Source of the DNA: a virus
Strand: one strand, 5' to 3'
IMG/VR virus record: IMGVR_UViG_3300030838_000019
Coordinates: 1 to 44,083 of that record
Length of the DNA stretch: 44,083 nt
Under the pieces are notes generated by a model, which worked only from the letters and a program-made list of their open reading frames with translations, ran no database searches and was not told where the DNA came from. The position numbers and the translations under genes are program-made. Of the stretch, positions 1 to 44,083 are shown piece by piece; within the stretch, counting starts at the first letter, position 1, and the number at the start of each line of letters is the position of its first letter.

Positions 1-197
1 CAAACCGCAGATGCTCAAAGCCTTGTTTAACGGAACAACGGGCGAGACCTGCGGCGTAAGCCGCACGGGGCGACGAAATAGGGGAAGGCGCGATCTTATA
101 ATTAAATGTCGCGTCTTACCAATAGGGTGCTTGATTTATAGGGCTTTTGTCGTGTTTCAATATCTGGCTGGGCCAAAGGTGGGCCAAAAACACGAAA
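1..197. other. Left flank / probable attL neighbourhood
   Basis: No complete gene is visible. Bases 1-30 read in frame 1 as QTADAQSLV followed by a stop, which could be the 3' end of a host gene, but I do not recognise it. The integrase stop codon lies at 198, so the left attachment site is expected here. I found no convincing long direct repeat with the right end that would define the core, and no tRNA. Confidence 0.3.
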
Positions 198-1327
198 TTA
201 CAGCTTGTTCAGTTCGGTCCAGTCGGAGGTGGAGTTGATCCACTTCGCATAGGTCGAGAGCAACATTTGTACACTGTGACCCAGCTGGTTTGCAATAAAC
301 GCAGCGTTCATGTTGGCCATCAGGCACATCGTTGCATAGGTGTGACGGCAGTCGTATTGCCGGCGCCTACGAATACTCAGCCGTTCCAGCGCTGCGAGGA
401 AGTACTTCTTCGGCGTGCTGTCTGACCTGATCCACTCGCTGCTGGCGTCCGCCGGCGCAAAGACAAATTCCGCACCATCCGCTGCCAATGACCGCGCGAC
501 CTGAATGGCATTCAGCGCCCGATCATTGAGCAGCACATCCCTGACCGTTTTGGTTTTTATCCTTTCGAACAACTCCCCTTTCACGATCACCCGGCATACG
601 TGTGCCCTTCTTTTTTCCTCGTCGACCTCTGACCATTTGAGCGCCCGTATCTCGCCTGGCCGCATGCCAGTGAAAAACGAGAACTCAAAGTAAGCGGCGT
701 AGAGCCTGGTGGGTCCCTTCAAATGCTCGTACATGTCGGCGATGATCCGCTCGGCATCATCACGCTCGAACGGATCGACCTGCCGTTTGGCGATCTTTGC
801 CCTGGGAATCGACAGGCACGGGTTGCGCGAGATATGCCCATCCATCACTGCCGTGTGCAGAACACTCGACAGCTTGTCCGTGGCATTGCGGCGCACGCCC
901 GGCGACTCCCAGGCGATCGTGGAAACGACCTTGCGCAGATCCGCCGAGGTGATGTTGTCGATTCGCTTGCTGGCCAGCGCCGGCACCAGAACCTGTTGAG
1001 CACGCTTTTGTAGTTGTCACGCGTGCTGTCGACGATCTCCCGGCTGTCCAGCCAAATCTGGGCGAACTCGCCGAAGGTCGGCGTCTTGCGGTCGAGCAGG
1101 TAGTTGGAGTTCGGGAACATCTGGGCGTAGAGGTCGTCATTCATCGCGCCCAGCTTGATCAGTTCCTTTACACGAGCACAGAGACTGCCGGCCGCCGCGA
1201 GCCCCTTGGCGTTCGGCTTATAGGGAGTCGGCTCGCTTCGACGCTGACCGTTCCAAGTAAAACGGATCCGGACGCTTTCGCCGCGTGGCTCGACGCCATC
1301 AGGGAGGCCCATTGATTTTCTGCCCAT
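198..1327 (-). pseudogene. int: Tyrosine integrase, frameshifted
   Basis: Site-specific recombinase that would integrate and excise the prophage. The N-terminal part (start at 1327) has the arm-DNA-binding and core-binding regions and reads up to ...SVLNRFW. The catalytic part continues in another frame from ...VPALASKRIDN, with the first Arg in GMRPGEIRALKW, the RHTYAT box, LGHS, and the Tyr in YAKWI. The two frames join if one G is restored near position 986 (TGGTG for an expected TGGGTG), giving about 376 residues, normal for the family. It is the last gene of the leftward block, beside the presumed attL. Either the gene is dead or this is a one-base sequencing error in a G run. Confidence 0.85.
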
Positions 1328-1524
1328 GTGTTGTATCGCTCCAGGCTGTACATGATTCGTCCGTTCACCTTCCCCCAGACGCCGAGCGGGATGACGCCGG
1401 ACAGGCGCTTGTGTTCGAGGGCTTTGGAAGTGGTGCCGATCAGCTCGGCAAGGCGTGACTCCAGGACCTTGTCCACCAGCAGCGCGGCTGGGTCGTCGAG
1501 GATCTGCAGTGGTTTCGATGACAT
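1168..1524 (-). CDS. Excisionase-like DNA-binding protein
   Basis: A protein of 118 residues. The segment LAELIGTTSKALEHKRLSG followed by GVWGKVNGRIMYSLERYNTW resembles the small winged-helix excisionases of Pseudomonas phages, which bind arm sites and direct the integrase towards excision. The C-terminal third is low-complexity and basic, and overlaps the 5' end of the integrase gene by about 160 bases in another frame, an arrangement typical for xis/int pairs. The start at 1524 is preceded by a weak GAGA. The role is inferred from position and resemblance; the fold was not verified. Confidence 0.65.
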   Translation of the reverse strand: MSSKPLQILDDPAALLVDKVLESRLAELIGTTSKALEHKRLSGVIPLGVWGKVNGRIMYSLERYNTWAENQWASLMASSHAAKASGSVLLGTVSVEASRLPISRTPRGSRRPAVSVLV

Positions 1525-1560
1525 AGCTGTCTCAATGCCGCGCGTGGCGGCAGAAGGTGG

Positions 1561-1944
1561 TTATTCGGGTTTTGCGGGGAACCACTCGGTTTCGTATTCG
1601 AACTGAGTCACGCGCTCGATTTCGATGCTTGGCAGCTCTCGGCGGAAGGTCTCGGTGCCGCAGGGGTTTTTCACGTAGTTCGCTGCCTCGTCTATGAATT
1701 TCGCCTTGAAGATGCGCAGCAGGTGGTCGGCGGCCTTCTCGTACTGGTCTTCCTGGTAATTGGCTTCACACACGCCACCGCGGCATACCCGCCAGACGAT
1801 CCGCTTTGGCTGCGCCTCGGCAGCTTTGATCTTTTCGTCCATGGCATCACGGGCGAATCGGAGCTGGTCGAGTGTCAAGGTGGCCACCCAATCGGTGGTG
1901 CTGACGCTCTGGGTGTGGCCCATGTGGCACTTGATTTCAGGCAT
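1561..1944 (-). CDS. Hypothetical phage protein
   Basis: A protein of 127 residues starting MPEIKCHMGH at 1944, chosen over an upstream ATG at 1968 because AGGAC lies at the right distance. The N-terminal half looks helical (LTLDQLRFARDAMDEKIKAAEA), then comes VCRGGVCEANY with two cysteines and an acidic C-terminus. I do not recognise the family. It is in the same orientation as the excisionase and integrase and is probably cotranscribed with them. Confidence 0.6.
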   Translation of the reverse strand: MPEIKCHMGHTQSVSTTDWVATLTLDQLRFARDAMDEKIKAAEAQPKRIVWRVCRGGVCEANYQEDQYEKAADHLLRIFKAKFIDEAANYVKNPCGTETFRRELPSIEIERVTQFEYETEWFPAKPE

Positions 1945-2016
1945 GCGAAGTCCTCGCCCGCCGTTCACCGGTAGGCTGTTAAGTGAAAAATTTTTGGTTA
2001 GATCAATCCGTTATTG

Positions 2017-2035
2017 CGCCCCGCTATATGGGGCG
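2017..2035. promoter_or_regulatory. Inverted repeat between divergent genes
   Basis: CGCCCC-7-GGGGCG lies in the roughly 175-bp gap between the leftward gene starting at 1944 and the rightward gene at 2120. A perfect 6-bp dyad in a divergent intergenic region could be an operator. No T-tract follows, so a terminator is unlikely. Confidence 0.3.
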
Positions 2036-2119
2036 AAAGTAATTACATTTGTTTCATCTGATTGACGGGCAAAGGGCGTACAAGGGAGGGGGGAATCAAC
2101 CTCAATAAGCGAGAATAAA

Positions 2120-2449
2120 ATGCATCCACCCAAGCAGCGGCATAAAGTTTTCTGGGAATGGTCGGACTGCGAATTGCACAGCCGTTGTCAGGATGGTGTC
2201 GTAGTTGGCGTTCAGATTGACGTTCAGGTCCGAACATCTCGTGCGGGAAAAGTGCAGCTATTCATTGGGGGATATGACAGCGATGGTAGGATGGTTTTCG
2301 AGGAATACTACAAAGAGCGCCCAGAGCAAACGATGACTAGTGCGTTGGAATGGGGAGTCGCCCGCGCCGAGCGTTTAGCAGTGGAGCCATCAACGACGAC
2401 ATATAAAAATCACGAAACTGTCAGAGATATTAAATTGGGTGAAGCGTAG
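2120..2449 (+). CDS. Hypothetical small protein, opposite orientation
   Basis: A protein of 109 residues, MHPPKQRHKVFWEW at the start and IKLGEA at the end, with beta-rich patterning (VVVGVQIDVQVRT, KVQLFIGGYDSDGRMVFEEYY). It has no signal peptide or membrane segment, and I do not recognise the family. It runs opposite to its neighbours and its DNA is somewhat AT-richer, which suggests an acquired cargo gene. Upstream is an inverted repeat at 2017-2035 that may regulate it. Confidence 0.5.
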   Translation: MHPPKQRHKVFWEWSDCELHSRCQDGVVVGVQIDVQVRTSRAGKVQLFIGGYDSDGRMVFEEYYKERPEQTMTSALEWGVARAERLAVEPSTTTYKNHETVRDIKLGEA

Positions 2450-2496
2450 TTGTTGCAAAGTTTTAATGCGGCAATGTGGTGAGGCTGAACTAAGGT

Positions 2497-2625
2497 TTAT
2501 CGGTTCGCCTCGCCAGTTGCGTTACACAGCTCCCTTCCTGAGGTGACTGGTGAGGCGAACCATTTCCGCCGCGGCCCCTTGTAGCAGTACACGTAGGCGA
2601 ACCAGGCGAGGGCGAGTATCGGCAT
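2497..2625 (-). CDS. Tiny membrane protein, 42 residues
   Basis: Reads MPILALAWFAYVYCYKGPRR at the start and ends ATGEANR. The first 16 residues form a short hydrophobic aromatic helix followed by a basic stretch, as in single-pass membrane microproteins. Its ATG shares one base with the stop of the upstream gene (TGATG), a strong sign of translational coupling. Two segments of the gene form a 15-bp inverted repeat with one mismatch (2502-2516 with 2547-2561), so the transcript would fold. Function unknown. Confidence 0.5.
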   Translation of the reverse strand: MPILALAWFAYVYCYKGPRRKWFASPVTSGRELCNATGEANR

Positions 2626-3068
2626 CAGTAATCCCCCCAACCAAGTTCCTGTATGTACTCGCTGGGGATCACGGCGGTGTCCGGCGTCTCGGTTACGTCC
2701 ACAGACGGATCACCGAAGTAACCAATTGCGGCCTTTGCTCGTTCGAGCGAAAGCGTGGCGTGCCGGATCTGCCATTGCTTGCGCAGCTTGTACGAGTTCA
2801 GGGCCCGCTCTTTTTCCGGATAGGCGAAGCACCTCGATGCGAAGTACTGGTGCTTCAGCACGCGCTTACGCTGGCGTTTCAGCATGCTTGCGGTCCAGCT
2901 GTGCTGGTGACCTTTGACCAGCTCGCGATAATCCAACTCGCTCGCCAAGTACCAGCATTTATCGGTTTCAGCGTAAGCCACCCATTTTTGCAGCGTGACT
3001 GTCAGGCCTTCCGGTCCGATGGAATCGACGTATCGGAAATGGTCAGGGCCGGGAGTTGTGTTTTCCAT
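2625..3068 (-). CDS. Hypothetical phage protein
   Basis: A protein of 147 residues from the ATG at 3068 (MENTTPGPDHFRYVD). A TTG two codons upstream is possible, but an AGGACAGG motif favours the ATG. It is mostly soluble and rich in aromatic and basic residues (MLKRQRKRVLKHQYF). No catalytic motif is visible and the family is unknown. It lies downstream of the 3119-3481 gene and is coupled to the 42-residue ORF after it. Confidence 0.6.
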   Translation of the reverse strand: MENTTPGPDHFRYVDSIGPEGLTVTLQKWVAYAETDKCWYLASELDYRELVKGHQHSWTASMLKRQRKRVLKHQYFASRCFAYPEKERALNSYKLRKQWQIRHATLSLERAKAAIGYFGDPSVDVTETPDTAVIPSEYIQELGWGDY

Positions 3069-3118
3069 GGGCAATACCTGTCCTTTGCCGCTATAGCGGC
3101 TGACTTTGAAGGGGGGAG

Positions 3119-3481
3119 TTACTGCGATGTTTGGGTGATGGCGCGAACAGCTGCGTTGTATTCGATCGGATCGCCGTTCGGATAATTCTCGATGATTGCC
3201 CGCAGGCGTTCGCGCTCAGCGTCGGATGGTTTCGCGGTCAGTTCATCAATCCGCTGATCCGCTGCGTTCAGGCGCTGTTGCAGCTCTGCCTCGCGGGCTT
3301 GGGCACAGGCGATGAATTTCGAAAGCGTGCATGCGAAGTCGGCGGCCAATCGCTCTTTGATGTAGGTCGTGAAGTCGTGCCGCCTTAGCACTGTCACAAA
3401 CAGATTGGCGACGAATCCGCGTCCGCCTTCTGAGGTATTCAGGTCAAAGCTGGGCTCGACCGATTTGTTTTCTGTGGGCAT
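3119..3481 (-). CDS. Hypothetical coiled-coil phage protein
   Basis: A protein of 120 residues. After a soluble N-terminus it has a heptad-like region (ACAQAREAELQQRLNAADQR, then IDELTAKPSDAERERLR) that should form a coiled coil. The C-terminal IIENYPNGDPIEYNAAVRAI is a common ending in small phage proteins of this neighbourhood. It is the first gene of a three-gene leftward group (3481 to 2497). No enzymatic motif is seen. Confidence 0.6.
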   Translation of the reverse strand: MPTENKSVEPSFDLNTSEGGRGFVANLFVTVLRRHDFTTYIKERLAADFACTLSKFIACAQAREAELQQRLNAADQRIDELTAKPSDAERERLRAIIENYPNGDPIEYNAAVRAITQTSQ

Positions 3482-3541
3482 GGGGGGAGCCTTGGCCGAT
3501 GTTCGGCTACAGTAGGTAAGTCATCGAAATGGAGATCGGAC

Positions 3542-3829
3542 ATGCAATGCTTAATTTGCCAGGCTGCTTCTAAAATTGTTCACATGGCAGGGTGCTGGTC
3601 CGAGGTCAAATGCTCGGCCGGATGTGGACACTTTAGGGTCTCAGCGAACCTTGTTGAGAAGATGAAATTCAAGAACGAATTCTTTGACGTTGAACGAGCA
3701 AGGCAATGGCTCGGGATGGCTCGGAACGAGGGGCCAATGCCGTTGATATCGACCTTCGATTACAATGTTTCTTTGTTGCATCGTGCCGCTAAAGAGCGCT
3801 CTGACAGCTTGCCCAGTCGCTCTAGGTAA
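3542..3829 (+). CDS. Zinc-ribbon protein, paralogue 1
   Basis: A protein of 95 residues. It begins MQCLICQ (CxxC) and has a second cluster CSAGCGHFRVS, together resembling a four-cysteine zinc ribbon. It then has FFDVERARQWLGMAR and PLISTFDYN. The same order of elements (CxxC, C-x2/3-C-GH-[FY]-R-[VI]-S, FDVE-x3-QWL, P-L-I) recurs in the gene at 3944, so the two are diverged paralogues. GGAGA precedes the ATG. It lies on the strand opposite to the surrounding early genes. Function unknown; zinc binding is inferred from the cysteine spacing. Confidence 0.65.
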   Translation: MQCLICQAASKIVHMAGCWSEVKCSAGCGHFRVSANLVEKMKFKNEFFDVERARQWLGMARNEGPMPLISTFDYNVSLLHRAAKERSDSLPSRSR

Positions 3830-3943
3830 TCGATGGCGTTGGAATAAATGGACTTCTGACTTCGATCCGCCTGGTCATGCCCGGGCGGTGGAGGGAAGTG
3901 AGGGATCAGCTACAGTTGAGCAACCAACAACAAGGAGGTCGCC

Positions 3944-4180
3944 ATGAGCTGCTACATCTGCGGTAAAGACGTTGAGCTTATTCAAACTCCCGATAGCAAG
4001 GAGTGCCCTTGCCCGGATTGCGGTCACTATCGGATTTCCGGTACAGCGATAAAGCTTTACGAAGACAACAGTTGGAAATTTGACGTCGAGCTGACACGTC
4101 AATGGCTTGCCTCGCAGCAAGGAAGCGGAAAAATTCCATTGATTGATTCTGATAGGGCCAAGTTGTTGATCGGACGTTAG
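3944..4180 (+). CDS. Zinc-ribbon protein, paralogue 2
   Basis: A protein of 78 residues with a very strong ribosome-binding site (AAGGAGGTCGCC before the ATG). MSCYICGKD supplies the first CxxC, CPCPDCGHYRIS the second, and FDVELTRQWLASQQGSGKIP matches the core of the neighbour at 3542. Its stop codon overlaps the stop of the convergent cytosine methyltransferase by three bases. The family is common in Pseudomonas as far as I recall, but I know no function. A nucleic-acid or protein interaction role would fit a zinc ribbon. Confidence 0.7.
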   Translation: MSCYICGKDVELIQTPDSKECPCPDCGHYRISGTAIKLYEDNSWKFDVELTRQWLASQQGSGKIPLIDSDRAKLLIGR

Positions 4181-6234
4181 GCGGCAACTGCTTCGCGTTC
4201 TGCCATGCGCCATGGGTCGTTGGCCCGTGCCAGTGCAGCCATCGGCGGAGGGCTGACGCTGTTCCCGCACATGTGGACCTGCTGAGTTTTGGTGAACGAC
4301 TTGCCGTCGGCGCCATGGCTGATGATGTAGTCGGCGGGGAAGCCCTGAGCCTTGTACAGCTCGGCCGGTTGCAGCATCCGCAGGCAGATGTCGACGATCA
4401 CGTACGGCGTGCCCTTGATGGTCACGGTAACCAGCGCCAGGCGATCCTTGGTGGTGATTGTTGGAGTTGGCTCGCCGGCGCCGCTCACGTTCTCGGTGCC
4501 ATAGTAGCTGATCAGGAATGCCGCGACCCGCAGCGCACCGGCTTCAACCTCCGGCGAAAGCTGAAACTCGACCAACGAGCTTTTGCCACCGCCGCCCGCC
4601 GTAATGGTTGGTGTTGGCTCATTCACGGCCTGGCCAACGCTGGCGCCGAACTGCCGCTCCATGAACGCAGTGACCAGCCCATGGTGAGTTCCGCCGGCGC
4701 TGATGGTGTGCAGGGGATCTGCTGCGTCCCGCGCATCGCAGTTGCCGCGCAGATGCACCAGGTTGGCCGTAACCAACTGCTGCTGGCTGCCGGTGTTTGT
4801 CACCGTTGTCATTGGGTCTTCGATGCTCTTGGCATCGGTGGCGTTGAAACCGCCATTCATCTGGGCCATGAACACCGTCGAGATGCCCATTGCGTGGGCG
4901 CCCCCAGCCGGACTCTGGTAGTTACCACCGCTGGTGATGGTCGGCAGCGGCTCGTTGAGTGCCTTGCCTTCATCAGCAAACCGGAACTTCACCAGGTGCG
5001 CAGCGGCAACCGCGTACTTTCCACCAGATGCCATTATGGTACCGAGCGGTTCATGCTGGTCGGCTGTACGCGGTGCGGACTCGGGCTTGTCTCCGTTGCC
5101 CAATTGCACAAGCGCGGCCGCAGATAGCGTCAACTCTCCGCGGTTGGCACAGGTTATTGTTGGCATCGGCTCGCCCGGATCGTTGATGCGATCGCTACCC
5201 TGGTGCGTGGCTGGCGCGATGATCGGGTTGGCCATGGCAAATGATCCACCGCGCGGCCAGGAGGTGACGGTGCGTAGCGGGTCATGTGCTGACTGGACGC
5301 TCTCACCAGACCAGTTCGCGATAGGTACGATAAACGGGTCAGCGGCATCAATGACGAACTTCTTCATACCCTTGGCGATCCTGCGCAGGGTGGCCGGTGC
5401 CAGTGGCTTTGGCCGGTCGAAAATGCTTTTGCTCGGGATGGTCCAGTCGATGCACTCTGCGGCCGTGCGCCACTTTTGCTGACCCTTTCCCGGGTGCTTG
5501 GCGTGGGTCGGCGCCGGCCAGGTAATTCGCTCGCCGTCGCAGCGGGCGATCATAAACAGGCGTTCCCGACTGGTCGGCGCGCCGAAGTCGCAGGCCTTGA
5601 TCACGCGCCATTCAACGACGTATCCCAGGTGTTGCAGCTCGGCGACAAAGGTTGCCCAGGTCTGACCGCGCCGCTTCGGATCAGGGACCAAGAACTGCTG
5701 GTGGACCGGGACGACCTCGCCCGGCTCGGCAATAGCGCCGCCCAGCTTCATTACTCGGCCGGTCACCTTGCAGCGCTTGGCGATCAACGGCCCCCACTGG
5801 AGGATCTGCTTCACGTTCTCCAGGCTGATGACGCGGGGTTTCTTCTTGCCGGCCCACTTCAGGCCGATCCACGACAGGTTGCGAATCTCACGCTTGCGTG
5901 GCTGGCCGCCGGCGGCCTGGCTGTGATGCGTGCAGTCCGGCGACATGTGGAACCAGCCCACGGCCTTGCCGCCGCACTCGGTGTCGGGATCACCCTCGAA
6001 CACGTCAGTGGTGTAGTGCACGGCGCCTGGGTGGTTGACGGTATGCATGCTGATCGCTTGAGGGCTGTGGTTCTTCGCGACGTTCACCGCGCGACCCAGG
6101 CCCATTTCCAGTCCGGTACCGGCGCCGCCACCCCCACAGAAGAAGTCGACAACGATCTCATCGTCCTGAGTGCTGAAGCCGAGTCCGTATTGAGTTTTGA
6201 AATCGAAGGGGTGTTTCTTCTGTTGTGCGGACAT
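4177..6234 (-). CDS. Phage DNA cytosine-C5 methyltransferase
   Basis: A protein of 685 residues that would methylate cytosine C5 in phage and host DNA, probably to protect the phage from restriction. Motif I is VVDFFCGGGGAGTG (residues 28-41). The catalytic motif IV reads SPDC with the nucleophile Cys101, a PD-C variant of the usual PPC. ENV is at 139-141, TSRERLFMIA (motif VIII) at 221-230, LQPAELYKAQGFP (IX) near 621 and GNSVSPP (X) near 657. The target-recognition region between VIII and IX is unusually long (about 390 residues) and holds eight degenerate copies of [DE]-P-x-x-T-[IV]-[TSM]. It stands alone, between zinc-ribbon genes and a short opposite ORF. Confidence 0.9.
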   Translation of the reverse strand: MSAQQKKHPFDFKTQYGLGFSTQDDEIVVDFFCGGGGAGTGLEMGLGRAVNVAKNHSPQAISMHTVNHPGAVHYTTDVFEGDPDTECGGKAVGWFHMSPDCTHHSQAAGGQPRKREIRNLSWIGLKWAGKKKPRVISLENVKQILQWGPLIAKRCKVTGRVMKLGGAIAEPGEVVPVHQQFLVPDPKRRGQTWATFVAELQHLGYVVEWRVIKACDFGAPTSRERLFMIARCDGERITWPAPTHAKHPGKGQQKWRTAAECIDWTIPSKSIFDRPKPLAPATLRRIAKGMKKFVIDAADPFIVPIANWSGESVQSAHDPLRTVTSWPRGGSFAMANPIIAPATHQGSDRINDPGEPMPTITCANRGELTLSAAALVQLGNGDKPESAPRTADQHEPLGTIMASGGKYAVAAAHLVKFRFADEGKALNEPLPTITSGGNYQSPAGGAHAMGISTVFMAQMNGGFNATDAKSIEDPMTTVTNTGSQQQLVTANLVHLRGNCDARDAADPLHTISAGGTHHGLVTAFMERQFGASVGQAVNEPTPTITAGGGGKSSLVEFQLSPEVEAGALRVAAFLISYYGTENVSGAGEPTPTITTKDRLALVTVTIKGTPYVIVDICLRMLQPAELYKAQGFPADYIISHGADGKSFTKTQQVHMCGNSVSPPPMAALARANDPWRMAEREAVAA

Positions 6235-6312
6235 AGGGGATCCTCGCCGGCTGGCGTGATTCGTTGAAGTGGGGTATTTATTTATGTCGACTCAGCCTGG
6301 CAGGAGGCCTAC

Positions 6313-6498
6313 ATGAGACTGCAAAGCGATATCGATGCGCTCGCGGCAATCGAGGAAGACGCTCAAATGATGCTCAAGCGAATAGGGATCCCAGACGACA
6401 AGCAGAAGCTGGAAGTCGTCATTTGCTTGCGGCAGATCATTGAGCTGGCCAACTACAGGAAGGCGATTGACCGATTCACTGAGCCTTCAGCACGGTAG
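6313..6498 (+). CDS. Hypothetical 61-residue protein
   Basis: Short, helical, charged protein (MRLQSDIDALAAIEEDAQMM, ending FTEPSAR) with AGGAGG six bases before the ATG, which supports real translation. It has one cysteine and no membrane segment. It is divergent from the methyltransferase starting at 6234 and convergent with the DUF2303 gene ending at 6527. Function unknown. Confidence 0.55.
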   Translation: MRLQSDIDALAAIEEDAQMMLKRIGIPDDKQKLEVVICLRQIIELANYRKAIDRFTEPSAR

Positions 6499-6526
6499 GT
6501 AAGGCCGGTTTCCCGGCCTGTGGCAG

Positions 6527-7342
6527 TTACTTCGGATCGAAAGCGCCCAGCGACAAAGTTGCGGCTTCACCGATATTGCGCTGGAGCACGGTCTTGAATT
6601 CCTGCGCAATGTCCTCTCGCTGAACTTCTTCCCCAACCCAGCGCAGTTTCAGCACAGGTTGTGCACCGCTGGTGATCACCGACACGCGTAGCATGATCTG
6701 CTGTTCGGTCAGGCCTTCGTATGGGATCACGTTGAAAAGCAGAGTGGCTGGCAACGTTTCTTTACTGCGCGCCTCGATCTGGTCGAGTGTGCTTCTGCTG
6801 GCGCTGGTCTCGCCGACAGTGTGGTCCGACTCGGATGCAGCCTTAATGGTGATGGTCCGCACCGCCGCGATGGCCTTGGCGATAGTCATCGATTGCCCGT
6901 TTTCATCAGCGGCTGACAGGAACTGGTTCCAGTCTTCGATCCAGTCGCTCAGATCTTTCTGGGACATGGCACGTCCGCCGATTGCCTGAGCTGCCTTGTA
7001 GCCGGCGGAGGCCTTCAAACGCAGCACCGCACGATCATCGGCGTGGCCTGGCAATGCGTCAGTGCCAAGGTTGAAGAGCAGCGTGCAGGTCATTTCGTCT
7101 TGATCGATGAAGCCCTTTGCGTTCGCTACAGCACGATCCGAAACGTAAGTGCTGAAGTCGGCCAGCGAGTGAGTGGAGTAGATCCCACGGAAACGGCTGC
7201 GCCCGGCCTGCCATTTTTCGAGAGTGACCACCTGGCAGCCTTCGGGCAGCACGATGGTTGGTGTTTGAGTGGCCAGCGCGTTGCCGCTCGCTTCAAGCGC
7301 GGTGTCGGTGATGAGCTGGATCGCTTCTTTGGTCAGAGACAT
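6527..7342 (-). CDS. YfdQ/DUF2303 family protein
   Basis: A protein of 271 residues. The N-terminus MSLTKEAIQLITDTALEAS, the central region with FIDQDEMTCTLLFNLG and GHADDRAVLRLKASAGYKA, and the C-terminal half with NVIPYEGLTEQQIMLRVSVI resemble the YfdQ/DUF2303 family found in early regions of many Proteobacterial prophages. The biochemical role of the family is not known to me. It is followed on the same strand by the gene at 7369, upstream in transcription by 26 bases, so the two form a unit. Confidence 0.75.
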   Translation of the reverse strand: MSLTKEAIQLITDTALEASGNALATQTPTIVLPEGCQVVTLEKWQAGRSRFRGIYSTHSLADFSTYVSDRAVANAKGFIDQDEMTCTLLFNLGTDALPGHADDRAVLRLKASAGYKAAQAIGGRAMSQKDLSDWIEDWNQFLSAADENGQSMTIAKAIAAVRTITIKAASESDHTVGETSASRSTLDQIEARSKETLPATLLFNVIPYEGLTEQQIMLRVSVITSGAQPVLKLRWVGEEVQREDIAQEFKTVLQRNIGEAATLSLGAFDPK

Positions 7343-7368
7343 TAGTCAGTTCCTTGATGGTCGGGCGG

Positions 7369-7716
7369 TTAGGTGCGGGGAGTGATTGGGGCTTGTTCGC
7401 GGCTGAAAAGCTGGTCGTGCTTCTCGGCGAAGAGGGTGATCTTTCCGCCGGAGCCGACATGCATCGGCGTAGCCAGGCTGGTGTTCTCGCTGCGAGTACC
7501 GCGCTTGGTCGGCACCTTGTAGTCCAGCTTGTGCTTGATCTTCACCTGGCTGGACTCGCCGATCTGGCTGAAGTCCAAGGTGATCACCAGCTTGCCGGCC
7601 TTGCCGTGGTCAACCACCCCCGAAGCAACTTCGGAAAGGGCATGGCCGATTTGGCTGGCGAATGCGCCGCCGTTTAGCTCTTCGATGAACTCTGCGGTAT
7701 CGGTAGGGGTGGACAT
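7369..7716 (-). CDS. Hypothetical phage early protein
   Basis: A protein of 115 residues starting MSTPTDTAEFIEELNGG at 7716 behind GGAGAAA. The middle segment (GKLVITLDFSQIGESSQVKI, then KHKLDYKVPTKRGT) looks like a beta sandwich strand pair, and the C-terminus reads KITLFAEKHDQLFSRE. This pattern recurs next to DUF2303 genes in Pseudomonas prophages, but I know no function. It is cotranscribed with the DUF2303 gene just downstream. Confidence 0.65.
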   Translation of the reverse strand: MSTPTDTAEFIEELNGGAFASQIGHALSEVASGVVDHGKAGKLVITLDFSQIGESSQVKIKHKLDYKVPTKRGTRSENTSLATPMHVGSGGKITLFAEKHDQLFSREQAPITPRT

Positions 7717-7807
7717 GGCTGTTTCTCCGGTATGGCCAATAGGCCGCTGGGTGGAAGATTGAATTGGGATTGGCGAAGGCGCTGGTGCACCTGGTTGTTG
7801 ATTCGCC

Positions 7808-8170
7808 TCAATGCCCAGCACCGAAGTAAGCGAACACAACCAGTAAAGCGGCGGCACCGATGGTCCAGCGGAACATGCTTCGCCCGAAACTTCCGGCGGA
7901 CACTCGGACGTCTTCGAAGAAGTCCGCGTTCTTTTCGAGTTGCTTTGCGTAATCGCAAGCCATGCTATGGCCGTCACGGGCGCCGCGGGAAAGCCCGGTA
8001 CCGCGCTCGATAACGTCGAACTTGTTCTTGCCCAGCGGAACGACATTGAAGCGTGGTGGACGCGCTGGCTCTTCGCGTCCGATCATTTGGAACATCTCCG
8101 AGGTGGACATCGAGACGCGTTCCCGCAACACCTGCAGGACCGCTTGTTTTTGGCGAATGGTCTGGTTCAT
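7808..8170 (-). CDS. Hypothetical protein with C-terminal membrane anchor
   Basis: A protein of 120 residues. The N-terminal 35 residues (QKQAVLQVLRERVSMSTSEM, FQMIGRE) look like a small helical or winged-helix domain of the kind used in DNA-modification or regulatory proteins. The C-terminus FRWTIGAAALLVVFAYFGA is a single hydrophobic helix ending in GH, suggesting tail anchoring to the inner membrane. It lies in the leftward early block and is preceded by a structured leader (8262-8498). Function unknown. Confidence 0.6.
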   Translation of the reverse strand: MNQTIRQKQAVLQVLRERVSMSTSEMFQMIGREEPARPPRFNVVPLGKNKFDVIERGTGLSRGARDGHSMACDYAKQLEKNADFFEDVRVSAGSFGRSMFRWTIGAAALLVVFAYFGAGH

Positions 8171-8261
8171 GACGATTTCCTTATGGTGGGGTTGCGTGTA
8201 TTCGTCAGCACTCGGGCCGTTGGGCGCAGGGGAGAGTGCTGACGGATAAAGGCAGGCAAAA

Positions 8262-8289
8262 GAAAGGCCCGTGGACGTTCGGGCCTTTC
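8262..8289 (-). terminator. Terminator-like hairpin in early leader
   Basis: AAAGGCCCG-8-CGGGCCTTT forms a 9-bp perfect stem (8263-8288). On the minus strand it is followed by CTTTTG, so it could stop leftward transcription between the tiny ORF ending at 8332 and the gene starting at 8170. It could be bypassed by antitermination from the leftward promoter. Confidence 0.55.
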
Positions 8290-8331
8290 ACAGATGCAGT
8301 GATGTTCGGGTTATGGTCTATTTCATGATGG

Positions 8332-8490
8332 TCATCCTCTGATTCGCGCCGTTGGCGTGTGGCGGGCGCTCGCCGTTCTCTGGTTTGTTGCATGCAGGTG
8401 GCCGGCATAAGCCAGGTGTTCGTCCGCATCGGTGAGCTCTGGAGCGATGGCACAGAGACCATCCAACAATCGTTGTGCTTCAGAGCTCAC
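8332..8490 (-). CDS. Small ORF, 52 residues, TDADEH family copy A
   Basis: GTG start at 8490 reading V-SSEAQRLLDGLCAIAPEL, then TDADEHLAYAGHLHATNQ and an Arg/Ala/Thr-rich tail ending ARIRG. A related peptide, TDADEHPADAGHLHQRN, is encoded at 9555-9689, so this is a small duplicated family. The start codon lies inside an 18-bp perfect inverted repeat (8424-8441 with 8481-8498), which would fold the mRNA and hide the initiation region. No good Shine-Dalgarno motif is seen. The longer frame on the same DNA (MRTNTWLMPATC...) is the less likely reading. Confidence 0.45.
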   Translation of the reverse strand: MSSEAQRLLDGLCAIAPELTDADEHLAYAGHLHATNQRTASARHTPTARIRG

Positions 8491-8498
8491 CGATGCGG
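8424..8498. repeat. 18-bp perfect inverted repeat with 39-nt loop
   Basis: CCGCATCGGTGAGCTCTG at 8424-8441 is the exact reverse complement of 8481-8498. The loop holds a second partial pairing (GCACA with TGTGC). In the related leader at 9569-9666 the sequence is continuous across this point, so the second arm and loop look inserted into, or duplicated within, this copy. On the leftward transcript the upstream arm carries the GTG start of the 52-residue ORF. Confidence 0.8.
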
Positions 8499-8659
8499 CC
8501 TGGTGCTGGGGAGGACCAGGTGCTCGGGCAGTTAGCGTCAGACTGACGGGGCGCTGGTTGATTGGGTGCCGGACAGCCCCGGCTGCTCACCACTGCCCAG
8601 GTGACGGGTCCTGCCGTAGACTGCAGGTTCGACCAAGCAGTACTACACGAGATAAGCAT

Positions 8660-9232
8660 ATGAGTAACAATGCAAAGTATTACACTGTTGATTCCGCGCG
8701 AAGTCTGGCTCCTTATTCTCAAATATCTCTGAGCTATTACACGCCCAATACGTCAGCGAAGACTGATTTCCTCAACCAAATACACCCTGAAGGCTTGTCC
8801 AAACACGGCTGCAATTATCTCTACAATCCTGAAGTAGTAATGAACAATTTAACTGGAGCGAGTAACTCCCTTTTAGTGGGGCTGATATTTGAGCTGGTGC
8901 GCCGTAGCTATTTCCCGGAAAAGCCATCCCGCTATCAGTCGCTATTTGCTTGCCAACATTTTAGTGATGCGAAGCGATTTAGGGAGTTACTCGCGAAAGA
9001 GAAAAATGAACAAGAGATAAGATCAGCCTCAATATATGAGGTGATTACCGAGAGCGCGGTTCATCGTGGTGATATGAATCTGTTAGGTACTGATTGCTCT
9101 GTATTGGCACTGTATCAGCGGGCACACCTTTACTGGTCCAGTGAGGAATCACCTCATAAATTCGCGGAAGAGCCACTCTGGGAGATATTGATTCCGCTCC
9201 CTACATTGGTTGGGCAGCGGGTGTCGGAATAG
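8660..9232 (+). CDS. Accessory protein, possibly DUF2441-like
   Basis: A protein of 190 residues, MSNNAKYYTVDSARSLAPYS at the start. Features are HPEGLSKHGCNYLYN, ASIYEVITESAVHRGDMNLL and a C-terminal SPHKFAEEPLWEILIPLP. This order loosely recalls the DUF2441 group, but I cannot confirm it. The DNA is clearly AT-richer than its surroundings and the gene runs against the early block, as expected of a moron expressed from the prophage. It has no signal peptide or membrane segment. It is a candidate lysogenic-conversion or exclusion gene; the function is unknown. Confidence 0.65.
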   Translation: MSNNAKYYTVDSARSLAPYSQISLSYYTPNTSAKTDFLNQIHPEGLSKHGCNYLYNPEVVMNNLTGASNSLLVGLIFELVRRSYFPEKPSRYQSLFACQHFSDAKRFRELLAKEKNEQEIRSASIYEVITESAVHRGDMNLLGTDCSVLALYQRAHLYWSSEESPHKFAEEPLWEILIPLPTLVGQRVSE

Positions 9233-9236
9233 CGGG

Positions 9237-9470
9237 TCATTGGTGTAATTTATGCCGGGAGGTTGCAGCCACACTACCAATCATCATCACATTGTTTTCG
9301 CCTTCAGCAAAGCGGCCTTCTCCCTCCTCCAGCTCCATCAGTGCGGCCTTTAAAGCCGTTATCGCGCAAGACGGGGAGGCAGCATCCACGCTCAGCGTGT
9401 AGGTTTTGTTTTTCTCGCCCACCCTAATACCAAATAGAAATCCACGCCTGTCTTGTGTCGTGTCAGTCAT
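9237..9470 (-). CDS. Hypothetical 77-residue protein
   Basis: MTDTTQDRRGFLFGIRVGEK at the start, with GGAG seven bases upstream. A beta strand (TYTLSVDAASPS) and a helix (AITALKAALMELEEGEG) suggest a small alpha/beta protein. The stop is 4 bases from the convergent gene at 9232. It is preceded by the repeat-containing leader at 9471-9807. Function unknown. Confidence 0.6.
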   Translation of the reverse strand: MTDTTQDRRGFLFGIRVGEKNKTYTLSVDAASPSCAITALKAALMELEEGEGRFAEGENNVMMIGSVAATSRHKLHQ

Positions 9471-9554
9471 TGTAACTCCGGGGTTTGTGCTGGCGGATGG
9501 CGGGTAGAAGCGCCCGCCGATGTCAAATGTCGGCTGGCATCAGCTTGCCCACCA

Positions 9555-9689
9555 CTACGCAGGTGACGCGCTCGGCGGTTCATCTGCTTTGTTGCGTTGA
9601 TGCAGGTGGCCGGCATCAGCCGGGTGTTCGTCCGCATCGGTGCTGGGGAGGACCAGGAGCTCGGGCCCGGGGTTGCACCGGACTTCCAC
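9555..9689 (-). CDS. Small ORF, 44 residues, TDADEH family copy B
   Basis: From a GTG at 9689 it reads VEVRCNPGPELLVLPS followed by TDADEHPADAGHLHQRNKAD and ends PPSASPA. It shares TDADEH-x-A-x-AGHLH with the 52-residue ORF at 8332-8490. The start is weak, and an ATG at 9697 opens a different frame on the same bases (MVTWKSGATPG...), whose stop overlaps the next start as ATGA. Which frame is translated cannot be settled by eye. Confidence 0.35.
   Translation of the reverse strand: MEVRCNPGPELLVLPSTDADEHPADAGHLHQRNKADEPPSASPA
9569..9666. repeat. Diverged leader repeat, copy B
   Basis: Matches 8366-8434 plus 8499-8528 with scattered substitutions; the best blocks are GGTGTTCGTCCGCATCGGTG and CTGGGGAGGACCAGG. 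Both copies lie 5' of leftward genes. The rest of the 337-bp gap 9471-9807 shows a short inverted repeat near 9497-9516 (GGCGGGTAGAAGCGCCCGCC) and nothing else I can name. Confidence 0.65.
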
Positions 9690-9807
9690 GTCACCATTAC
9701 TTTTATATGGGGTTCATACGTGTAGTTCGCCCATTTCCGTAGGCCTTCGCCATCCCGCTGCCCACTCAGTGAATGGGCAGAAGTGATGCTTTGCCGTCGT
9801 TTAAGCG

Positions 9808-10005
9808 TTACCCGCGAGTACGGTCTTTGAGAATCCGAACTCTCGTCTCATCGAACCATTCAGCTTTCAGGATCACATTCGAGCCAGGCGAGCAGGGCGG
9901 CTGGAGGAGGTACTGGTCAGGTCCATGAAGATGTTCAGCGCGAGCAACGATCACGCCGTAAAAATTGGTGGTCTTGTCTTCCGCTTTCTGTCCAAGATCG
10001 ATCAT
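9808..10005 (-). CDS. Hypothetical 65-residue phage protein
   Basis: MIDLGQKAEDKTTNFYGVIV at the start and VRILKDRTRG at the end. A likely small beta-rich protein (NVILKAEWFDETRVRIL). The start at 10005 is favoured because upstream sequence in this frame is Arg/Pro/His-rich out-of-frame noise from the LuxR-like gene. It lies 20 bases downstream of the LuxR pseudogene in the leftward early operon. Function unknown. Confidence 0.6.
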   Translation of the reverse strand: MIDLGQKAEDKTTNFYGVIVARAEHLHGPDQYLLQPPCSPGSNVILKAEWFDETRVRILKDRTRG

Positions 10006-10025
10006 GATTTTTCTCGCGGGTTGAG

Positions 10026-10396
10026 TTACGCGGCTTCGAGCGTTTCGGATCGGCGCGTGATTCGGATCTGGGCTATCCGAACCGAAGGTGGTCGGCGGTC
10101 GCGGCGGGCGGGCTCGCTTGACTGGATGTTGCTCACGGCGTTCATGGTCATCAGCGTGGCTAGGACAAAGCACGCTGGCGAGATGATCTGTCGACGCATG
10201 GCCTCCGCCACCAGGGCGGTACGCCGCGTGACGCCGAGCTTGAACATGGCGTTGGTGAGGCGTTTCGCTACGGTGGCCGGCGAATTTCCTTCGCGGTAAA
10301 TCCAAGGGCTACCCAGAGCAGGAACTGAAGCTCTCGCGGTGCAAGGCCTCGACCGAGATGGCCCTTCCATGAACCGCTTGTGATTGTTTGATCCAT
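10026..10396 (-). pseudogene. LuxR-type HTH regulator, frameshifted
   Basis: Starts MDQTITSGSWKGHLGRGLAP at 10396 and reads RELQFLLWVALGFTAKEI, the first half of a LuxR/GerE helix-turn-helix, then hits a stop. The second half continues in another frame as NSPATVAKRLTNAMFKLGV, TRRTALVAEAMRRQIIS and a hydrophobic CFVLATLMTMNAV helix, ending at 10026. The break falls inside the HTH near 10285-10295 and needs 3n+1 bases restored, so a short deletion removed the turn. Intact relatives of about 130 residues occur as first gene of the leftward operon in Pseudomonas prophages, as I recall. Likely non-functional. Confidence 0.7.
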
Positions 10397-10697
10397 TGGT
10401 GTGATATCCGGTTGTTTTCCCAAAGCGCCCGATCGCTCAGGCGCTTCAGTGAAAATGTTCCGTCCCATTACCGCCGGGATGGCGGGGCGCATTGCTTGCC
10501 GGGTCGTTCTCTCGGTTCTGGCGTTTCACCATCGAGCAGCCGTCCAGGTTTGTCCTGTCGTTGGCAGGCTTTCGGGCCTGTCTGCTCGCCGGTCGCCGGT
10601 AGAGGCAATGCGGTCTGTTGTTTGTTGCGCTGACTGTTAAAGAGCAGCGGGTCTCTTGAGGCCCTTCGCAGTGGCTGTGTGTCGCTGCGATGGACGA
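10397..10697. other. Leftward early leader
   Basis: About 300 bases between the leftward promoter and the LuxR-like gene. It holds the boxA at 10635-10646 and short hairpins including CCGG-CGA-CCGG near 10595. A possible 28-codon ORF (MVKRQNRENDP...) lacks a good ribosome-binding site and is not called. The layout suits an antitermination leader. Confidence 0.5.
10635..10646 (-). promoter_or_regulatory. boxA antitermination element
   Basis: The minus strand reads TGCTCTTTAACA, identical to the rRNA boxA consensus that binds NusB/NusE. It lies about 50 bases downstream of the predicted start from the leftward promoter at 10698-10726, where lambda keeps its nutL site. A convincing boxB was not identified. 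Confidence 0.6.
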
Positions 10698-10726
10698 ACA
10701 ATACGTTAACGTATCAATCCAGTCAA
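10698..10726 (-). promoter_or_regulatory. Leftward early promoter PL
   Basis: On the minus strand TTGACT (10726-10721), a 17-bp spacer and TATTGT (10703-10698) form a good sigma-70 promoter pointing to the LuxR-like gene and the leftward early block. Operator dyads overlap both elements, so repressor binding would shut it off. Confidence 0.75.
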
Positions 10727-10739
10727 TGCGTTGGCGTAT
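10701..10739. promoter_or_regulatory. Left operator OL, two sites
   Basis: ATACGTTAACGTAT (10701-10714) is a perfect ATACG-N4-CGTAT dyad. ATGCGTTGGCGTAT (10726-10739) matches with one change. The centres are 25 bp apart. The same dyad occurs at the right operator (12600-12613), so one repressor should bind both. Confidence 0.75.
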
Positions 10740-10756
10740 TATTTTTAATGCGTTCA

Positions 10757-10781
10757 CAAAAAAGCCCGCTCATTGGCGGGC
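10757..10781 (-). terminator. Terminator after the DUF1654 gene
   Basis: AGCCCGC-6-GCGGGCT stem (10762-10781). On the minus strand a run of T follows (complement of the A run at 10758-10762). It ends the leftward transcript of the gene at 10800-11054 just before PL. Confidence 0.85.
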
Positions 10782-10799
10782 TCCATTCATTCGACCTGA

Positions 10800-11054
10800 T
10801 CAATTTTCCTTTGGTACAACCCAGAATATCTGCACGCCACCATCGTCTTGATGCGCGATGGTTACGTTGTCTGCTTCGTCGATAGCTTCAAGCAGTCGCT
10901 CCCAATCTTCTTGTAGCTCGTCCAGCGCTTTGTAGATAACGGCCCGCTTCGAGGTTTGCGCCCCGGTCGAGTTGATGATCTTCTGCACGCGCATGGCCAT
11001 CAGATCGAATGAGGTCGGAGGGGTGGGTTCTTTCTTTGCCTTTGCCTTTGCCAT
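10800..11054 (-). CDS. DUF1654 protein under SOS-type control
   Basis: A protein of 84 residues, MAKAKAKKEPTPPTSFDLMA at the start. The order RVQKIINSTGAQTSKRAVIY, DELQEDWERLLEAI, DNVTIAHQDDGGVQIFWVVP matches the DUF1654 family of Pseudomonas and its phages. The start at 11054 has GAGA upstream. A near-perfect LexA box (11072-11087) covers the promoter region, and its own terminator follows at 10757, so this is a single-gene SOS unit between the left operator and the toxin-antitoxin pair. The position and control suggest a role in induction, for example as an antirepressor, but that is inference. Confidence 0.8.
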   Translation of the reverse strand: MAKAKAKKEPTPPTSFDLMAMRVQKIINSTGAQTSKRAVIYKALDELQEDWERLLEAIDEADNVTIAHQDDGGVQIFWVVPKEN

Positions 11055-11071
11055 GATACTGCTCTCGGTTG

Positions 11072-11087
11072 CTGTATTAATATACAG
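11072..11087 (-). promoter_or_regulatory. LexA (SOS) box
   Basis: CTGTATTAATATACAG has the CTGT-N8-ACAG form with an AT-rich perfect dyad (CTGTAT/ATACAG). It is flanked to read TGCTGTATTAATATACAGTA, very close to the classical LexA site. It lies 18 bases upstream of the DUF1654 start codon. Confidence 0.8.
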
Positions 11088-11214
11088 TATTTTATTCGTC
11101 GTTAAATGACAAGCGGGGAGGGGAGAACATTTGTACTCTTTGTCCGTGGCAGCGCATCTGCGGGCCATGGCCGGATCGAGGCGCCAGGCGTGCGGGGCTA
11201 GGCTTTGCTTTTTA

Positions 11215-11230
11215 GTAGCTTAAAAGCTAC
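11215..11230 (+). promoter_or_regulatory. Toxin-antitoxin operator dyad
   Basis: GTAGCTTAAAAGCTAC is a 7-bp perfect inverted repeat with an AA centre, 10 bases before the toxin start. Antitoxins of this HTH type usually repress their own operon at such a dyad. Confidence 0.6.
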
Positions 11231-11240
11231 AATTGGCTTC

Positions 11241-11564
11241 ATGAATGAAATTGCACACTATCTGAATGAAGCAGGAAAAGATCTTTACCAGGAATGGATG
11301 GATCGGCTCAAAGACAGAACCGCCAAGGCAAGGATCACCATGCGCATCAACCGTATGGCGATTGGCGCTTTTGGCGACTGCAAACCGATCAGCGATGGCG
11401 TTTGGGAGTTGCGCGTGGATTATGGCCCGGGCTACCGGGTCTATTACGCGCAGGCGGGCAAGCAACTGATCCTGTTACTGCTGGGCGGCGATAAGCGACA
11501 GCAACAATCCGATATCGAGAAGGCCATAGAATGCTGGGGCGATTACCAGCGGAGAAAACCATGA
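11241..11564 (+). CDS. RelE/HigB-type toxin
   Basis: A protein of 107 residues from the ATG at 11241 (MNEIAHYLNEAGKDLYQEWM). The segment ARITMRINRMAIGAFGDCK, then GVWELRVDYGPGYRVYYAQ and LILLLLGGDKRQQQSDIEKA, is the signature of the addiction-module killer branch of the RelE/ParE superfamily. Such proteins usually cut mRNA on the ribosome. The stop overlaps the antitoxin start (ATGA), giving the toxin-first order seen in HigBA. It sits inside the immunity region, where lambda carries its rex genes, and so would be expressed in the lysogen. Confidence 0.85.
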   Translation: MNEIAHYLNEAGKDLYQEWMDRLKDRTAKARITMRINRMAIGAFGDCKPISDGVWELRVDYGPGYRVYYAQAGKQLILLLLGGDKRQQQSDIEKAIECWGDYQRRKP

Positions 11565-11863
11565 ACAGATCACGCAGCCACGATCAGAGCGTTATCGAGA
11601 TGATTCGCACCGACCCGGAGTTTGCCGTCGAGTATCTGCGGGTGGCATTTGAAGAACTGGACGAAGAGGGGGGGGAAGTTGCCTTTCTGGCAGCGCTACG
11701 CCATATCGTTGAGGCTCGCGGCGGCATGGCTGAAATCGCCGAAAAGGCTGGCTTGTCTCGTGAAAGCCTTTACCGTGCGCTCTCTCCAAAGGGCAATCCG
11801 ACTCTACGGACGATGCGCCAGGTTGTGCATGCCACCGGCCTAACGTTTGCTGCTATTGCCTGA
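11561..11863 (+). CDS. HTH antitoxin
   Basis: A protein of 100 residues from the ATG at 11561. FLAALRHIVEARGGMAEIAE followed by KAGLSRESLYRALSPKGNPT and a further helix form an XRE-like helix-turn-helix of the addiction-module antidote type. It would neutralise the toxin by direct binding and repress the operon at the dyad 11215-11230. An ATG at 11531 is in frame but lies within the toxin gene and lacks a ribosome-binding site; the GGAGAAAACC before 11561 is convincing. Confidence 0.85.
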   Translation: MNRSRSHDQSVIEMIRTDPEFAVEYLRVAFEELDEEGGEVAFLAALRHIVEARGGMAEIAEKAGLSRESLYRALSPKGNPTLRTMRQVVHATGLTFAAIA

Positions 11864-11883
11864 GATACTCCGCGAGCGAGCGG

Positions 11884-12552
11884 TTAGAAAAAAACCGACT
11901 TCGGCATTTTCCCGTCCACTACCGTACCGACCACCTCCCAGGTGTCATCTATAGACTTCGTTGGGTATGAATTGTTGAGCGGTTTTAGGAATAGTTCACC
12001 CGCGTCGCGCACCAACTGCTTAAACGTTGCTTCATTGGTGTCAATCATTTTGGCTACCACGTATTGCCCGTGGCGAGGTTCTATGTCTGGCGCTACGAGT
12101 ATCAAAAATCCTTCAGGGAATGAATCTCCCGAAGAGCTAGTCATAGACGCGCCAACTACGCGCAACCAGAATCCATTATCACCAGCCCATACATCTGATG
12201 TATGTCGTGGACAGTTTGCGACATTGGACGCTTCTATCGCCTCCATGGCTGACCCCGCCTGGACCCAGCTTATTTCTGGGTATGTAAATGATCTAGTTGG
12301 CTGAAGAGCAGGCTCAACGTTCGATAAGGGTTCCGCTACTAAATCTGGGCGCACACCTCCGACCCATAACCACTCTGCTGGGACGCGGAGCGCTCTCGCG
12401 ATGCGCTCTACATTGTCTCGCTTAGGGCTCTTTGATTCGCCAGAAATTATGCGATGAACAGTTGGCTGTGTCACGCCAGACCGTCTGCTCAATTCCCCCT
12501 CGCTCCACCCCTTGCCACTCATCTCTCTAGAGATCCGATCTCCGATATGCAT
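11884..12552 (-). CDS. CI-like repressor, LexA/S24 family
   Basis: A protein of 222 residues from MHIGDRIS at 12552. It has an N-terminal XRE helix-turn-helix (LSRRSGVTQPTVHRIISGES) and a C-terminal S24 autoprotease domain. The likely cleavage site is SWVQAG. The catalytic Ser is in VVGASMTSSS (GAS-M in place of the common GDS-M) and the Lys in EATFKQL. It maintains lysogeny by binding the operators at 12575-12637 and 10701-10739, and RecA-stimulated self-cleavage would trigger induction. In-frame ATGs at 12597 and 12600 would add about 15 residues but lie inside the operator, so 12552 is preferred. Confidence 0.85.
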   Translation of the reverse strand: MHIGDRISREMSGKGWSEGELSRRSGVTQPTVHRIISGESKSPKRDNVERIARALRVPAEWLWVGGVRPDLVAEPLSNVEPALQPTRSFTYPEISWVQAGSAMEAIEASNVANCPRHTSDVWAGDNGFWLRVVGASMTSSSGDSFPEGFLILVAPDIEPRHGQYVVAKMIDTNEATFKQLVRDAGELFLKPLNNSYPTKSIDDTWEVVGTVVDGKMPKSVFF

Positions 12553-12574
12553 TTGCCACCAATAGAAAAACGTA

Positions 12575-12637
12575 TTGCGGGAGTGTATTGCCTCCATCAA
12601 TACGTAGGCGTATCATTTGCTTAATACGCTGCCGAGT
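12575..12637. promoter_or_regulatory. Right operator OR, three sites
   Basis: The middle site ATACGTAGGCGTAT (12600-12613) is a perfect ATACG-N4-CGTAT dyad. The flanking sites TTGCGGGAGTGTAT (12575-12588) and ATACGCTGCCGAGT (12624-12637) are degenerate. The centres are 25 and 24 bp apart, as in lambda OR1-OR3. They lie between the divergent repressor and Cro genes. Confidence 0.75.
12588..12616 (+). promoter_or_regulatory. Rightward early promoter PR
   Basis: TTGCCT (12588-12593), 17-bp spacer, TATCAT (12611-12616). The perfect operator dyad fills the spacer and touches the -10, the same geometry as at PL. It drives Cro and the replication genes. Confidence 0.75.
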
Positions 12638-12649
12638 TGGAGGCATCAA

Positions 12650-12835
12650 GTGACCGTACAAGAAATGCTGAACAGTCTGTTCGCGCATGGCTTATCCCAA
12701 AAAGCCGTAGCTGTTCGGACTGGGACAACCCAGCCGACGATCCATCGAGCGAGCAAGGGCGCTGGAGTTCGGTACGAGACAGGGAAGGCAATTGAAGCCC
12801 TGCTTCTCGAAACGACTCAAAAGTCGATGACTTAA
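12650..12835 (+). CDS. cro: Cro-like repressor
   Basis: A protein of 61 residues from a GTG at 12650, with GGAGG six bases upstream. The protein has one compact helix-turn-helix (HGLSQKAVAVRTGTTQPTIH). It shares the TQPT-[VI]-HR recognition-helix segment with the CI-like protein, which explains how both read the same dyad. As the first gene of PR it should repress CI synthesis and tune early transcription. An upstream ATG at 12617 in frame would start inside the promoter and is rejected. Confidence 0.8.
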   Translation: MTVQEMLNSLFAHGLSQKAVAVRTGTTQPTIHRASKGAGVRYETGKAIEALLLETTQKSMT

Positions 12836-13126
12836 CCCGCTGAACAAATGATCGCCCACGCATAGCCGAGCAACTCACCCAGCCGTGTAGCACTGCTCCA
12901 GTGGCACCAGTATCGAAGTTAGCGGGGCTTTGGGGAAGTGCACCGAATTAGCTGTTGATCCATCCAGTACCCAGATCGCAGACATAAAAAAGCCGGTGTC
13001 TAGACCGGCTCCTTTTTGCAACGCAACAGTAAAAGGTGAAGAAATATGCGGGATACAGCTCAAGCAAGCCGGAGGCAAGGGATTACTTTTCCGACGACGA
13101 CTCCGGCCTATGTGCGTTGCGATGAA
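12836..13126. other. Post-cro intergenic region
   Basis: Nothing coding is supportable before the terminator at 12985. A short rightward frame opening at 13046 (MRDTAQASRRQ...) has AGGTGA upstream but runs through the oppositely oriented gene and does not look like a protein. No clear CII-like gene or nutR site was seen. Confidence 0.4.
12985..13017. terminator. Bidirectional terminator, first copy
   Basis: AGCCGGT-6-ACCGGCT stem with A5 before and T5 after, so it works in both directions. It can act as tR1 after cro and as the terminator of the leftward gene 13127-13447. It is embedded in a repeat (12977-13048) resembling 13527-13598: both read CGC-[AG]-GACATAAAAA, hairpin, AAC..., GTAAAA and then an ATG. 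Confidence 0.8.
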
Positions 13127-13447
13127 TCACGGATTTTTATTTCTGGAGTGGCTTTGGTGGATCTGCTGAGCTGCCTTGAACGTTGCGAATTCCGTACGTC
13201 CCTCGGCGTTGAGCCCTATGGCGTGGGAGGAACACCAGGCCTTGAACTCGTGAGCGCTTGCTTGAACTTTTACGACGGTAATGCCGCTGCGGCGCAGGCT
13301 TTCAAAAGCATCAGTCGCACGCTTCTTCCAGTGGGCGTAAGTCGGGGACATCAAATGCGCATCCTCGAATATGGCCATGTATTCCATGTACTGGGCCGCG
13401 TTGTTGAACCACAGCATGCTTCTAGCGCTAATTCCAATTCTTTCCAT
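13127..13447 (-). CDS. Hypothetical opposite-strand cassette gene
   Basis: A protein of 106 residues. MERIGISARSMLWFNNAAQY, then EDAHLMSPTYAHWKKRATDA and a C-terminal half with GITVVKVQASAHEFKAWCSS. Aromatic, patterned sequence and GGAGA before the start support it over the rightward frame on the same DNA (13046-13498). I recall similar small proteins in Pseudomonas genomes, but no function. It lies against the rightward early operon and is bracketed by two bidirectional terminators, like an insulated cassette. Confidence 0.6.
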   Translation of the reverse strand: MERIGISARSMLWFNNAAQYMEYMAIFEDAHLMSPTYAHWKKRATDAFESLRRSGITVVKVQASAHEFKAWCSSHAIGLNAEGRTEFATFKAAQQIHQSHSRNKNP

Positions 13448-13535
13448 CTGGATCTCCTGGTTACTGCTTTGCGTAAGAACTCTGCAGCGTACCAGTGAGG
13501 TTCAGCCTCTCGTCGTGTCAGCAAAACGCGGACAT

Positions 13536-13565
13536 AAAAAAACCGACGGTCGAGGTCGGTTTTTT
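13536..13565. terminator. Bidirectional terminator, second copy
   Basis: AAAACCGAC-7-GTCGGTTTT stem with A and T runs on both sides. It precedes the antirepressor gene and lies in the second copy of the leader repeat (13527-13598). Rightward transcripts from PR must pass it, so antitermination or a local promoter is implied. Confidence 0.8.
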
Positions 13566-13595
13566 CAACAACGGTAAAACTTTGTGGAGATGATT

Positions 13596-14357
13596 ATGCA
13601 CAACCAGATCACCCCCAGCAATACCCCTCATGTCGCGACACGTTTTGATGATGCTGAAAATGTGTCGCGTACCACTATGAGCAGCTTCGACCTTCTTGAC
13701 CTGGTCAACTCCGCCCGAGCTGAGTTCGGTGAAAGCGAAGTTCGTCGCGCTGACTTCACTGCTCGCTGCAAGGACGAGCTTGAGGGCGAATATTACGAAA
13801 CTTTCGTAGTTAAAAACGCACGTGGTCCGGCCTCGGAAGGCCTCAGGCTCACGAAGGACCAGTGCATGCTGGTTTCAATGCGTGAGTCGAAAGCAGTTCG
13901 GCGCTCCGTGGTCGCCCGACTCAATGCCGCGGAAGGGCCGCGCGTCATCGCCACGCTGCCCGACTTCTCCAATCCCGCAGCCGCCGCCCGCGCGTGGGCA
14001 GAACAGTTCGAGCTTCAACAGGCCGCCAGTCAGGCTCTGGCCATCGCGGCCCCCAAAGTGGCATTCGTAGATCAGTACGTCGAAGCGGGAGGCTCAATGG
14101 GCTTTCGTCAGGTCGCGAAGTTACTGAATGCCAACGAGCGCCAGTTCCGTCAGATGCTGCTAGACAAAGGCGTCATGTACTACTTGGGCGGTGTATTGAC
14201 TCCCTACAGCCAGCACCAGGAAACCGGGCGCTTTGAAGTTAAGACCGGTACCAGCGTCGCCAATGGACATGCCTTCAATCAAGCCCGCTTCACGTCGAAA
14301 GGCGTGCAGTGGGTGGCTGGGTTGTGGGCGGCTTTTAAGATCGAGGTAGCAGCGTGA
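13596..14357 (+). CDS. Phage antirepressor/regulatory protein, KilAC-type
   Basis: A protein of 253 residues from the ATG at 13596, with GTGGAG upstream. An N-terminal Rha-like region (SSFDLLDLVNSARAEFGESE, VRRADFTARCKDEL, LRLTKDQCMLVSMRESKAVR) and a C-terminal KilAC/ANT-like domain (FVDQYVEAGGSMGFRQVAKL, LNANERQFRQMLLDKGVMYY) identify it as a phage regulatory or antirepressor protein. Such proteins are thought to interfere with repressors or host regulation during lytic growth. Its TGA overlaps the GTG of the replication gene (GTGA), so the two are coupled. Confidence 0.8.
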   Translation: MHNQITPSNTPHVATRFDDAENVSRTTMSSFDLLDLVNSARAEFGESEVRRADFTARCKDELEGEYYETFVVKNARGPASEGLRLTKDQCMLVSMRESKAVRRSVVARLNAAEGPRVIATLPDFSNPAAAARAWAEQFELQQAASQALAIAAPKVAFVDQYVEAGGSMGFRQVAKLLNANERQFRQMLLDKGVMYYLGGVLTPYSQHQETGRFEVKTGTSVANGHAFNQARFTSKGVQWVAGLWAAFKIEVAA

Positions 14358-15061
14358 GCACCATAATCATGAGCCAGTGCTGGCCCCTACAAGGCATGAG
14401 CGGGCCACAAAAGGCTGTGCTGATCTCGTTGGCGGACAACGCCAACGATGAGGGTGTTTGCTGGCCGTCCGTAGCTCGTATATCGGAACGTACCTGTCTT
14501 TCAGAAAGGACGGTTCAGACCGCCATCAAGTGGCTGGGGCAAGTCGGGCTGTTGTCCGTTCGTGAGCGGATGGGGCGCTCGACGATTTACACCTTAACCC
14601 CAGCAGCCTACGCACCCCCGCAAGAGCTGCACCCCGCAGCAGATGCACCACCACCCCCGCAGCTCACGACACAAACCCCCGCAGCAGCCGCACCCAGAAC
14701 CGTAATAGAACCATCAAGTGAACCATCACCTCTTGTCGGCGACGAGCAACCGTCGAAGATTTCGAAAGCGAAATGCCCGACTCAGGCCATCGTCGATTTG
14801 TTCAACAAGACGATTCCAGAGTTTCCTCGAGTGGTGATGTTGACCAAGGATCGGATCGCCAAGATTGGTGCCCGCTGGAACGAGAGCGAAGTACATCAGG
14901 ATCTCCAGTTCTGGGCCGAGTACTTCGCCCTGGTGCGCTCGAGCAAGTTCCTGATGGGGGAGGTGTCCGCTGCGGGTGGCAGTCCGTTCCGCTGCAACTT
15001 CGATTGGCTGATCGCACCGAGCAATTTCGTCAAGGTCGTTGAGGGTAATTACCATGCGTGA
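14354..15061 (+). CDS. Replication initiator, O-like, HTH_36 type
   Basis: A protein of 235 residues from GTG. The N-terminal winged helix (MSGPQKAVLISLADNANDEG, VCWPSVARISERTCLSERTV) is of the HTH_36 type found in phage replication proteins. A Pro/Ala-rich linker near residues 80-120 carries DNA repeats (14614-14683). The C-terminal domain (AIVDLFNKTIPEFPRVVMLT, FLMGEVS, CNFDWLIAPSNFVKVVEGNY) resembles DnaC/O-type helicase-loading partners. It overlaps dnaB by ATGCGTGA. It would bind the origin and load DnaB. Confidence 0.8.
   Translation: MSTIIMSQCWPLQGMSGPQKAVLISLADNANDEGVCWPSVARISERTCLSERTVQTAIKWLGQVGLLSVRERMGRSTIYTLTPAAYAPPQELHPAADAPPPPQLTTQTPAAAAPRTVIEPSSEPSPLVGDEQPSKISKAKCPTQAIVDLFNKTIPEFPRVVMLTKDRIAKIGARWNESEVHQDLQFWAEYFALVRSSKFLMGEVSAAGGSPFRCNFDWLIAPSNFVKVVEGNYHA
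14614..14683. repeat. Candidate origin iterons
   Basis: Four direct repeats of ACCCC(C)GCA start at 14614, 14631, 14653 and 14675 (spacings 17, 22, 22 bp). They lie inside the linker-coding part of the initiator gene, exactly where lambda keeps its ori iterons within gene O. Pro/Ala codon bias alone could produce some of this. Confidence 0.4.
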
Positions 15062-16433
15062 CCCCTACAACATCGAGGCCGAACACGGCCTGCTGGGTGC
15101 AATGATGCAGCGCCCGGAACTGATCGACTCCCTGAGCGATGACCTATCCGCCGAGTCGTTCTATTTCGCAGAAAACGCCGAAGTGTACCGTGGGATTCTG
15201 GCGGTCCGCTCGGCCGGCAAAGCGGTCGACTTCCTCACGGTGGGCGACCACGTGGGCGTCTTGCTGGATGGCACCCCGGCGTTTGCTTACTGCGCCGAAA
15301 TCGTCAACGGCACACCCAGCGTCGCCAACGCCAAGACTTACGCCGGCATCGTGCGAGAGCGAGCCATTGAACGCGCTCTGTTCGATCTGGGTGGCCAGGC
15401 CATGGACATCGCGCACAGCGATCAGGATGTGCAGACGAAAATCGCCGCTGTCCAGGCCGCCGCCATGGCCATTGACTGCGGATCGGGCGATGACGATATC
15501 GTCAAAGTCGGCGATGTGTTGGTCGATCAGTTGGAGGTGTGGCAGGAGCGCCATGACCGTCATGCTCGCGGCGAAACACTGATCGGCCTGTCGACCGGCC
15601 TGAAAGACCTAGACGAGAAAATCGGTGGCCTGCAACCCGACCACTTGTACATCGTCGCCGGGCGCCCCGCGATGGGCAAAACCACGCTGGCGATGGGCTT
15701 TGTGATCGATGCGGCCGTGCGCCAAAGCAAGTCCTCACTGGTCATCAGCCTGGAGATGAACAAGGGCCAACTGCTGGACCGGGCCGTGGCGTCCGAGGGG
15801 CGTATTCCGCTCACCATGGTGAAGAACGGCACGGCGTGCCAGAGCCACGGCACAGAACTCGCGGCAGCGGCCCGCGTGCTGCGTCGCGCCCCGCTGTACA
15901 TCGCCGACCGCGCCGGCTCATCGATTGGGCGTATTCGCTCATTGGCTCGCCGCCACAAACTGCGGTATGGCCTCGACCTGCTGATGATCGACTACTTGCA
16001 GCTGCTGGAAGGCGAGGGCGGCAACCGCACCGAAGAGGTCAGCAGCATCAGTCGTGGTTGCAAGCTACTCGCCAAGGAGCTGGGTATTCCCGTCGTCCTG
16101 CTGAGCCAGCTCTCGCGCAAATGCGAAGAACGTCCCAACAAGCGGCCCATCCCCTCGGACTTGAGGGAATCAGGCGCCATCGAGCAGGACGCCGACGTGA
16201 TCTTGTTCGTGTACCGCGACGAGGTCTATCACGAAAACACCGACGCCAAGGGCATTGCCGAAATCATCATCGGCAAGGGCCGTGATATCGAGATGGGCAC
16301 GGTCCGCACGGCGTTCCTTGGGCAGTACAACCGCTTTGAAAACCTCGCGGCCGGGTGGAAACCAGAACCGGTTGAGCAACCGGAAAAAGTCACCAGCCTG
16401 GCCAGCCGTTACCGCCAAAAGGAATCTTTCTGA
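15054..16433 (+). CDS. dnaB: Replicative DNA helicase DnaB
   Basis: A protein of 459 residues, start MRDPYNIEAEHGLLGAMMQR. Walker A is GRPAMGKTT, Walker B LLMIDYLQL, followed by the arginine-finger region LRESGAIEQDADVILFVYRD typical of DnaB-family hexamers. The N-terminal primase-interacting domain is present. It unwinds the phage origin after loading by the upstream initiator. Translation is coupled at both ends (ATGCGTGA in front, TGATG behind). The length and all motifs look intact. Confidence 0.95.
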   Translation: MRDPYNIEAEHGLLGAMMQRPELIDSLSDDLSAESFYFAENAEVYRGILAVRSAGKAVDFLTVGDHVGVLLDGTPAFAYCAEIVNGTPSVANAKTYAGIVRERAIERALFDLGGQAMDIAHSDQDVQTKIAAVQAAAMAIDCGSGDDDIVKVGDVLVDQLEVWQERHDRHARGETLIGLSTGLKDLDEKIGGLQPDHLYIVAGRPAMGKTTLAMGFVIDAAVRQSKSSLVISLEMNKGQLLDRAVASEGRIPLTMVKNGTACQSHGTELAAAARVLRRAPLYIADRAGSSIGRIRSLARRHKLRYGLDLLMIDYLQLLEGEGGNRTEEVSSISRGCKLLAKELGIPVVLLSQLSRKCEERPNKRPIPSDLRESGAIEQDADVILFVYRDEVYHENTDAKGIAEIIIGKGRDIEMGTVRTAFLGQYNRFENLAAGWKPEPVEQPEKVTSLASRYRQKESF

Positions 16434-16648
16434 TGGGCTCTACGCGACTTGCTGTTCCCGATCCGGCCACCTACCGCTTCGCGGTGTTCTGCTGCTCGTT
16501 CCGTATGGATCTTGGCGGCTACCCCGATCACGCCGTAGCACTGTTCGCTGAGTGCAATATGGCCAAGGCCTACGGTGCACGTATGTGGCCCGCCACGTTT
16601 CAGGTGGTAGACCTTTTAGAAGAACCAGTGGTGGCCAATGTCCAGTGA
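16433..16648 (+). CDS. Hypothetical 71-residue protein
   Basis: MGSTRLAVPDPATYRFAVFC at the start, with CCSFRMDLGGYPDHAVALFA and a C-terminal acidic FQVVDLLEEPVV. The start overlaps the dnaB stop (TGATG) and its end overlaps the recombinase start by 11 bases, so it sits in a tightly coupled operon. I do not recognise the family. It is probably cytoplasmic. Confidence 0.6.
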   Translation: MGSTRLAVPDPATYRFAVFCCSFRMDLGGYPDHAVALFAECNMAKAYGARMWPATFQVVDLLEEPVVANVQ

Positions 16649-17933
16649 AGTGAAAACCCTGACAGTGAAGCTGTCGGATGCCGAAATCGAGCGCAACGCC
16701 AAGAAGCTGCACATCCGGGATTTGCGCGATGCCAGTCATCCGGCGCTGCACTTTCGTTTTGCAAAAAACCGCGCTCGCGGTTCTTGGTACCTGCTGAACA
16801 GGCGTGCCTGGCATCGCATTGGTGGATTCCCTGATCTGAGCACCAAGCAGGTGGTTGCAGCACTGCCGGCTGTCCGCCTGCGGGTTGCCGCCGATGAAGG
16901 ATCGACCCTTTCCAAATGGGTTACGACCGGTGAGCTGATCGGGTGGTACGCCGAGCGCATGGCGCGGGATCGAAGCCTTTCCATTAAGCGCAAGAAGACC
17001 GGCGCATCGCTGATCAAGTGCCACCTAACGCCGCTCCTAGGTGGCGTACCACTGGCCTCAATTGACAAGGCCACCCTGGACGATCAGTTCATGTGGCCGG
17101 CGCAGGAAGCCATCGGCATTGACTACGTGCGCTCCGCGTTCCAATTGCTGGCTTTGGCCTTCCGTCAGGCGTTCAAGCTCGGTCTGATCACGGCCAACCC
17201 GATGAAGGACATCAAGTTCTGCGACTTTTCCAAGGCCAAGGTGGGTGTGAAGCCGTCACGGTTACGCGTCACGCAGTTGCAGGACCTGATTGCCCTGCTG
17301 CGTGCTGCCATGGCTAGTGCGCCGTCTGATGCCATGCTTGCGCTGATGATGTTGTGCCACGGTACCCGCATTGGTGAGACGCGGCAGTCCCAGTGGTCGC
17401 ATATCAGCCTGGCCGAGCGAGAATGGTTCATCCCGGCCGTGAACACCAAGACTGGCGTCGAACACCATTTACCGCTGACCGACCAGGTACGGCAAATGCT
17501 AATCGATTATCGCGATATCCAGCGGGCTAACGGTTACGACGGTCAGTTCCTGTTCCCGTCCCGCAACGGTAAGGCGCTCAGTGAGGGGCAGGCGTGCGCT
17601 GTGTTCACGCGGCTGGGTCAGGGCGAGTGGACCAGTCATGACCTGCGCAAGGTCGCCCGTACAGGTTGGGCAGACATCGGCGTTGACCATCTGATCGGCG
17701 AGCTGCTGATCAATCACGCCATGGGTCATAACGTGAAGGTGTACATCCAATCTGACGTGATGAGTCGCAAGCGTGAAGCGCTGGATCGGTGGTGCGCGTA
17801 TCTAGATGCGAAGGGCTTCAAGCAGATTCATGCGTTGACCGGCGTTAGATCCGGAGATTCTGGTAATGGGCTGAAAGCCACGGACTACAAGGCCTGCGAG
17901 GCCCTTCAAGAATCAACCATAGGCGAGGTTTAA
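16638..17933 (+). CDS. Second tyrosine recombinase
   Basis: A protein of 431 residues. The N-terminal arm-binding segment (HFRFAKNRARGSWYLLNRRA) and SAM-like core-binding domain precede a catalytic domain with Arg in HGTRIGETRQSQW, Lys in NTKTGVEHHLPL, SHDLRKVART (H-x-x-R), NHAMGHNVK and the nucleophile Tyr in VKVYIQSD. All five positions appear present. It sits between dnaB and the Q region, far from the phage ends, so it may act in genome resolution or on another site, or replace the broken integrase. It belongs to the same operon as dnaB. Confidence 0.85.
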   Translation: MSSEVKTLTVKLSDAEIERNAKKLHIRDLRDASHPALHFRFAKNRARGSWYLLNRRAWHRIGGFPDLSTKQVVAALPAVRLRVAADEGSTLSKWVTTGELIGWYAERMARDRSLSIKRKKTGASLIKCHLTPLLGGVPLASIDKATLDDQFMWPAQEAIGIDYVRSAFQLLALAFRQAFKLGLITANPMKDIKFCDFSKAKVGVKPSRLRVTQLQDLIALLRAAMASAPSDAMLALMMLCHGTRIGETRQSQWSHISLAEREWFIPAVNTKTGVEHHLPLTDQVRQMLIDYRDIQRANGYDGQFLFPSRNGKALSEGQACAVFTRLGQGEWTSHDLRKVARTGWADIGVDHLIGELLINHAMGHNVKVYIQSDVMSRKREALDRWCAYLDAKGFKQIHALTGVRSGDSGNGLKATDYKACEALQESTIGEV

Positions 17934-17935
17934 AA

Positions 17936-18250
17936 ATGATGAAAAAGCAGCGTGGACCCGCCTTTGTGCGTTGCCTGATCCCGCTCACCGACTGTCCGTC
18001 GTGTGCAGGGAAGGGGGTCATCCGAGGCGTGTTCCACCAGCTCGACTGCATTGGTTGCCATGCCTCGGGCCAGGTGCACGCGGTTACGCTAGAGCCATTG
18101 CCGGTAGAAGAGTTGGTGGTGCAGTTGGGGATACTGCTGCGCCGGGAGCGTCACTTCGCAACCCTGGTTCCGGCGGCGAACAGCACCGTTGAGCAGTACC
18201 AGCAGAACAATAGTCGCGGCGCCGGCCGCTCGTCTTTCAAGGGGGATTGA
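17936..18250 (+). CDS. Phage protein with DnaJ-like zinc motif
   Basis: A protein of 104 residues. CPSCAGKGVIRGVFHQLDCI followed by GCHASGQV gives two CxxC pairs with glycines, like half of a DnaJ zinc finger. The rest is helical (PVEELVVQLGILLRRERHFA) with a polar C-terminus. Small proteins of this kind are common between replication genes and Q in Pseudomonas phages. It is two bases after the recombinase stop and four before the antiterminator. Confidence 0.7.
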   Translation: MMKKQRGPAFVRCLIPLTDCPSCAGKGVIRGVFHQLDCIGCHASGQVHAVTLEPLPVEELVVQLGILLRRERHFATLVPAANSTVEQYQQNNSRGAGRSSFKGD

Positions 18251-18253
18251 TTC

Positions 18254-18607
18254 ATGACGAGAACAAAAAGCTTCACCGAACGTAGCGCCGAGGATCTGCT
18301 GGAGCATTGGGGGCGATGGATTGTACTGGGGTCTGGAGTGTCATGCTGTGCATCCCGTGAGAACACAATCGCTGATCCGATGATCACTGATGACGATGCC
18401 TTGATGATGGATCGCTTGGTTGGCCGACTACGCAATCGGTACCCCGAAGCAGGCAACGTGATCATCACTTACTACAAATCACGCGACATTGACCTGATGA
18501 CTGTTGGTAAGAGACTGGGGTTTGGTTACGGGAAAACGCAAGGCCTTTGGAAGGCAGGTATCGCATGGATTGATGGCGCGCTCGATCTTCGCCGAGAGGC
18601 CGCTTGA
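18254..18607 (+). CDS. Antiterminator, Q-like
   Basis: A protein of 117 residues. TERSAEDLLEHWGRWIVLGS, MMDRLVGRLRNRYPEAGNVI and the HTH-like YYKSRDIDLMTVGKRLGFGY followed by WKAGIAWIDGAL match the short Q-type antitermination proteins of phages. It should load on RNA polymerase at the late promoter and allow reading through the tandem terminators at 19366-19437 into lysis and head genes. It is the last gene of the rightward early operon. Confidence 0.75.
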   Translation: MTRTKSFTERSAEDLLEHWGRWIVLGSGVSCCASRENTIADPMITDDDALMMDRLVGRLRNRYPEAGNVIITYYKSRDIDLMTVGKRLGFGYGKTQGLWKAGIAWIDGALDLRREAA

Positions 18608-18697
18608 TAGGTCGCCGAGTGTTGACTTGTGATCTGGTAGCAATTTGCCTTCCGCACGTTCAAAATGCGCGACCTACTGATCGCCACGGAGAGCGAT

Positions 18698-19279
18698 ATG
18701 AATACTGTGACAGCCCCAACTAAACGCAATGTCGGCTTCCTTCTCGGCCTTGGGATCTTGTTCATTCCCATCGTATTCGCCTGGTTTCTTTTGAGAAACG
18801 GACACTCTCTTCTTGCTCGGATCGTCGGATTTGGTTGGCTTGCTCTGTGCGTACTCGCTGTAGTTGGGGCGCCATCTACATCAACGGGCCGCACCAGTAA
18901 TTCAGTAGCATCTCAAGCGTCTGTGTCTTCCCCTGCTCCTGCTGCAGCCGCGACTCCCGTCGAACCGCTCAAGGCTTACACTGCCTCCCAGGTAGCTGCA
19001 AGCTATGATGAGAACACCGTTGCTGCGGATATCTCGTTCAAAGGTAAAAAGGTTCAGGTGACTGGGAAAATCACCGATATCAATACTGACTTTATGGGAA
19101 ATCCTTACCTGGTGTTAGCTGGCACTAATCAGTTCATGGGCCCCCATTTCAAATTTGATAAATCTGACATGTCCGTGATGGCCACTTTGAAGAAGGGTGC
19201 AATGGTAAAGGTGATCTGCACTGGAAAGGGTGACATCGCCAAAACGCCTATGTTTGAAGACTGCGAGATGTCGAAGTAA
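18698..19279 (+). CDS. Membrane OB-fold (tRNA_anti-like) protein, moron
   Basis: A protein of 193 residues from MNTVTAP at 18698, behind CGGAGAG. Two adjacent hydrophobic helices (VGFLLGLGILFIPIVFAWFL and IVGFGWLALCVLAVVG) anchor the N-terminus. A Ser/Ala/Pro linker leads to an OB-like domain (LKAYTASQVAASYDENTVAA, FKGKKVQVTGKITDI, VKVICTGKGDIA) as in the tRNA_anti-like family. It lies between Q and the lysis cassette, where phages often keep host-conversion genes, and is AT-richer than the structural genes. Role unknown; envelope function or superinfection exclusion is possible. Confidence 0.7.
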   Translation: MNTVTAPTKRNVGFLLGLGILFIPIVFAWFLLRNGHSLLARIVGFGWLALCVLAVVGAPSTSTGRTSNSVASQASVSSPAPAAAATPVEPLKAYTASQVAASYDENTVAADISFKGKKVQVTGKITDINTDFMGNPYLVLAGTNQFMGPHFKFDKSDMSVMATLKKGAMVKVICTGKGDIAKTPMFEDCEMSK

Positions 19280-19307
19280 TCGGTAAGTCAGCTATTTTTA
19301 ATATGGC

Positions 19308-19334
19308 TTGACAGCATCGATTTGAATCTATACT
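19308..19334 (+). promoter_or_regulatory. Candidate late promoter PR'
   Basis: TTGACA (19308-19313) and TATACT (19329-19334) are near-consensus, but the spacer is only 15 bp, so strength is uncertain. It is followed within about 35 bases by two tandem terminators and then holin, the arrangement of a Q-controlled late promoter. Confidence 0.55.
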
Positions 19335-19365
19335 TTTCACGTTACTTTGCGGTTTTTCCGCGAGC

Positions 19366-19392
19366 AAAGCCCAACCCTGTGTTGGGCTTTTT
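19366..19392 (+). terminator. Terminator tR'-1
   Basis: AAAGCCCAAC-CCTGT-GTTGGGCTTT is a perfect 10-bp stem with a 5-base loop, followed by TT. It can end both the moron transcript and any short late leader. Confidence 0.9.
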
Positions 19393-19410
19393 GCTTTCTA
19401 AAGTTCATAG

Positions 19411-19437
19411 AGCCTCGGCATTTGCCGGGGCTTTTTC
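19411..19437 (+). terminator. Terminator tR'-2
   Basis: AGCCTCGGC-ATTT-GCCGGGGCT stem followed by TTTTT, 18 bases after the first terminator. The pair makes a strong stop just before the lysis genes, to be overcome by Q. Confidence 0.85.
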
Positions 19438-19530
19438 GTTTTCGGCTCCCGTACCTGGCTCCTTGCTCCGAGCGGATGACAGTGTATTGGGCGCCGAACT
19501 TATACCTTCGCCGAGATCCCCGAGGCGCGC

Positions 19531-19965
19531 ATGAGATCAAACCCTATGTCTGAGCCAGGCCCACTGACCGCCGCTGGCGGCATCGCGCTGTACAAGCTGG
19601 GCGCCTTTGGTTTTGTCGCCGTGTTGGCTTCTGTCGTTGTTATGTCAATGACGTTGCCCAGGACCATGCGCGAGTTTGTGGTGGCGATGATCAGCACCAC
19701 CGTCTCCAGCATCTGCGGCGGCGCCTTCGTGGTGCGTTGGCAGGGGATCAGTGAATGGGTCAATGACGAGCTGGGAATGATCGCCATCGGCGGTGTGATT
19801 TTTGTCTGCGGTTTACCGGCCTGGGTGTTGGTGCGTGCATGGTTCAGATGGGCCGAAAAGCGCCGTGATCAAGACTTGGGTGAGCTTGCGCAAGGTCTGG
19901 CAGAGCTTCGCCGGGACTTGAAATTCCCTGCGTCTAAACGATCGGAACAGGAGCAGGGCCAATGA
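19531..19965 (+). CDS. Holin
   Basis: A protein of 144 residues with hydrophobic segments near residues 22-42 (KLGAFGFVAVLASVVVMSMT), 49-67 (VVAMISTTVSSICGGAFVV) and 82-105 (LGMIAIGGVIFVCGLPAWVL), then a charged cytoplasmic tail. This fits three-spanning phage holins that form pores and time lysis. GAGG precedes the ATG at 19531; an alternative in-frame ATG at 19546 (MSEPGPL) could provide a dual start as in lambda S. The next gene overlaps by 4 bases. Confidence 0.75.
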   Translation: MRSNPMSEPGPLTAAGGIALYKLGAFGFVAVLASVVVMSMTLPRTMREFVVAMISTTVSSICGGAFVVRWQGISEWVNDELGMIAIGGVIFVCGLPAWVLVRAWFRWAEKRRDQDLGELAQGLAELRRDLKFPASKRSEQEQGQ

Positions 19966-20387
19966 CTACCGCACGCGGACTTCGCAATAACAACCCGGGC
20001 AACATCGACTACAACCCGGCCAATCCATGGCAGGGCCAGTTGCCCCACGATCCGGCCATCGAAAAGCGCTTTGCACGTTTCGACACACCGGAAAATGGCA
20101 TTCGCGCCTTGGCGCGTACCTTGCTGACTTACTACCGCAAGCACGGCTTGAAGACGGTCGCAGCGATCATCGGGCGCTGGGCTCCTAGCCATGAAAACAA
20201 CACGGCGGCGTATGTGCGCAGTGTCGAGCGTGTCCTGGTCAATCATGCCATTGCGGTGGCGGCGCTGAATGTCGAGCAACCGCTGGTACTGAGCTGTCTG
20301 GCCACGGCGATTATCCATCACGAAAACGGTGGTAATCCTTACGAGGCGAGCGTGGTGGCAGAGGGCATTCGCAGGGCCTTGGCGTGA
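19962..20387 (+). CDS. Endolysin, P5/lysozyme-like
   Basis: A protein of 141 residues. The N-terminal GLRNNNPGNIDYNPANPWQG and FARFDTPENGIRALARTLLT are hallmarks of the structural-protein-P5 type muralytic enzymes. The C-terminal half is helical. It would degrade peptidoglycan after holin opening. It has no signal peptide, so release depends on the holin. It overlaps both neighbours by 4 bases (ATGA in front, GTGA behind), forming a compact lysis cassette. Confidence 0.8.
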   Translation: MTTARGLRNNNPGNIDYNPANPWQGQLPHDPAIEKRFARFDTPENGIRALARTLLTYYRKHGLKTVAAIIGRWAPSHENNTAAYVRSVERVLVNHAIAVAALNVEQPLVLSCLATAIIHHENGGNPYEASVVAEGIRRALA

Positions 20388-20833
20388 GCCGGGCACTGCT
20401 GGTTGTTGGCGTCATTGTGCTGGTACTCGGGGCATGGCGTATCGAGCGCCTGACCTCGGCGCTTGACCTGGCAGAGTTAGCAGCCAGCCACGCGGGCAAT
20501 CAGTTAGCAGGCGAACGGGACCGCATGGCCGAACAGGCAGCGGTGATCGCCGAGCAGCGTGCCCAGTTGAATGAAGGGCGAGCGGCTGACCAACTGTTTC
20601 GCACACTGTCGCAGACCATCGTTAAGGACGGTGACGTGACCCGTCACGCCCTGCAGGAGTTGAAGAAACATGACCAAGCCGTGGCTGAGTATCTGCGTGG
20701 CGCTGTGCCTGCTGTCTATGGGGTGCAGTTCGAGCGTCCCGAAACCACTGATCCCGCCCAGTACACCTCACGCGCAGCCATGCCCGCTGGTGGCCTGTCG
20801 CTTGCCGGCACGTCCGCCCGTGCTGGTCAATGA
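20384..20833 (+). CDS. Rz: Rz-like inner-membrane spanin
   Basis: A protein of 149 residues from GTG. One N-terminal membrane helix (LLVVGVIVLVLGAWRI) is followed by a long coiled-coil periplasmic region (AELAASHAGNQLAGERDRMA, AAVIAEQRAQLNEGRA). This is the i-spanin plan, and its gene contains the start of the Rz1-type lipoprotein gene in another frame. With Rz1 it would fuse inner and outer membranes in the last step of lysis. Confidence 0.85.
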   Translation: MSRALLVVGVIVLVLGAWRIERLTSALDLAELAASHAGNQLAGERDRMAEQAAVIAEQRAQLNEGRAADQLFRTLSQTIVKDGDVTRHALQELKKHDQAVAEYLRGAVPAVYGVQFERPETTDPAQYTSRAAMPAGGLSLAGTSARAGQ

Positions 20834-20972
20834 GCAGTGGCAGGACGCGCTGTTAGGGGCTGAGGACGCACTGAAACTCTGTGCTGCGCAGGTGCTTGCG
20901 TGCATGCAACAGCAAGGCTCGGCAGGGGCTCTCATGCGTGCTGAGCAGGGCATGGGTCCCTCTGGCGGGTAA
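20670..20972 (+). CDS. Rz1: Rz1-like outer-membrane spanin lipoprotein
   Basis: A protein of 100 residues. The signal peptide MTKPWLSICVALCLLSMGC has a lipobox LSMG-C, and the mature part is Pro-rich (SSSVPKPLIPPSTPHAQPCP), then LVNEQWQDALLGAEDALKLC. It starts inside Rz in the +1 frame and extends beyond it, a classic overlapping spanin pair. The lipid-anchored protein sits in the outer membrane and pairs with Rz. Confidence 0.85.
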   Translation: MTKPWLSICVALCLLSMGCSSSVPKPLIPPSTPHAQPCPLVACRLPARPPVLVNEQWQDALLGAEDALKLCAAQVLACMQQQGSAGALMRAEQGMGPSGG

Positions 20973-21184
20973 ATTCCCCTCTACGGTCGTCAGGCCCGCA
21001 CGGCTCGCGAATTTTTCGGTTTCTGAAAAGCCGCGCCCTTTGTCCACCTTTATTGATCGCTTTTTGAACAATTTACGGCCTCAACCCCTTGAGTTTGCTG
21101 GGTCAGTGTGCGCCGAGTGAGAAGGGCAAGGTGGACACGTAGGGTCAAAAATGCGTGGACATTCCCCTTTGCCCTGGTCGACCT
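20973..21184. other. Gap before terminase; candidate cos region
   Basis: No gene is visible in these 212 bases. TGTCCACCTT at 21041-21050 is the exact reverse complement of AAGGTGGACA at 21128-21137, and GTGGAC occurs again at 21155. Lambda-type phages keep cos just upstream of Nu1, so packaging sites are expected here, but the nick site cannot be located by eye. Confidence 0.35.
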
Positions 21185-21730
21185 ATGCCGCTGATCCTGA
21201 ACAAAGCCGAGTACGCCGAGGCGCGGGGCGTGTCGCCGCGCACGGTCACTCGTTGGCTGGCCGATGGCATGCCCGCCGAGGGCAGTGGCAAGAAGGGCGA
21301 CGCCCTGCGCATCGACATGGCCAAGGCCACGGCCTGGGAGATTGAGTGCGAGGTGGCTCGGCAGATCGGCGACGGCCGTGCGGTCGACGGGGAGGTCACC
21401 ACCAAGGACGAAGAGGAGCTGCGCAAGCTGCGCGCCGAACGTCGAATGCGCGAAGCCGATGCCGAGTTGCGCGCCCTGGAGCTGAGCGAAAAGAAAAAGA
21501 CCTTGATCGACATCGACCTGGTCGAGCAGACCCTGGCCAACGCGTTCACGCAAATGGCGATGATCCTGCGCCCGGTGGGACGCAAGGTTATTCCCAAGGT
21601 ATTTACCGCGCGCAACGAAGCGGCGGGCTTGCAGATTTTCGACGATGAATTGACTCGCGCCATGTCGGTCGCGGCCGACATGCTGGAGGCGTTAGACATC
21701 CATGCCGCACCGTCTGAGGAAGATTCTTAA
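21185..21730 (+). CDS. Terminase small subunit, Nu1-like
   Basis: A protein of 181 residues from MPLILNKAEYAEARGV; a GTG at 21155 would add ten residues that do not look native. The N-terminal winged helix (YAEARGVSPRTVTRWLADGM) recognises cos DNA, followed by a charged coiled coil (EEELRKLRAERRMREADAEL) and a C-terminal part that joins the large subunit. It overlaps the large subunit gene by 29 bases. It is the first of the lambda-like head genes. Confidence 0.85.
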   Translation: MPLILNKAEYAEARGVSPRTVTRWLADGMPAEGSGKKGDALRIDMAKATAWEIECEVARQIGDGRAVDGEVTTKDEEELRKLRAERRMREADAELRALELSEKKKTLIDIDLVEQTLANAFTQMAMILRPVGRKVIPKVFTARNEAAGLQIFDDELTRAMSVAADMLEALDIHAAPSEEDS

Positions 21731-23768
21731 GCGGGCCGCCAAGGTGTTTCGTCCGGCGCCGTTGCGTGCGGCCTGGCTGTGGGCTGATAAAAAGCGCGTG
21801 CTGCCGCCGGGCAGTCCGGAGCCGGGGCCGTGGAACAGCGGCCGCGCGCCGTGGGTCAAGGGCGTCACGGAAGCGATCCGCGATCCGCTGTTCAAGATGG
21901 TAACGGGGGTCATGGGCGCGCAAATGTCCAAGACCGACGGCGTGCTGTTGAACGCGGTCGGCTGGCGGATGGACGACGATCCTGGCCCGGTGCTGTACAT
22001 CGGCCCGACGCGCAAGAACGTCGAGTCAGTCAGCAAGGATCGCTTTTCCAAGTTGCTCAAGTCGGTACCGTCGCTGCTGGAGGCGTTGGCCAAGGGCAAA
22101 CAAGACACGATCAACGAAAAGTTTATCAACGGGCAGCGCATCGGTTTTGGCTGGGCCGGCTCGGCGACCGAACTGGCCTCGCACCCCTCGCGCGACGTGT
22201 TCGTCGATGAGCGCGACCGCATGGGCAACAACGTCGGCGGTGAAGGCGATCCGATCAGCTTGGCCGAGGCACGCATCTCCAACTTTATCGACGGCAACGT
22301 CACGGTCGTGTCGACACCGACCGTGGGCAGTGTGGACACCGAAACCGACGACGACGGCCTGACGCGCTGGCGTCCCTCCGACGATGTTCATTCACCGGTG
22401 TGGAAGCTGTGGCAGGAAGGCACTCGTCACGAATGGGCCTGGCCGTGCCCAGGCGCGAAGTGCGGGCGCTACTTCATCCCGCGCTTTGACACTCTGTACA
22501 TACCCGACGGGGCCACGCCCAAGCAGGCGCTGGACGACGCCCGACTGTTCTGCCCGCACTGCGCGGACATGATCGCCGAAGAATCGAAAGAATGGATGAA
22601 CGACCGGGGCGTGTTCGTCGCCCCGTGCCAGCGTCTGGTCGGTTACGACGAGGCCGGCGTACAGATTGAGCAGGGCGGCGTTACTGTAACGGTGGCGTTC
22701 GGCACTTACCTGGCGCCGCTGGAGGCGGATACGTCGGCGTCCTTTTGGGTGTCGGGCTTGTGTTCGCCGTGGCAGACCTTTGGCCAACGGGCGCGCAAGT
22801 TCGTGGTGGCCATGCAGTCGGGCGAGCCCGGGCGCATGCAGGCGGCGATCAATACCGCGTTCGGCGAGCTGTACATGGTCAAGGGCGAGGCCCCGGCCTG
22901 GCAGTCGGTCGCCGCGTTGCGTCGGCCTTATGCCTTTGGCGAGGTGCCGCGTGGGGTGCAACTGATCGTTGTCGGGGTCGACGTGCAAGGCGATCGCCTG
23001 GTGTATGTCGTGCGTGGCTTTGGCTACAACTTTTCGTCCTGGCTGATCGAGCACGGCGAGCTCTGGGGCGACACCGAGCAGGAACAAGTGTGGCAGGACC
23101 TGAGTGCGCTGCTGGAAACCACTTACGACGGTCGGCCGATTGCGCGGATGTTGATCGACTCGGGTTACAAGCCCGGTGGCAAGGCTGCGCCGGTACACAT
23201 GGTTTATCAGTTCTGTCGGCGTTACTACGGACGGGCGATCCCGACCAAGGGCCGACAGCAGCAGGACAAGCCGTACAAGTTTTCCGACGTGGACCAGAAG
23301 GGCCACGAACGCCAGCCGCTGAAGCTGATGCACGTGCACACCGACCATTTCAAAAGCTGGGTGCATGCCCGCATTGTCTGGCCGGTCGAGCATGCTGGTG
23401 CCTGGTACATCGCCCAGGACGCCAGCGACGACTACTGCCAGCAAGTGGTCGCCGAGGCGCGTCTCGTGACCCAGGCCGGGCGGGTGTTCTGGCACAAGCT
23501 GCGCACCGACAACCATTACTTTGACGCCGAGGTGCTGGCCGCTGCGGCGGCACATCTGGAGCAGGTCCACCGTCTGCCGCGCATGGGGGATGAAATGCTC
23601 GACGAGCCAGGCGATAGCACTACCGAAACTACCGAAACAACCGAGCAGCCGGAACAGCCCGAAGGCGCACCGGCCAAACAAAAAACCAAGCCCCCTCCGG
23701 AGCCGGCACCGTCGGTTCGCCCGCGCAAAAAGCGCCGGCGGGGCGCAGTCAGTGAGTGCCAGCTATGA
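21702..23768 (+). CDS. Terminase large subunit, GpA family
   Basis: A protein of 688 residues. N-terminal ATPase domain with the Walker region GAQMSKTD, Walker B-like VFVDERDR and coupling STPTVGSVD. Zinc-binding CPGAKCGRY and CPHC pairs lie near residues 250-290. The nuclease domain follows (VVGVDVQGDRLVYVVRGFGY; HYFDAEVLAAAA near the end). It has a Thr/Glu/Pro-rich basic tail. It translocates DNA into the prohead and cuts cos. It ends ATGA with the next gene. Confidence 0.95.
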   Translation: MPHRLRKILKRAAKVFRPAPLRAAWLWADKKRVLPPGSPEPGPWNSGRAPWVKGVTEAIRDPLFKMVTGVMGAQMSKTDGVLLNAVGWRMDDDPGPVLYIGPTRKNVESVSKDRFSKLLKSVPSLLEALAKGKQDTINEKFINGQRIGFGWAGSATELASHPSRDVFVDERDRMGNNVGGEGDPISLAEARISNFIDGNVTVVSTPTVGSVDTETDDDGLTRWRPSDDVHSPVWKLWQEGTRHEWAWPCPGAKCGRYFIPRFDTLYIPDGATPKQALDDARLFCPHCADMIAEESKEWMNDRGVFVAPCQRLVGYDEAGVQIEQGGVTVTVAFGTYLAPLEADTSASFWVSGLCSPWQTFGQRARKFVVAMQSGEPGRMQAAINTAFGELYMVKGEAPAWQSVAALRRPYAFGEVPRGVQLIVVGVDVQGDRLVYVVRGFGYNFSSWLIEHGELWGDTEQEQVWQDLSALLETTYDGRPIARMLIDSGYKPGGKAAPVHMVYQFCRRYYGRAIPTKGRQQQDKPYKFSDVDQKGHERQPLKLMHVHTDHFKSWVHARIVWPVEHAGAWYIAQDASDDYCQQVVAEARLVTQAGRVFWHKLRTDNHYFDAEVLAAAAAHLEQVHRLPRMGDEMLDEPGDSTTETTETTEQPEQPEGAPAKQKTKPPPEPAPSVRPRKKRRRGAVSECQL

Positions 23769-23980
23769 GCAGCAACCGACGGGCCGTACAAGCGGAAATC
23801 GCCGCCATCGATGCGGCCATTTTGGCTGTGCTGGAGGGTGGGCAAAACGTCGAGGTCACCACGGCCGCCGGCAGTCGCAAGGTGCAAATGGCCGATCTGA
23901 AAACCCTGTACGCCCAGCGTGATCGCCTGCGCCGCAGTTTGCGCGGTGGCCCGGTGGCACGCCAAGGAATCCCGATATGA
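23765..23980 (+). CDS. Head-tail joining protein, gpW-like
   Basis: A protein of 71 residues from MSSNRRAVQAEIAAIDAAI. VEVTTAAGSRKVQMADLKTL and YAQRDRLRRSLRGG match the small gpW fold (two helices and a hairpin) that closes the filled head in lambda. The start overlaps the terminase stop and its end overlaps the portal start, as in lambda A-W-B. Confidence 0.85.
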   Translation: MSSNRRAVQAEIAAIDAAILAVLEGGQNVEVTTAAGSRKVQMADLKTLYAQRDRLRRSLRGGPVARQGIPI

Positions 23981-25536
23981 GCCGCAACCTTGTCGACCGC
24001 GTGGTCGGCTTCTTTTCTGCCTCGGCGGGGCTGGAGCGCACGCAGGATCGAATGCGCATCGACGCGCTCGATTCGTTTACCGGCGCCTCGAAAAGCCGCC
24101 CGGCGATGAAGTCCTGGTTCACCTCGAAAAAGGACGCCGACGGTGATGTGAACCCGGAGCTGGTCGAACTGCGCGCGCGTTCGCGTGACCTGGAGCGCAA
24201 TAATCCGATTGCCCACGGCGCGATGAAAACCAAGACGGTGTACGTGATCGGTACCGGCCTGCGTCCGGAGCCGAGCATTGATGCCGAGTTTTTGGGTTTG
24301 AGCTCAGAGCAGGCCGAAGTGCTGCAGGCGCAGATGCTGCGCGAGTTCAACCTGGCCGCCGACTGCTTGGAGGCGGATGCCGCGCGGCGCAAGACCTTCT
24401 ACCAAAAGCAGGCCGAGTTGTTTCATAGCGCCCGGGTCAATGGCGACGCCTTCCTGCTGCTGCCGCATTTCGAGCGCGACGGATCGTTGTATGCCACCCA
24501 TTTTCAGTCGGTGGAATCCGACCGGGTGTGCAACCCGCAGAACAAGCCCGACCGTGACAACCTGTCGGGCGGCTTTGAACTGGACGAACACGGCGCGGCC
24601 ACGGCGGTGCATGTCCTGCAAAGCAGCCCGAGCACGCGGTTTATGCGCACCAAGGCGCAATGGCAACGCGTACCCTTGTTCGGCTCGCAAGGCCGCCGCA
24701 ATGTGTTGATTCATTCGAACAACAACTTGCGCGCCGGCCAGACCCGGGGCGTGCCGGACCTGGCACCGGTGATCGAGACGATCAAGCAGACCGGACGCTA
24801 CATGGACGCCGAGCTGATGGCGTCGGTGATCAGCTCCAAGTTTACCGTGTTCATCAAATCGGCCCGAGACGGTGGCGGTGACGCCTACGCGCCCGGTGGC
24901 GGGATGGCTGGCGCGGCGGCTGACGATGACGATGACGATGACGATGAGGCGCGCGACCTGCGTCTGGGTGATGGATTGGTCTACGAGCTGGACGAAGGCG
25001 AAAGCATCGAGACCGCCAACCCGGGGCGCCCGAACGCTGCCTTTGACCCCTTCGTGACGGCACTGTGGCGGATGATCGGCGGGGCCATCGGCGTGCCGTT
25101 TGAGGTGCTGATCAAGCACTTTACGGCCAGCTACTCGGCCAGCCGCGCGGCGCTGTTGCAGTTTGCCCATTACATCCTGGTGGATCGTGCCGATTTTGTG
25201 GTCGACATCTGTCAGCCGTATTACGAAACGGTGATCGCCGAGGCCGTGGCGCGTGGACGGTTGCGCTTGCCGGGTTTCTTTCAGGATCCGCTGGTGCGCC
25301 GGGCGTACTGTCAGGCGCTGTGGCACGGGCCGAATCTTGGCGAGCTGGACGAGGTGAAAGCGGCCAAGGCGTCGGAGTTGCGGTTGAAGATCGGCATCTC
25401 TACGCATGAGCGCGAAACCCGCCACCTGCTGGGGCAGAGCTGGGACCAGATCAACAGCCGCCGGGTGATCGAGGAGCGGCGCAAATACAAACCGGCGGAG
25501 CCCAGCGCGCCACCGAACAACGACGACAACGTCTAA
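23977..25536 (+). CDS. Portal protein, lambda gpB family
   Basis: A protein of 519 residues. LVDRVVGFFSASAGLERTQD, RARSRDLERNNPIAHGAMKT, SVESDRVCNPQNKPDRDN and GGAIGVPFEVLIKHFTASYS followed by SRAALLQFAHYILVDRADFV are standard for the phage portal of lambda type. Twelve copies form the DNA gate at the head vertex. An acidic run of eight Asp (near residue 316-323) is coded by a GACGAT repeat and is probably a surface loop. It is followed by a terminator-like hairpin. Confidence 0.95.
   Translation: MSRNLVDRVVGFFSASAGLERTQDRMRIDALDSFTGASKSRPAMKSWFTSKKDADGDVNPELVELRARSRDLERNNPIAHGAMKTKTVYVIGTGLRPEPSIDAEFLGLSSEQAEVLQAQMLREFNLAADCLEADAARRKTFYQKQAELFHSARVNGDAFLLLPHFERDGSLYATHFQSVESDRVCNPQNKPDRDNLSGGFELDEHGAATAVHVLQSSPSTRFMRTKAQWQRVPLFGSQGRRNVLIHSNNNLRAGQTRGVPDLAPVIETIKQTGRYMDAELMASVISSKFTVFIKSARDGGGDAYAPGGGMAGAAADDDDDDDDEARDLRLGDGLVYELDEGESIETANPGRPNAAFDPFVTALWRMIGGAIGVPFEVLIKHFTASYSASRAALLQFAHYILVDRADFVVDICQPYYETVIAEAVARGRLRLPGFFQDPLVRRAYCQALWHGPNLGELDEVKAAKASELRLKIGISTHERETRHLLGQSWDQINSRRVIEERRKYKPAEPSAPPNNDDNV
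24922..24945 (+). repeat. GACGAT hexamer repeat in portal gene
   Basis: Four tandem GACGAT units give (Asp)8 before Glu. Changes in copy number stay in frame, so this can vary loop length without breaking the gene. Confidence 0.85.
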
Positions 25537-25537
25537 C

Positions 25538-25571
25538 AAGGCCCCGAAGGCAACCGCCAACGGGGCCTTTT
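25538..25571 (+). terminator. Hairpin after portal gene
   Basis: AAGGCCCCG-14-CGGGGCCTT followed by TT, one base after the portal stop. Terminator-like, within the late operon; the protease ribosome-binding site GGAGG follows. Confidence 0.65.
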
Positions 25572-25589
25572 GCTGCCAGCGGAGGACAC

Positions 25590-26978
25590 ATGAAAAAACT
25601 GATGGCCTTGCAGTTTCTGGCCAATCAAGCCTGGGCACTGCCCCCCACCTTGCTGGCCGACATGGAGGCCATTGCCCGCCGTGAATGGCAAGCCGGGCGT
25701 CTGGATGCGCTGACCAGCCAGGATGGCGAAGGGCTGCAATCGGCGCCAACGGTCGAGCTGCGCGATGGCGTAGCGATGATCAAGGTGCGCGGGGTGGTGT
25801 CGCGTTATGCCAGCTGGATGCACGACATCTGCGGCGGCACCTCGACCGAGGCGCTGGCCAAGTCATTGGCGGCCTCGATTGCCGACCCGAAAGTGCGCGC
25901 CGTGGTGCTGTGGATCGACTCGCCCGGCGGCCAGGTCAACGGACTGAACGAAATGGCCGAGCAGATTTACGCCGCCCGAGGGCAGAAAAAAATCGTCGCT
26001 TATGTCGGTGGTCAGGCCTGTTCGGCGGCCTACTGGATGGCCTCGGCCTGTGCGGAAGTGGTGATTGATGCCACGGCCGAACTGGGATCGGTGGGCACCG
26101 TGGCGGGCTTTCGCATTCTGCCGCCGGTGGAGGGCGAACAGCGTATCGAAATCGTGTCGAGCAACGCGCCGAACAAGCGCCTGGATCCGACCAGTGATGA
26201 AGGTCAGTCGGCGGTGCAAACCATCGTCGATGACCTGGAAACGGTGTTCATCGATGCGGTGAGCCGAAACATGGCGCTGGATCGCGCCAAGGTTCTGGCC
26301 GACTTCGGTCGGGGCGGCACCTTCATCGGTATCAAAGCAGTAAATCAGGGCATGGCGCACCGCCTCGGCAGCCTGGAAGGGCTGATCGCCGAACTGAGCG
26401 GCCGACCCGCGCCGCGCCTGACTCAAACCCCCAACAATGTAGGAGCCAACCACATGCCTCTCACTATCACAGCAGGCGCGACGGCGGCTGCCGTTGCCGC
26501 CGCGCTCCAGGCGCAGCACCCGGACGCCTTTGCCGTCATCGCCGCCACCGGCCAGACGGACCTGACCAGCGCCGTCGAGGCCGCTCGTGTGGCCGCTCAC
26601 GCCGCCGGCAAGATCGAAGGCGAAACCGCCGGCCGCACAGCCGAAACCGCCCGCGTCGCGGCCGTGTTTGCCAACAGCCTGCCCGGGCACGAAAAGCTGA
26701 TTCAGACCTTGGCGCTGGATGGCAGCACCAGCGGCCCGGAAGCCGCCGCGCAGATCATCGCCGCCGAGAAAAAAGGCGGCGCTGATTATCTTAAAAACGC
26801 CGCCGACACCGAGGCCAACAAGGTCAACGGCGCCCCGTCAGAGCACGATGGCAAGCCCAGCCTCGACCCGAAAGCGCTGGCCGCTGAGGCCAGTGCGCTG
26901 GTCGCATCCGAGGCCGCTGCTGGCCGCAAAATGTCGGTGTCTGCCGCTGTGCGACAGATCCAGGGAGGGAAAGCCTGA
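25590..26978 (+). CDS. Head maturation protease, gpC/S49 family
   Basis: A protein of 462 residues. The SppA/S49 fold is seen in AVVLWIDSPGGQVNGLNEMA, then AYVGGQACSAAYWMASACA with the catalytic Ser in CSAAYW, and ELGSVGTVAGF. The C-terminal third is Ala/Glu-rich and works as scaffold. It cleaves capsid and scaffold during prohead maturation, as lambda gpC does. A strong internal start at 26454 should also yield the scaffold alone. GGAGG precedes the ATG at 25590. Confidence 0.9.
   Translation: MKKLMALQFLANQAWALPPTLLADMEAIARREWQAGRLDALTSQDGEGLQSAPTVELRDGVAMIKVRGVVSRYASWMHDICGGTSTEALAKSLAASIADPKVRAVVLWIDSPGGQVNGLNEMAEQIYAARGQKKIVAYVGGQACSAAYWMASACAEVVIDATAELGSVGTVAGFRILPPVEGEQRIEIVSSNAPNKRLDPTSDEGQSAVQTIVDDLETVFIDAVSRNMALDRAKVLADFGRGGTFIGIKAVNQGMAHRLGSLEGLIAELSGRPAPRLTQTPNNVGANHMPLTITAGATAAAVAAALQAQHPDAFAVIAATGQTDLTSAVEAARVAAHAAGKIEGETAGRTAETARVAAVFANSLPGHEKLIQTLALDGSTSGPEAAAQIIAAEKKGGADYLKNAADTEANKVNGAPSEHDGKPSLDPKALAAEASALVASEAAAGRKMSVSAAVRQIQGGKA
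26454..26978 (+). CDS. Nested scaffold protein, Nu3-like
   Basis: An in-frame internal start (ATG at 26454, residue 289 of the protease) has AGGAG eight bases upstream and begins MPLTITAGATAAAVAAALQA. The product of 174 residues is Ala/Glu-rich and helical, as scaffolds are, with the usual C-terminal capsid-binding basic segment (SVSAAVRQIQGGK). This copies the lambda C/Nu3 arrangement. Confidence 0.7.
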   Translation: MPLTITAGATAAAVAAALQAQHPDAFAVIAATGQTDLTSAVEAARVAAHAAGKIEGETAGRTAETARVAAVFANSLPGHEKLIQTLALDGSTSGPEAAAQIIAAEKKGGADYLKNAADTEANKVNGAPSEHDGKPSLDPKALAAEASALVASEAAAGRKMSVSAAVRQIQGGKA

Positions 26979-27349
26979 TGCGCCAGTACATTGAAAGTCG
27001 CCGCGCGGCAGGAGATGTCGAGCCGCACCGCATCACCGTGTATGCCGATGGCGAGGGCGAATTCGAGCAAGCCGCCGGCCCTACGGCGGCGCCCTTCATG
27101 GGCGTCACTGGCAGCCTTGGCGCGGTGGACGGCACCGTCTGCGACGTGATTCGCAGCGGCCCGACCGAACTCGAATACGGCGGCAACGTGGGCTACGGCG
27201 ATCCGCTGACCGCCGACATTGCCGGGCGTGCTGTGGTCGCCCAGCCCGGTGAACCCTACATCGCGCGCGCCGATGAGGTCGGCGACGCCGGGACCATTGC
27301 CCGGGTGTTTATCGAGCGCGGCCGTGTGCCGGAGACCCCAGCGCCTTGA
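26978..27349 (+). CDS. Capsid decoration protein, gpD-like
   Basis: A protein of 123 residues, GGDPLT-like pattern (GYGDPLTADIAGRAVVAQPG), with a C-terminal VFIERGRVPETPAP. It follows the lambda gpD plan of a small beta-rich trimer that stabilises the expanded head. Its ATG overlaps the protease stop (TGATG), and it sits directly before the capsid gene as in lambda. Confidence 0.75.
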   Translation: MRQYIESRRAAGDVEPHRITVYADGEGEFEQAAGPTAAPFMGVTGSLGAVDGTVCDVIRSGPTELEYGGNVGYGDPLTADIAGRAVVAQPGEPYIARADEVGDAGTIARVFIERGRVPETPAP

Positions 27350-27386
27350 TCGGCGCTTTGCCCTCTTTTAACAGGAATACATCGAC

Positions 27387-28313
27387 ATGGCAGCACAAGC
27401 ACCGTTTCCCATTGACCCGATCCGCACCGGCATCGTCATGGCCTACCGCAATGACAAACTGATCGCTGATCAGGTCATGCCGCGTTTTCCGGTCGGCAGT
27501 GAATCGTTCAAGTGGTTCGAGTACGCCAGCGCCGAGCGCCTGACCCTGCTCGACACCGAAATCAGCCGCAAGGGCGCAGCCAAGGAAGTCGAGTTCACCG
27601 CCGCCGAGCGTGATTCGTCGACCAAGGATTACGGCCTGGACGACATGGTCCCGCAAAGTGACATCGACAAGGCTACCGGCAGTGATTACGACCCACTTGA
27701 CCATGCCGCCGAAGGCCTGACCGACTTGATCCTACTGGACCGCGAAGTGCGCACGGCGCGCGCCGTGTTCAACCCGAACAACCATGCCTACGGCGAGGCA
27801 TTGTCGGCGGGACTGAAATTCAGCAACCGCGACGCCGACCTGCTGCCGTACCTGCTGGAACAGCTCGACAAGCCGCTGATGCGCCCCAACAGCATGACCC
27901 TCGGCCGCGCCGAATGGACCCAGCTGCGGGTCAACCGCAGTCTGGTGTCGGCGGCCTTGGGCAACAGCGGCGACAAGGGTGTGGTGACCCTTGCCCAACT
28001 CAAGGAACTGCTCGAGCTGGACGACATTGCCATCGGCGAAACCCGGGTCAACATTGCCCGCCGAGGAAAACAGGCCGAGATCAAGCGGGTGTGGGCCGAT
28101 CATTGCGCCTTTACCTATCAGGCGCCGAACGTGGCGGTTGCCGCGGGCACCCTGACCTGGGGCTTGACGGCGCAGTACGACGACCGTTTTGCCGGCTCCT
28201 GGTACGACAAGGATGTCGGCCTCAAGGGCGGTTACTGCCTGCGGGTCGGCGAGCAGGTCAAGGAACTGGTGATCGCCAAGGAGTGCGGCGTGTTGCTGCA
28301 AAACGTGATTTAA
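27387..28313 (+). CDS. Major capsid protein, gpE family
   Basis: A protein of 308 residues. PFPIDPIRTGIVMAYRNDKL, IADQVMPRFPVGSESFKWFE and GEQVKELVIAKECGVLLQNV are characteristic of the lambda gpE-like HK97-fold capsids. It assembles into the icosahedral head. A good AGGA lies upstream. Two hairpins follow the stop (28333-28393), which may lower expression of the genes behind it. Confidence 0.9.
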   Translation: MAAQAPFPIDPIRTGIVMAYRNDKLIADQVMPRFPVGSESFKWFEYASAERLTLLDTEISRKGAAKEVEFTAAERDSSTKDYGLDDMVPQSDIDKATGSDYDPLDHAAEGLTDLILLDREVRTARAVFNPNNHAYGEALSAGLKFSNRDADLLPYLLEQLDKPLMRPNSMTLGRAEWTQLRVNRSLVSAALGNSGDKGVVTLAQLKELLELDDIAIGETRVNIARRGKQAEIKRVWADHCAFTYQAPNVAVAAGTLTWGLTAQYDDRFAGSWYDKDVGLKGGYCLRVGEQVKELVIAKECGVLLQNVI

Positions 28314-28332
28314 GCCGCGTTTGTATGCACTG

Positions 28333-28357
28333 AAAGGCCTCGCATCGCGGGGCTTTT
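28333..28357 (+). terminator. Terminator-like hairpin after capsid gene
   Basis: AAAGGCCTCGC-ATC-GCGGGGCTTTT, a stem with two G-U pairs ending in T4. It lies 20 bases after the capsid stop. Confidence 0.65.
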
Positions 28358-28363
28358 CGCAGC

Positions 28364-28393
28364 CGCAAGCCGGTCCGCGTGGGCCGGCTTGCG
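28364..28393 (+). terminator. Second hairpin after capsid gene
   Basis: GCAAGCCGGTCC-GCGT-GGGCCGGCTTGC is a 12-bp stem, 6 bases after the first. No T-tract, so it may block decay or modulate the first terminator. Confidence 0.55.
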
Positions 28394-28413
28394 CATGCGA
28401 AAAGGGGAAGGCT

Positions 28414-28782
28414 ATGAGTCGATTCGACATCGTTGATCGCACCATGCTGATTTGTGCCGACAGCACGGTCCGTGTGCTGACCGACACGGGCGAGAGCTTT
28501 GAGGTGGCCGGTATTTTCGATAACGCCGAACGCAATGTGGAGCACAAGCGTGATGGCGGTACCGACACTGGCGGCTTGAAATACACGTCGCGTCAGCCGG
28601 TGTTCACTTCCGCAGACCAGCGTTTTGCCGGAATCACCAAGGCCTGGCGCTTGACGCTGCGCGGCAAGGATTACTACTGCCCCGAGCCGCACAGTGACGG
28701 CGCCGGCTGGGTCACGTTATGGCTGGCCGACTGGGTCGCCGTGTCGAATGGTGAAGGGGGCAGCAATGGAATCTGGCGCTAG
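28414..28782 (+). CDS. Head-tail connector protein
   Basis: A protein of 122 residues, MSRFDIVDRTMLICADSTVR at the start. A beta-rich pattern (EVAGIFDNAERNVEHKRDGG, QPVFTSADQRFAGITKAWRL) and the position after the capsid suggest a gpFII-like head completion or connector protein. GGGGAAGG precedes the start. It overlaps the following gene by 17 bases. Confidence 0.7.
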   Translation: MSRFDIVDRTMLICADSTVRVLTDTGESFEVAGIFDNAERNVEHKRDGGTDTGGLKYTSRQPVFTSADQRFAGITKAWRLTLRGKDYYCPEPHSDGAGWVTLWLADWVAVSNGEGGSNGIWR

Positions 28783-29305
28783 TTTTCAGCTCAGTTTTTC
28801 CGATGAACTGCTGCGGGTCACGGCGAAGTTGCAGAGCACCCCGGCGCAGGTGCAAAAGGCCAGCGGGCGCGCCGCGCGCAAAACCATGCGCTGGCTGACA
28901 ACCGCCATGGCTCGCGATATCGGGCAGGCGCTGAAAGTGCCGCAACGCAGTCTCAAGTCACGCCTGACCACGAGCACAGCGGGCCAGGGTGATGATCAGG
29001 TGCACATCCTGTGGTTCGGCACCCAGCCGCTGGCGGCCGAGCAGGTTGGACGACCGCGCCAAGGCCAACGCGGTACCAGCGTCGCCGGGCGGCGTTTCGA
29101 CGGCGCGTTCTATCGCGGCGTGTACGACGGCACCAAGCGGGTGTGGATACGCAAGAGCCAAGGGCGTTTTCCGCTCCTGCGCGTCACCATCGAGTTGCAG
29201 AATATCGCTGCCGAGGTATTCCGCCGCTATGAGCGGCGCGCCTTGGCCCGTTACGCCGAACTGATCGAGCAGGAACTTAACTACGCGGTGAACCATGAAC
29301 GATGA
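28766..29305 (+). CDS. Tail completion protein, gpZ-like
   Basis: A protein of 179 residues from MESGASFQLSFSDELLRVTA. ASGRAARKTMRWLTTAMARD, IGQALKVPQRSLKSR and RFDGAFYRGVYDGTKRVWIR followed by basic helices resemble the phage minor tail protein Z family, which joins head and tail. An upstream frame to 28694 overlaps the previous gene and is not native. Confidence 0.75.
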   Translation: MESGASFQLSFSDELLRVTAKLQSTPAQVQKASGRAARKTMRWLTTAMARDIGQALKVPQRSLKSRLTTSTAGQGDDQVHILWFGTQPLAAEQVGRPRQGQRGTSVAGRRFDGAFYRGVYDGTKRVWIRKSQGRFPLLRVTIELQNIAAEVFRRYERRALARYAELIEQELNYAVNHER

Positions 29306-29834
29306 CAGTCCGGTCCTCAAGGATCTGAACGCCCTGCACGAGCATATTCAGGCCGCCGTGCGCGAGCGCTTCGGCGCGCGGTTGAACACGGTCGGGGAAT
29401 ACGACCCCATCGACCCGCAGCTCAAGACCATCAAGACTCCGGCGATTTTGCTGGAACTGGTCGAGATCCGTCCCGGTGGCCGTAAAACCGGCGGGCGTAC
29501 TCCAGTCAAACTGATCTGGTCGGCGCACTGCATCCTGAGTGCGGCGACGCCAAAAGTGCAGCGTGAAATCCGCAACTTTGCGGTGCAGATGCTGTGCCTG
29601 GTGGACGGCAACAAGTGGGGCTTGGGCGGTGCCGTCGAGCGTCCCGCCGAACTGCCCGAGGCGTTTCCGGGGCTCTTCAATCCGGGTGAGATGGGCTTTG
29701 AAAGCTGGATTGTCAACTGGTCGCAAGTCGTGCACCTGGGCGACAGCTGGGAGCTGCCGGTCGATGAAGTCTATGTCCGGGAGTCGCCGAACATCGGCGC
29801 CGATCATCAGGACGACTACCGGAGGCTGGTCTGA
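29295..29834 (+). CDS. Gp37-type minor tail/neck protein
   Basis: A protein of 179 residues. MNDDSPVLKDLNALHEHIQA, TPAILLELVEIRPGGRKTGG and GAVERPAELPEAFPGLFNPG. It resembles the gp37-like small proteins located before the P2 baseplate genes in mosaic prophages. It overlaps Z by 11 bases and the spike gene by one base. Role in the neck or tail terminator is inferred from position. Confidence 0.6.
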   Translation: MNDDSPVLKDLNALHEHIQAAVRERFGARLNTVGEYDPIDPQLKTIKTPAILLELVEIRPGGRKTGGRTPVKLIWSAHCILSAATPKVQREIRNFAVQMLCLVDGNKWGLGGAVERPAELPEAFPGLFNPGEMGFESWIVNWSQVVHLGDSWELPVDEVYVRESPNIGADHQDDYRRLV

Positions 29835-30406
29835 TGGATGTCCTGCAGCGTCTGGAAGAATTGGAGCGGCGTGTCGGGCAGATGGTCGTGCGCGGCAAGA
29901 TTGCCGACGTCGACCCGGTGCGACACGTCGCCAAGGTCGAATACGGCCCCGGCCAGACCACCGGCTGGCTGCAATGGAAGCCGATGCGCAGCGGCAAGGC
30001 GATTGTCTGGTGGTGTCCAGAGGTCGGTGAAGGGGCCACGGTGATCAGCGAGGGCGACCTGTCGCTGGGTGAAATCCTGCCCGGCAGCTACCACAAGGAT
30101 TTTCAGGCACCCAGCAGCAACCCCGAGTTGTTCCTGGTGCAGTACGGCGACGGCGCCACGATGGCCTATGACCGCGAGGCGCACCTGTATCGACTCACTC
30201 TGCCGGCCGGCGGCCGGGTGGAGCTGGTGGCCCCGGCCGGTTTCAAATTGACCGGTGACACCGAAATCGACGGCGCGTTACGCGTAACGAAAGACACCAC
30301 CTGCGACGGCGAGGTGTCCGACCAGGTGCGCTCAATGAGTGCCGACCGTGAACTGTACAACGTGCACAACCACCCCACCCCCGATGGCCCCGAGCCGTCG
30401 CAATAG
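29834..30406 (+). CDS. Baseplate spike protein gpV
   Basis: A protein of 190 residues. The N-terminal OB-fold (GQMVVRGKIADVDPVRHVAK, TTGWLQWKPMRSGKAIVWWC) leads to a beta-helix (FKLTGDTEIDGALRVTKDTT) and the tip NVHNHPTPDGPEPSQ. That tip has the HxH metal-binding residues found at the P2/phi92 spike apex. It pierces the outer membrane on sheath contraction. It is the first gene of the P2-like tail module. Confidence 0.9.
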   Translation: MDVLQRLEELERRVGQMVVRGKIADVDPVRHVAKVEYGPGQTTGWLQWKPMRSGKAIVWWCPEVGEGATVISEGDLSLGEILPGSYHKDFQAPSSNPELFLVQYGDGATMAYDREAHLYRLTLPAGGRVELVAPAGFKLTGDTEIDGALRVTKDTTCDGEVSDQVRSMSADRELYNVHNHPTPDGPEPSQ

Positions 30407-30415
30407 AGCATCGCC

Positions 30416-30769
30416 ATGAAACAAGGCATGGACCGCCGCAGCGGGCGTCTGATCAGTGGCATCCCCTACCTGTGGCAACGTCTGAGCGATGTCATCAGCA
30501 CGCCGCGTGGATCCGTGGTCGGGCGCCGAGACTTCGGCTCAGAACTGTTTGAGATGATCGACCGCAATGTCGACAGCGGCTTTTACATGGAAGCCTACGT
30601 GCGCCTGGCCGAGGCCATCAACAGCCCGGCCAACGGCCTGGAGGACTTTCGCCTGACGACCATGCGCGTCGAGCAGGTCAGCGAACATCATGTGGACATT
30701 TACCTGGCCGGCGTTTTGCTGGATGGCGACACCTCGTCGCCGGTTGAGCTGGAGGGCATACGCTTGTGA
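30416..30769 (+). CDS. Baseplate wedge protein gpW (gp25-like)
   Basis: A protein of 117 residues. LISGIPYLWQRLSDVISTPR, GSVVGRRDFGSELFEMIDRN and a C-terminal VDIYLAGVLLDGDTSSP mark the T4 gp25/P2 gpW family, which initiates sheath assembly at the baseplate. The end overlaps the gpJ GTG. Confidence 0.9.
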   Translation: MKQGMDRRSGRLISGIPYLWQRLSDVISTPRGSVVGRRDFGSELFEMIDRNVDSGFYMEAYVRLAEAINSPANGLEDFRLTTMRVEQVSEHHVDIYLAGVLLDGDTSSPVELEGIRL

Positions 30770-31641
30770 ATGGAATCAGTCTTGAACTGTTACCGCCGCT
30801 GACGGTGGTGCCGCAGATCGACTATGAAGAGATCGTCGCGGACATTGTGGACAAGGCCCACCTGGAAAACGCCAGCCCAGCCGATCCGGCGTTTCGGGTC
30901 GCTCTGGCCGGGGCTTATCGGGAACTGCTGATCCGTCAGCAGGCGAACGAACAGGCGCAGGGATTAACCCTGGCGTATGCCGTCGGCCCGCAGCTCGATC
31001 ATATTGGTGTCACCTACTACCGCACGCCGAATGGCTTGCCGGTGGAGCGCCTGGCCGGCGAAAGCGACGACGACTACAAGGCGCGTTTGCAGGAATCGCC
31101 CGAGGGCATGTCGGTGGCAGGCCCCGAGGGCGCTTACCGCTTCCATGCCCGCAGTGCCAGTGCGCTGGTCGCCGGGGTGGATGTTGACAGCCCGACGCCC
31201 TGCGTCATCGTCCTGACCGTGCTCAGTCGCGAAGGCCCGGCCGAGGGCCAGAGCGATTACAGCGGTCCGCTCGATGGCGTGGCCAGCCCCGCCTTGCTGG
31301 CCACGGTCGCCGCCGGTGTGGACCCGGTGCGCCCCTTGGGCGACCGAGTTACCTACCAGTCGGCCGAGATCGTGTACTACCAGATTGAGGCGGTGATCAT
31401 CGTCGACCGCGATCTGGATCCCGAGATGGTCATGGCCGAGGCCCAAGCCCGCGCTGACGATTATGTCGCCACGGCCTGGCGTCTGGGGGGGCTGATCGTG
31501 CGCTCGGCGGTGGATGCGGCGCTGACTGCCCCGGGCGTGGAGGAAGTGATCCTGCCGGATGACTGGGTTGATACGCGCTGTGCACGGCATCAAGCGCCGC
31601 GCTGCAATGGCCTGGTGCTGACCTTGGGCGGTTCGGTATGA
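30766..31641 (+). CDS. Baseplate assembly protein gpJ
   Basis: A protein of 291 residues from GTG. The Mu gp47/P2 gpJ family pattern is seen: DYEEIVADIVDKAHLENASP, YRTPNGLPVERLAGESDDDY, SVAGPEGAYRFHARSASALV and the late SAVDAALTAPGVEEVILPDDW. It forms the wedge body of the baseplate between W and I. It is coupled at both ends by 4-base overlaps. Confidence 0.9.
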   Translation: MNGISLELLPPLTVVPQIDYEEIVADIVDKAHLENASPADPAFRVALAGAYRELLIRQQANEQAQGLTLAYAVGPQLDHIGVTYYRTPNGLPVERLAGESDDDYKARLQESPEGMSVAGPEGAYRFHARSASALVAGVDVDSPTPCVIVLTVLSREGPAEGQSDYSGPLDGVASPALLATVAAGVDPVRPLGDRVTYQSAEIVYYQIEAVIIVDRDLDPEMVMAEAQARADDYVATAWRLGGLIVRSAVDAALTAPGVEEVILPDDWVDTRCARHQAPRCNGLVLTLGGSV

Positions 31642-32258
31642 CCGGCTTGCTGCCGCCGCACCTGAGCGAGCTGGAACGCGACATCGATGCGGCCTTGTCG
31701 CGTATCGGTGATATTGAGCTGCCCACGGCTACTCTGTGGGATCCGTGGAATTGCCCGGCGCAGGTGTTGCCGGTGCTGGCGTGGGCCGTGAGCATCGATC
31801 AGTGGCGCACGGCGTGGCCCGAGGCGCAGAAGCGCCGCATGGTTGCCCAGTCCCTCGACGTGCACCGCATCAAGGGCACCCGGCGCGCGGTCGACCTGGC
31901 GGTCGCCGGTTTTGGTTTGCGCGTGGTCATCACCGAGTGGTTCGACGCTGAACCGCCGATGCCGCCCGGCACCTGTCGGGTCGACATCTACAGCTTCAAC
32001 GATGCGGTCAGTGAAGAACTGGCCAATGAAGTGTTCACGGCGATTGAAAACGCCAAACGCAAATCCATTCACCTGATCGGCTTTTCGCTGAACCTGCAGA
32101 GTCGTGCGACGGCATACGCGGGCTGCGCGGCGCTGACGGGCGAGTCCATCCGCGTGTACCCATGGCAGCCGGCGAGCATCCCGGCGCGGACCTGGGTGCG
32201 TTTGGCGGTGGGTGCCCGTTTGCAAGAAGTCGTTAGAGTTTACCCGGAGGTAGTATGA
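31638..32258 (+). CDS. Baseplate/tail protein gpI
   Basis: A protein of 206 residues. TLWDPWNCPAQVLPVLAWAV, SIDQWRTAWPEAQKRRMVAQ and VHRIKGTRRAVDLAVAGFGL identify the P2 gpI family, which connects wedges to tail fibres. The start and stop overlap the neighbours. Confidence 0.9.
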   Translation: MTGLLPPHLSELERDIDAALSRIGDIELPTATLWDPWNCPAQVLPVLAWAVSIDQWRTAWPEAQKRRMVAQSLDVHRIKGTRRAVDLAVAGFGLRVVITEWFDAEPPMPPGTCRVDIYSFNDAVSEELANEVFTAIENAKRKSIHLIGFSLNLQSRATAYAGCAALTGESIRVYPWQPASIPARTWVRLAVGARLQEVVRVYPEVV

Positions 32259-34006
32259 ATTACCGGTCACTTGCGACCACGATAGGCCGTGCCAAGCTGC
32301 AAAATGCGGCACTGCTGCAACGGCCGTTAAAAATCGTCAGCATTGAATTTGGTGATGGCGCGGGCAGCCAATACGAGCCGACCGGTCTGGAAACCAGCCT
32401 GCGCCGAAAGGTTTACGACTGCGCGCCGTCGCGCATCGCCGAGGCGGGCGAAGCCGAGACGTGGATCGAGATCGAGGCGGTGATTCCGGCCGAGGTCGGC
32501 GGCTGGTACCTGCGCGAATACCTGGCGCGGGATGAAGAGGGGCATGCGATCTTTATCGGAAACCTGCCCGAGAGTTTCAAACCGGTCAGCTCCAGTGGGG
32601 CGATCAAGGACATCGCCTTCGAGTTGCTCTTCGACATTCAGAACGCCGACAGCGTGGTGTTGCAGGTGGATCCGTCGCAGACCATCGCGACCATCAAGCG
32701 CGTAGAGGAGATGATCGCTACCGAACTGGCCAAGCTCGATCACAAGCACTCGGTGGGCTTTGCGACCACCGGGCCGATTGCCCTGACCGGCCTCGACGTG
32801 CAGGCCGGTGGGGACTGGACGACGGCGCTGACCACCGGTACGCGTATTCTGGTGAAGGATCAGGCCGCAGCCAAGGATAACGGTCTGTATAGCGTGTCGG
32901 CGGCGGGTGTGTGGACGCGTAGCGCCGATGCCGACAGCAGTCTGGAAGTGACGCCGGGGCTGTTGGTGCATGTCGAGCGCGGCACCACCAATGGCGACAG
33001 CATTTGGCAACTGGTGACGGATGCACCGATTGTTCTGGGTGTGACGGATCTGCTGTTTGAAATGGCGGCCGGGCGCACCGGTGTCAATGCCGGCACATAC
33101 CGCAGTATGACCGTGGACAAATACGGTCGGGTGGTGGGCGGGACCAACCCGACCACGCTGGCCGGTTATGCGATCACAGACGCCTTCACCAAAACTGAAA
33201 CAATCGAGTTGATTAACGGCGGTGTCACCAGTCTCAGCGCGGACACCGTGCTGACCTTCAGCCAGCGCGGGCTGGTGCTGATTGACGCCAGTGCCGGCTT
33301 CCGGGCCATCACGCTGCCAGCGTCTAACGCGGACCTGGGCGTGACGGACTTTATTGTTCGTCGTGTTGATAACAGCGGTTACAGCCTTGTCGTCCAAGCG
33401 TCCGGAACGGACAAAATCAAGTTCCACACGCACTTGAATGCGGCAGGCTATCCCTTCCTGGTCCTCATGGGCGCGGGGGACTGGTGGCATTTGCGCAGTG
33501 ATGGGTCGGGCGGTTGGTGGCCTGTGGGTCGCTTCGACGGCACACCGCTGGGACGGCCCGTGTTTGAAACGACGACCGTATTTAATCCGGGAGGTTACGG
33601 TCCGTTGAGCGGTGGCCTCTTGATTCGTGCCTCCTGGCCATGGTTGTGGGATCACGCCCAGCAGTCGGGAATGCTGACCACGGAGGCATTTCGCGAATAT
33701 TTGATTGGTGGCTGGACCACGGGTGACGATGCCACAACCTTCCGTTGTCCAGATGCGCGCGGTAAATTTTTCCGAACCCATGACGAGTCTGCCGGGATCG
33801 ATCCGGGTCGTGTTGCGGGCAGCTATAAGCTCGATGAACTCAAGGAACATGCCCACTATGTAGGTTCCGGAGGCTACGGCACGCAGGCGATGGGCGGCGG
33901 GAGCATCACCTATGCCACCTGGGCCGGTGGCAGCACTGGCGTTGCGGGTGGCTCTGAGACGGTCCCGAAAAACATTGCTTATCCGGGCCGAATGAAAATG
34001 ATCTGA
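32255..34006 (+). CDS. Tail fibre protein gpH
   Basis: A protein of 583 residues. The N-terminal part (residues 1-170; YRSLATTIGRAKLQNAALLQ, GGWYLREYLARDEEGHAIFI) attaches to the baseplate (DUF3751 type). The middle has LTGLDVQAGGDWTTALTTGT and RILVKDQAAAKDNGLYSVSA motifs found in fibre stalks. The C-terminus has a collar domain (FNPGGYGPLSGGLLIRASWP, TFRCPDARGKFFRTHDESAG). It determines host adsorption. It is likely the most variable gene of the module. Confidence 0.9.
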   Translation: MNYRSLATTIGRAKLQNAALLQRPLKIVSIEFGDGAGSQYEPTGLETSLRRKVYDCAPSRIAEAGEAETWIEIEAVIPAEVGGWYLREYLARDEEGHAIFIGNLPESFKPVSSSGAIKDIAFELLFDIQNADSVVLQVDPSQTIATIKRVEEMIATELAKLDHKHSVGFATTGPIALTGLDVQAGGDWTTALTTGTRILVKDQAAAKDNGLYSVSAAGVWTRSADADSSLEVTPGLLVHVERGTTNGDSIWQLVTDAPIVLGVTDLLFEMAAGRTGVNAGTYRSMTVDKYGRVVGGTNPTTLAGYAITDAFTKTETIELINGGVTSLSADTVLTFSQRGLVLIDASAGFRAITLPASNADLGVTDFIVRRVDNSGYSLVVQASGTDKIKFHTHLNAAGYPFLVLMGAGDWWHLRSDGSGGWWPVGRFDGTPLGRPVFETTTVFNPGGYGPLSGGLLIRASWPWLWDHAQQSGMLTTEAFREYLIGGWTTGDDATTFRCPDARGKFFRTHDESAGIDPGRVAGSYKLDELKEHAHYVGSGGYGTQAMGGGSITYATWAGGSTGVAGGSETVPKNIAYPGRMKMI

Positions 34007-34013
34007 GGTTCCA

Positions 34014-34604
34014 ATGAATATCTATTTGTTTGACCCGTTCGGCATTCTGACCGGACCGTTTAAGTTGTCTGATTTTCCGGAGGTCCCGGGATTTGGCCAG
34101 CATCTACCGGGCAATACCATCGAGCTGGAAAATCCTTTGGCCCAACCCGAGGCTGGCCACGTATGGGTGCTGGTCGAGGGGGAGCCGCAACAATTGGCCG
34201 ACTATCGCGGGATGGTTTACCACACGGATACCGGCGCCGAGCAAGAGCATTTCGAGCTTGGCGATCTGCCCGAAGGACTGACCGCCAAACCCTGGCCCGG
34301 TCAGTCCTATGTGTGGGCTGGTGGCGATTGGGTTCTGGATGAGGCAGCGCAGATTGCCGCGGCGCAAGCGGGTGAGCGAGCGTGGCGCAATCGTGAGCTA
34401 TTTGCCTCGGATCGACTGGTGTCACGCCATCGCGACCAGCACGAAGAAGGCGACGTCACGACGTTGACGTCCGAGCAATACGTTGAGTTGCAAACGTATC
34501 GACGACAGTTGCGCGATTGGCCGCACGCCCTTGATTTTCCCGACAGCGCCGAGCGCCCCGCGCCGCCGAGCTGGCTGCACCCTGACATTCCCCACGCCGC
34601 GTAA
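34014..34604 (+). CDS. Tail fibre assembly protein gpG
   Basis: A protein of 196 residues. FKLSDFPEVPGFGQHLPGNT near the start, KPWPGQSYVWAGGDWVLDEA and a C-terminal LRDWPHALDFPDSAERPAPP with WLHP are typical of fibre-assembly chaperones that trimerise the fibre. It follows gpH with 7 bases between. A hairpin overlaps its stop codon. Confidence 0.85.
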   Translation: MNIYLFDPFGILTGPFKLSDFPEVPGFGQHLPGNTIELENPLAQPEAGHVWVLVEGEPQQLADYRGMVYHTDTGAEQEHFELGDLPEGLTAKPWPGQSYVWAGGDWVLDEAAQIAAAQAGERAWRNRELFASDRLVSRHRDQHEEGDVTTLTSEQYVELQTYRRQLRDWPHALDFPDSAERPAPPSWLHPDIPHAA

Positions 34605-34658
34605 GCGGTTTTTTTACGCCTGCCGCAAGCCCTGACGGGGCGTGAGGGTGGGCTTTTT
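34597..34658 (+). terminator. Two terminator-like hairpins before sheath gene
   Basis: CCGC-GTAA-GCGG followed by T7 (34597-34615) overlaps the fibre-assembly stop codon and has a GNRA-type loop. A second stem AAGCCC...GGGCTT (34627-34655) ends in T5. The sheath gene then has its own GGAGA. Confidence 0.6.
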
Positions 34659-34675
34659 CATGCTGGAGATAAGTA

Positions 34676-35833
34676 ATGGCAGCTGACTATCTGCACGGGG
34701 TCGAGCAGTTCTACATTGATAATGCCGGTCGTCCGATTGAAGTATTGGCCGCGTCGACCATTGGCTTGATCGCCACCGGTACCGACGCCGATGCCACCGT
34801 GTTCCCATTGAATGTGCCGGTGCTGTGCAACAGCGAAAAACTGATCGCCAAAGCCGGCACGTCAGGCACCCTGCGTCTCGCCCTGGAGGACATCTACCGC
34901 CAGATCGGCGCGGTGGTCGTGGTGGTGCGTGTCGCCGAGGCCGTCGACCTGGATCCGGTCGAGCAGGAGAAAAAGCAGATCGCCAATGTGATCGGCCGGC
35001 AGGACAACGAAAGCGGCGAATACACCGGACTCAAGGCGTTGCTGGCAGCCGAGTCGCTGGTCGGCGTGCGCCCGCGGCTGATCATCGCCCCGGAGTTCAG
35101 CCACTTGACCGGCGTCGGCGCCGAAATGGAGGTCATCGGCAAAAAGCTGAGTGCGATCCCGATTATCGACGGCAGCGAAAGCGGCTTTTCCGAGGTGCTC
35201 GATGAGTGCGAACTGTACGACGAGGTGTTGTTCGTCAACTGCGGGATCAAGGTCCTCGACGAAAACGGCGACGTGGTGACGCGCAAGGCCTCGGCCACGG
35301 TCGCCGGCCATATCGTGCGTGTCGACAACGAGGAAGGCTATTGGCACAGCCCGTCGAGCCGCAAGATCTACGGCATCCTCGGCACATCCGAACTGATCGA
35401 CCATGCGATCGGCAGCACCACCAGCAAGGCCAACTTGTACAACGGCAGCAACATCACGGTGATTGTGCAGCAGCAGGGCGGCTTCTATCTGTACGGCAAC
35501 CGCCTGGCCAACGGCGTGATGTTGCCGCACCAGCGCATCCGCTACATCGTCGGCGATTCGATCCTGTATGCGCATCAGGAACTGGTCGACCGCAACATCA
35601 CCAAGGGCTACGTCGACGGTGTGAAAAACCGGGTCAACAAGCTCCTGCGCCGATTGCTGACACGTGAAGTGATCGCCGGCGGCGAGTGCTGGGTCGACAA
35701 GGAACTCAACGTCGAGGCTATCGGGACCGCCCAGGTCTACTGGGACTACGACCTCGGTTTCTTCGATATTGCCGAGCGCATGACTTTCCGTCAGCACGTC
35801 ACCGACCGCTACAACGAAGCCGTTTTTGAATAA
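34676..35833 (+). CDS. Contractile tail sheath protein gpFI
   Basis: A protein of 385 residues. YLHGVEQFYIDNAGRPIEVL, AASTIGLIATGTDADATVFP and the C-terminal ITKGYVDGVKNRVNKLLRRL with WDYDLGFFDIAERMTFRQHV are diagnostic of the P2 sheath. It forms the contractile outer tube. It is followed by the tube gene. Confidence 0.95.
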   Translation: MAADYLHGVEQFYIDNAGRPIEVLAASTIGLIATGTDADATVFPLNVPVLCNSEKLIAKAGTSGTLRLALEDIYRQIGAVVVVVRVAEAVDLDPVEQEKKQIANVIGRQDNESGEYTGLKALLAAESLVGVRPRLIIAPEFSHLTGVGAEMEVIGKKLSAIPIIDGSESGFSEVLDECELYDEVLFVNCGIKVLDENGDVVTRKASATVAGHIVRVDNEEGYWHSPSSRKIYGILGTSELIDHAIGSTTSKANLYNGSNITVIVQQQGGFYLYGNRLANGVMLPHQRIRYIVGDSILYAHQELVDRNITKGYVDGVKNRVNKLLRRLLTREVIAGGECWVDKELNVEAIGTAQVYWDYDLGFFDIAERMTFRQHVTDRYNEAVFE

Positions 35834-35846
35834 GGAAACCTGATCC

Positions 35847-36356
35847 ATGGCCAAGCTGCCCAGCATTCTGGTGGACATCAACTCGTTCTTTCGAGACGAG
35901 TCCTTTGCCGGTACCTGCAACACCGTGACTTTGCCCAAGGTCGTGACCAAGACCATGGACCTGGTCATGTCCGGCGTCGGCGGCGACATCGAGCGCAGCC
36001 TGTCGCGTCTGGAAAAACTCGAATGCGAGGTGACCATTTCCGACTACTCCCCGCGCATCACCGACCTGCTCGGTTCACGCGCGAGCCGCGAAGAGGTGTT
36101 TGTCCTGCGCGGCGCCCTGGATCGTGACGACGGGGTGAAAACCGTGGTGATTCGCCTGCAGGGGTTTTGGAAGTCGACCGAGTTCAGCGATTGGGCGCCG
36201 GAGCAAGAGGCGACCATGAAGTTCGCCATTGCCGTCGAGCTGTTCCACTTCGAAGTGGACGGGCGCGAGGTGATCTACATCGACAAGCTCAACAACATTT
36301 TCCGGGTCAATGGCAATGACCGGAACAAGGAAATTCGCGCCGCGCTGGCCCAGTAA
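35847..36356 (+). CDS. Tail tube protein gpFII
   Basis: A protein of 169 residues. VDINSFFRDESFAGTCNTVT, LPKVVTKTMDLVMSGVGGDI and FEVDGREVIYIDKLNNIFRV fit the P2 tube. It builds the inner rigid tube. Its stop codon sits in the loop of a terminator hairpin. Confidence 0.95.
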   Translation: MAKLPSILVDINSFFRDESFAGTCNTVTLPKVVTKTMDLVMSGVGGDIERSLSRLEKLECEVTISDYSPRITDLLGSRASREEVFVLRGALDRDDGVKTVVIRLQGFWKSTEFSDWAPEQEATMKFAIAVELFHFEVDGREVIYIDKLNNIFRVNGNDRNKEIRAALAQ

Positions 36357-36370
36357 GGCCAGCGTTTTTT
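36344..36370 (+). terminator. Attenuator-like terminator over tube stop codon
   Basis: GCTGGCC-CAGTAA-GGCCAGC then GTTTTTT. The stem holds the last sense codons and the TAA is in the loop, so ribosomes finishing the tube gene would cover it. It probably tunes expression between abundant tube and scarce assembly proteins. Confidence 0.75.
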
Positions 36371-36401
36371 CTGTGCACTCCACTCGTACAAGGATTTATC
36401 C

Positions 36402-36650
36402 ATGAAAACTGTTCTGCTGATCAAACCCCTGAAACAAGGTGAAAACGAAATCACCGAAGTCACTCTGCGTGAGCCAACGACCGGCGAACTGCGAGGTCTG
36501 GAGATGTTCCAGATCTTGCGCATGGACGTGAACGCGCATCGCACCCTGGTACCTCGCCTGTCCAAGCTCAGTGCCAATGAGTTTGACATGCTGGCTCCGC
36601 GCGACTTGCTGAAGGTGCAGGAGGAAATCGTCGGTTTTTTCACGGAATAA
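36402..36650 (+). CDS. Tail assembly chaperone gpE
   Basis: A protein of 82 residues. MKTVLLIKPLKQGENEITEV, LREPTTGELRGLEMFQIL and DLLKVQEEIVGFFTE match the P2 gene E product. It prepares the tape measure for tube assembly. Near its end is the slippery heptamer T-TTT-TTC (36635-36641), where a fraction of ribosomes should shift to make gpE+E'. Confidence 0.85.
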   Translation: MKTVLLIKPLKQGENEITEVTLREPTTGELRGLEMFQILRMDVNAHRTLVPRLSKLSANEFDMLAPRDLLKVQEEIVGFFTE

Positions 36651-36814
36651 CGGCCATCCCGCCGGACGTGATGGCGGTTGAGGCCGACCTGTACCTGGTG
36701 TTCACCGGGTGGGACGCGCTGACCACTGAACGCATGAGCCTGGACCTGCTGATGCGCTATCACCGTATTGCCATCGAGCGCTACGAACGAGGCAAGGAAG
36801 GCAATAAAGACTAG
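36402..36814 (+). CDS. gpE+E' by programmed -1 frameshift
   Basis: After slipping at TTTTTTC (36635-36641) the ribosome continues in the -1 frame from CAC at 36641 and reads HGITAIPPDVMAVEADLYLV, FTGWDALTTERMSLDLLMRY, ending GKEGNKD before TAG at 36812. The product is about 137 residues, similar to P2 E+E'. The E' frame itself is open from upstream of 36671 and its sequence is clearly protein-like. Confidence 0.75.
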
Positions 36815-36824
36815 TAAGGCCTGG

Positions 36825-36860
36825 CCGAGCGCTCCCGAGTGGGCGCTCGGTCCCTTTTTT
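36825..36860 (+). terminator. Terminator-like hairpin before tape measure
   Basis: CCGAGCGC-10-GCGCTCGG (36825-36850) followed by TCCC and T7. It lies between the E' stop and the tape-measure ribosome-binding site (GGGGAAG). Confidence 0.75.
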
Positions 36861-36871
36861 TGGGGAAGAAA

Positions 36872-39685
36872 ATGTCCAGTTCGATGCGCCTCAACCTGAT
36901 CATGGGCATGGTCGACAAGATCACTGGCCCGATTCAGAAGGTCACCAGCGGAACCCAGCGCATGGGTAAGCAGGTCACCGATACCCAGGGCCAACTGACT
37001 CGACTGGGGAACACGTCCAAGGATATCGCCAACTATCGTGGACTCGAAGAGCGCAGCGCGAAAACGGCCGCCGCCCTGGCGCAAGCCCAAGCCAAGGCGA
37101 AAGTCTTGGGCCAAACCATGCGTGACACGGCGGCGCCTACGCAAAAGATGACAGCTGCGTTTGAGCGAGCAACGGCTCAGGTAAAACGCTTGCAGGGGCA
37201 GCAGCACGCCGAGCGCCTAGAGTTGCAGCAAACCAGTGCCAGGCTCAAGGCGGCCGGTGCTTCCACGGCCAGGCTGGGCGAAGCGACCCGCCGAATTACG
37301 GCCGAAACCAAGCGTTACAACGAGCAGCTGGCCAGGGAACAAAAGGCCCTGCAGCAAGTGGCGCAAAGACAGCAACGATTAGGCGAAATCAGGCAGCGTA
37401 ATAAAGACATACGCATGTCCGCCACTGCCGATGTGGTTGGTGTCGGTGCGGCGGTGTTCGGTATTAAAAAACTGGTCGACGCCTATGGCGATGTGGCCGC
37501 CGCGCAAGGCGAAATCCAGTCGCTCGGGATCGATCCGAAGGGCATCGATGCCATTACGGCCAGCGCCAAGGCGTTCTCCGATCAATGGGCGGGCACGACC
37601 ACGGGTGATTTTATCCGAGCGTCCTACGACATCAAATCGGGTATTTCCAGCCTGAGTGACGCGGCGGTCGGCGAGTTCACCCGGATCGCTGCATTAACAG
37701 GCCTGGCCACCAAATCGAATACGGCGCAGATGACCGGTTTGTTTGCCACGGGCTACGGCATCTATCGCAAGCAGTTCGAGCAGTTTGGCGCGGGGACAAT
37801 CAAGGGCTGGGAAGCGCTCGGTGCTGCAGAGCGCGACATGAAGTTCGGCGAGTATTTTTCGTCAGGCATTGCGAGCAGTGTTCGTGCCTTTAAAACGGAC
37901 GGAGCGCAAATGAGTGCGGCTATTTCAGCGCTGGGCGCTGAGGCCACCTCGGCCAATGTGCCATTTGCCGAGCAGCTGTCGATCCTTGGCATGCTGCAGC
38001 AGACTATGTCGGGCTCCGAGGCGGCGACCAAGTACAAGCGCTTCCTGGCATCGGCCGGCGAGGCAGGGGAATCGATGGGCCTCGACTTTCGAGACGCTAA
38101 CAACCAGCTGCGCTCGATGCCGGAAATTCTGGAACAGCTGCGCGGCAAGTACGGCGAAACTCTTGACGATATTGAATCAGCGGAACTGAAAAAAGCATTT
38201 GGCACTAAAGAAGCGGTTGCGATGATCAAGCTTCTTTACCCAGAAGTGGATGCGCTCAAAGCCAACATGGAGGGGCTGGACGAGAGCCTGCGCACCGGCA
38301 TGGCGACCACCAACGATATGGCCAACGCCATGATGGGCGACCCTATCTCGTCCTTTGGGTTGCTGAGCCAGCGCGTGCAAAACGCCAGTGCCGCCATCGG
38401 CAAGGTTTTCGCGCCGTCGATGATGGCTGTCGCCGGAGCCTTGGGCACTGTCGCCCTGTTCGTCTCCGGCCTGGCTGAGCGCTTTCCGTTTCTGATTCAG
38501 GTCGTGGGGTATGCCGTCGTCGGCCTGATTGCGCTGAAGATGGCCAGCATCGCGGCGCGCTTCTCCTTCGCGTTTTTTTCCGATGCCCTGCTGCTGGCCA
38601 GGCGCATGTTGATGTGGTTCACCGTGGCCAACTTGCGCGCTCAGGCGGCGTTACTCGTAACGCGGGTGCGCACCATGGCCGCCACCGTGGCGATGGTGGC
38701 AATGAGTGCGGCCAGCCGGGCCATGGCCGTCGGCGCGGCGATCATGACCGGCGCTCAATGGGCGCTTAACGCCGCCATGATGGCCAACCCCGTCGGCTTG
38801 GTGATCGCGGGAATACTGGCGCTGATCGCCGTGGTGGCGCTGGTGATTGCCTATTGGGAGCCGTTGGCGGCGTTCTTTGGCCGCCTATGGGACGGCATCA
38901 AGACGGCATTTTCAGTGGCTTGGGATGTTATCAAGACGTTGTTGTCCTTTACCCCACTGGGGTTATTGAGGCCGGCGTGGGAGCCACTGAAGGCATTTTT
39001 CAGCGGTATCTGGGCGAGCATCAGCATGGTGTTCTCGGCGGCTTGGAACTTCATCAAAGCGCTGATGAACTTTGCCTTTGTCTGGACCGTGATCCAGGTA
39101 TGGGAGCCCCTGCTGGGATTCTTTAGCGGGCTGTGGGAGCGAATCAAGGCTGTGTTTGTCGCGGCTTGGGATGTGATCAAGACGTTATTGAGTTACACCC
39201 CGCTTGGTCTTCTGTTGCAGTGCTGGGACCCCTTGGTGGCATTTTTTGAGGGGTTATGGGATCGAATCAAGGCGGTCTTTAGCGGCGCGACCCAGTGGCT
39301 GGCCGATAGCGTGTTGGCGCCGATCATGTCGATTCTGGACAAGGTGGGCGGCTTCTTCGGTCATGGTGCGGTCGCCATCACTCAGACGATCAATGACGCG
39401 ACCGCCTCGGTGAATACGGCGGCGATGGTCACGGCGGCAGGTGCGGGTGCAGGCGAGGTGCCCGGCGAGGGACCTGTCGTGCACGCCGGTGGTGTGGGTT
39501 CTGTGGCATCGCCTGCAGGGCGCCCCGCGAATCCGCCGGCGAACGTCAACCAATACGGTGGCATCGTCGTGCACGGCGCGCCGGGTATGTCCGAGGAAGA
39601 GATTGCGAAGAAGGTTCGTGCCGAGCTGGATGCCCGCGACCGTCAGGCGGCCACCCGACAGCGTGGGCGCCTGGCGGATGGCTAA
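36872..39685 (+). CDS. Tail tape measure protein gpT
   Basis: A protein of 937 residues from MSSSMRLNLIMGMVDKITGP; an upstream GTG-like frame start at 36839 lies in the terminator. N-terminal coiled coil (residues 60-190), then a TP901-type core (IKSGISSLSDAAVGEFTRIA, EQLSILGMLQQTMSGSEAAT), a hydrophobic region (residues about 530-680) and near-perfect 41-residue repeats beginning WEPL (38855-39298). It sets the tail length and may form a channel in the inner membrane. The Gly/Pro-rich tail ends in a charged helix. Confidence 0.9.
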   Translation: MSSSMRLNLIMGMVDKITGPIQKVTSGTQRMGKQVTDTQGQLTRLGNTSKDIANYRGLEERSAKTAAALAQAQAKAKVLGQTMRDTAAPTQKMTAAFERATAQVKRLQGQQHAERLELQQTSARLKAAGASTARLGEATRRITAETKRYNEQLAREQKALQQVAQRQQRLGEIRQRNKDIRMSATADVVGVGAAVFGIKKLVDAYGDVAAAQGEIQSLGIDPKGIDAITASAKAFSDQWAGTTTGDFIRASYDIKSGISSLSDAAVGEFTRIAALTGLATKSNTAQMTGLFATGYGIYRKQFEQFGAGTIKGWEALGAAERDMKFGEYFSSGIASSVRAFKTDGAQMSAAISALGAEATSANVPFAEQLSILGMLQQTMSGSEAATKYKRFLASAGEAGESMGLDFRDANNQLRSMPEILEQLRGKYGETLDDIESAELKKAFGTKEAVAMIKLLYPEVDALKANMEGLDESLRTGMATTNDMANAMMGDPISSFGLLSQRVQNASAAIGKVFAPSMMAVAGALGTVALFVSGLAERFPFLIQVVGYAVVGLIALKMASIAARFSFAFFSDALLLARRMLMWFTVANLRAQAALLVTRVRTMAATVAMVAMSAASRAMAVGAAIMTGAQWALNAAMMANPVGLVIAGILALIAVVALVIAYWEPLAAFFGRLWDGIKTAFSVAWDVIKTLLSFTPLGLLRPAWEPLKAFFSGIWASISMVFSAAWNFIKALMNFAFVWTVIQVWEPLLGFFSGLWERIKAVFVAAWDVIKTLLSYTPLGLLLQCWDPLVAFFEGLWDRIKAVFSGATQWLADSVLAPIMSILDKVGGFFGHGAVAITQTINDATASVNTAAMVTAAGAGAGEVPGEGPVVHAGGVGSVASPAGRPANPPANVNQYGGIVVHGAPGMSEEEIAKKVRAELDARDRQAATRQRGRLADG
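38855..39298 (+). repeat. 41-residue (123-bp) tandem repeats in tape measure gene
   Basis: Units start at Trp codons 38855, 38978, 39101 and 39224, each exactly 123 bp apart, with core WEPL-x2-FF-x-G-[LI]-W-x-x-I. Units 1 and 3 share TPLGLL and are closer to each other than to unit 2, so the higher-order period is 82 residues. The fourth unit is partial. Confidence 0.85.
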
Positions 39686-39718
39686 ACCGCCCAATGGATA
39701 GATGAGGAGGGAACAACG

Positions 39719-40150
39719 ATGGCCGAAACAATGATGGCGCTGGGGTCTTTTCGCTTCAGCGTGGCCACCGCCGAGTATCAAAGCCTGGCGACGGCAATGG
39801 CCTGGCGCTGGGCGAAAAAGGATCGTTACCAGCGCAAGCCCGGCAAACAGTTCCACGGACCGGACAGCACCACCAAGACCTTGGACATCACCGTCTGCCC
39901 TGACAGCCGTGACGAGCTGCTGGCTCTGGAACGCTTGCGCGAGCTGGGGGACGCCGGCAAGCCGCTGCGCATGGTCGCGGGCAGTGCCGTGATGGTCAGC
40001 GGCGCGTTGACGCAATCAGGTGCAGATATGGGCTTGTGGGTGATCGAAAGCCTGAGCGTCACCGACGACAACTTCATGCGCGATGGCACGCCATTGCTGC
40101 GCAAAGGGACGCTGGTGATATCCGAATATGGCGAAGATGGAGAGAGTTAA
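39719..40150 (+). CDS. Tail protein gpU
   Basis: A protein of 143 residues. MMALGSFRFSVATAEYQSLA, RKPGKQFHGPDSTTKTLDIT and GADMGLWVIESLSVTDDNFM match the P2 gpU family, needed for tail completion. AGGAGG precedes the start. It is followed directly by gpX. Confidence 0.9.
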   Translation: MAETMMALGSFRFSVATAEYQSLATAMAWRWAKKDRYQRKPGKQFHGPDSTTKTLDITVCPDSRDELLALERLRELGDAGKPLRMVAGSAVMVSGALTQSGADMGLWVIESLSVTDDNFMRDGTPLLRKGTLVISEYGEDGES

Positions 40151-40152
40151 CC

Positions 40153-40356
40153 ATGCAGTACCGAACCCAGCCGGGCGACATGCTCGACGCGATTTGTCAC
40201 CAGTATTACGCCGGTCGCCCGGGGGCTACCGAGGTGGTGCTGGAGGCCAATCCGGGGTTGTGCGAACGGGGGCCACTGTTGCCCGAGGGAATATTGATTG
40301 AACTGCCGGCGCTACCGCCGCCACAAGCGCCGGGGCAGGTGTCACTTTGGGATTAA
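40153..40356 (+). CDS. Tail protein gpX
   Basis: A protein of 67 residues. MQYRTQPGDMLDAICHQYYA, GRPGATEVVLEANPGLCERG and PEGILIELPALPPP form the LysM-like P2 gpX family. It lies 2 bases after gpU. It is thought to bind peptidoglycan or help assemble the baseplate. Confidence 0.9.
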   Translation: MQYRTQPGDMLDAICHQYYAGRPGATEVVLEANPGLCERGPLLPEGILIELPALPPPQAPGQVSLWD

Positions 40357-40365
40357 GGAAAAACC

Positions 40366-41397
40366 ATGAAGGAAGCTGACTATCGAATCGTCGCCGACGG
40401 TGCCGACATCACGAGCATGATCCGCAAGCGCTTGATCAAACTGACCGTGCAGGATTCGGCCGGTGAGGCCAGCGATACCGTGGCCATCGAACTCGACAAC
40501 CGCGACAACCTGATTCGACTGCCGCCGACCGGCGCCGGCCTGCAGGTCTGGATGGGGGAGGCCGACGCACTGGTGTACAAGGGGTTTTATGAGGTCGACG
40601 AGCTGGAAGAACCGCTCGATGATCAGGCCCTGGTGATCCATGGTAAAGCGGCCAAGATGAAAAGCACGATCAAGGCGCCACGTGACGCGTCACACGACGA
40701 GGTCACCCTCGGGGCGTTGGTTGCACAGATCGCGGAACGTAACGGCTATCAGGCAGCCGTGGCGCCGGCGTTGGCCGATCACCTGTTCCAGCACATCGAC
40801 CAGCGTGCGGAGTCCGACATGAACTTGCTGACGCGCCTGGCGCGGGAATTGGACGCGGTGGCCAAGCCCATCGGCGAGCGGCTGGTGGTGGTGCCCAAGG
40901 GCGAGGCCAAGACCGTCAGCGGCCAGGCGCTGCAGACGGTGGTGATTGATGACCCGCAGAACAGTAGCGGTCGGGTGGTCATTCAGGATCGCAATGACTA
41001 CGGGCAAGCGTTGGCCAACTGGTTCAGCGAGGCCGAACAGCGCAAGGTGCCGGTGGTGGTGGGTTTGGTCGATGGAGCGGTGGCGGTGCTGGGCGACGCT
41101 GCACAGTTGCCCAGCGAAGGCGAAGCGCCGTCGCGCTATGTCATCCGCAAGACGTACACCGACGAGAAAAGCGCCAAGGAAGGGGCGGTCGCGCAGCTGA
41201 AAAAACTGCTTCGCGGCAAGTCGACGATGTCGCTCGTTCGACCCTTGATGCCGTCCATTGTGGCCGAGGGCCGACTGGACGTACGCAACCATCGCACCAG
41301 TGCCAATCAACTGTGGCAGATCGAATCGGTGACCCATGTTATCGGCTCGGGCGAGGTGGCGTCGTCAACCATGGAGTGTGTGATTCCCGCCAAGTAG
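40366..41397 (+). CDS. Baseplate hub/late control protein gpD
   Basis: A protein of 343 residues. DYRIVADGADITSMIRKRLI, KLTVQDSAGEASDTVAIELD, RLPPTGAGLQVWMGEADALV and QRAESDMNLLTRLARELDAV define the P2 gpD family (late control gene D), structurally the hub below the tube. It is the last gene of the tail module. A long hairpin follows. Confidence 0.9.
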   Translation: MKEADYRIVADGADITSMIRKRLIKLTVQDSAGEASDTVAIELDNRDNLIRLPPTGAGLQVWMGEADALVYKGFYEVDELEEPLDDQALVIHGKAAKMKSTIKAPRDASHDEVTLGALVAQIAERNGYQAAVAPALADHLFQHIDQRAESDMNLLTRLARELDAVAKPIGERLVVVPKGEAKTVSGQALQTVVIDDPQNSSGRVVIQDRNDYGQALANWFSEAEQRKVPVVVGLVDGAVAVLGDAAQLPSEGEAPSRYVIRKTYTDEKSAKEGAVAQLKKLLRGKSTMSLVRPLMPSIVAEGRLDVRNHRTSANQLWQIESVTHVIGSGEVASSTMECVIPAK

Positions 41398-41412
41398 CGC
41401 CCCCTAAAAGAA

Positions 41413-41450
41413 GCGAGTCAGTTGGATGCGTCAACATCCAGCTGACTCGC
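41413..41450 (+). terminator. 16-bp hairpin after the late operon
   Basis: GCGAGTCAGTTGGATG-CGTCAA-CATCCAGCTGACTCGC, one G-U pair, no T-tract. It marks the end of the tail module. It may be a processing or stability hairpin, or a Rho-aided terminator. Confidence 0.65.
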
Positions 41451-41556
41451 TGTACCCGCAGATCCTGCCTGCAAGTCCAGCCAAGGCTCCTGCTCCGTGC
41501 ACAAAGCGCGGCGAGCCTGTCACCTGTTTATCCATGCAGTAATCGTCTTGCTATCT

Positions 41557-41868
41557 ATGTCCACACCCATCATCCCTTGGATGGGCGGCAAACGCCGCTT
41601 GGCCGACCGCCTCATTCCGCTTTTTCCGCCACACGAATGCTATGTCGAAGTCTTTGCCGGCGGCGCCGCGCTGTACTTCATGCGTCCCCAGGCAGCCCCG
41701 GTCGGAGTCCTCAACGACATCAACGGCGACTTCGTGACGTTTTACCGCGTCGCGCATGCTGTCAGAGTCGCGAATGCCCAATGCTATGATCAACTCCGTC
41801 GGCAATTAGGTGTGGGAGCGGCGCGCCACCAAGTCAGTGGCGGCGCGACAGCTAATGTAACTTATTGA
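41557..41868 (+). pseudogene. DNA adenine methylase (D12 class), 3' truncated
   Basis: The first 68 residues are a standard Dam/D12 N-terminus: MSTPIIPWMGGKRRLADRLI, then FPPHECYVEVFAGGAALYFM (SAM-binding FAGGAAL) and LNDINGDFVTFYRV. After about 41755 the sequence no longer matches the family and the frame ends after 103 residues, lacking the DPPY catalytic motif. Intact relatives have about 250-280 residues and sit at the right end of such prophages. The break marks a deletion or rearrangement at the right prophage edge. Confidence 0.8.
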
Positions 41869-41900
41869 TATAGAGCAAAATATATGGATTTTCCGTATTT

Positions 41901-41923
41901 CACAGTCACAGTCACAGTCACAG
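41901..41923. repeat. CACAGT short tandem repeat
   Basis: CACAGT is repeated almost four times in an AT-rich intergenic region downstream of the dam remnant. No gene function is evident. Confidence 0.8.
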
Positions 41924-41950
41924 CCTCCGCGATAGCAATCAAAAACTTAG

Positions 41951-42052
41951 GGGGCCGCTGATTAATTCGAAATCCAGCTATTGCTCCCTCCCTTTATAAC
42001 TCAGGGCTTGCAAGGCATCCATGGTGCGAAAAACGAATTAATCAGCGCCTCC
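41951..42052. mobile_element. MITE-like element with TTAG duplication
   Basis: Ends are GGGGGCCGCTGATTAATTCG (41951 on) and the inverse of GGAGGCGCTGATTAATTCG (to 42052), differing by one inserted C and one substitution, with a 14-bp perfect core. TTAG flanks both sides (41947-41950 and 42053-42056), which fits the YTAR targets of IS5-group elements. At about 102 bp it cannot code for a transposase, so it is a MITE or a deletion remnant. Confidence 0.65.
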
Positions 42053-42074
42053 TTAGTTTCCTTTAATTATCAAC

Positions 42075-42506
42075 TTATCGGCAATTGGCCGGCACATGCG
42101 CTGCCAGCCCAGCAGTCTGTTTACACACCCATGTCATTGGGGCGTCAGGAGCAGCTTGCTTAGGTGTCAGGGTAAATACTGGTTGGGTCGCGGCCCCGGT
42201 GGCTCGTGTTGTAACAGTAATCACACCGGTCGTGGGGGCTATCGCAATGCTTGCCACATATGGGCTGCCGTTTGCTGGGAACGTATATCCAGAGTTTGCA
42301 ACGGTCAAGTTGGCAAGACCACCCAGAGACGCTGCGGTTTCAGCAACAGCCAGCTCTGCGGCGGTAGCCAACGTCACCCCTTCGGTGACCTTTGTTCGAA
42401 TCAGATAGTTTTGATACGCCGGAATCGCGAAAGCAGCCGCAATGCCGATAATTGCGACAACGATCATCAGTTCGATGAGTGTGAAGCCCTTTTGTAGGTT
42501 TTTCAT
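42075..42506 (-). CDS. pilA: Type IV pilin PilA
   Basis: A protein of 143 residues. The leader MKNLQKG is cut by the prepilin peptidase before [20 protein letters not shown], with Glu5 of the mature protein present. The C-terminus holds a disulphide loop (WVCKQ...PANCR). It forms pili for adhesion, twitching and DNA uptake, and can be a phage receptor. A sigma-54-like promoter lies 48-63 bases upstream. It is a host gene beyond the prophage's right end. Confidence 0.9.
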
Positions 42507-42553
42507 ATTAATTCCTTTTAGACGATAGGTAGTTTTACTTTGTACACCAGCCC

Positions 42554-42569
42554 AGCAATCAACGTGTCA
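42554..42569 (-). promoter_or_regulatory. Sigma-54-type promoter of pilA
   Basis: The minus strand reads TGACAC-GTTGA-TTGCT. The consensus is TGGCAC-N5-TTGCW; one base of the -24 GG differs. The spacing is right and the predicted start gives a leader of about 35-40 bases before the pilin ATG. RpoN control of pilA is known in Pseudomonas. Confidence 0.5.
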
Positions 42570-42701
42570 GCAATACCATGTTATTCCACCCTCGACGATA
42601 CTCATCAGTAAAAATTTTCAACCTTGCCGAAAGCCTACCTGGCACTAAAACTACTATGCAAAAAATGGCGCCACTCTCACTATGCCATATTGAGCATCAC
42701 A

Positions 42702-43163
42702 CTAAACGGCAAAACGTCGTAAGCCCTTTACCTGCTCCAGGGCAATCAAGTGTCCACCCGCGGCCGCTTTAGCGATCCACATAATTCCTATATTTTTGTC
42801 TGCAGGCACGCCCATCCCGGCCGCATAACATTGTCCAAGAAGGTGCATTGCATCCCGATGACATTGTGCGGCAGCGGCAAGCCACCAGTAAAATGCGGCT
42901 TTTTTATTATCCAGATCGAAAAACAATAGCCCGGCATCGTTCTGTGCATCTGCATCGCCAGAATCAGCACACAAGATTAACTCTAGGCCGCCGGGTTCAG
43001 GTGGTATCGATAGGAAGTCGCTCACAGAATCAAGTGAAAGCATGGTTCTCCCTTTCGAGTCGTTGCAGCTCTTTAACTCTGGATTTTGGGAGATCCTTTG
43101 CCGCCAAGTACGCCTACTGCAATCGCTAATCGCAATAACGGCATCAAGACTGATCAATTTCAC
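42702..43163 (-). CDS. Sel1-repeat protein
   Basis: A protein of 153 residues. N-terminal MKLISLDAVIAISDCSRRTW has a helical, possibly DNA-binding look. The C-terminal half has Sel1/TPR-like helices (DADAQNDAGLLFFDLDNKKA, AAQCHRDAMHLLGQCYAAGM, GIMWIAKAAAGGHLIALEQV). It lies upstream of pilA on the same strand. Sel1 proteins act as adaptors; a pilus link is only suggested by position. Confidence 0.75.
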   Translation of the reverse strand: MKLISLDAVIAISDCSRRTWRQRISQNPELKSCNDSKGRTMLSLDSVSDFLSIPPEPGGLELILCADSGDADAQNDAGLLFFDLDNKKAAFYWWLAAAAQCHRDAMHLLGQCYAAGMGVPADKNIGIMWIAKAAAGGHLIALEQVKGLRRFAV

Positions 43164-44033
43164 ACTTCCTCCTTGGTATCATTAGATGTGGTGCGCACTT
43201 GAGGCTTAATCAATCCCCTCACACCCCGTACGACCTGAAAAATACGCGCAATAAAATTTTTTGTTCTCTTACGGGCCACCTACTTTAGACCTTCTCGACT
43301 TTCAGCTCGGTGCAAAATCGAAAAAGGCAATACAAATGCTAGTCGTAAAATCACTTAACCGCCACGCTGAGTATTGTGTTCGCGCTTGGGGGCAATCTGC
43401 TGATCAGTAGCCCCTGGTTTCACCCTCGCCCCTTCATGCTGGGACCAAACACCTAGCTTGAGGTCGCGATTCGTAACCGCGTGGGCTGCATCTCCACCAA
43501 CTTGAAGACGTTCCGTCTGGCCTGACGCAATTGTAGGGGCAGTTCCTGTACTTCGTTTCCGGCATGCACACGTGATGGACGCAGGTTTCGATTTCGGTGG
43601 GAGAGCCCAGCCAATCGGAGGTGTCGTTGATGCCTCAAGTGGATGCCATTTTTATGTACGGCAATCGAGGAGAGTGCTGAGTACGATTTGAGGCGACGAG
43701 GTGGAGTAGGTTTGGGATTGTGTCTTGCGTTTGAAGGGATTGCGTTAGGTCGACAGAACGCCAGGGAGGATTTTGAAAGCTGCCTAAAACCACCGCGATC
43801 TATCCCGGATTTACTGGGCCAAACCGCAGCCTTATGAAGATTGAACTTTAGACAGCGGCAAGCTGAGCCCCTTTATCTGTAAGGCTTGCATCAATCTCCA
43901 GCCCATACTGCTGCATTACTGAGGTGTGACATTGTGATGGGCTTTCGCACGGCAGAACCCCCCGGTGTCAGGATAGTTGTCGTCTCTCCGGTTTTTCCTG
44001 CAAAAGCATATCGGGGGCGGAAAGAGACTGGTC
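43164..44033. other. 870-bp region without a recognisable gene
   Basis: Several short frames are open on both strands (for instance 43453-43638 minus and 43643-43837 plus), but none has a protein-like sequence I recognise or a good ribosome-binding site. The composition is lower-GC at 43200-43380. It may be degenerate DNA between mobile elements. From about 43972 (TGTCAGGATAGTTGTCG) it could be the left end of the IS that follows. Confidence 0.5.
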
Positions 44034-44083
44034 ATGCCGTACTATTCACCTGAACGCAGAGCCGCATTACTCAAGATGCTGCT
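44034..44083 (+). CDS. IS transposase, 5' end only
   Basis: The window ends after MPYYSPERRAALLKML. This is the usual beginning of helix-turn-helix transposase proteins of IS3/IS66-type elements (compare MPxYSxERKxAxLKKLLPP from memory). The rest lies outside the window, so the family is uncertain. Confidence 0.55.
   Translation, partial: MPYYSPERRAALLKML

Follow-up and report, generated by a model that had tools for sequence, protein, structure and literature searches.

LexA-controlled phage genes tied to induction include Tum of phage 186, one half of which is DinI-like, and the Gifsy antirepressors GfoA and GftA, whose genes lie outside the immunity region and whose products replace repressor cleavage, the Gifsy repressors being small and not cleaved; antirepressors can also act on non-cognate repressors. 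ImpC, another protein of interest here, is grouped with the DinI family. The closest described system is PP_3901 of P. putida, which is reported to be damage-induced, controlled by both LexA1 and LexA2, and required for damage-mediated induction of prophage genes, several of them; four PP_3901 primers are printed in PMC4595014.

The locus analyzed here lies in a stretch of 44,083 nt, hereafter the window, that constitutes IMG/VR virus record IMGVR_UViG_3300030838_000019 and whose replication genes show only a distant likeness to Pseudomonas phages. Its DUF1654 gene is read as a LexA-controlled prophage gene of the PP_3901 type that would promote prophage induction beside RecA-driven CI cleavage, a reading to which we assign a probability of roughly 60%.

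The DUF1654 gene and its immunity region

The gene (10800–11054, minus strand; start at 11054, placed as in homologues, and stop at 10800) encodes 84 residues, of which 14–83 match PF07867 over profile positions 1–70 of 70 (E 9e-27, 93 bits, against a curated cut-off of 27 bits). PF07867 was the sole match, the DinI family profile (PF06183) giving none. The predicted structure (pLDDT 90) has the order helix-helix-strand-helix-strand-strand; Foldseek comparison with the PDB and BFVD returned no match at E ≤ 0.001, and no sequence relatives were found in the PDB. A DinI homology or fold for DUF1654 was accordingly rejected, for want of both a profile match and a Foldseek match at that threshold. 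Directly 3' of the stop codon, at about 10758–10784 on the minus strand, a GC-rich hairpin and U tract (stem-loop then T6) form an intrinsic terminator; the gene is a monocistronic unit with the terminator of its own that the original prediction had given it.

On the gene strand the promoter reads GAGTACAAATGTTCTC - 10 nt - TTGTCA - 17 nt - TACTGTATATTAATACAG - 17 nt - ATG. The LexA (LexA1-type) box, CTGTATTAATATACAG at 11072–11087 (minus strand; CTGTATATTAATACAG on the gene strand), had been called near-perfect and is in fact a perfect CTGT-N8-ACAG, the sole such match in the window against 0.32 expected. It overlaps the -10 hexamer TACTGT (11084–11089, minus strand), which is preceded across a 17-nt spacer by the -35 hexamer TTGTCA (11107–11112, minus strand). 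The box stands before the start codon as described, at a distance of 17 bases from the ATG instead of 18.

The order in the window is leftward promoter with dyad, DUF1654, divergent HigBA-like module, cI, rightward promoter with dyad, and cro-like gene. The leftward, PL-like promoter (TTGACT-17-TATTGT; 10698–10726, minus strand) carries the operator-like dyad ATACGTTAACGTAT (10701–10714), and the rightward, PR-like promoter (TTGCCT-17-TATCAT; 12588–12616, plus strand), situated between cI and the cro-like gene (12650–12835, plus strand, assigned by translation and position), carries the operator-like dyad AATACGTAGGCGTATC at 12599. DUF1654 thus has cI on one side and the leftward operator-like site on the other, within the immunity region as first proposed. 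The further claim, that it adjoins a CI operator, stands insofar as operator-like dyads are present on both sides; that ATACGTTAACGTAT and AATACGTAGGCGTATC are CI operators we infer, and this part of the claim stays conditional. The CI repressor (11884–12552, minus strand) has an HTH and an S24 peptidase domain, with Ala-Gly 37 residues before Ser and Lys 42 residues after it, and from this canonical domain, cleavage site and Ser/Lys dyad it looks fully cleavable.

The divergent module consists of a HigB-like toxin (Gp49/DUF891; 11241–11564, plus strand) and a HigA-like antitoxin (11561–11863, plus strand). The kind of toxin-antitoxin module next to DUF1654 varies by phage among HigBA, HicAB, BrnT and YafO (window 11241–11863; L317:2302–2891; L094:2772–3421; L093:545–985), as if the site were a slot for such modules. 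Elsewhere in the window, a truncated LuxR-type HTH frame (10268–10492) lies left of the operator-like site, an intact relative being found in the KT2440 prophage close to PP_3901 (L317:4351–4902). A 684-aa frame (4177–6231) matches C-5 cytosine methylases in three stretches set apart from one another.

LexA boxes across the DUF1654 family

Relatives gathered from viral contigs, phages, plasmids and whole genomes gave 235 non-redundant DUF1654 genes, with control stretches drawn from the same loci. The lack of a LexA-like dyad ahead of homologues had been named beforehand as a finding that would refute SOS control, and the survey of these genes contradicts it by a wide margin. The strict CTGT-N8-ACAG was found ahead of the domain, at the position that it occupies in the window, in 201 of the 235 genes as opposed to 18 of 3307 control stretches (0.5%), and the relaxed CTG-N10-CAG in 227/235 versus 677/3281. 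The family box is nearly always TACTGT (TA precedes CTGT in 98–99% of boxes) with TTG exactly 17 nt before it in 161 of 214 homologues, and it occurs at the same place in the ~30%-identity homologues of P. aeruginosa phages F116, H66, phi297, R656 and LESphi3.

A single CTGT-N8-ACAG per 44 kb arises in about a quarter of shuffles, and taken by itself the window box could be a chance or decayed site without function; however, conservation at a fixed position in homologues down to ~30% protein identity makes that explanation so improbable that it can practically be set aside. Because of the same conservation, LexA control is to be regarded as a property of the DUF1654 family and not of the window phage alone. 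SOS control of the window gene, as the original prediction had it, is strongly supported, with a perfect box that overlaps the promoter and is kept in homologues. In TC7 (L095:2402) the annotated DUF1654 start lies upstream of the gene's own LexA box, which is hidden within the over-long annotated frame; the true start is probably the MSKKQKQ methionine.

The family is found on chromosomes, on umuDC islands and plasmids, and in phages, and since DUF1654 is present in 173 of 199 Pseudomonas genomes it is a near-core chromosomal gene and not only a phage device. An S24-type phage repressor lies nearby at 95 loci (by BLAST), endonuclease I accompanies the gene at 60 chromosomal loci, and umuDC adjoins it at 8. 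An S24 protein was present in 20/20 DUF1654 phage records tested, although S24 repressors are common in temperate phages generally. DUF1654 occurs with several different repressor types and is repeatedly placed near cI in unrelated phages.

This distribution bears on whether the gene is instead general SOS accessory cargo that acts on host repair or mutagenesis (RecA, Pol V, DNA processing) and takes no direct part in phage induction. Its prevalence on chromosomes, its endonuclease I partner or umuDC neighbour, and its form as a monocistronic unit with its own terminator, in the place that rex occupies in lambda, are all what cargo would lead one to expect. The recurrent placement near cI in unrelated phages is not, nor is the reported requirement for PP_3901 in prophage gene induction, and we regard cargo as a possible but rather unlikely explanation. 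The endonuclease I partnership of the chromosomal copy does count against the PP_3901-type reading, since a prophage role leaves it unexplained.

In the chromosomal loci concerned (L060–L089, L103–L142) the endonuclease I gene follows within a few bases downstream of DUF1654, and endonuclease I is for this reason probably SOS-controlled in most Pseudomonas. In one genome (G242; L183, L184, L185) the DUF1654 matches number seven, and several of them have a LexA box to themselves; two others (L147, L149) carry a tandem pair of DUF1654 genes with a single box upstream of the pair. PA0922, a LexA-regulon gene divergent from dinB, was considered as the chromosomal DUF1654 of the aeruginosa group, but this identity was not upheld: the neighbour of that DUF1654 gene is isochorismatase-like, not dinB.

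PP_3901 and a second dyad of probable LexA2 type

Just upstream of the -35 hexamer the window promoter contains a second dyad, GAGTACAAATGTTCTC (11138–11123, minus strand), that the original prediction had missed. By dyad comparison it is a probable LexA2 box (11123–11138), one base off GAGTAC-N4-GTACTC. A GAGNAC-N4-GTNCTC dyad occupies the corresponding place in many phage DUF1654 copies; in 24 phage loci its centre and the centre of the LexA box are 48–51 bp apart. In 6/6 two-lexA Pseudomonas genomes examined, a dyad of this form, GAGTACAAATGTACTC, stops a single nucleotide (1 nt) short of the lexA2 start. Aeruginosa-type genomes have a single lexA (5/5) and none of the AT-rich form; the dyad was found neither in DUF1654 genes of P. 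aeruginosa phages nor at chromosomal endA-linked DUF1654 genes. The window copy sits at the conserved place but has one off-consensus base, GTTCT for GTACT, a variant common to the window and L024. In a phylogeny of 236 proteins, at least 8 changes are required to account for the LexA2 dyad, but proteins of 84 residues are poorly resolved and no argument is drawn from this count. Eight other genomic copies of the dyad were read, and none had a nearby LexA1 box making a second dual promoter. Another LexA2-type dyad, GAGTACATCYGTACTC, is also conserved; it directly follows a phage-like gene and has no LexA1 box nearby (L310:2060, L311:2021, L314:2003, L317:9851). In L310 and L311 an ORF beginning [MV]REEKVVMYESPEAASIQTVTGW starts 77 nt after it, and the dyad may mark a phage gene that only LexA2 controls.

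A single IMG/VR record, IMGVR_UViG_637000222_000004, contains exact matches to all four PMC4595014 primers, correctly ordered and oriented; no PP_3901 primer matched in 399 Pseudomonas genomes (one genome per species). The primers frame a DUF1654 gene with a GTG start at L317:3041, the protein of which is 52% identical to that of the window and the promoter of which, GAGTACAAATGTGCTC ... TTGCCA-17-TACTGTCTATGCATACAG, has both boxes. We take 637000222 to be the IMG number of KT2440. The exact placement of the published primers on a DUF1654 gene that has both boxes identifies PP_3901 as a DUF1654 homologue of the window gene; no statement linking DUF1654 to PP_3901 was found in the literature searched, where the name DUF1654 occurs in a single paper. 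The two prophage loci share a homologous protein, a promoter composed of a probable LexA2 dyad, -35 and LexA1 box, and divergence from a toxin-antitoxin module. They differ in that the neighbouring module is HicAB in the one and HigBA in the other, that the window's second dyad has one changed base, and that the KT2440 prophage repressor has Leu-Gly where the window CI has Ala-Gly. Leu-Gly occurs at the cleavage-site position in the S24-domain repressors of both the KT2440 prophage and a relative (L325, L327). The window CI looks canonical at this position, and PP_3901 may be required in KT2440 for a reason that would apply only in part to the window phage; on this account the probability given to the PP_3901-type reading stays moderate.

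In the mechanism proposed, host LexA (LexA1) would occupy 11072–11087 in the lysogen, over the -10 hexamer, and in two-LexA hosts LexA2 would probably also occupy 11123–11138, the LexA proteins holding the single-gene unit off regardless of CI status. Damage to the DNA would clear the LexA proteins and lead to early synthesis of the 84-aa protein, which would then promote the switching-on of prophage genes alongside RecA-driven CI cleavage. The second induction route of the original prediction is in this way supported for the homologue PP_3901, which is reported to be required for prophage gene induction; that the window gene plays the same role we infer.

How the protein would act is a more tentative matter. 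It could be a direct antirepressor of the Tum or GfoA kind that binds CI, or the repressor of another prophage, and takes it off its operators. In favour of this, the gene is a small phage gene under LexA control, PP_3901 is reported to affect several prophage genes, antirepressors can act on non-cognate repressors, and the repressors of some DUF1654 phages have no canonical cleavage site. The window CI looks fully cleavable, however, the family occurs with several repressor types and on chromosomes away from any phage repressor, and the Gifsy LexA-controlled antirepressors are encoded outside the immunity region; direct antirepression consequently appears improbable. We favour over it, tentatively and at odds that are themselves not high, a PP_3901-type protein that aids RecA-filament-driven self-cleavage of S24-family proteins, because DUF1654 adjoins S24 genes, namely cI in phages and umuD in mobile islands, and because DinI was found in 0 of 99 Pseudomonas genomes.

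Comparison with known induction systems

What is new here is that prophage induction and two LexA regulons are joined with an orphan domain. This domain of unknown function, carried by most Pseudomonas genomes, gains a working context and is tied to a published but orphan phenotype, that of PP_3901, and prophage induction is linked, in a testable way, to two LexA repressors that share a cell. Should RecA-driven S24 cleavage indeed be the common thread, DUF1654 would take the place that DinI, missing from Pseudomonas, leaves empty.

With Tum and GfoA/GftA the window gene shares the character of a LexA-controlled phage gene tied to induction. The likeness to Tum that had been proposed is reduced to analogy: Tum has a DinI-like half whereas DUF1654 has no DinI match, the gene lies inside the immunity region, and CI keeps its Ala-Gly and Ser/Lys. 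The Gifsy genes are placed beyond the immunity region and face repressors without autocleavage, whereas the window gene is flanked by cI and the leftward operator-like site and accompanies a CI with S24 domain, Ala-Gly, Ser and Lys. DinI and ImpC resemble DUF1654 in being small, under LexA control, and encoded on chromosomes, next to umuDC-type operons and in phages; the difference is that DUF1654 has no DinI match, its own predicted fold order and no confident PDB relative. It is conceivable, though we would not call it probable, that DUF1654 is the Pseudomonas counterpart of the DinI/ImpC/Tum set by convergence, not descent. A single family under LexA control, put to repeated use on the chromosome, next to umuDC on mobile islands and next to cI in phages, would then tune RecA-driven self-cleavage of S24 proteins (LexA, UmuD, CI), and phages of two-LexA hosts would equip their copy with a LexA2 operator that makes it responsive to both damage regulons.
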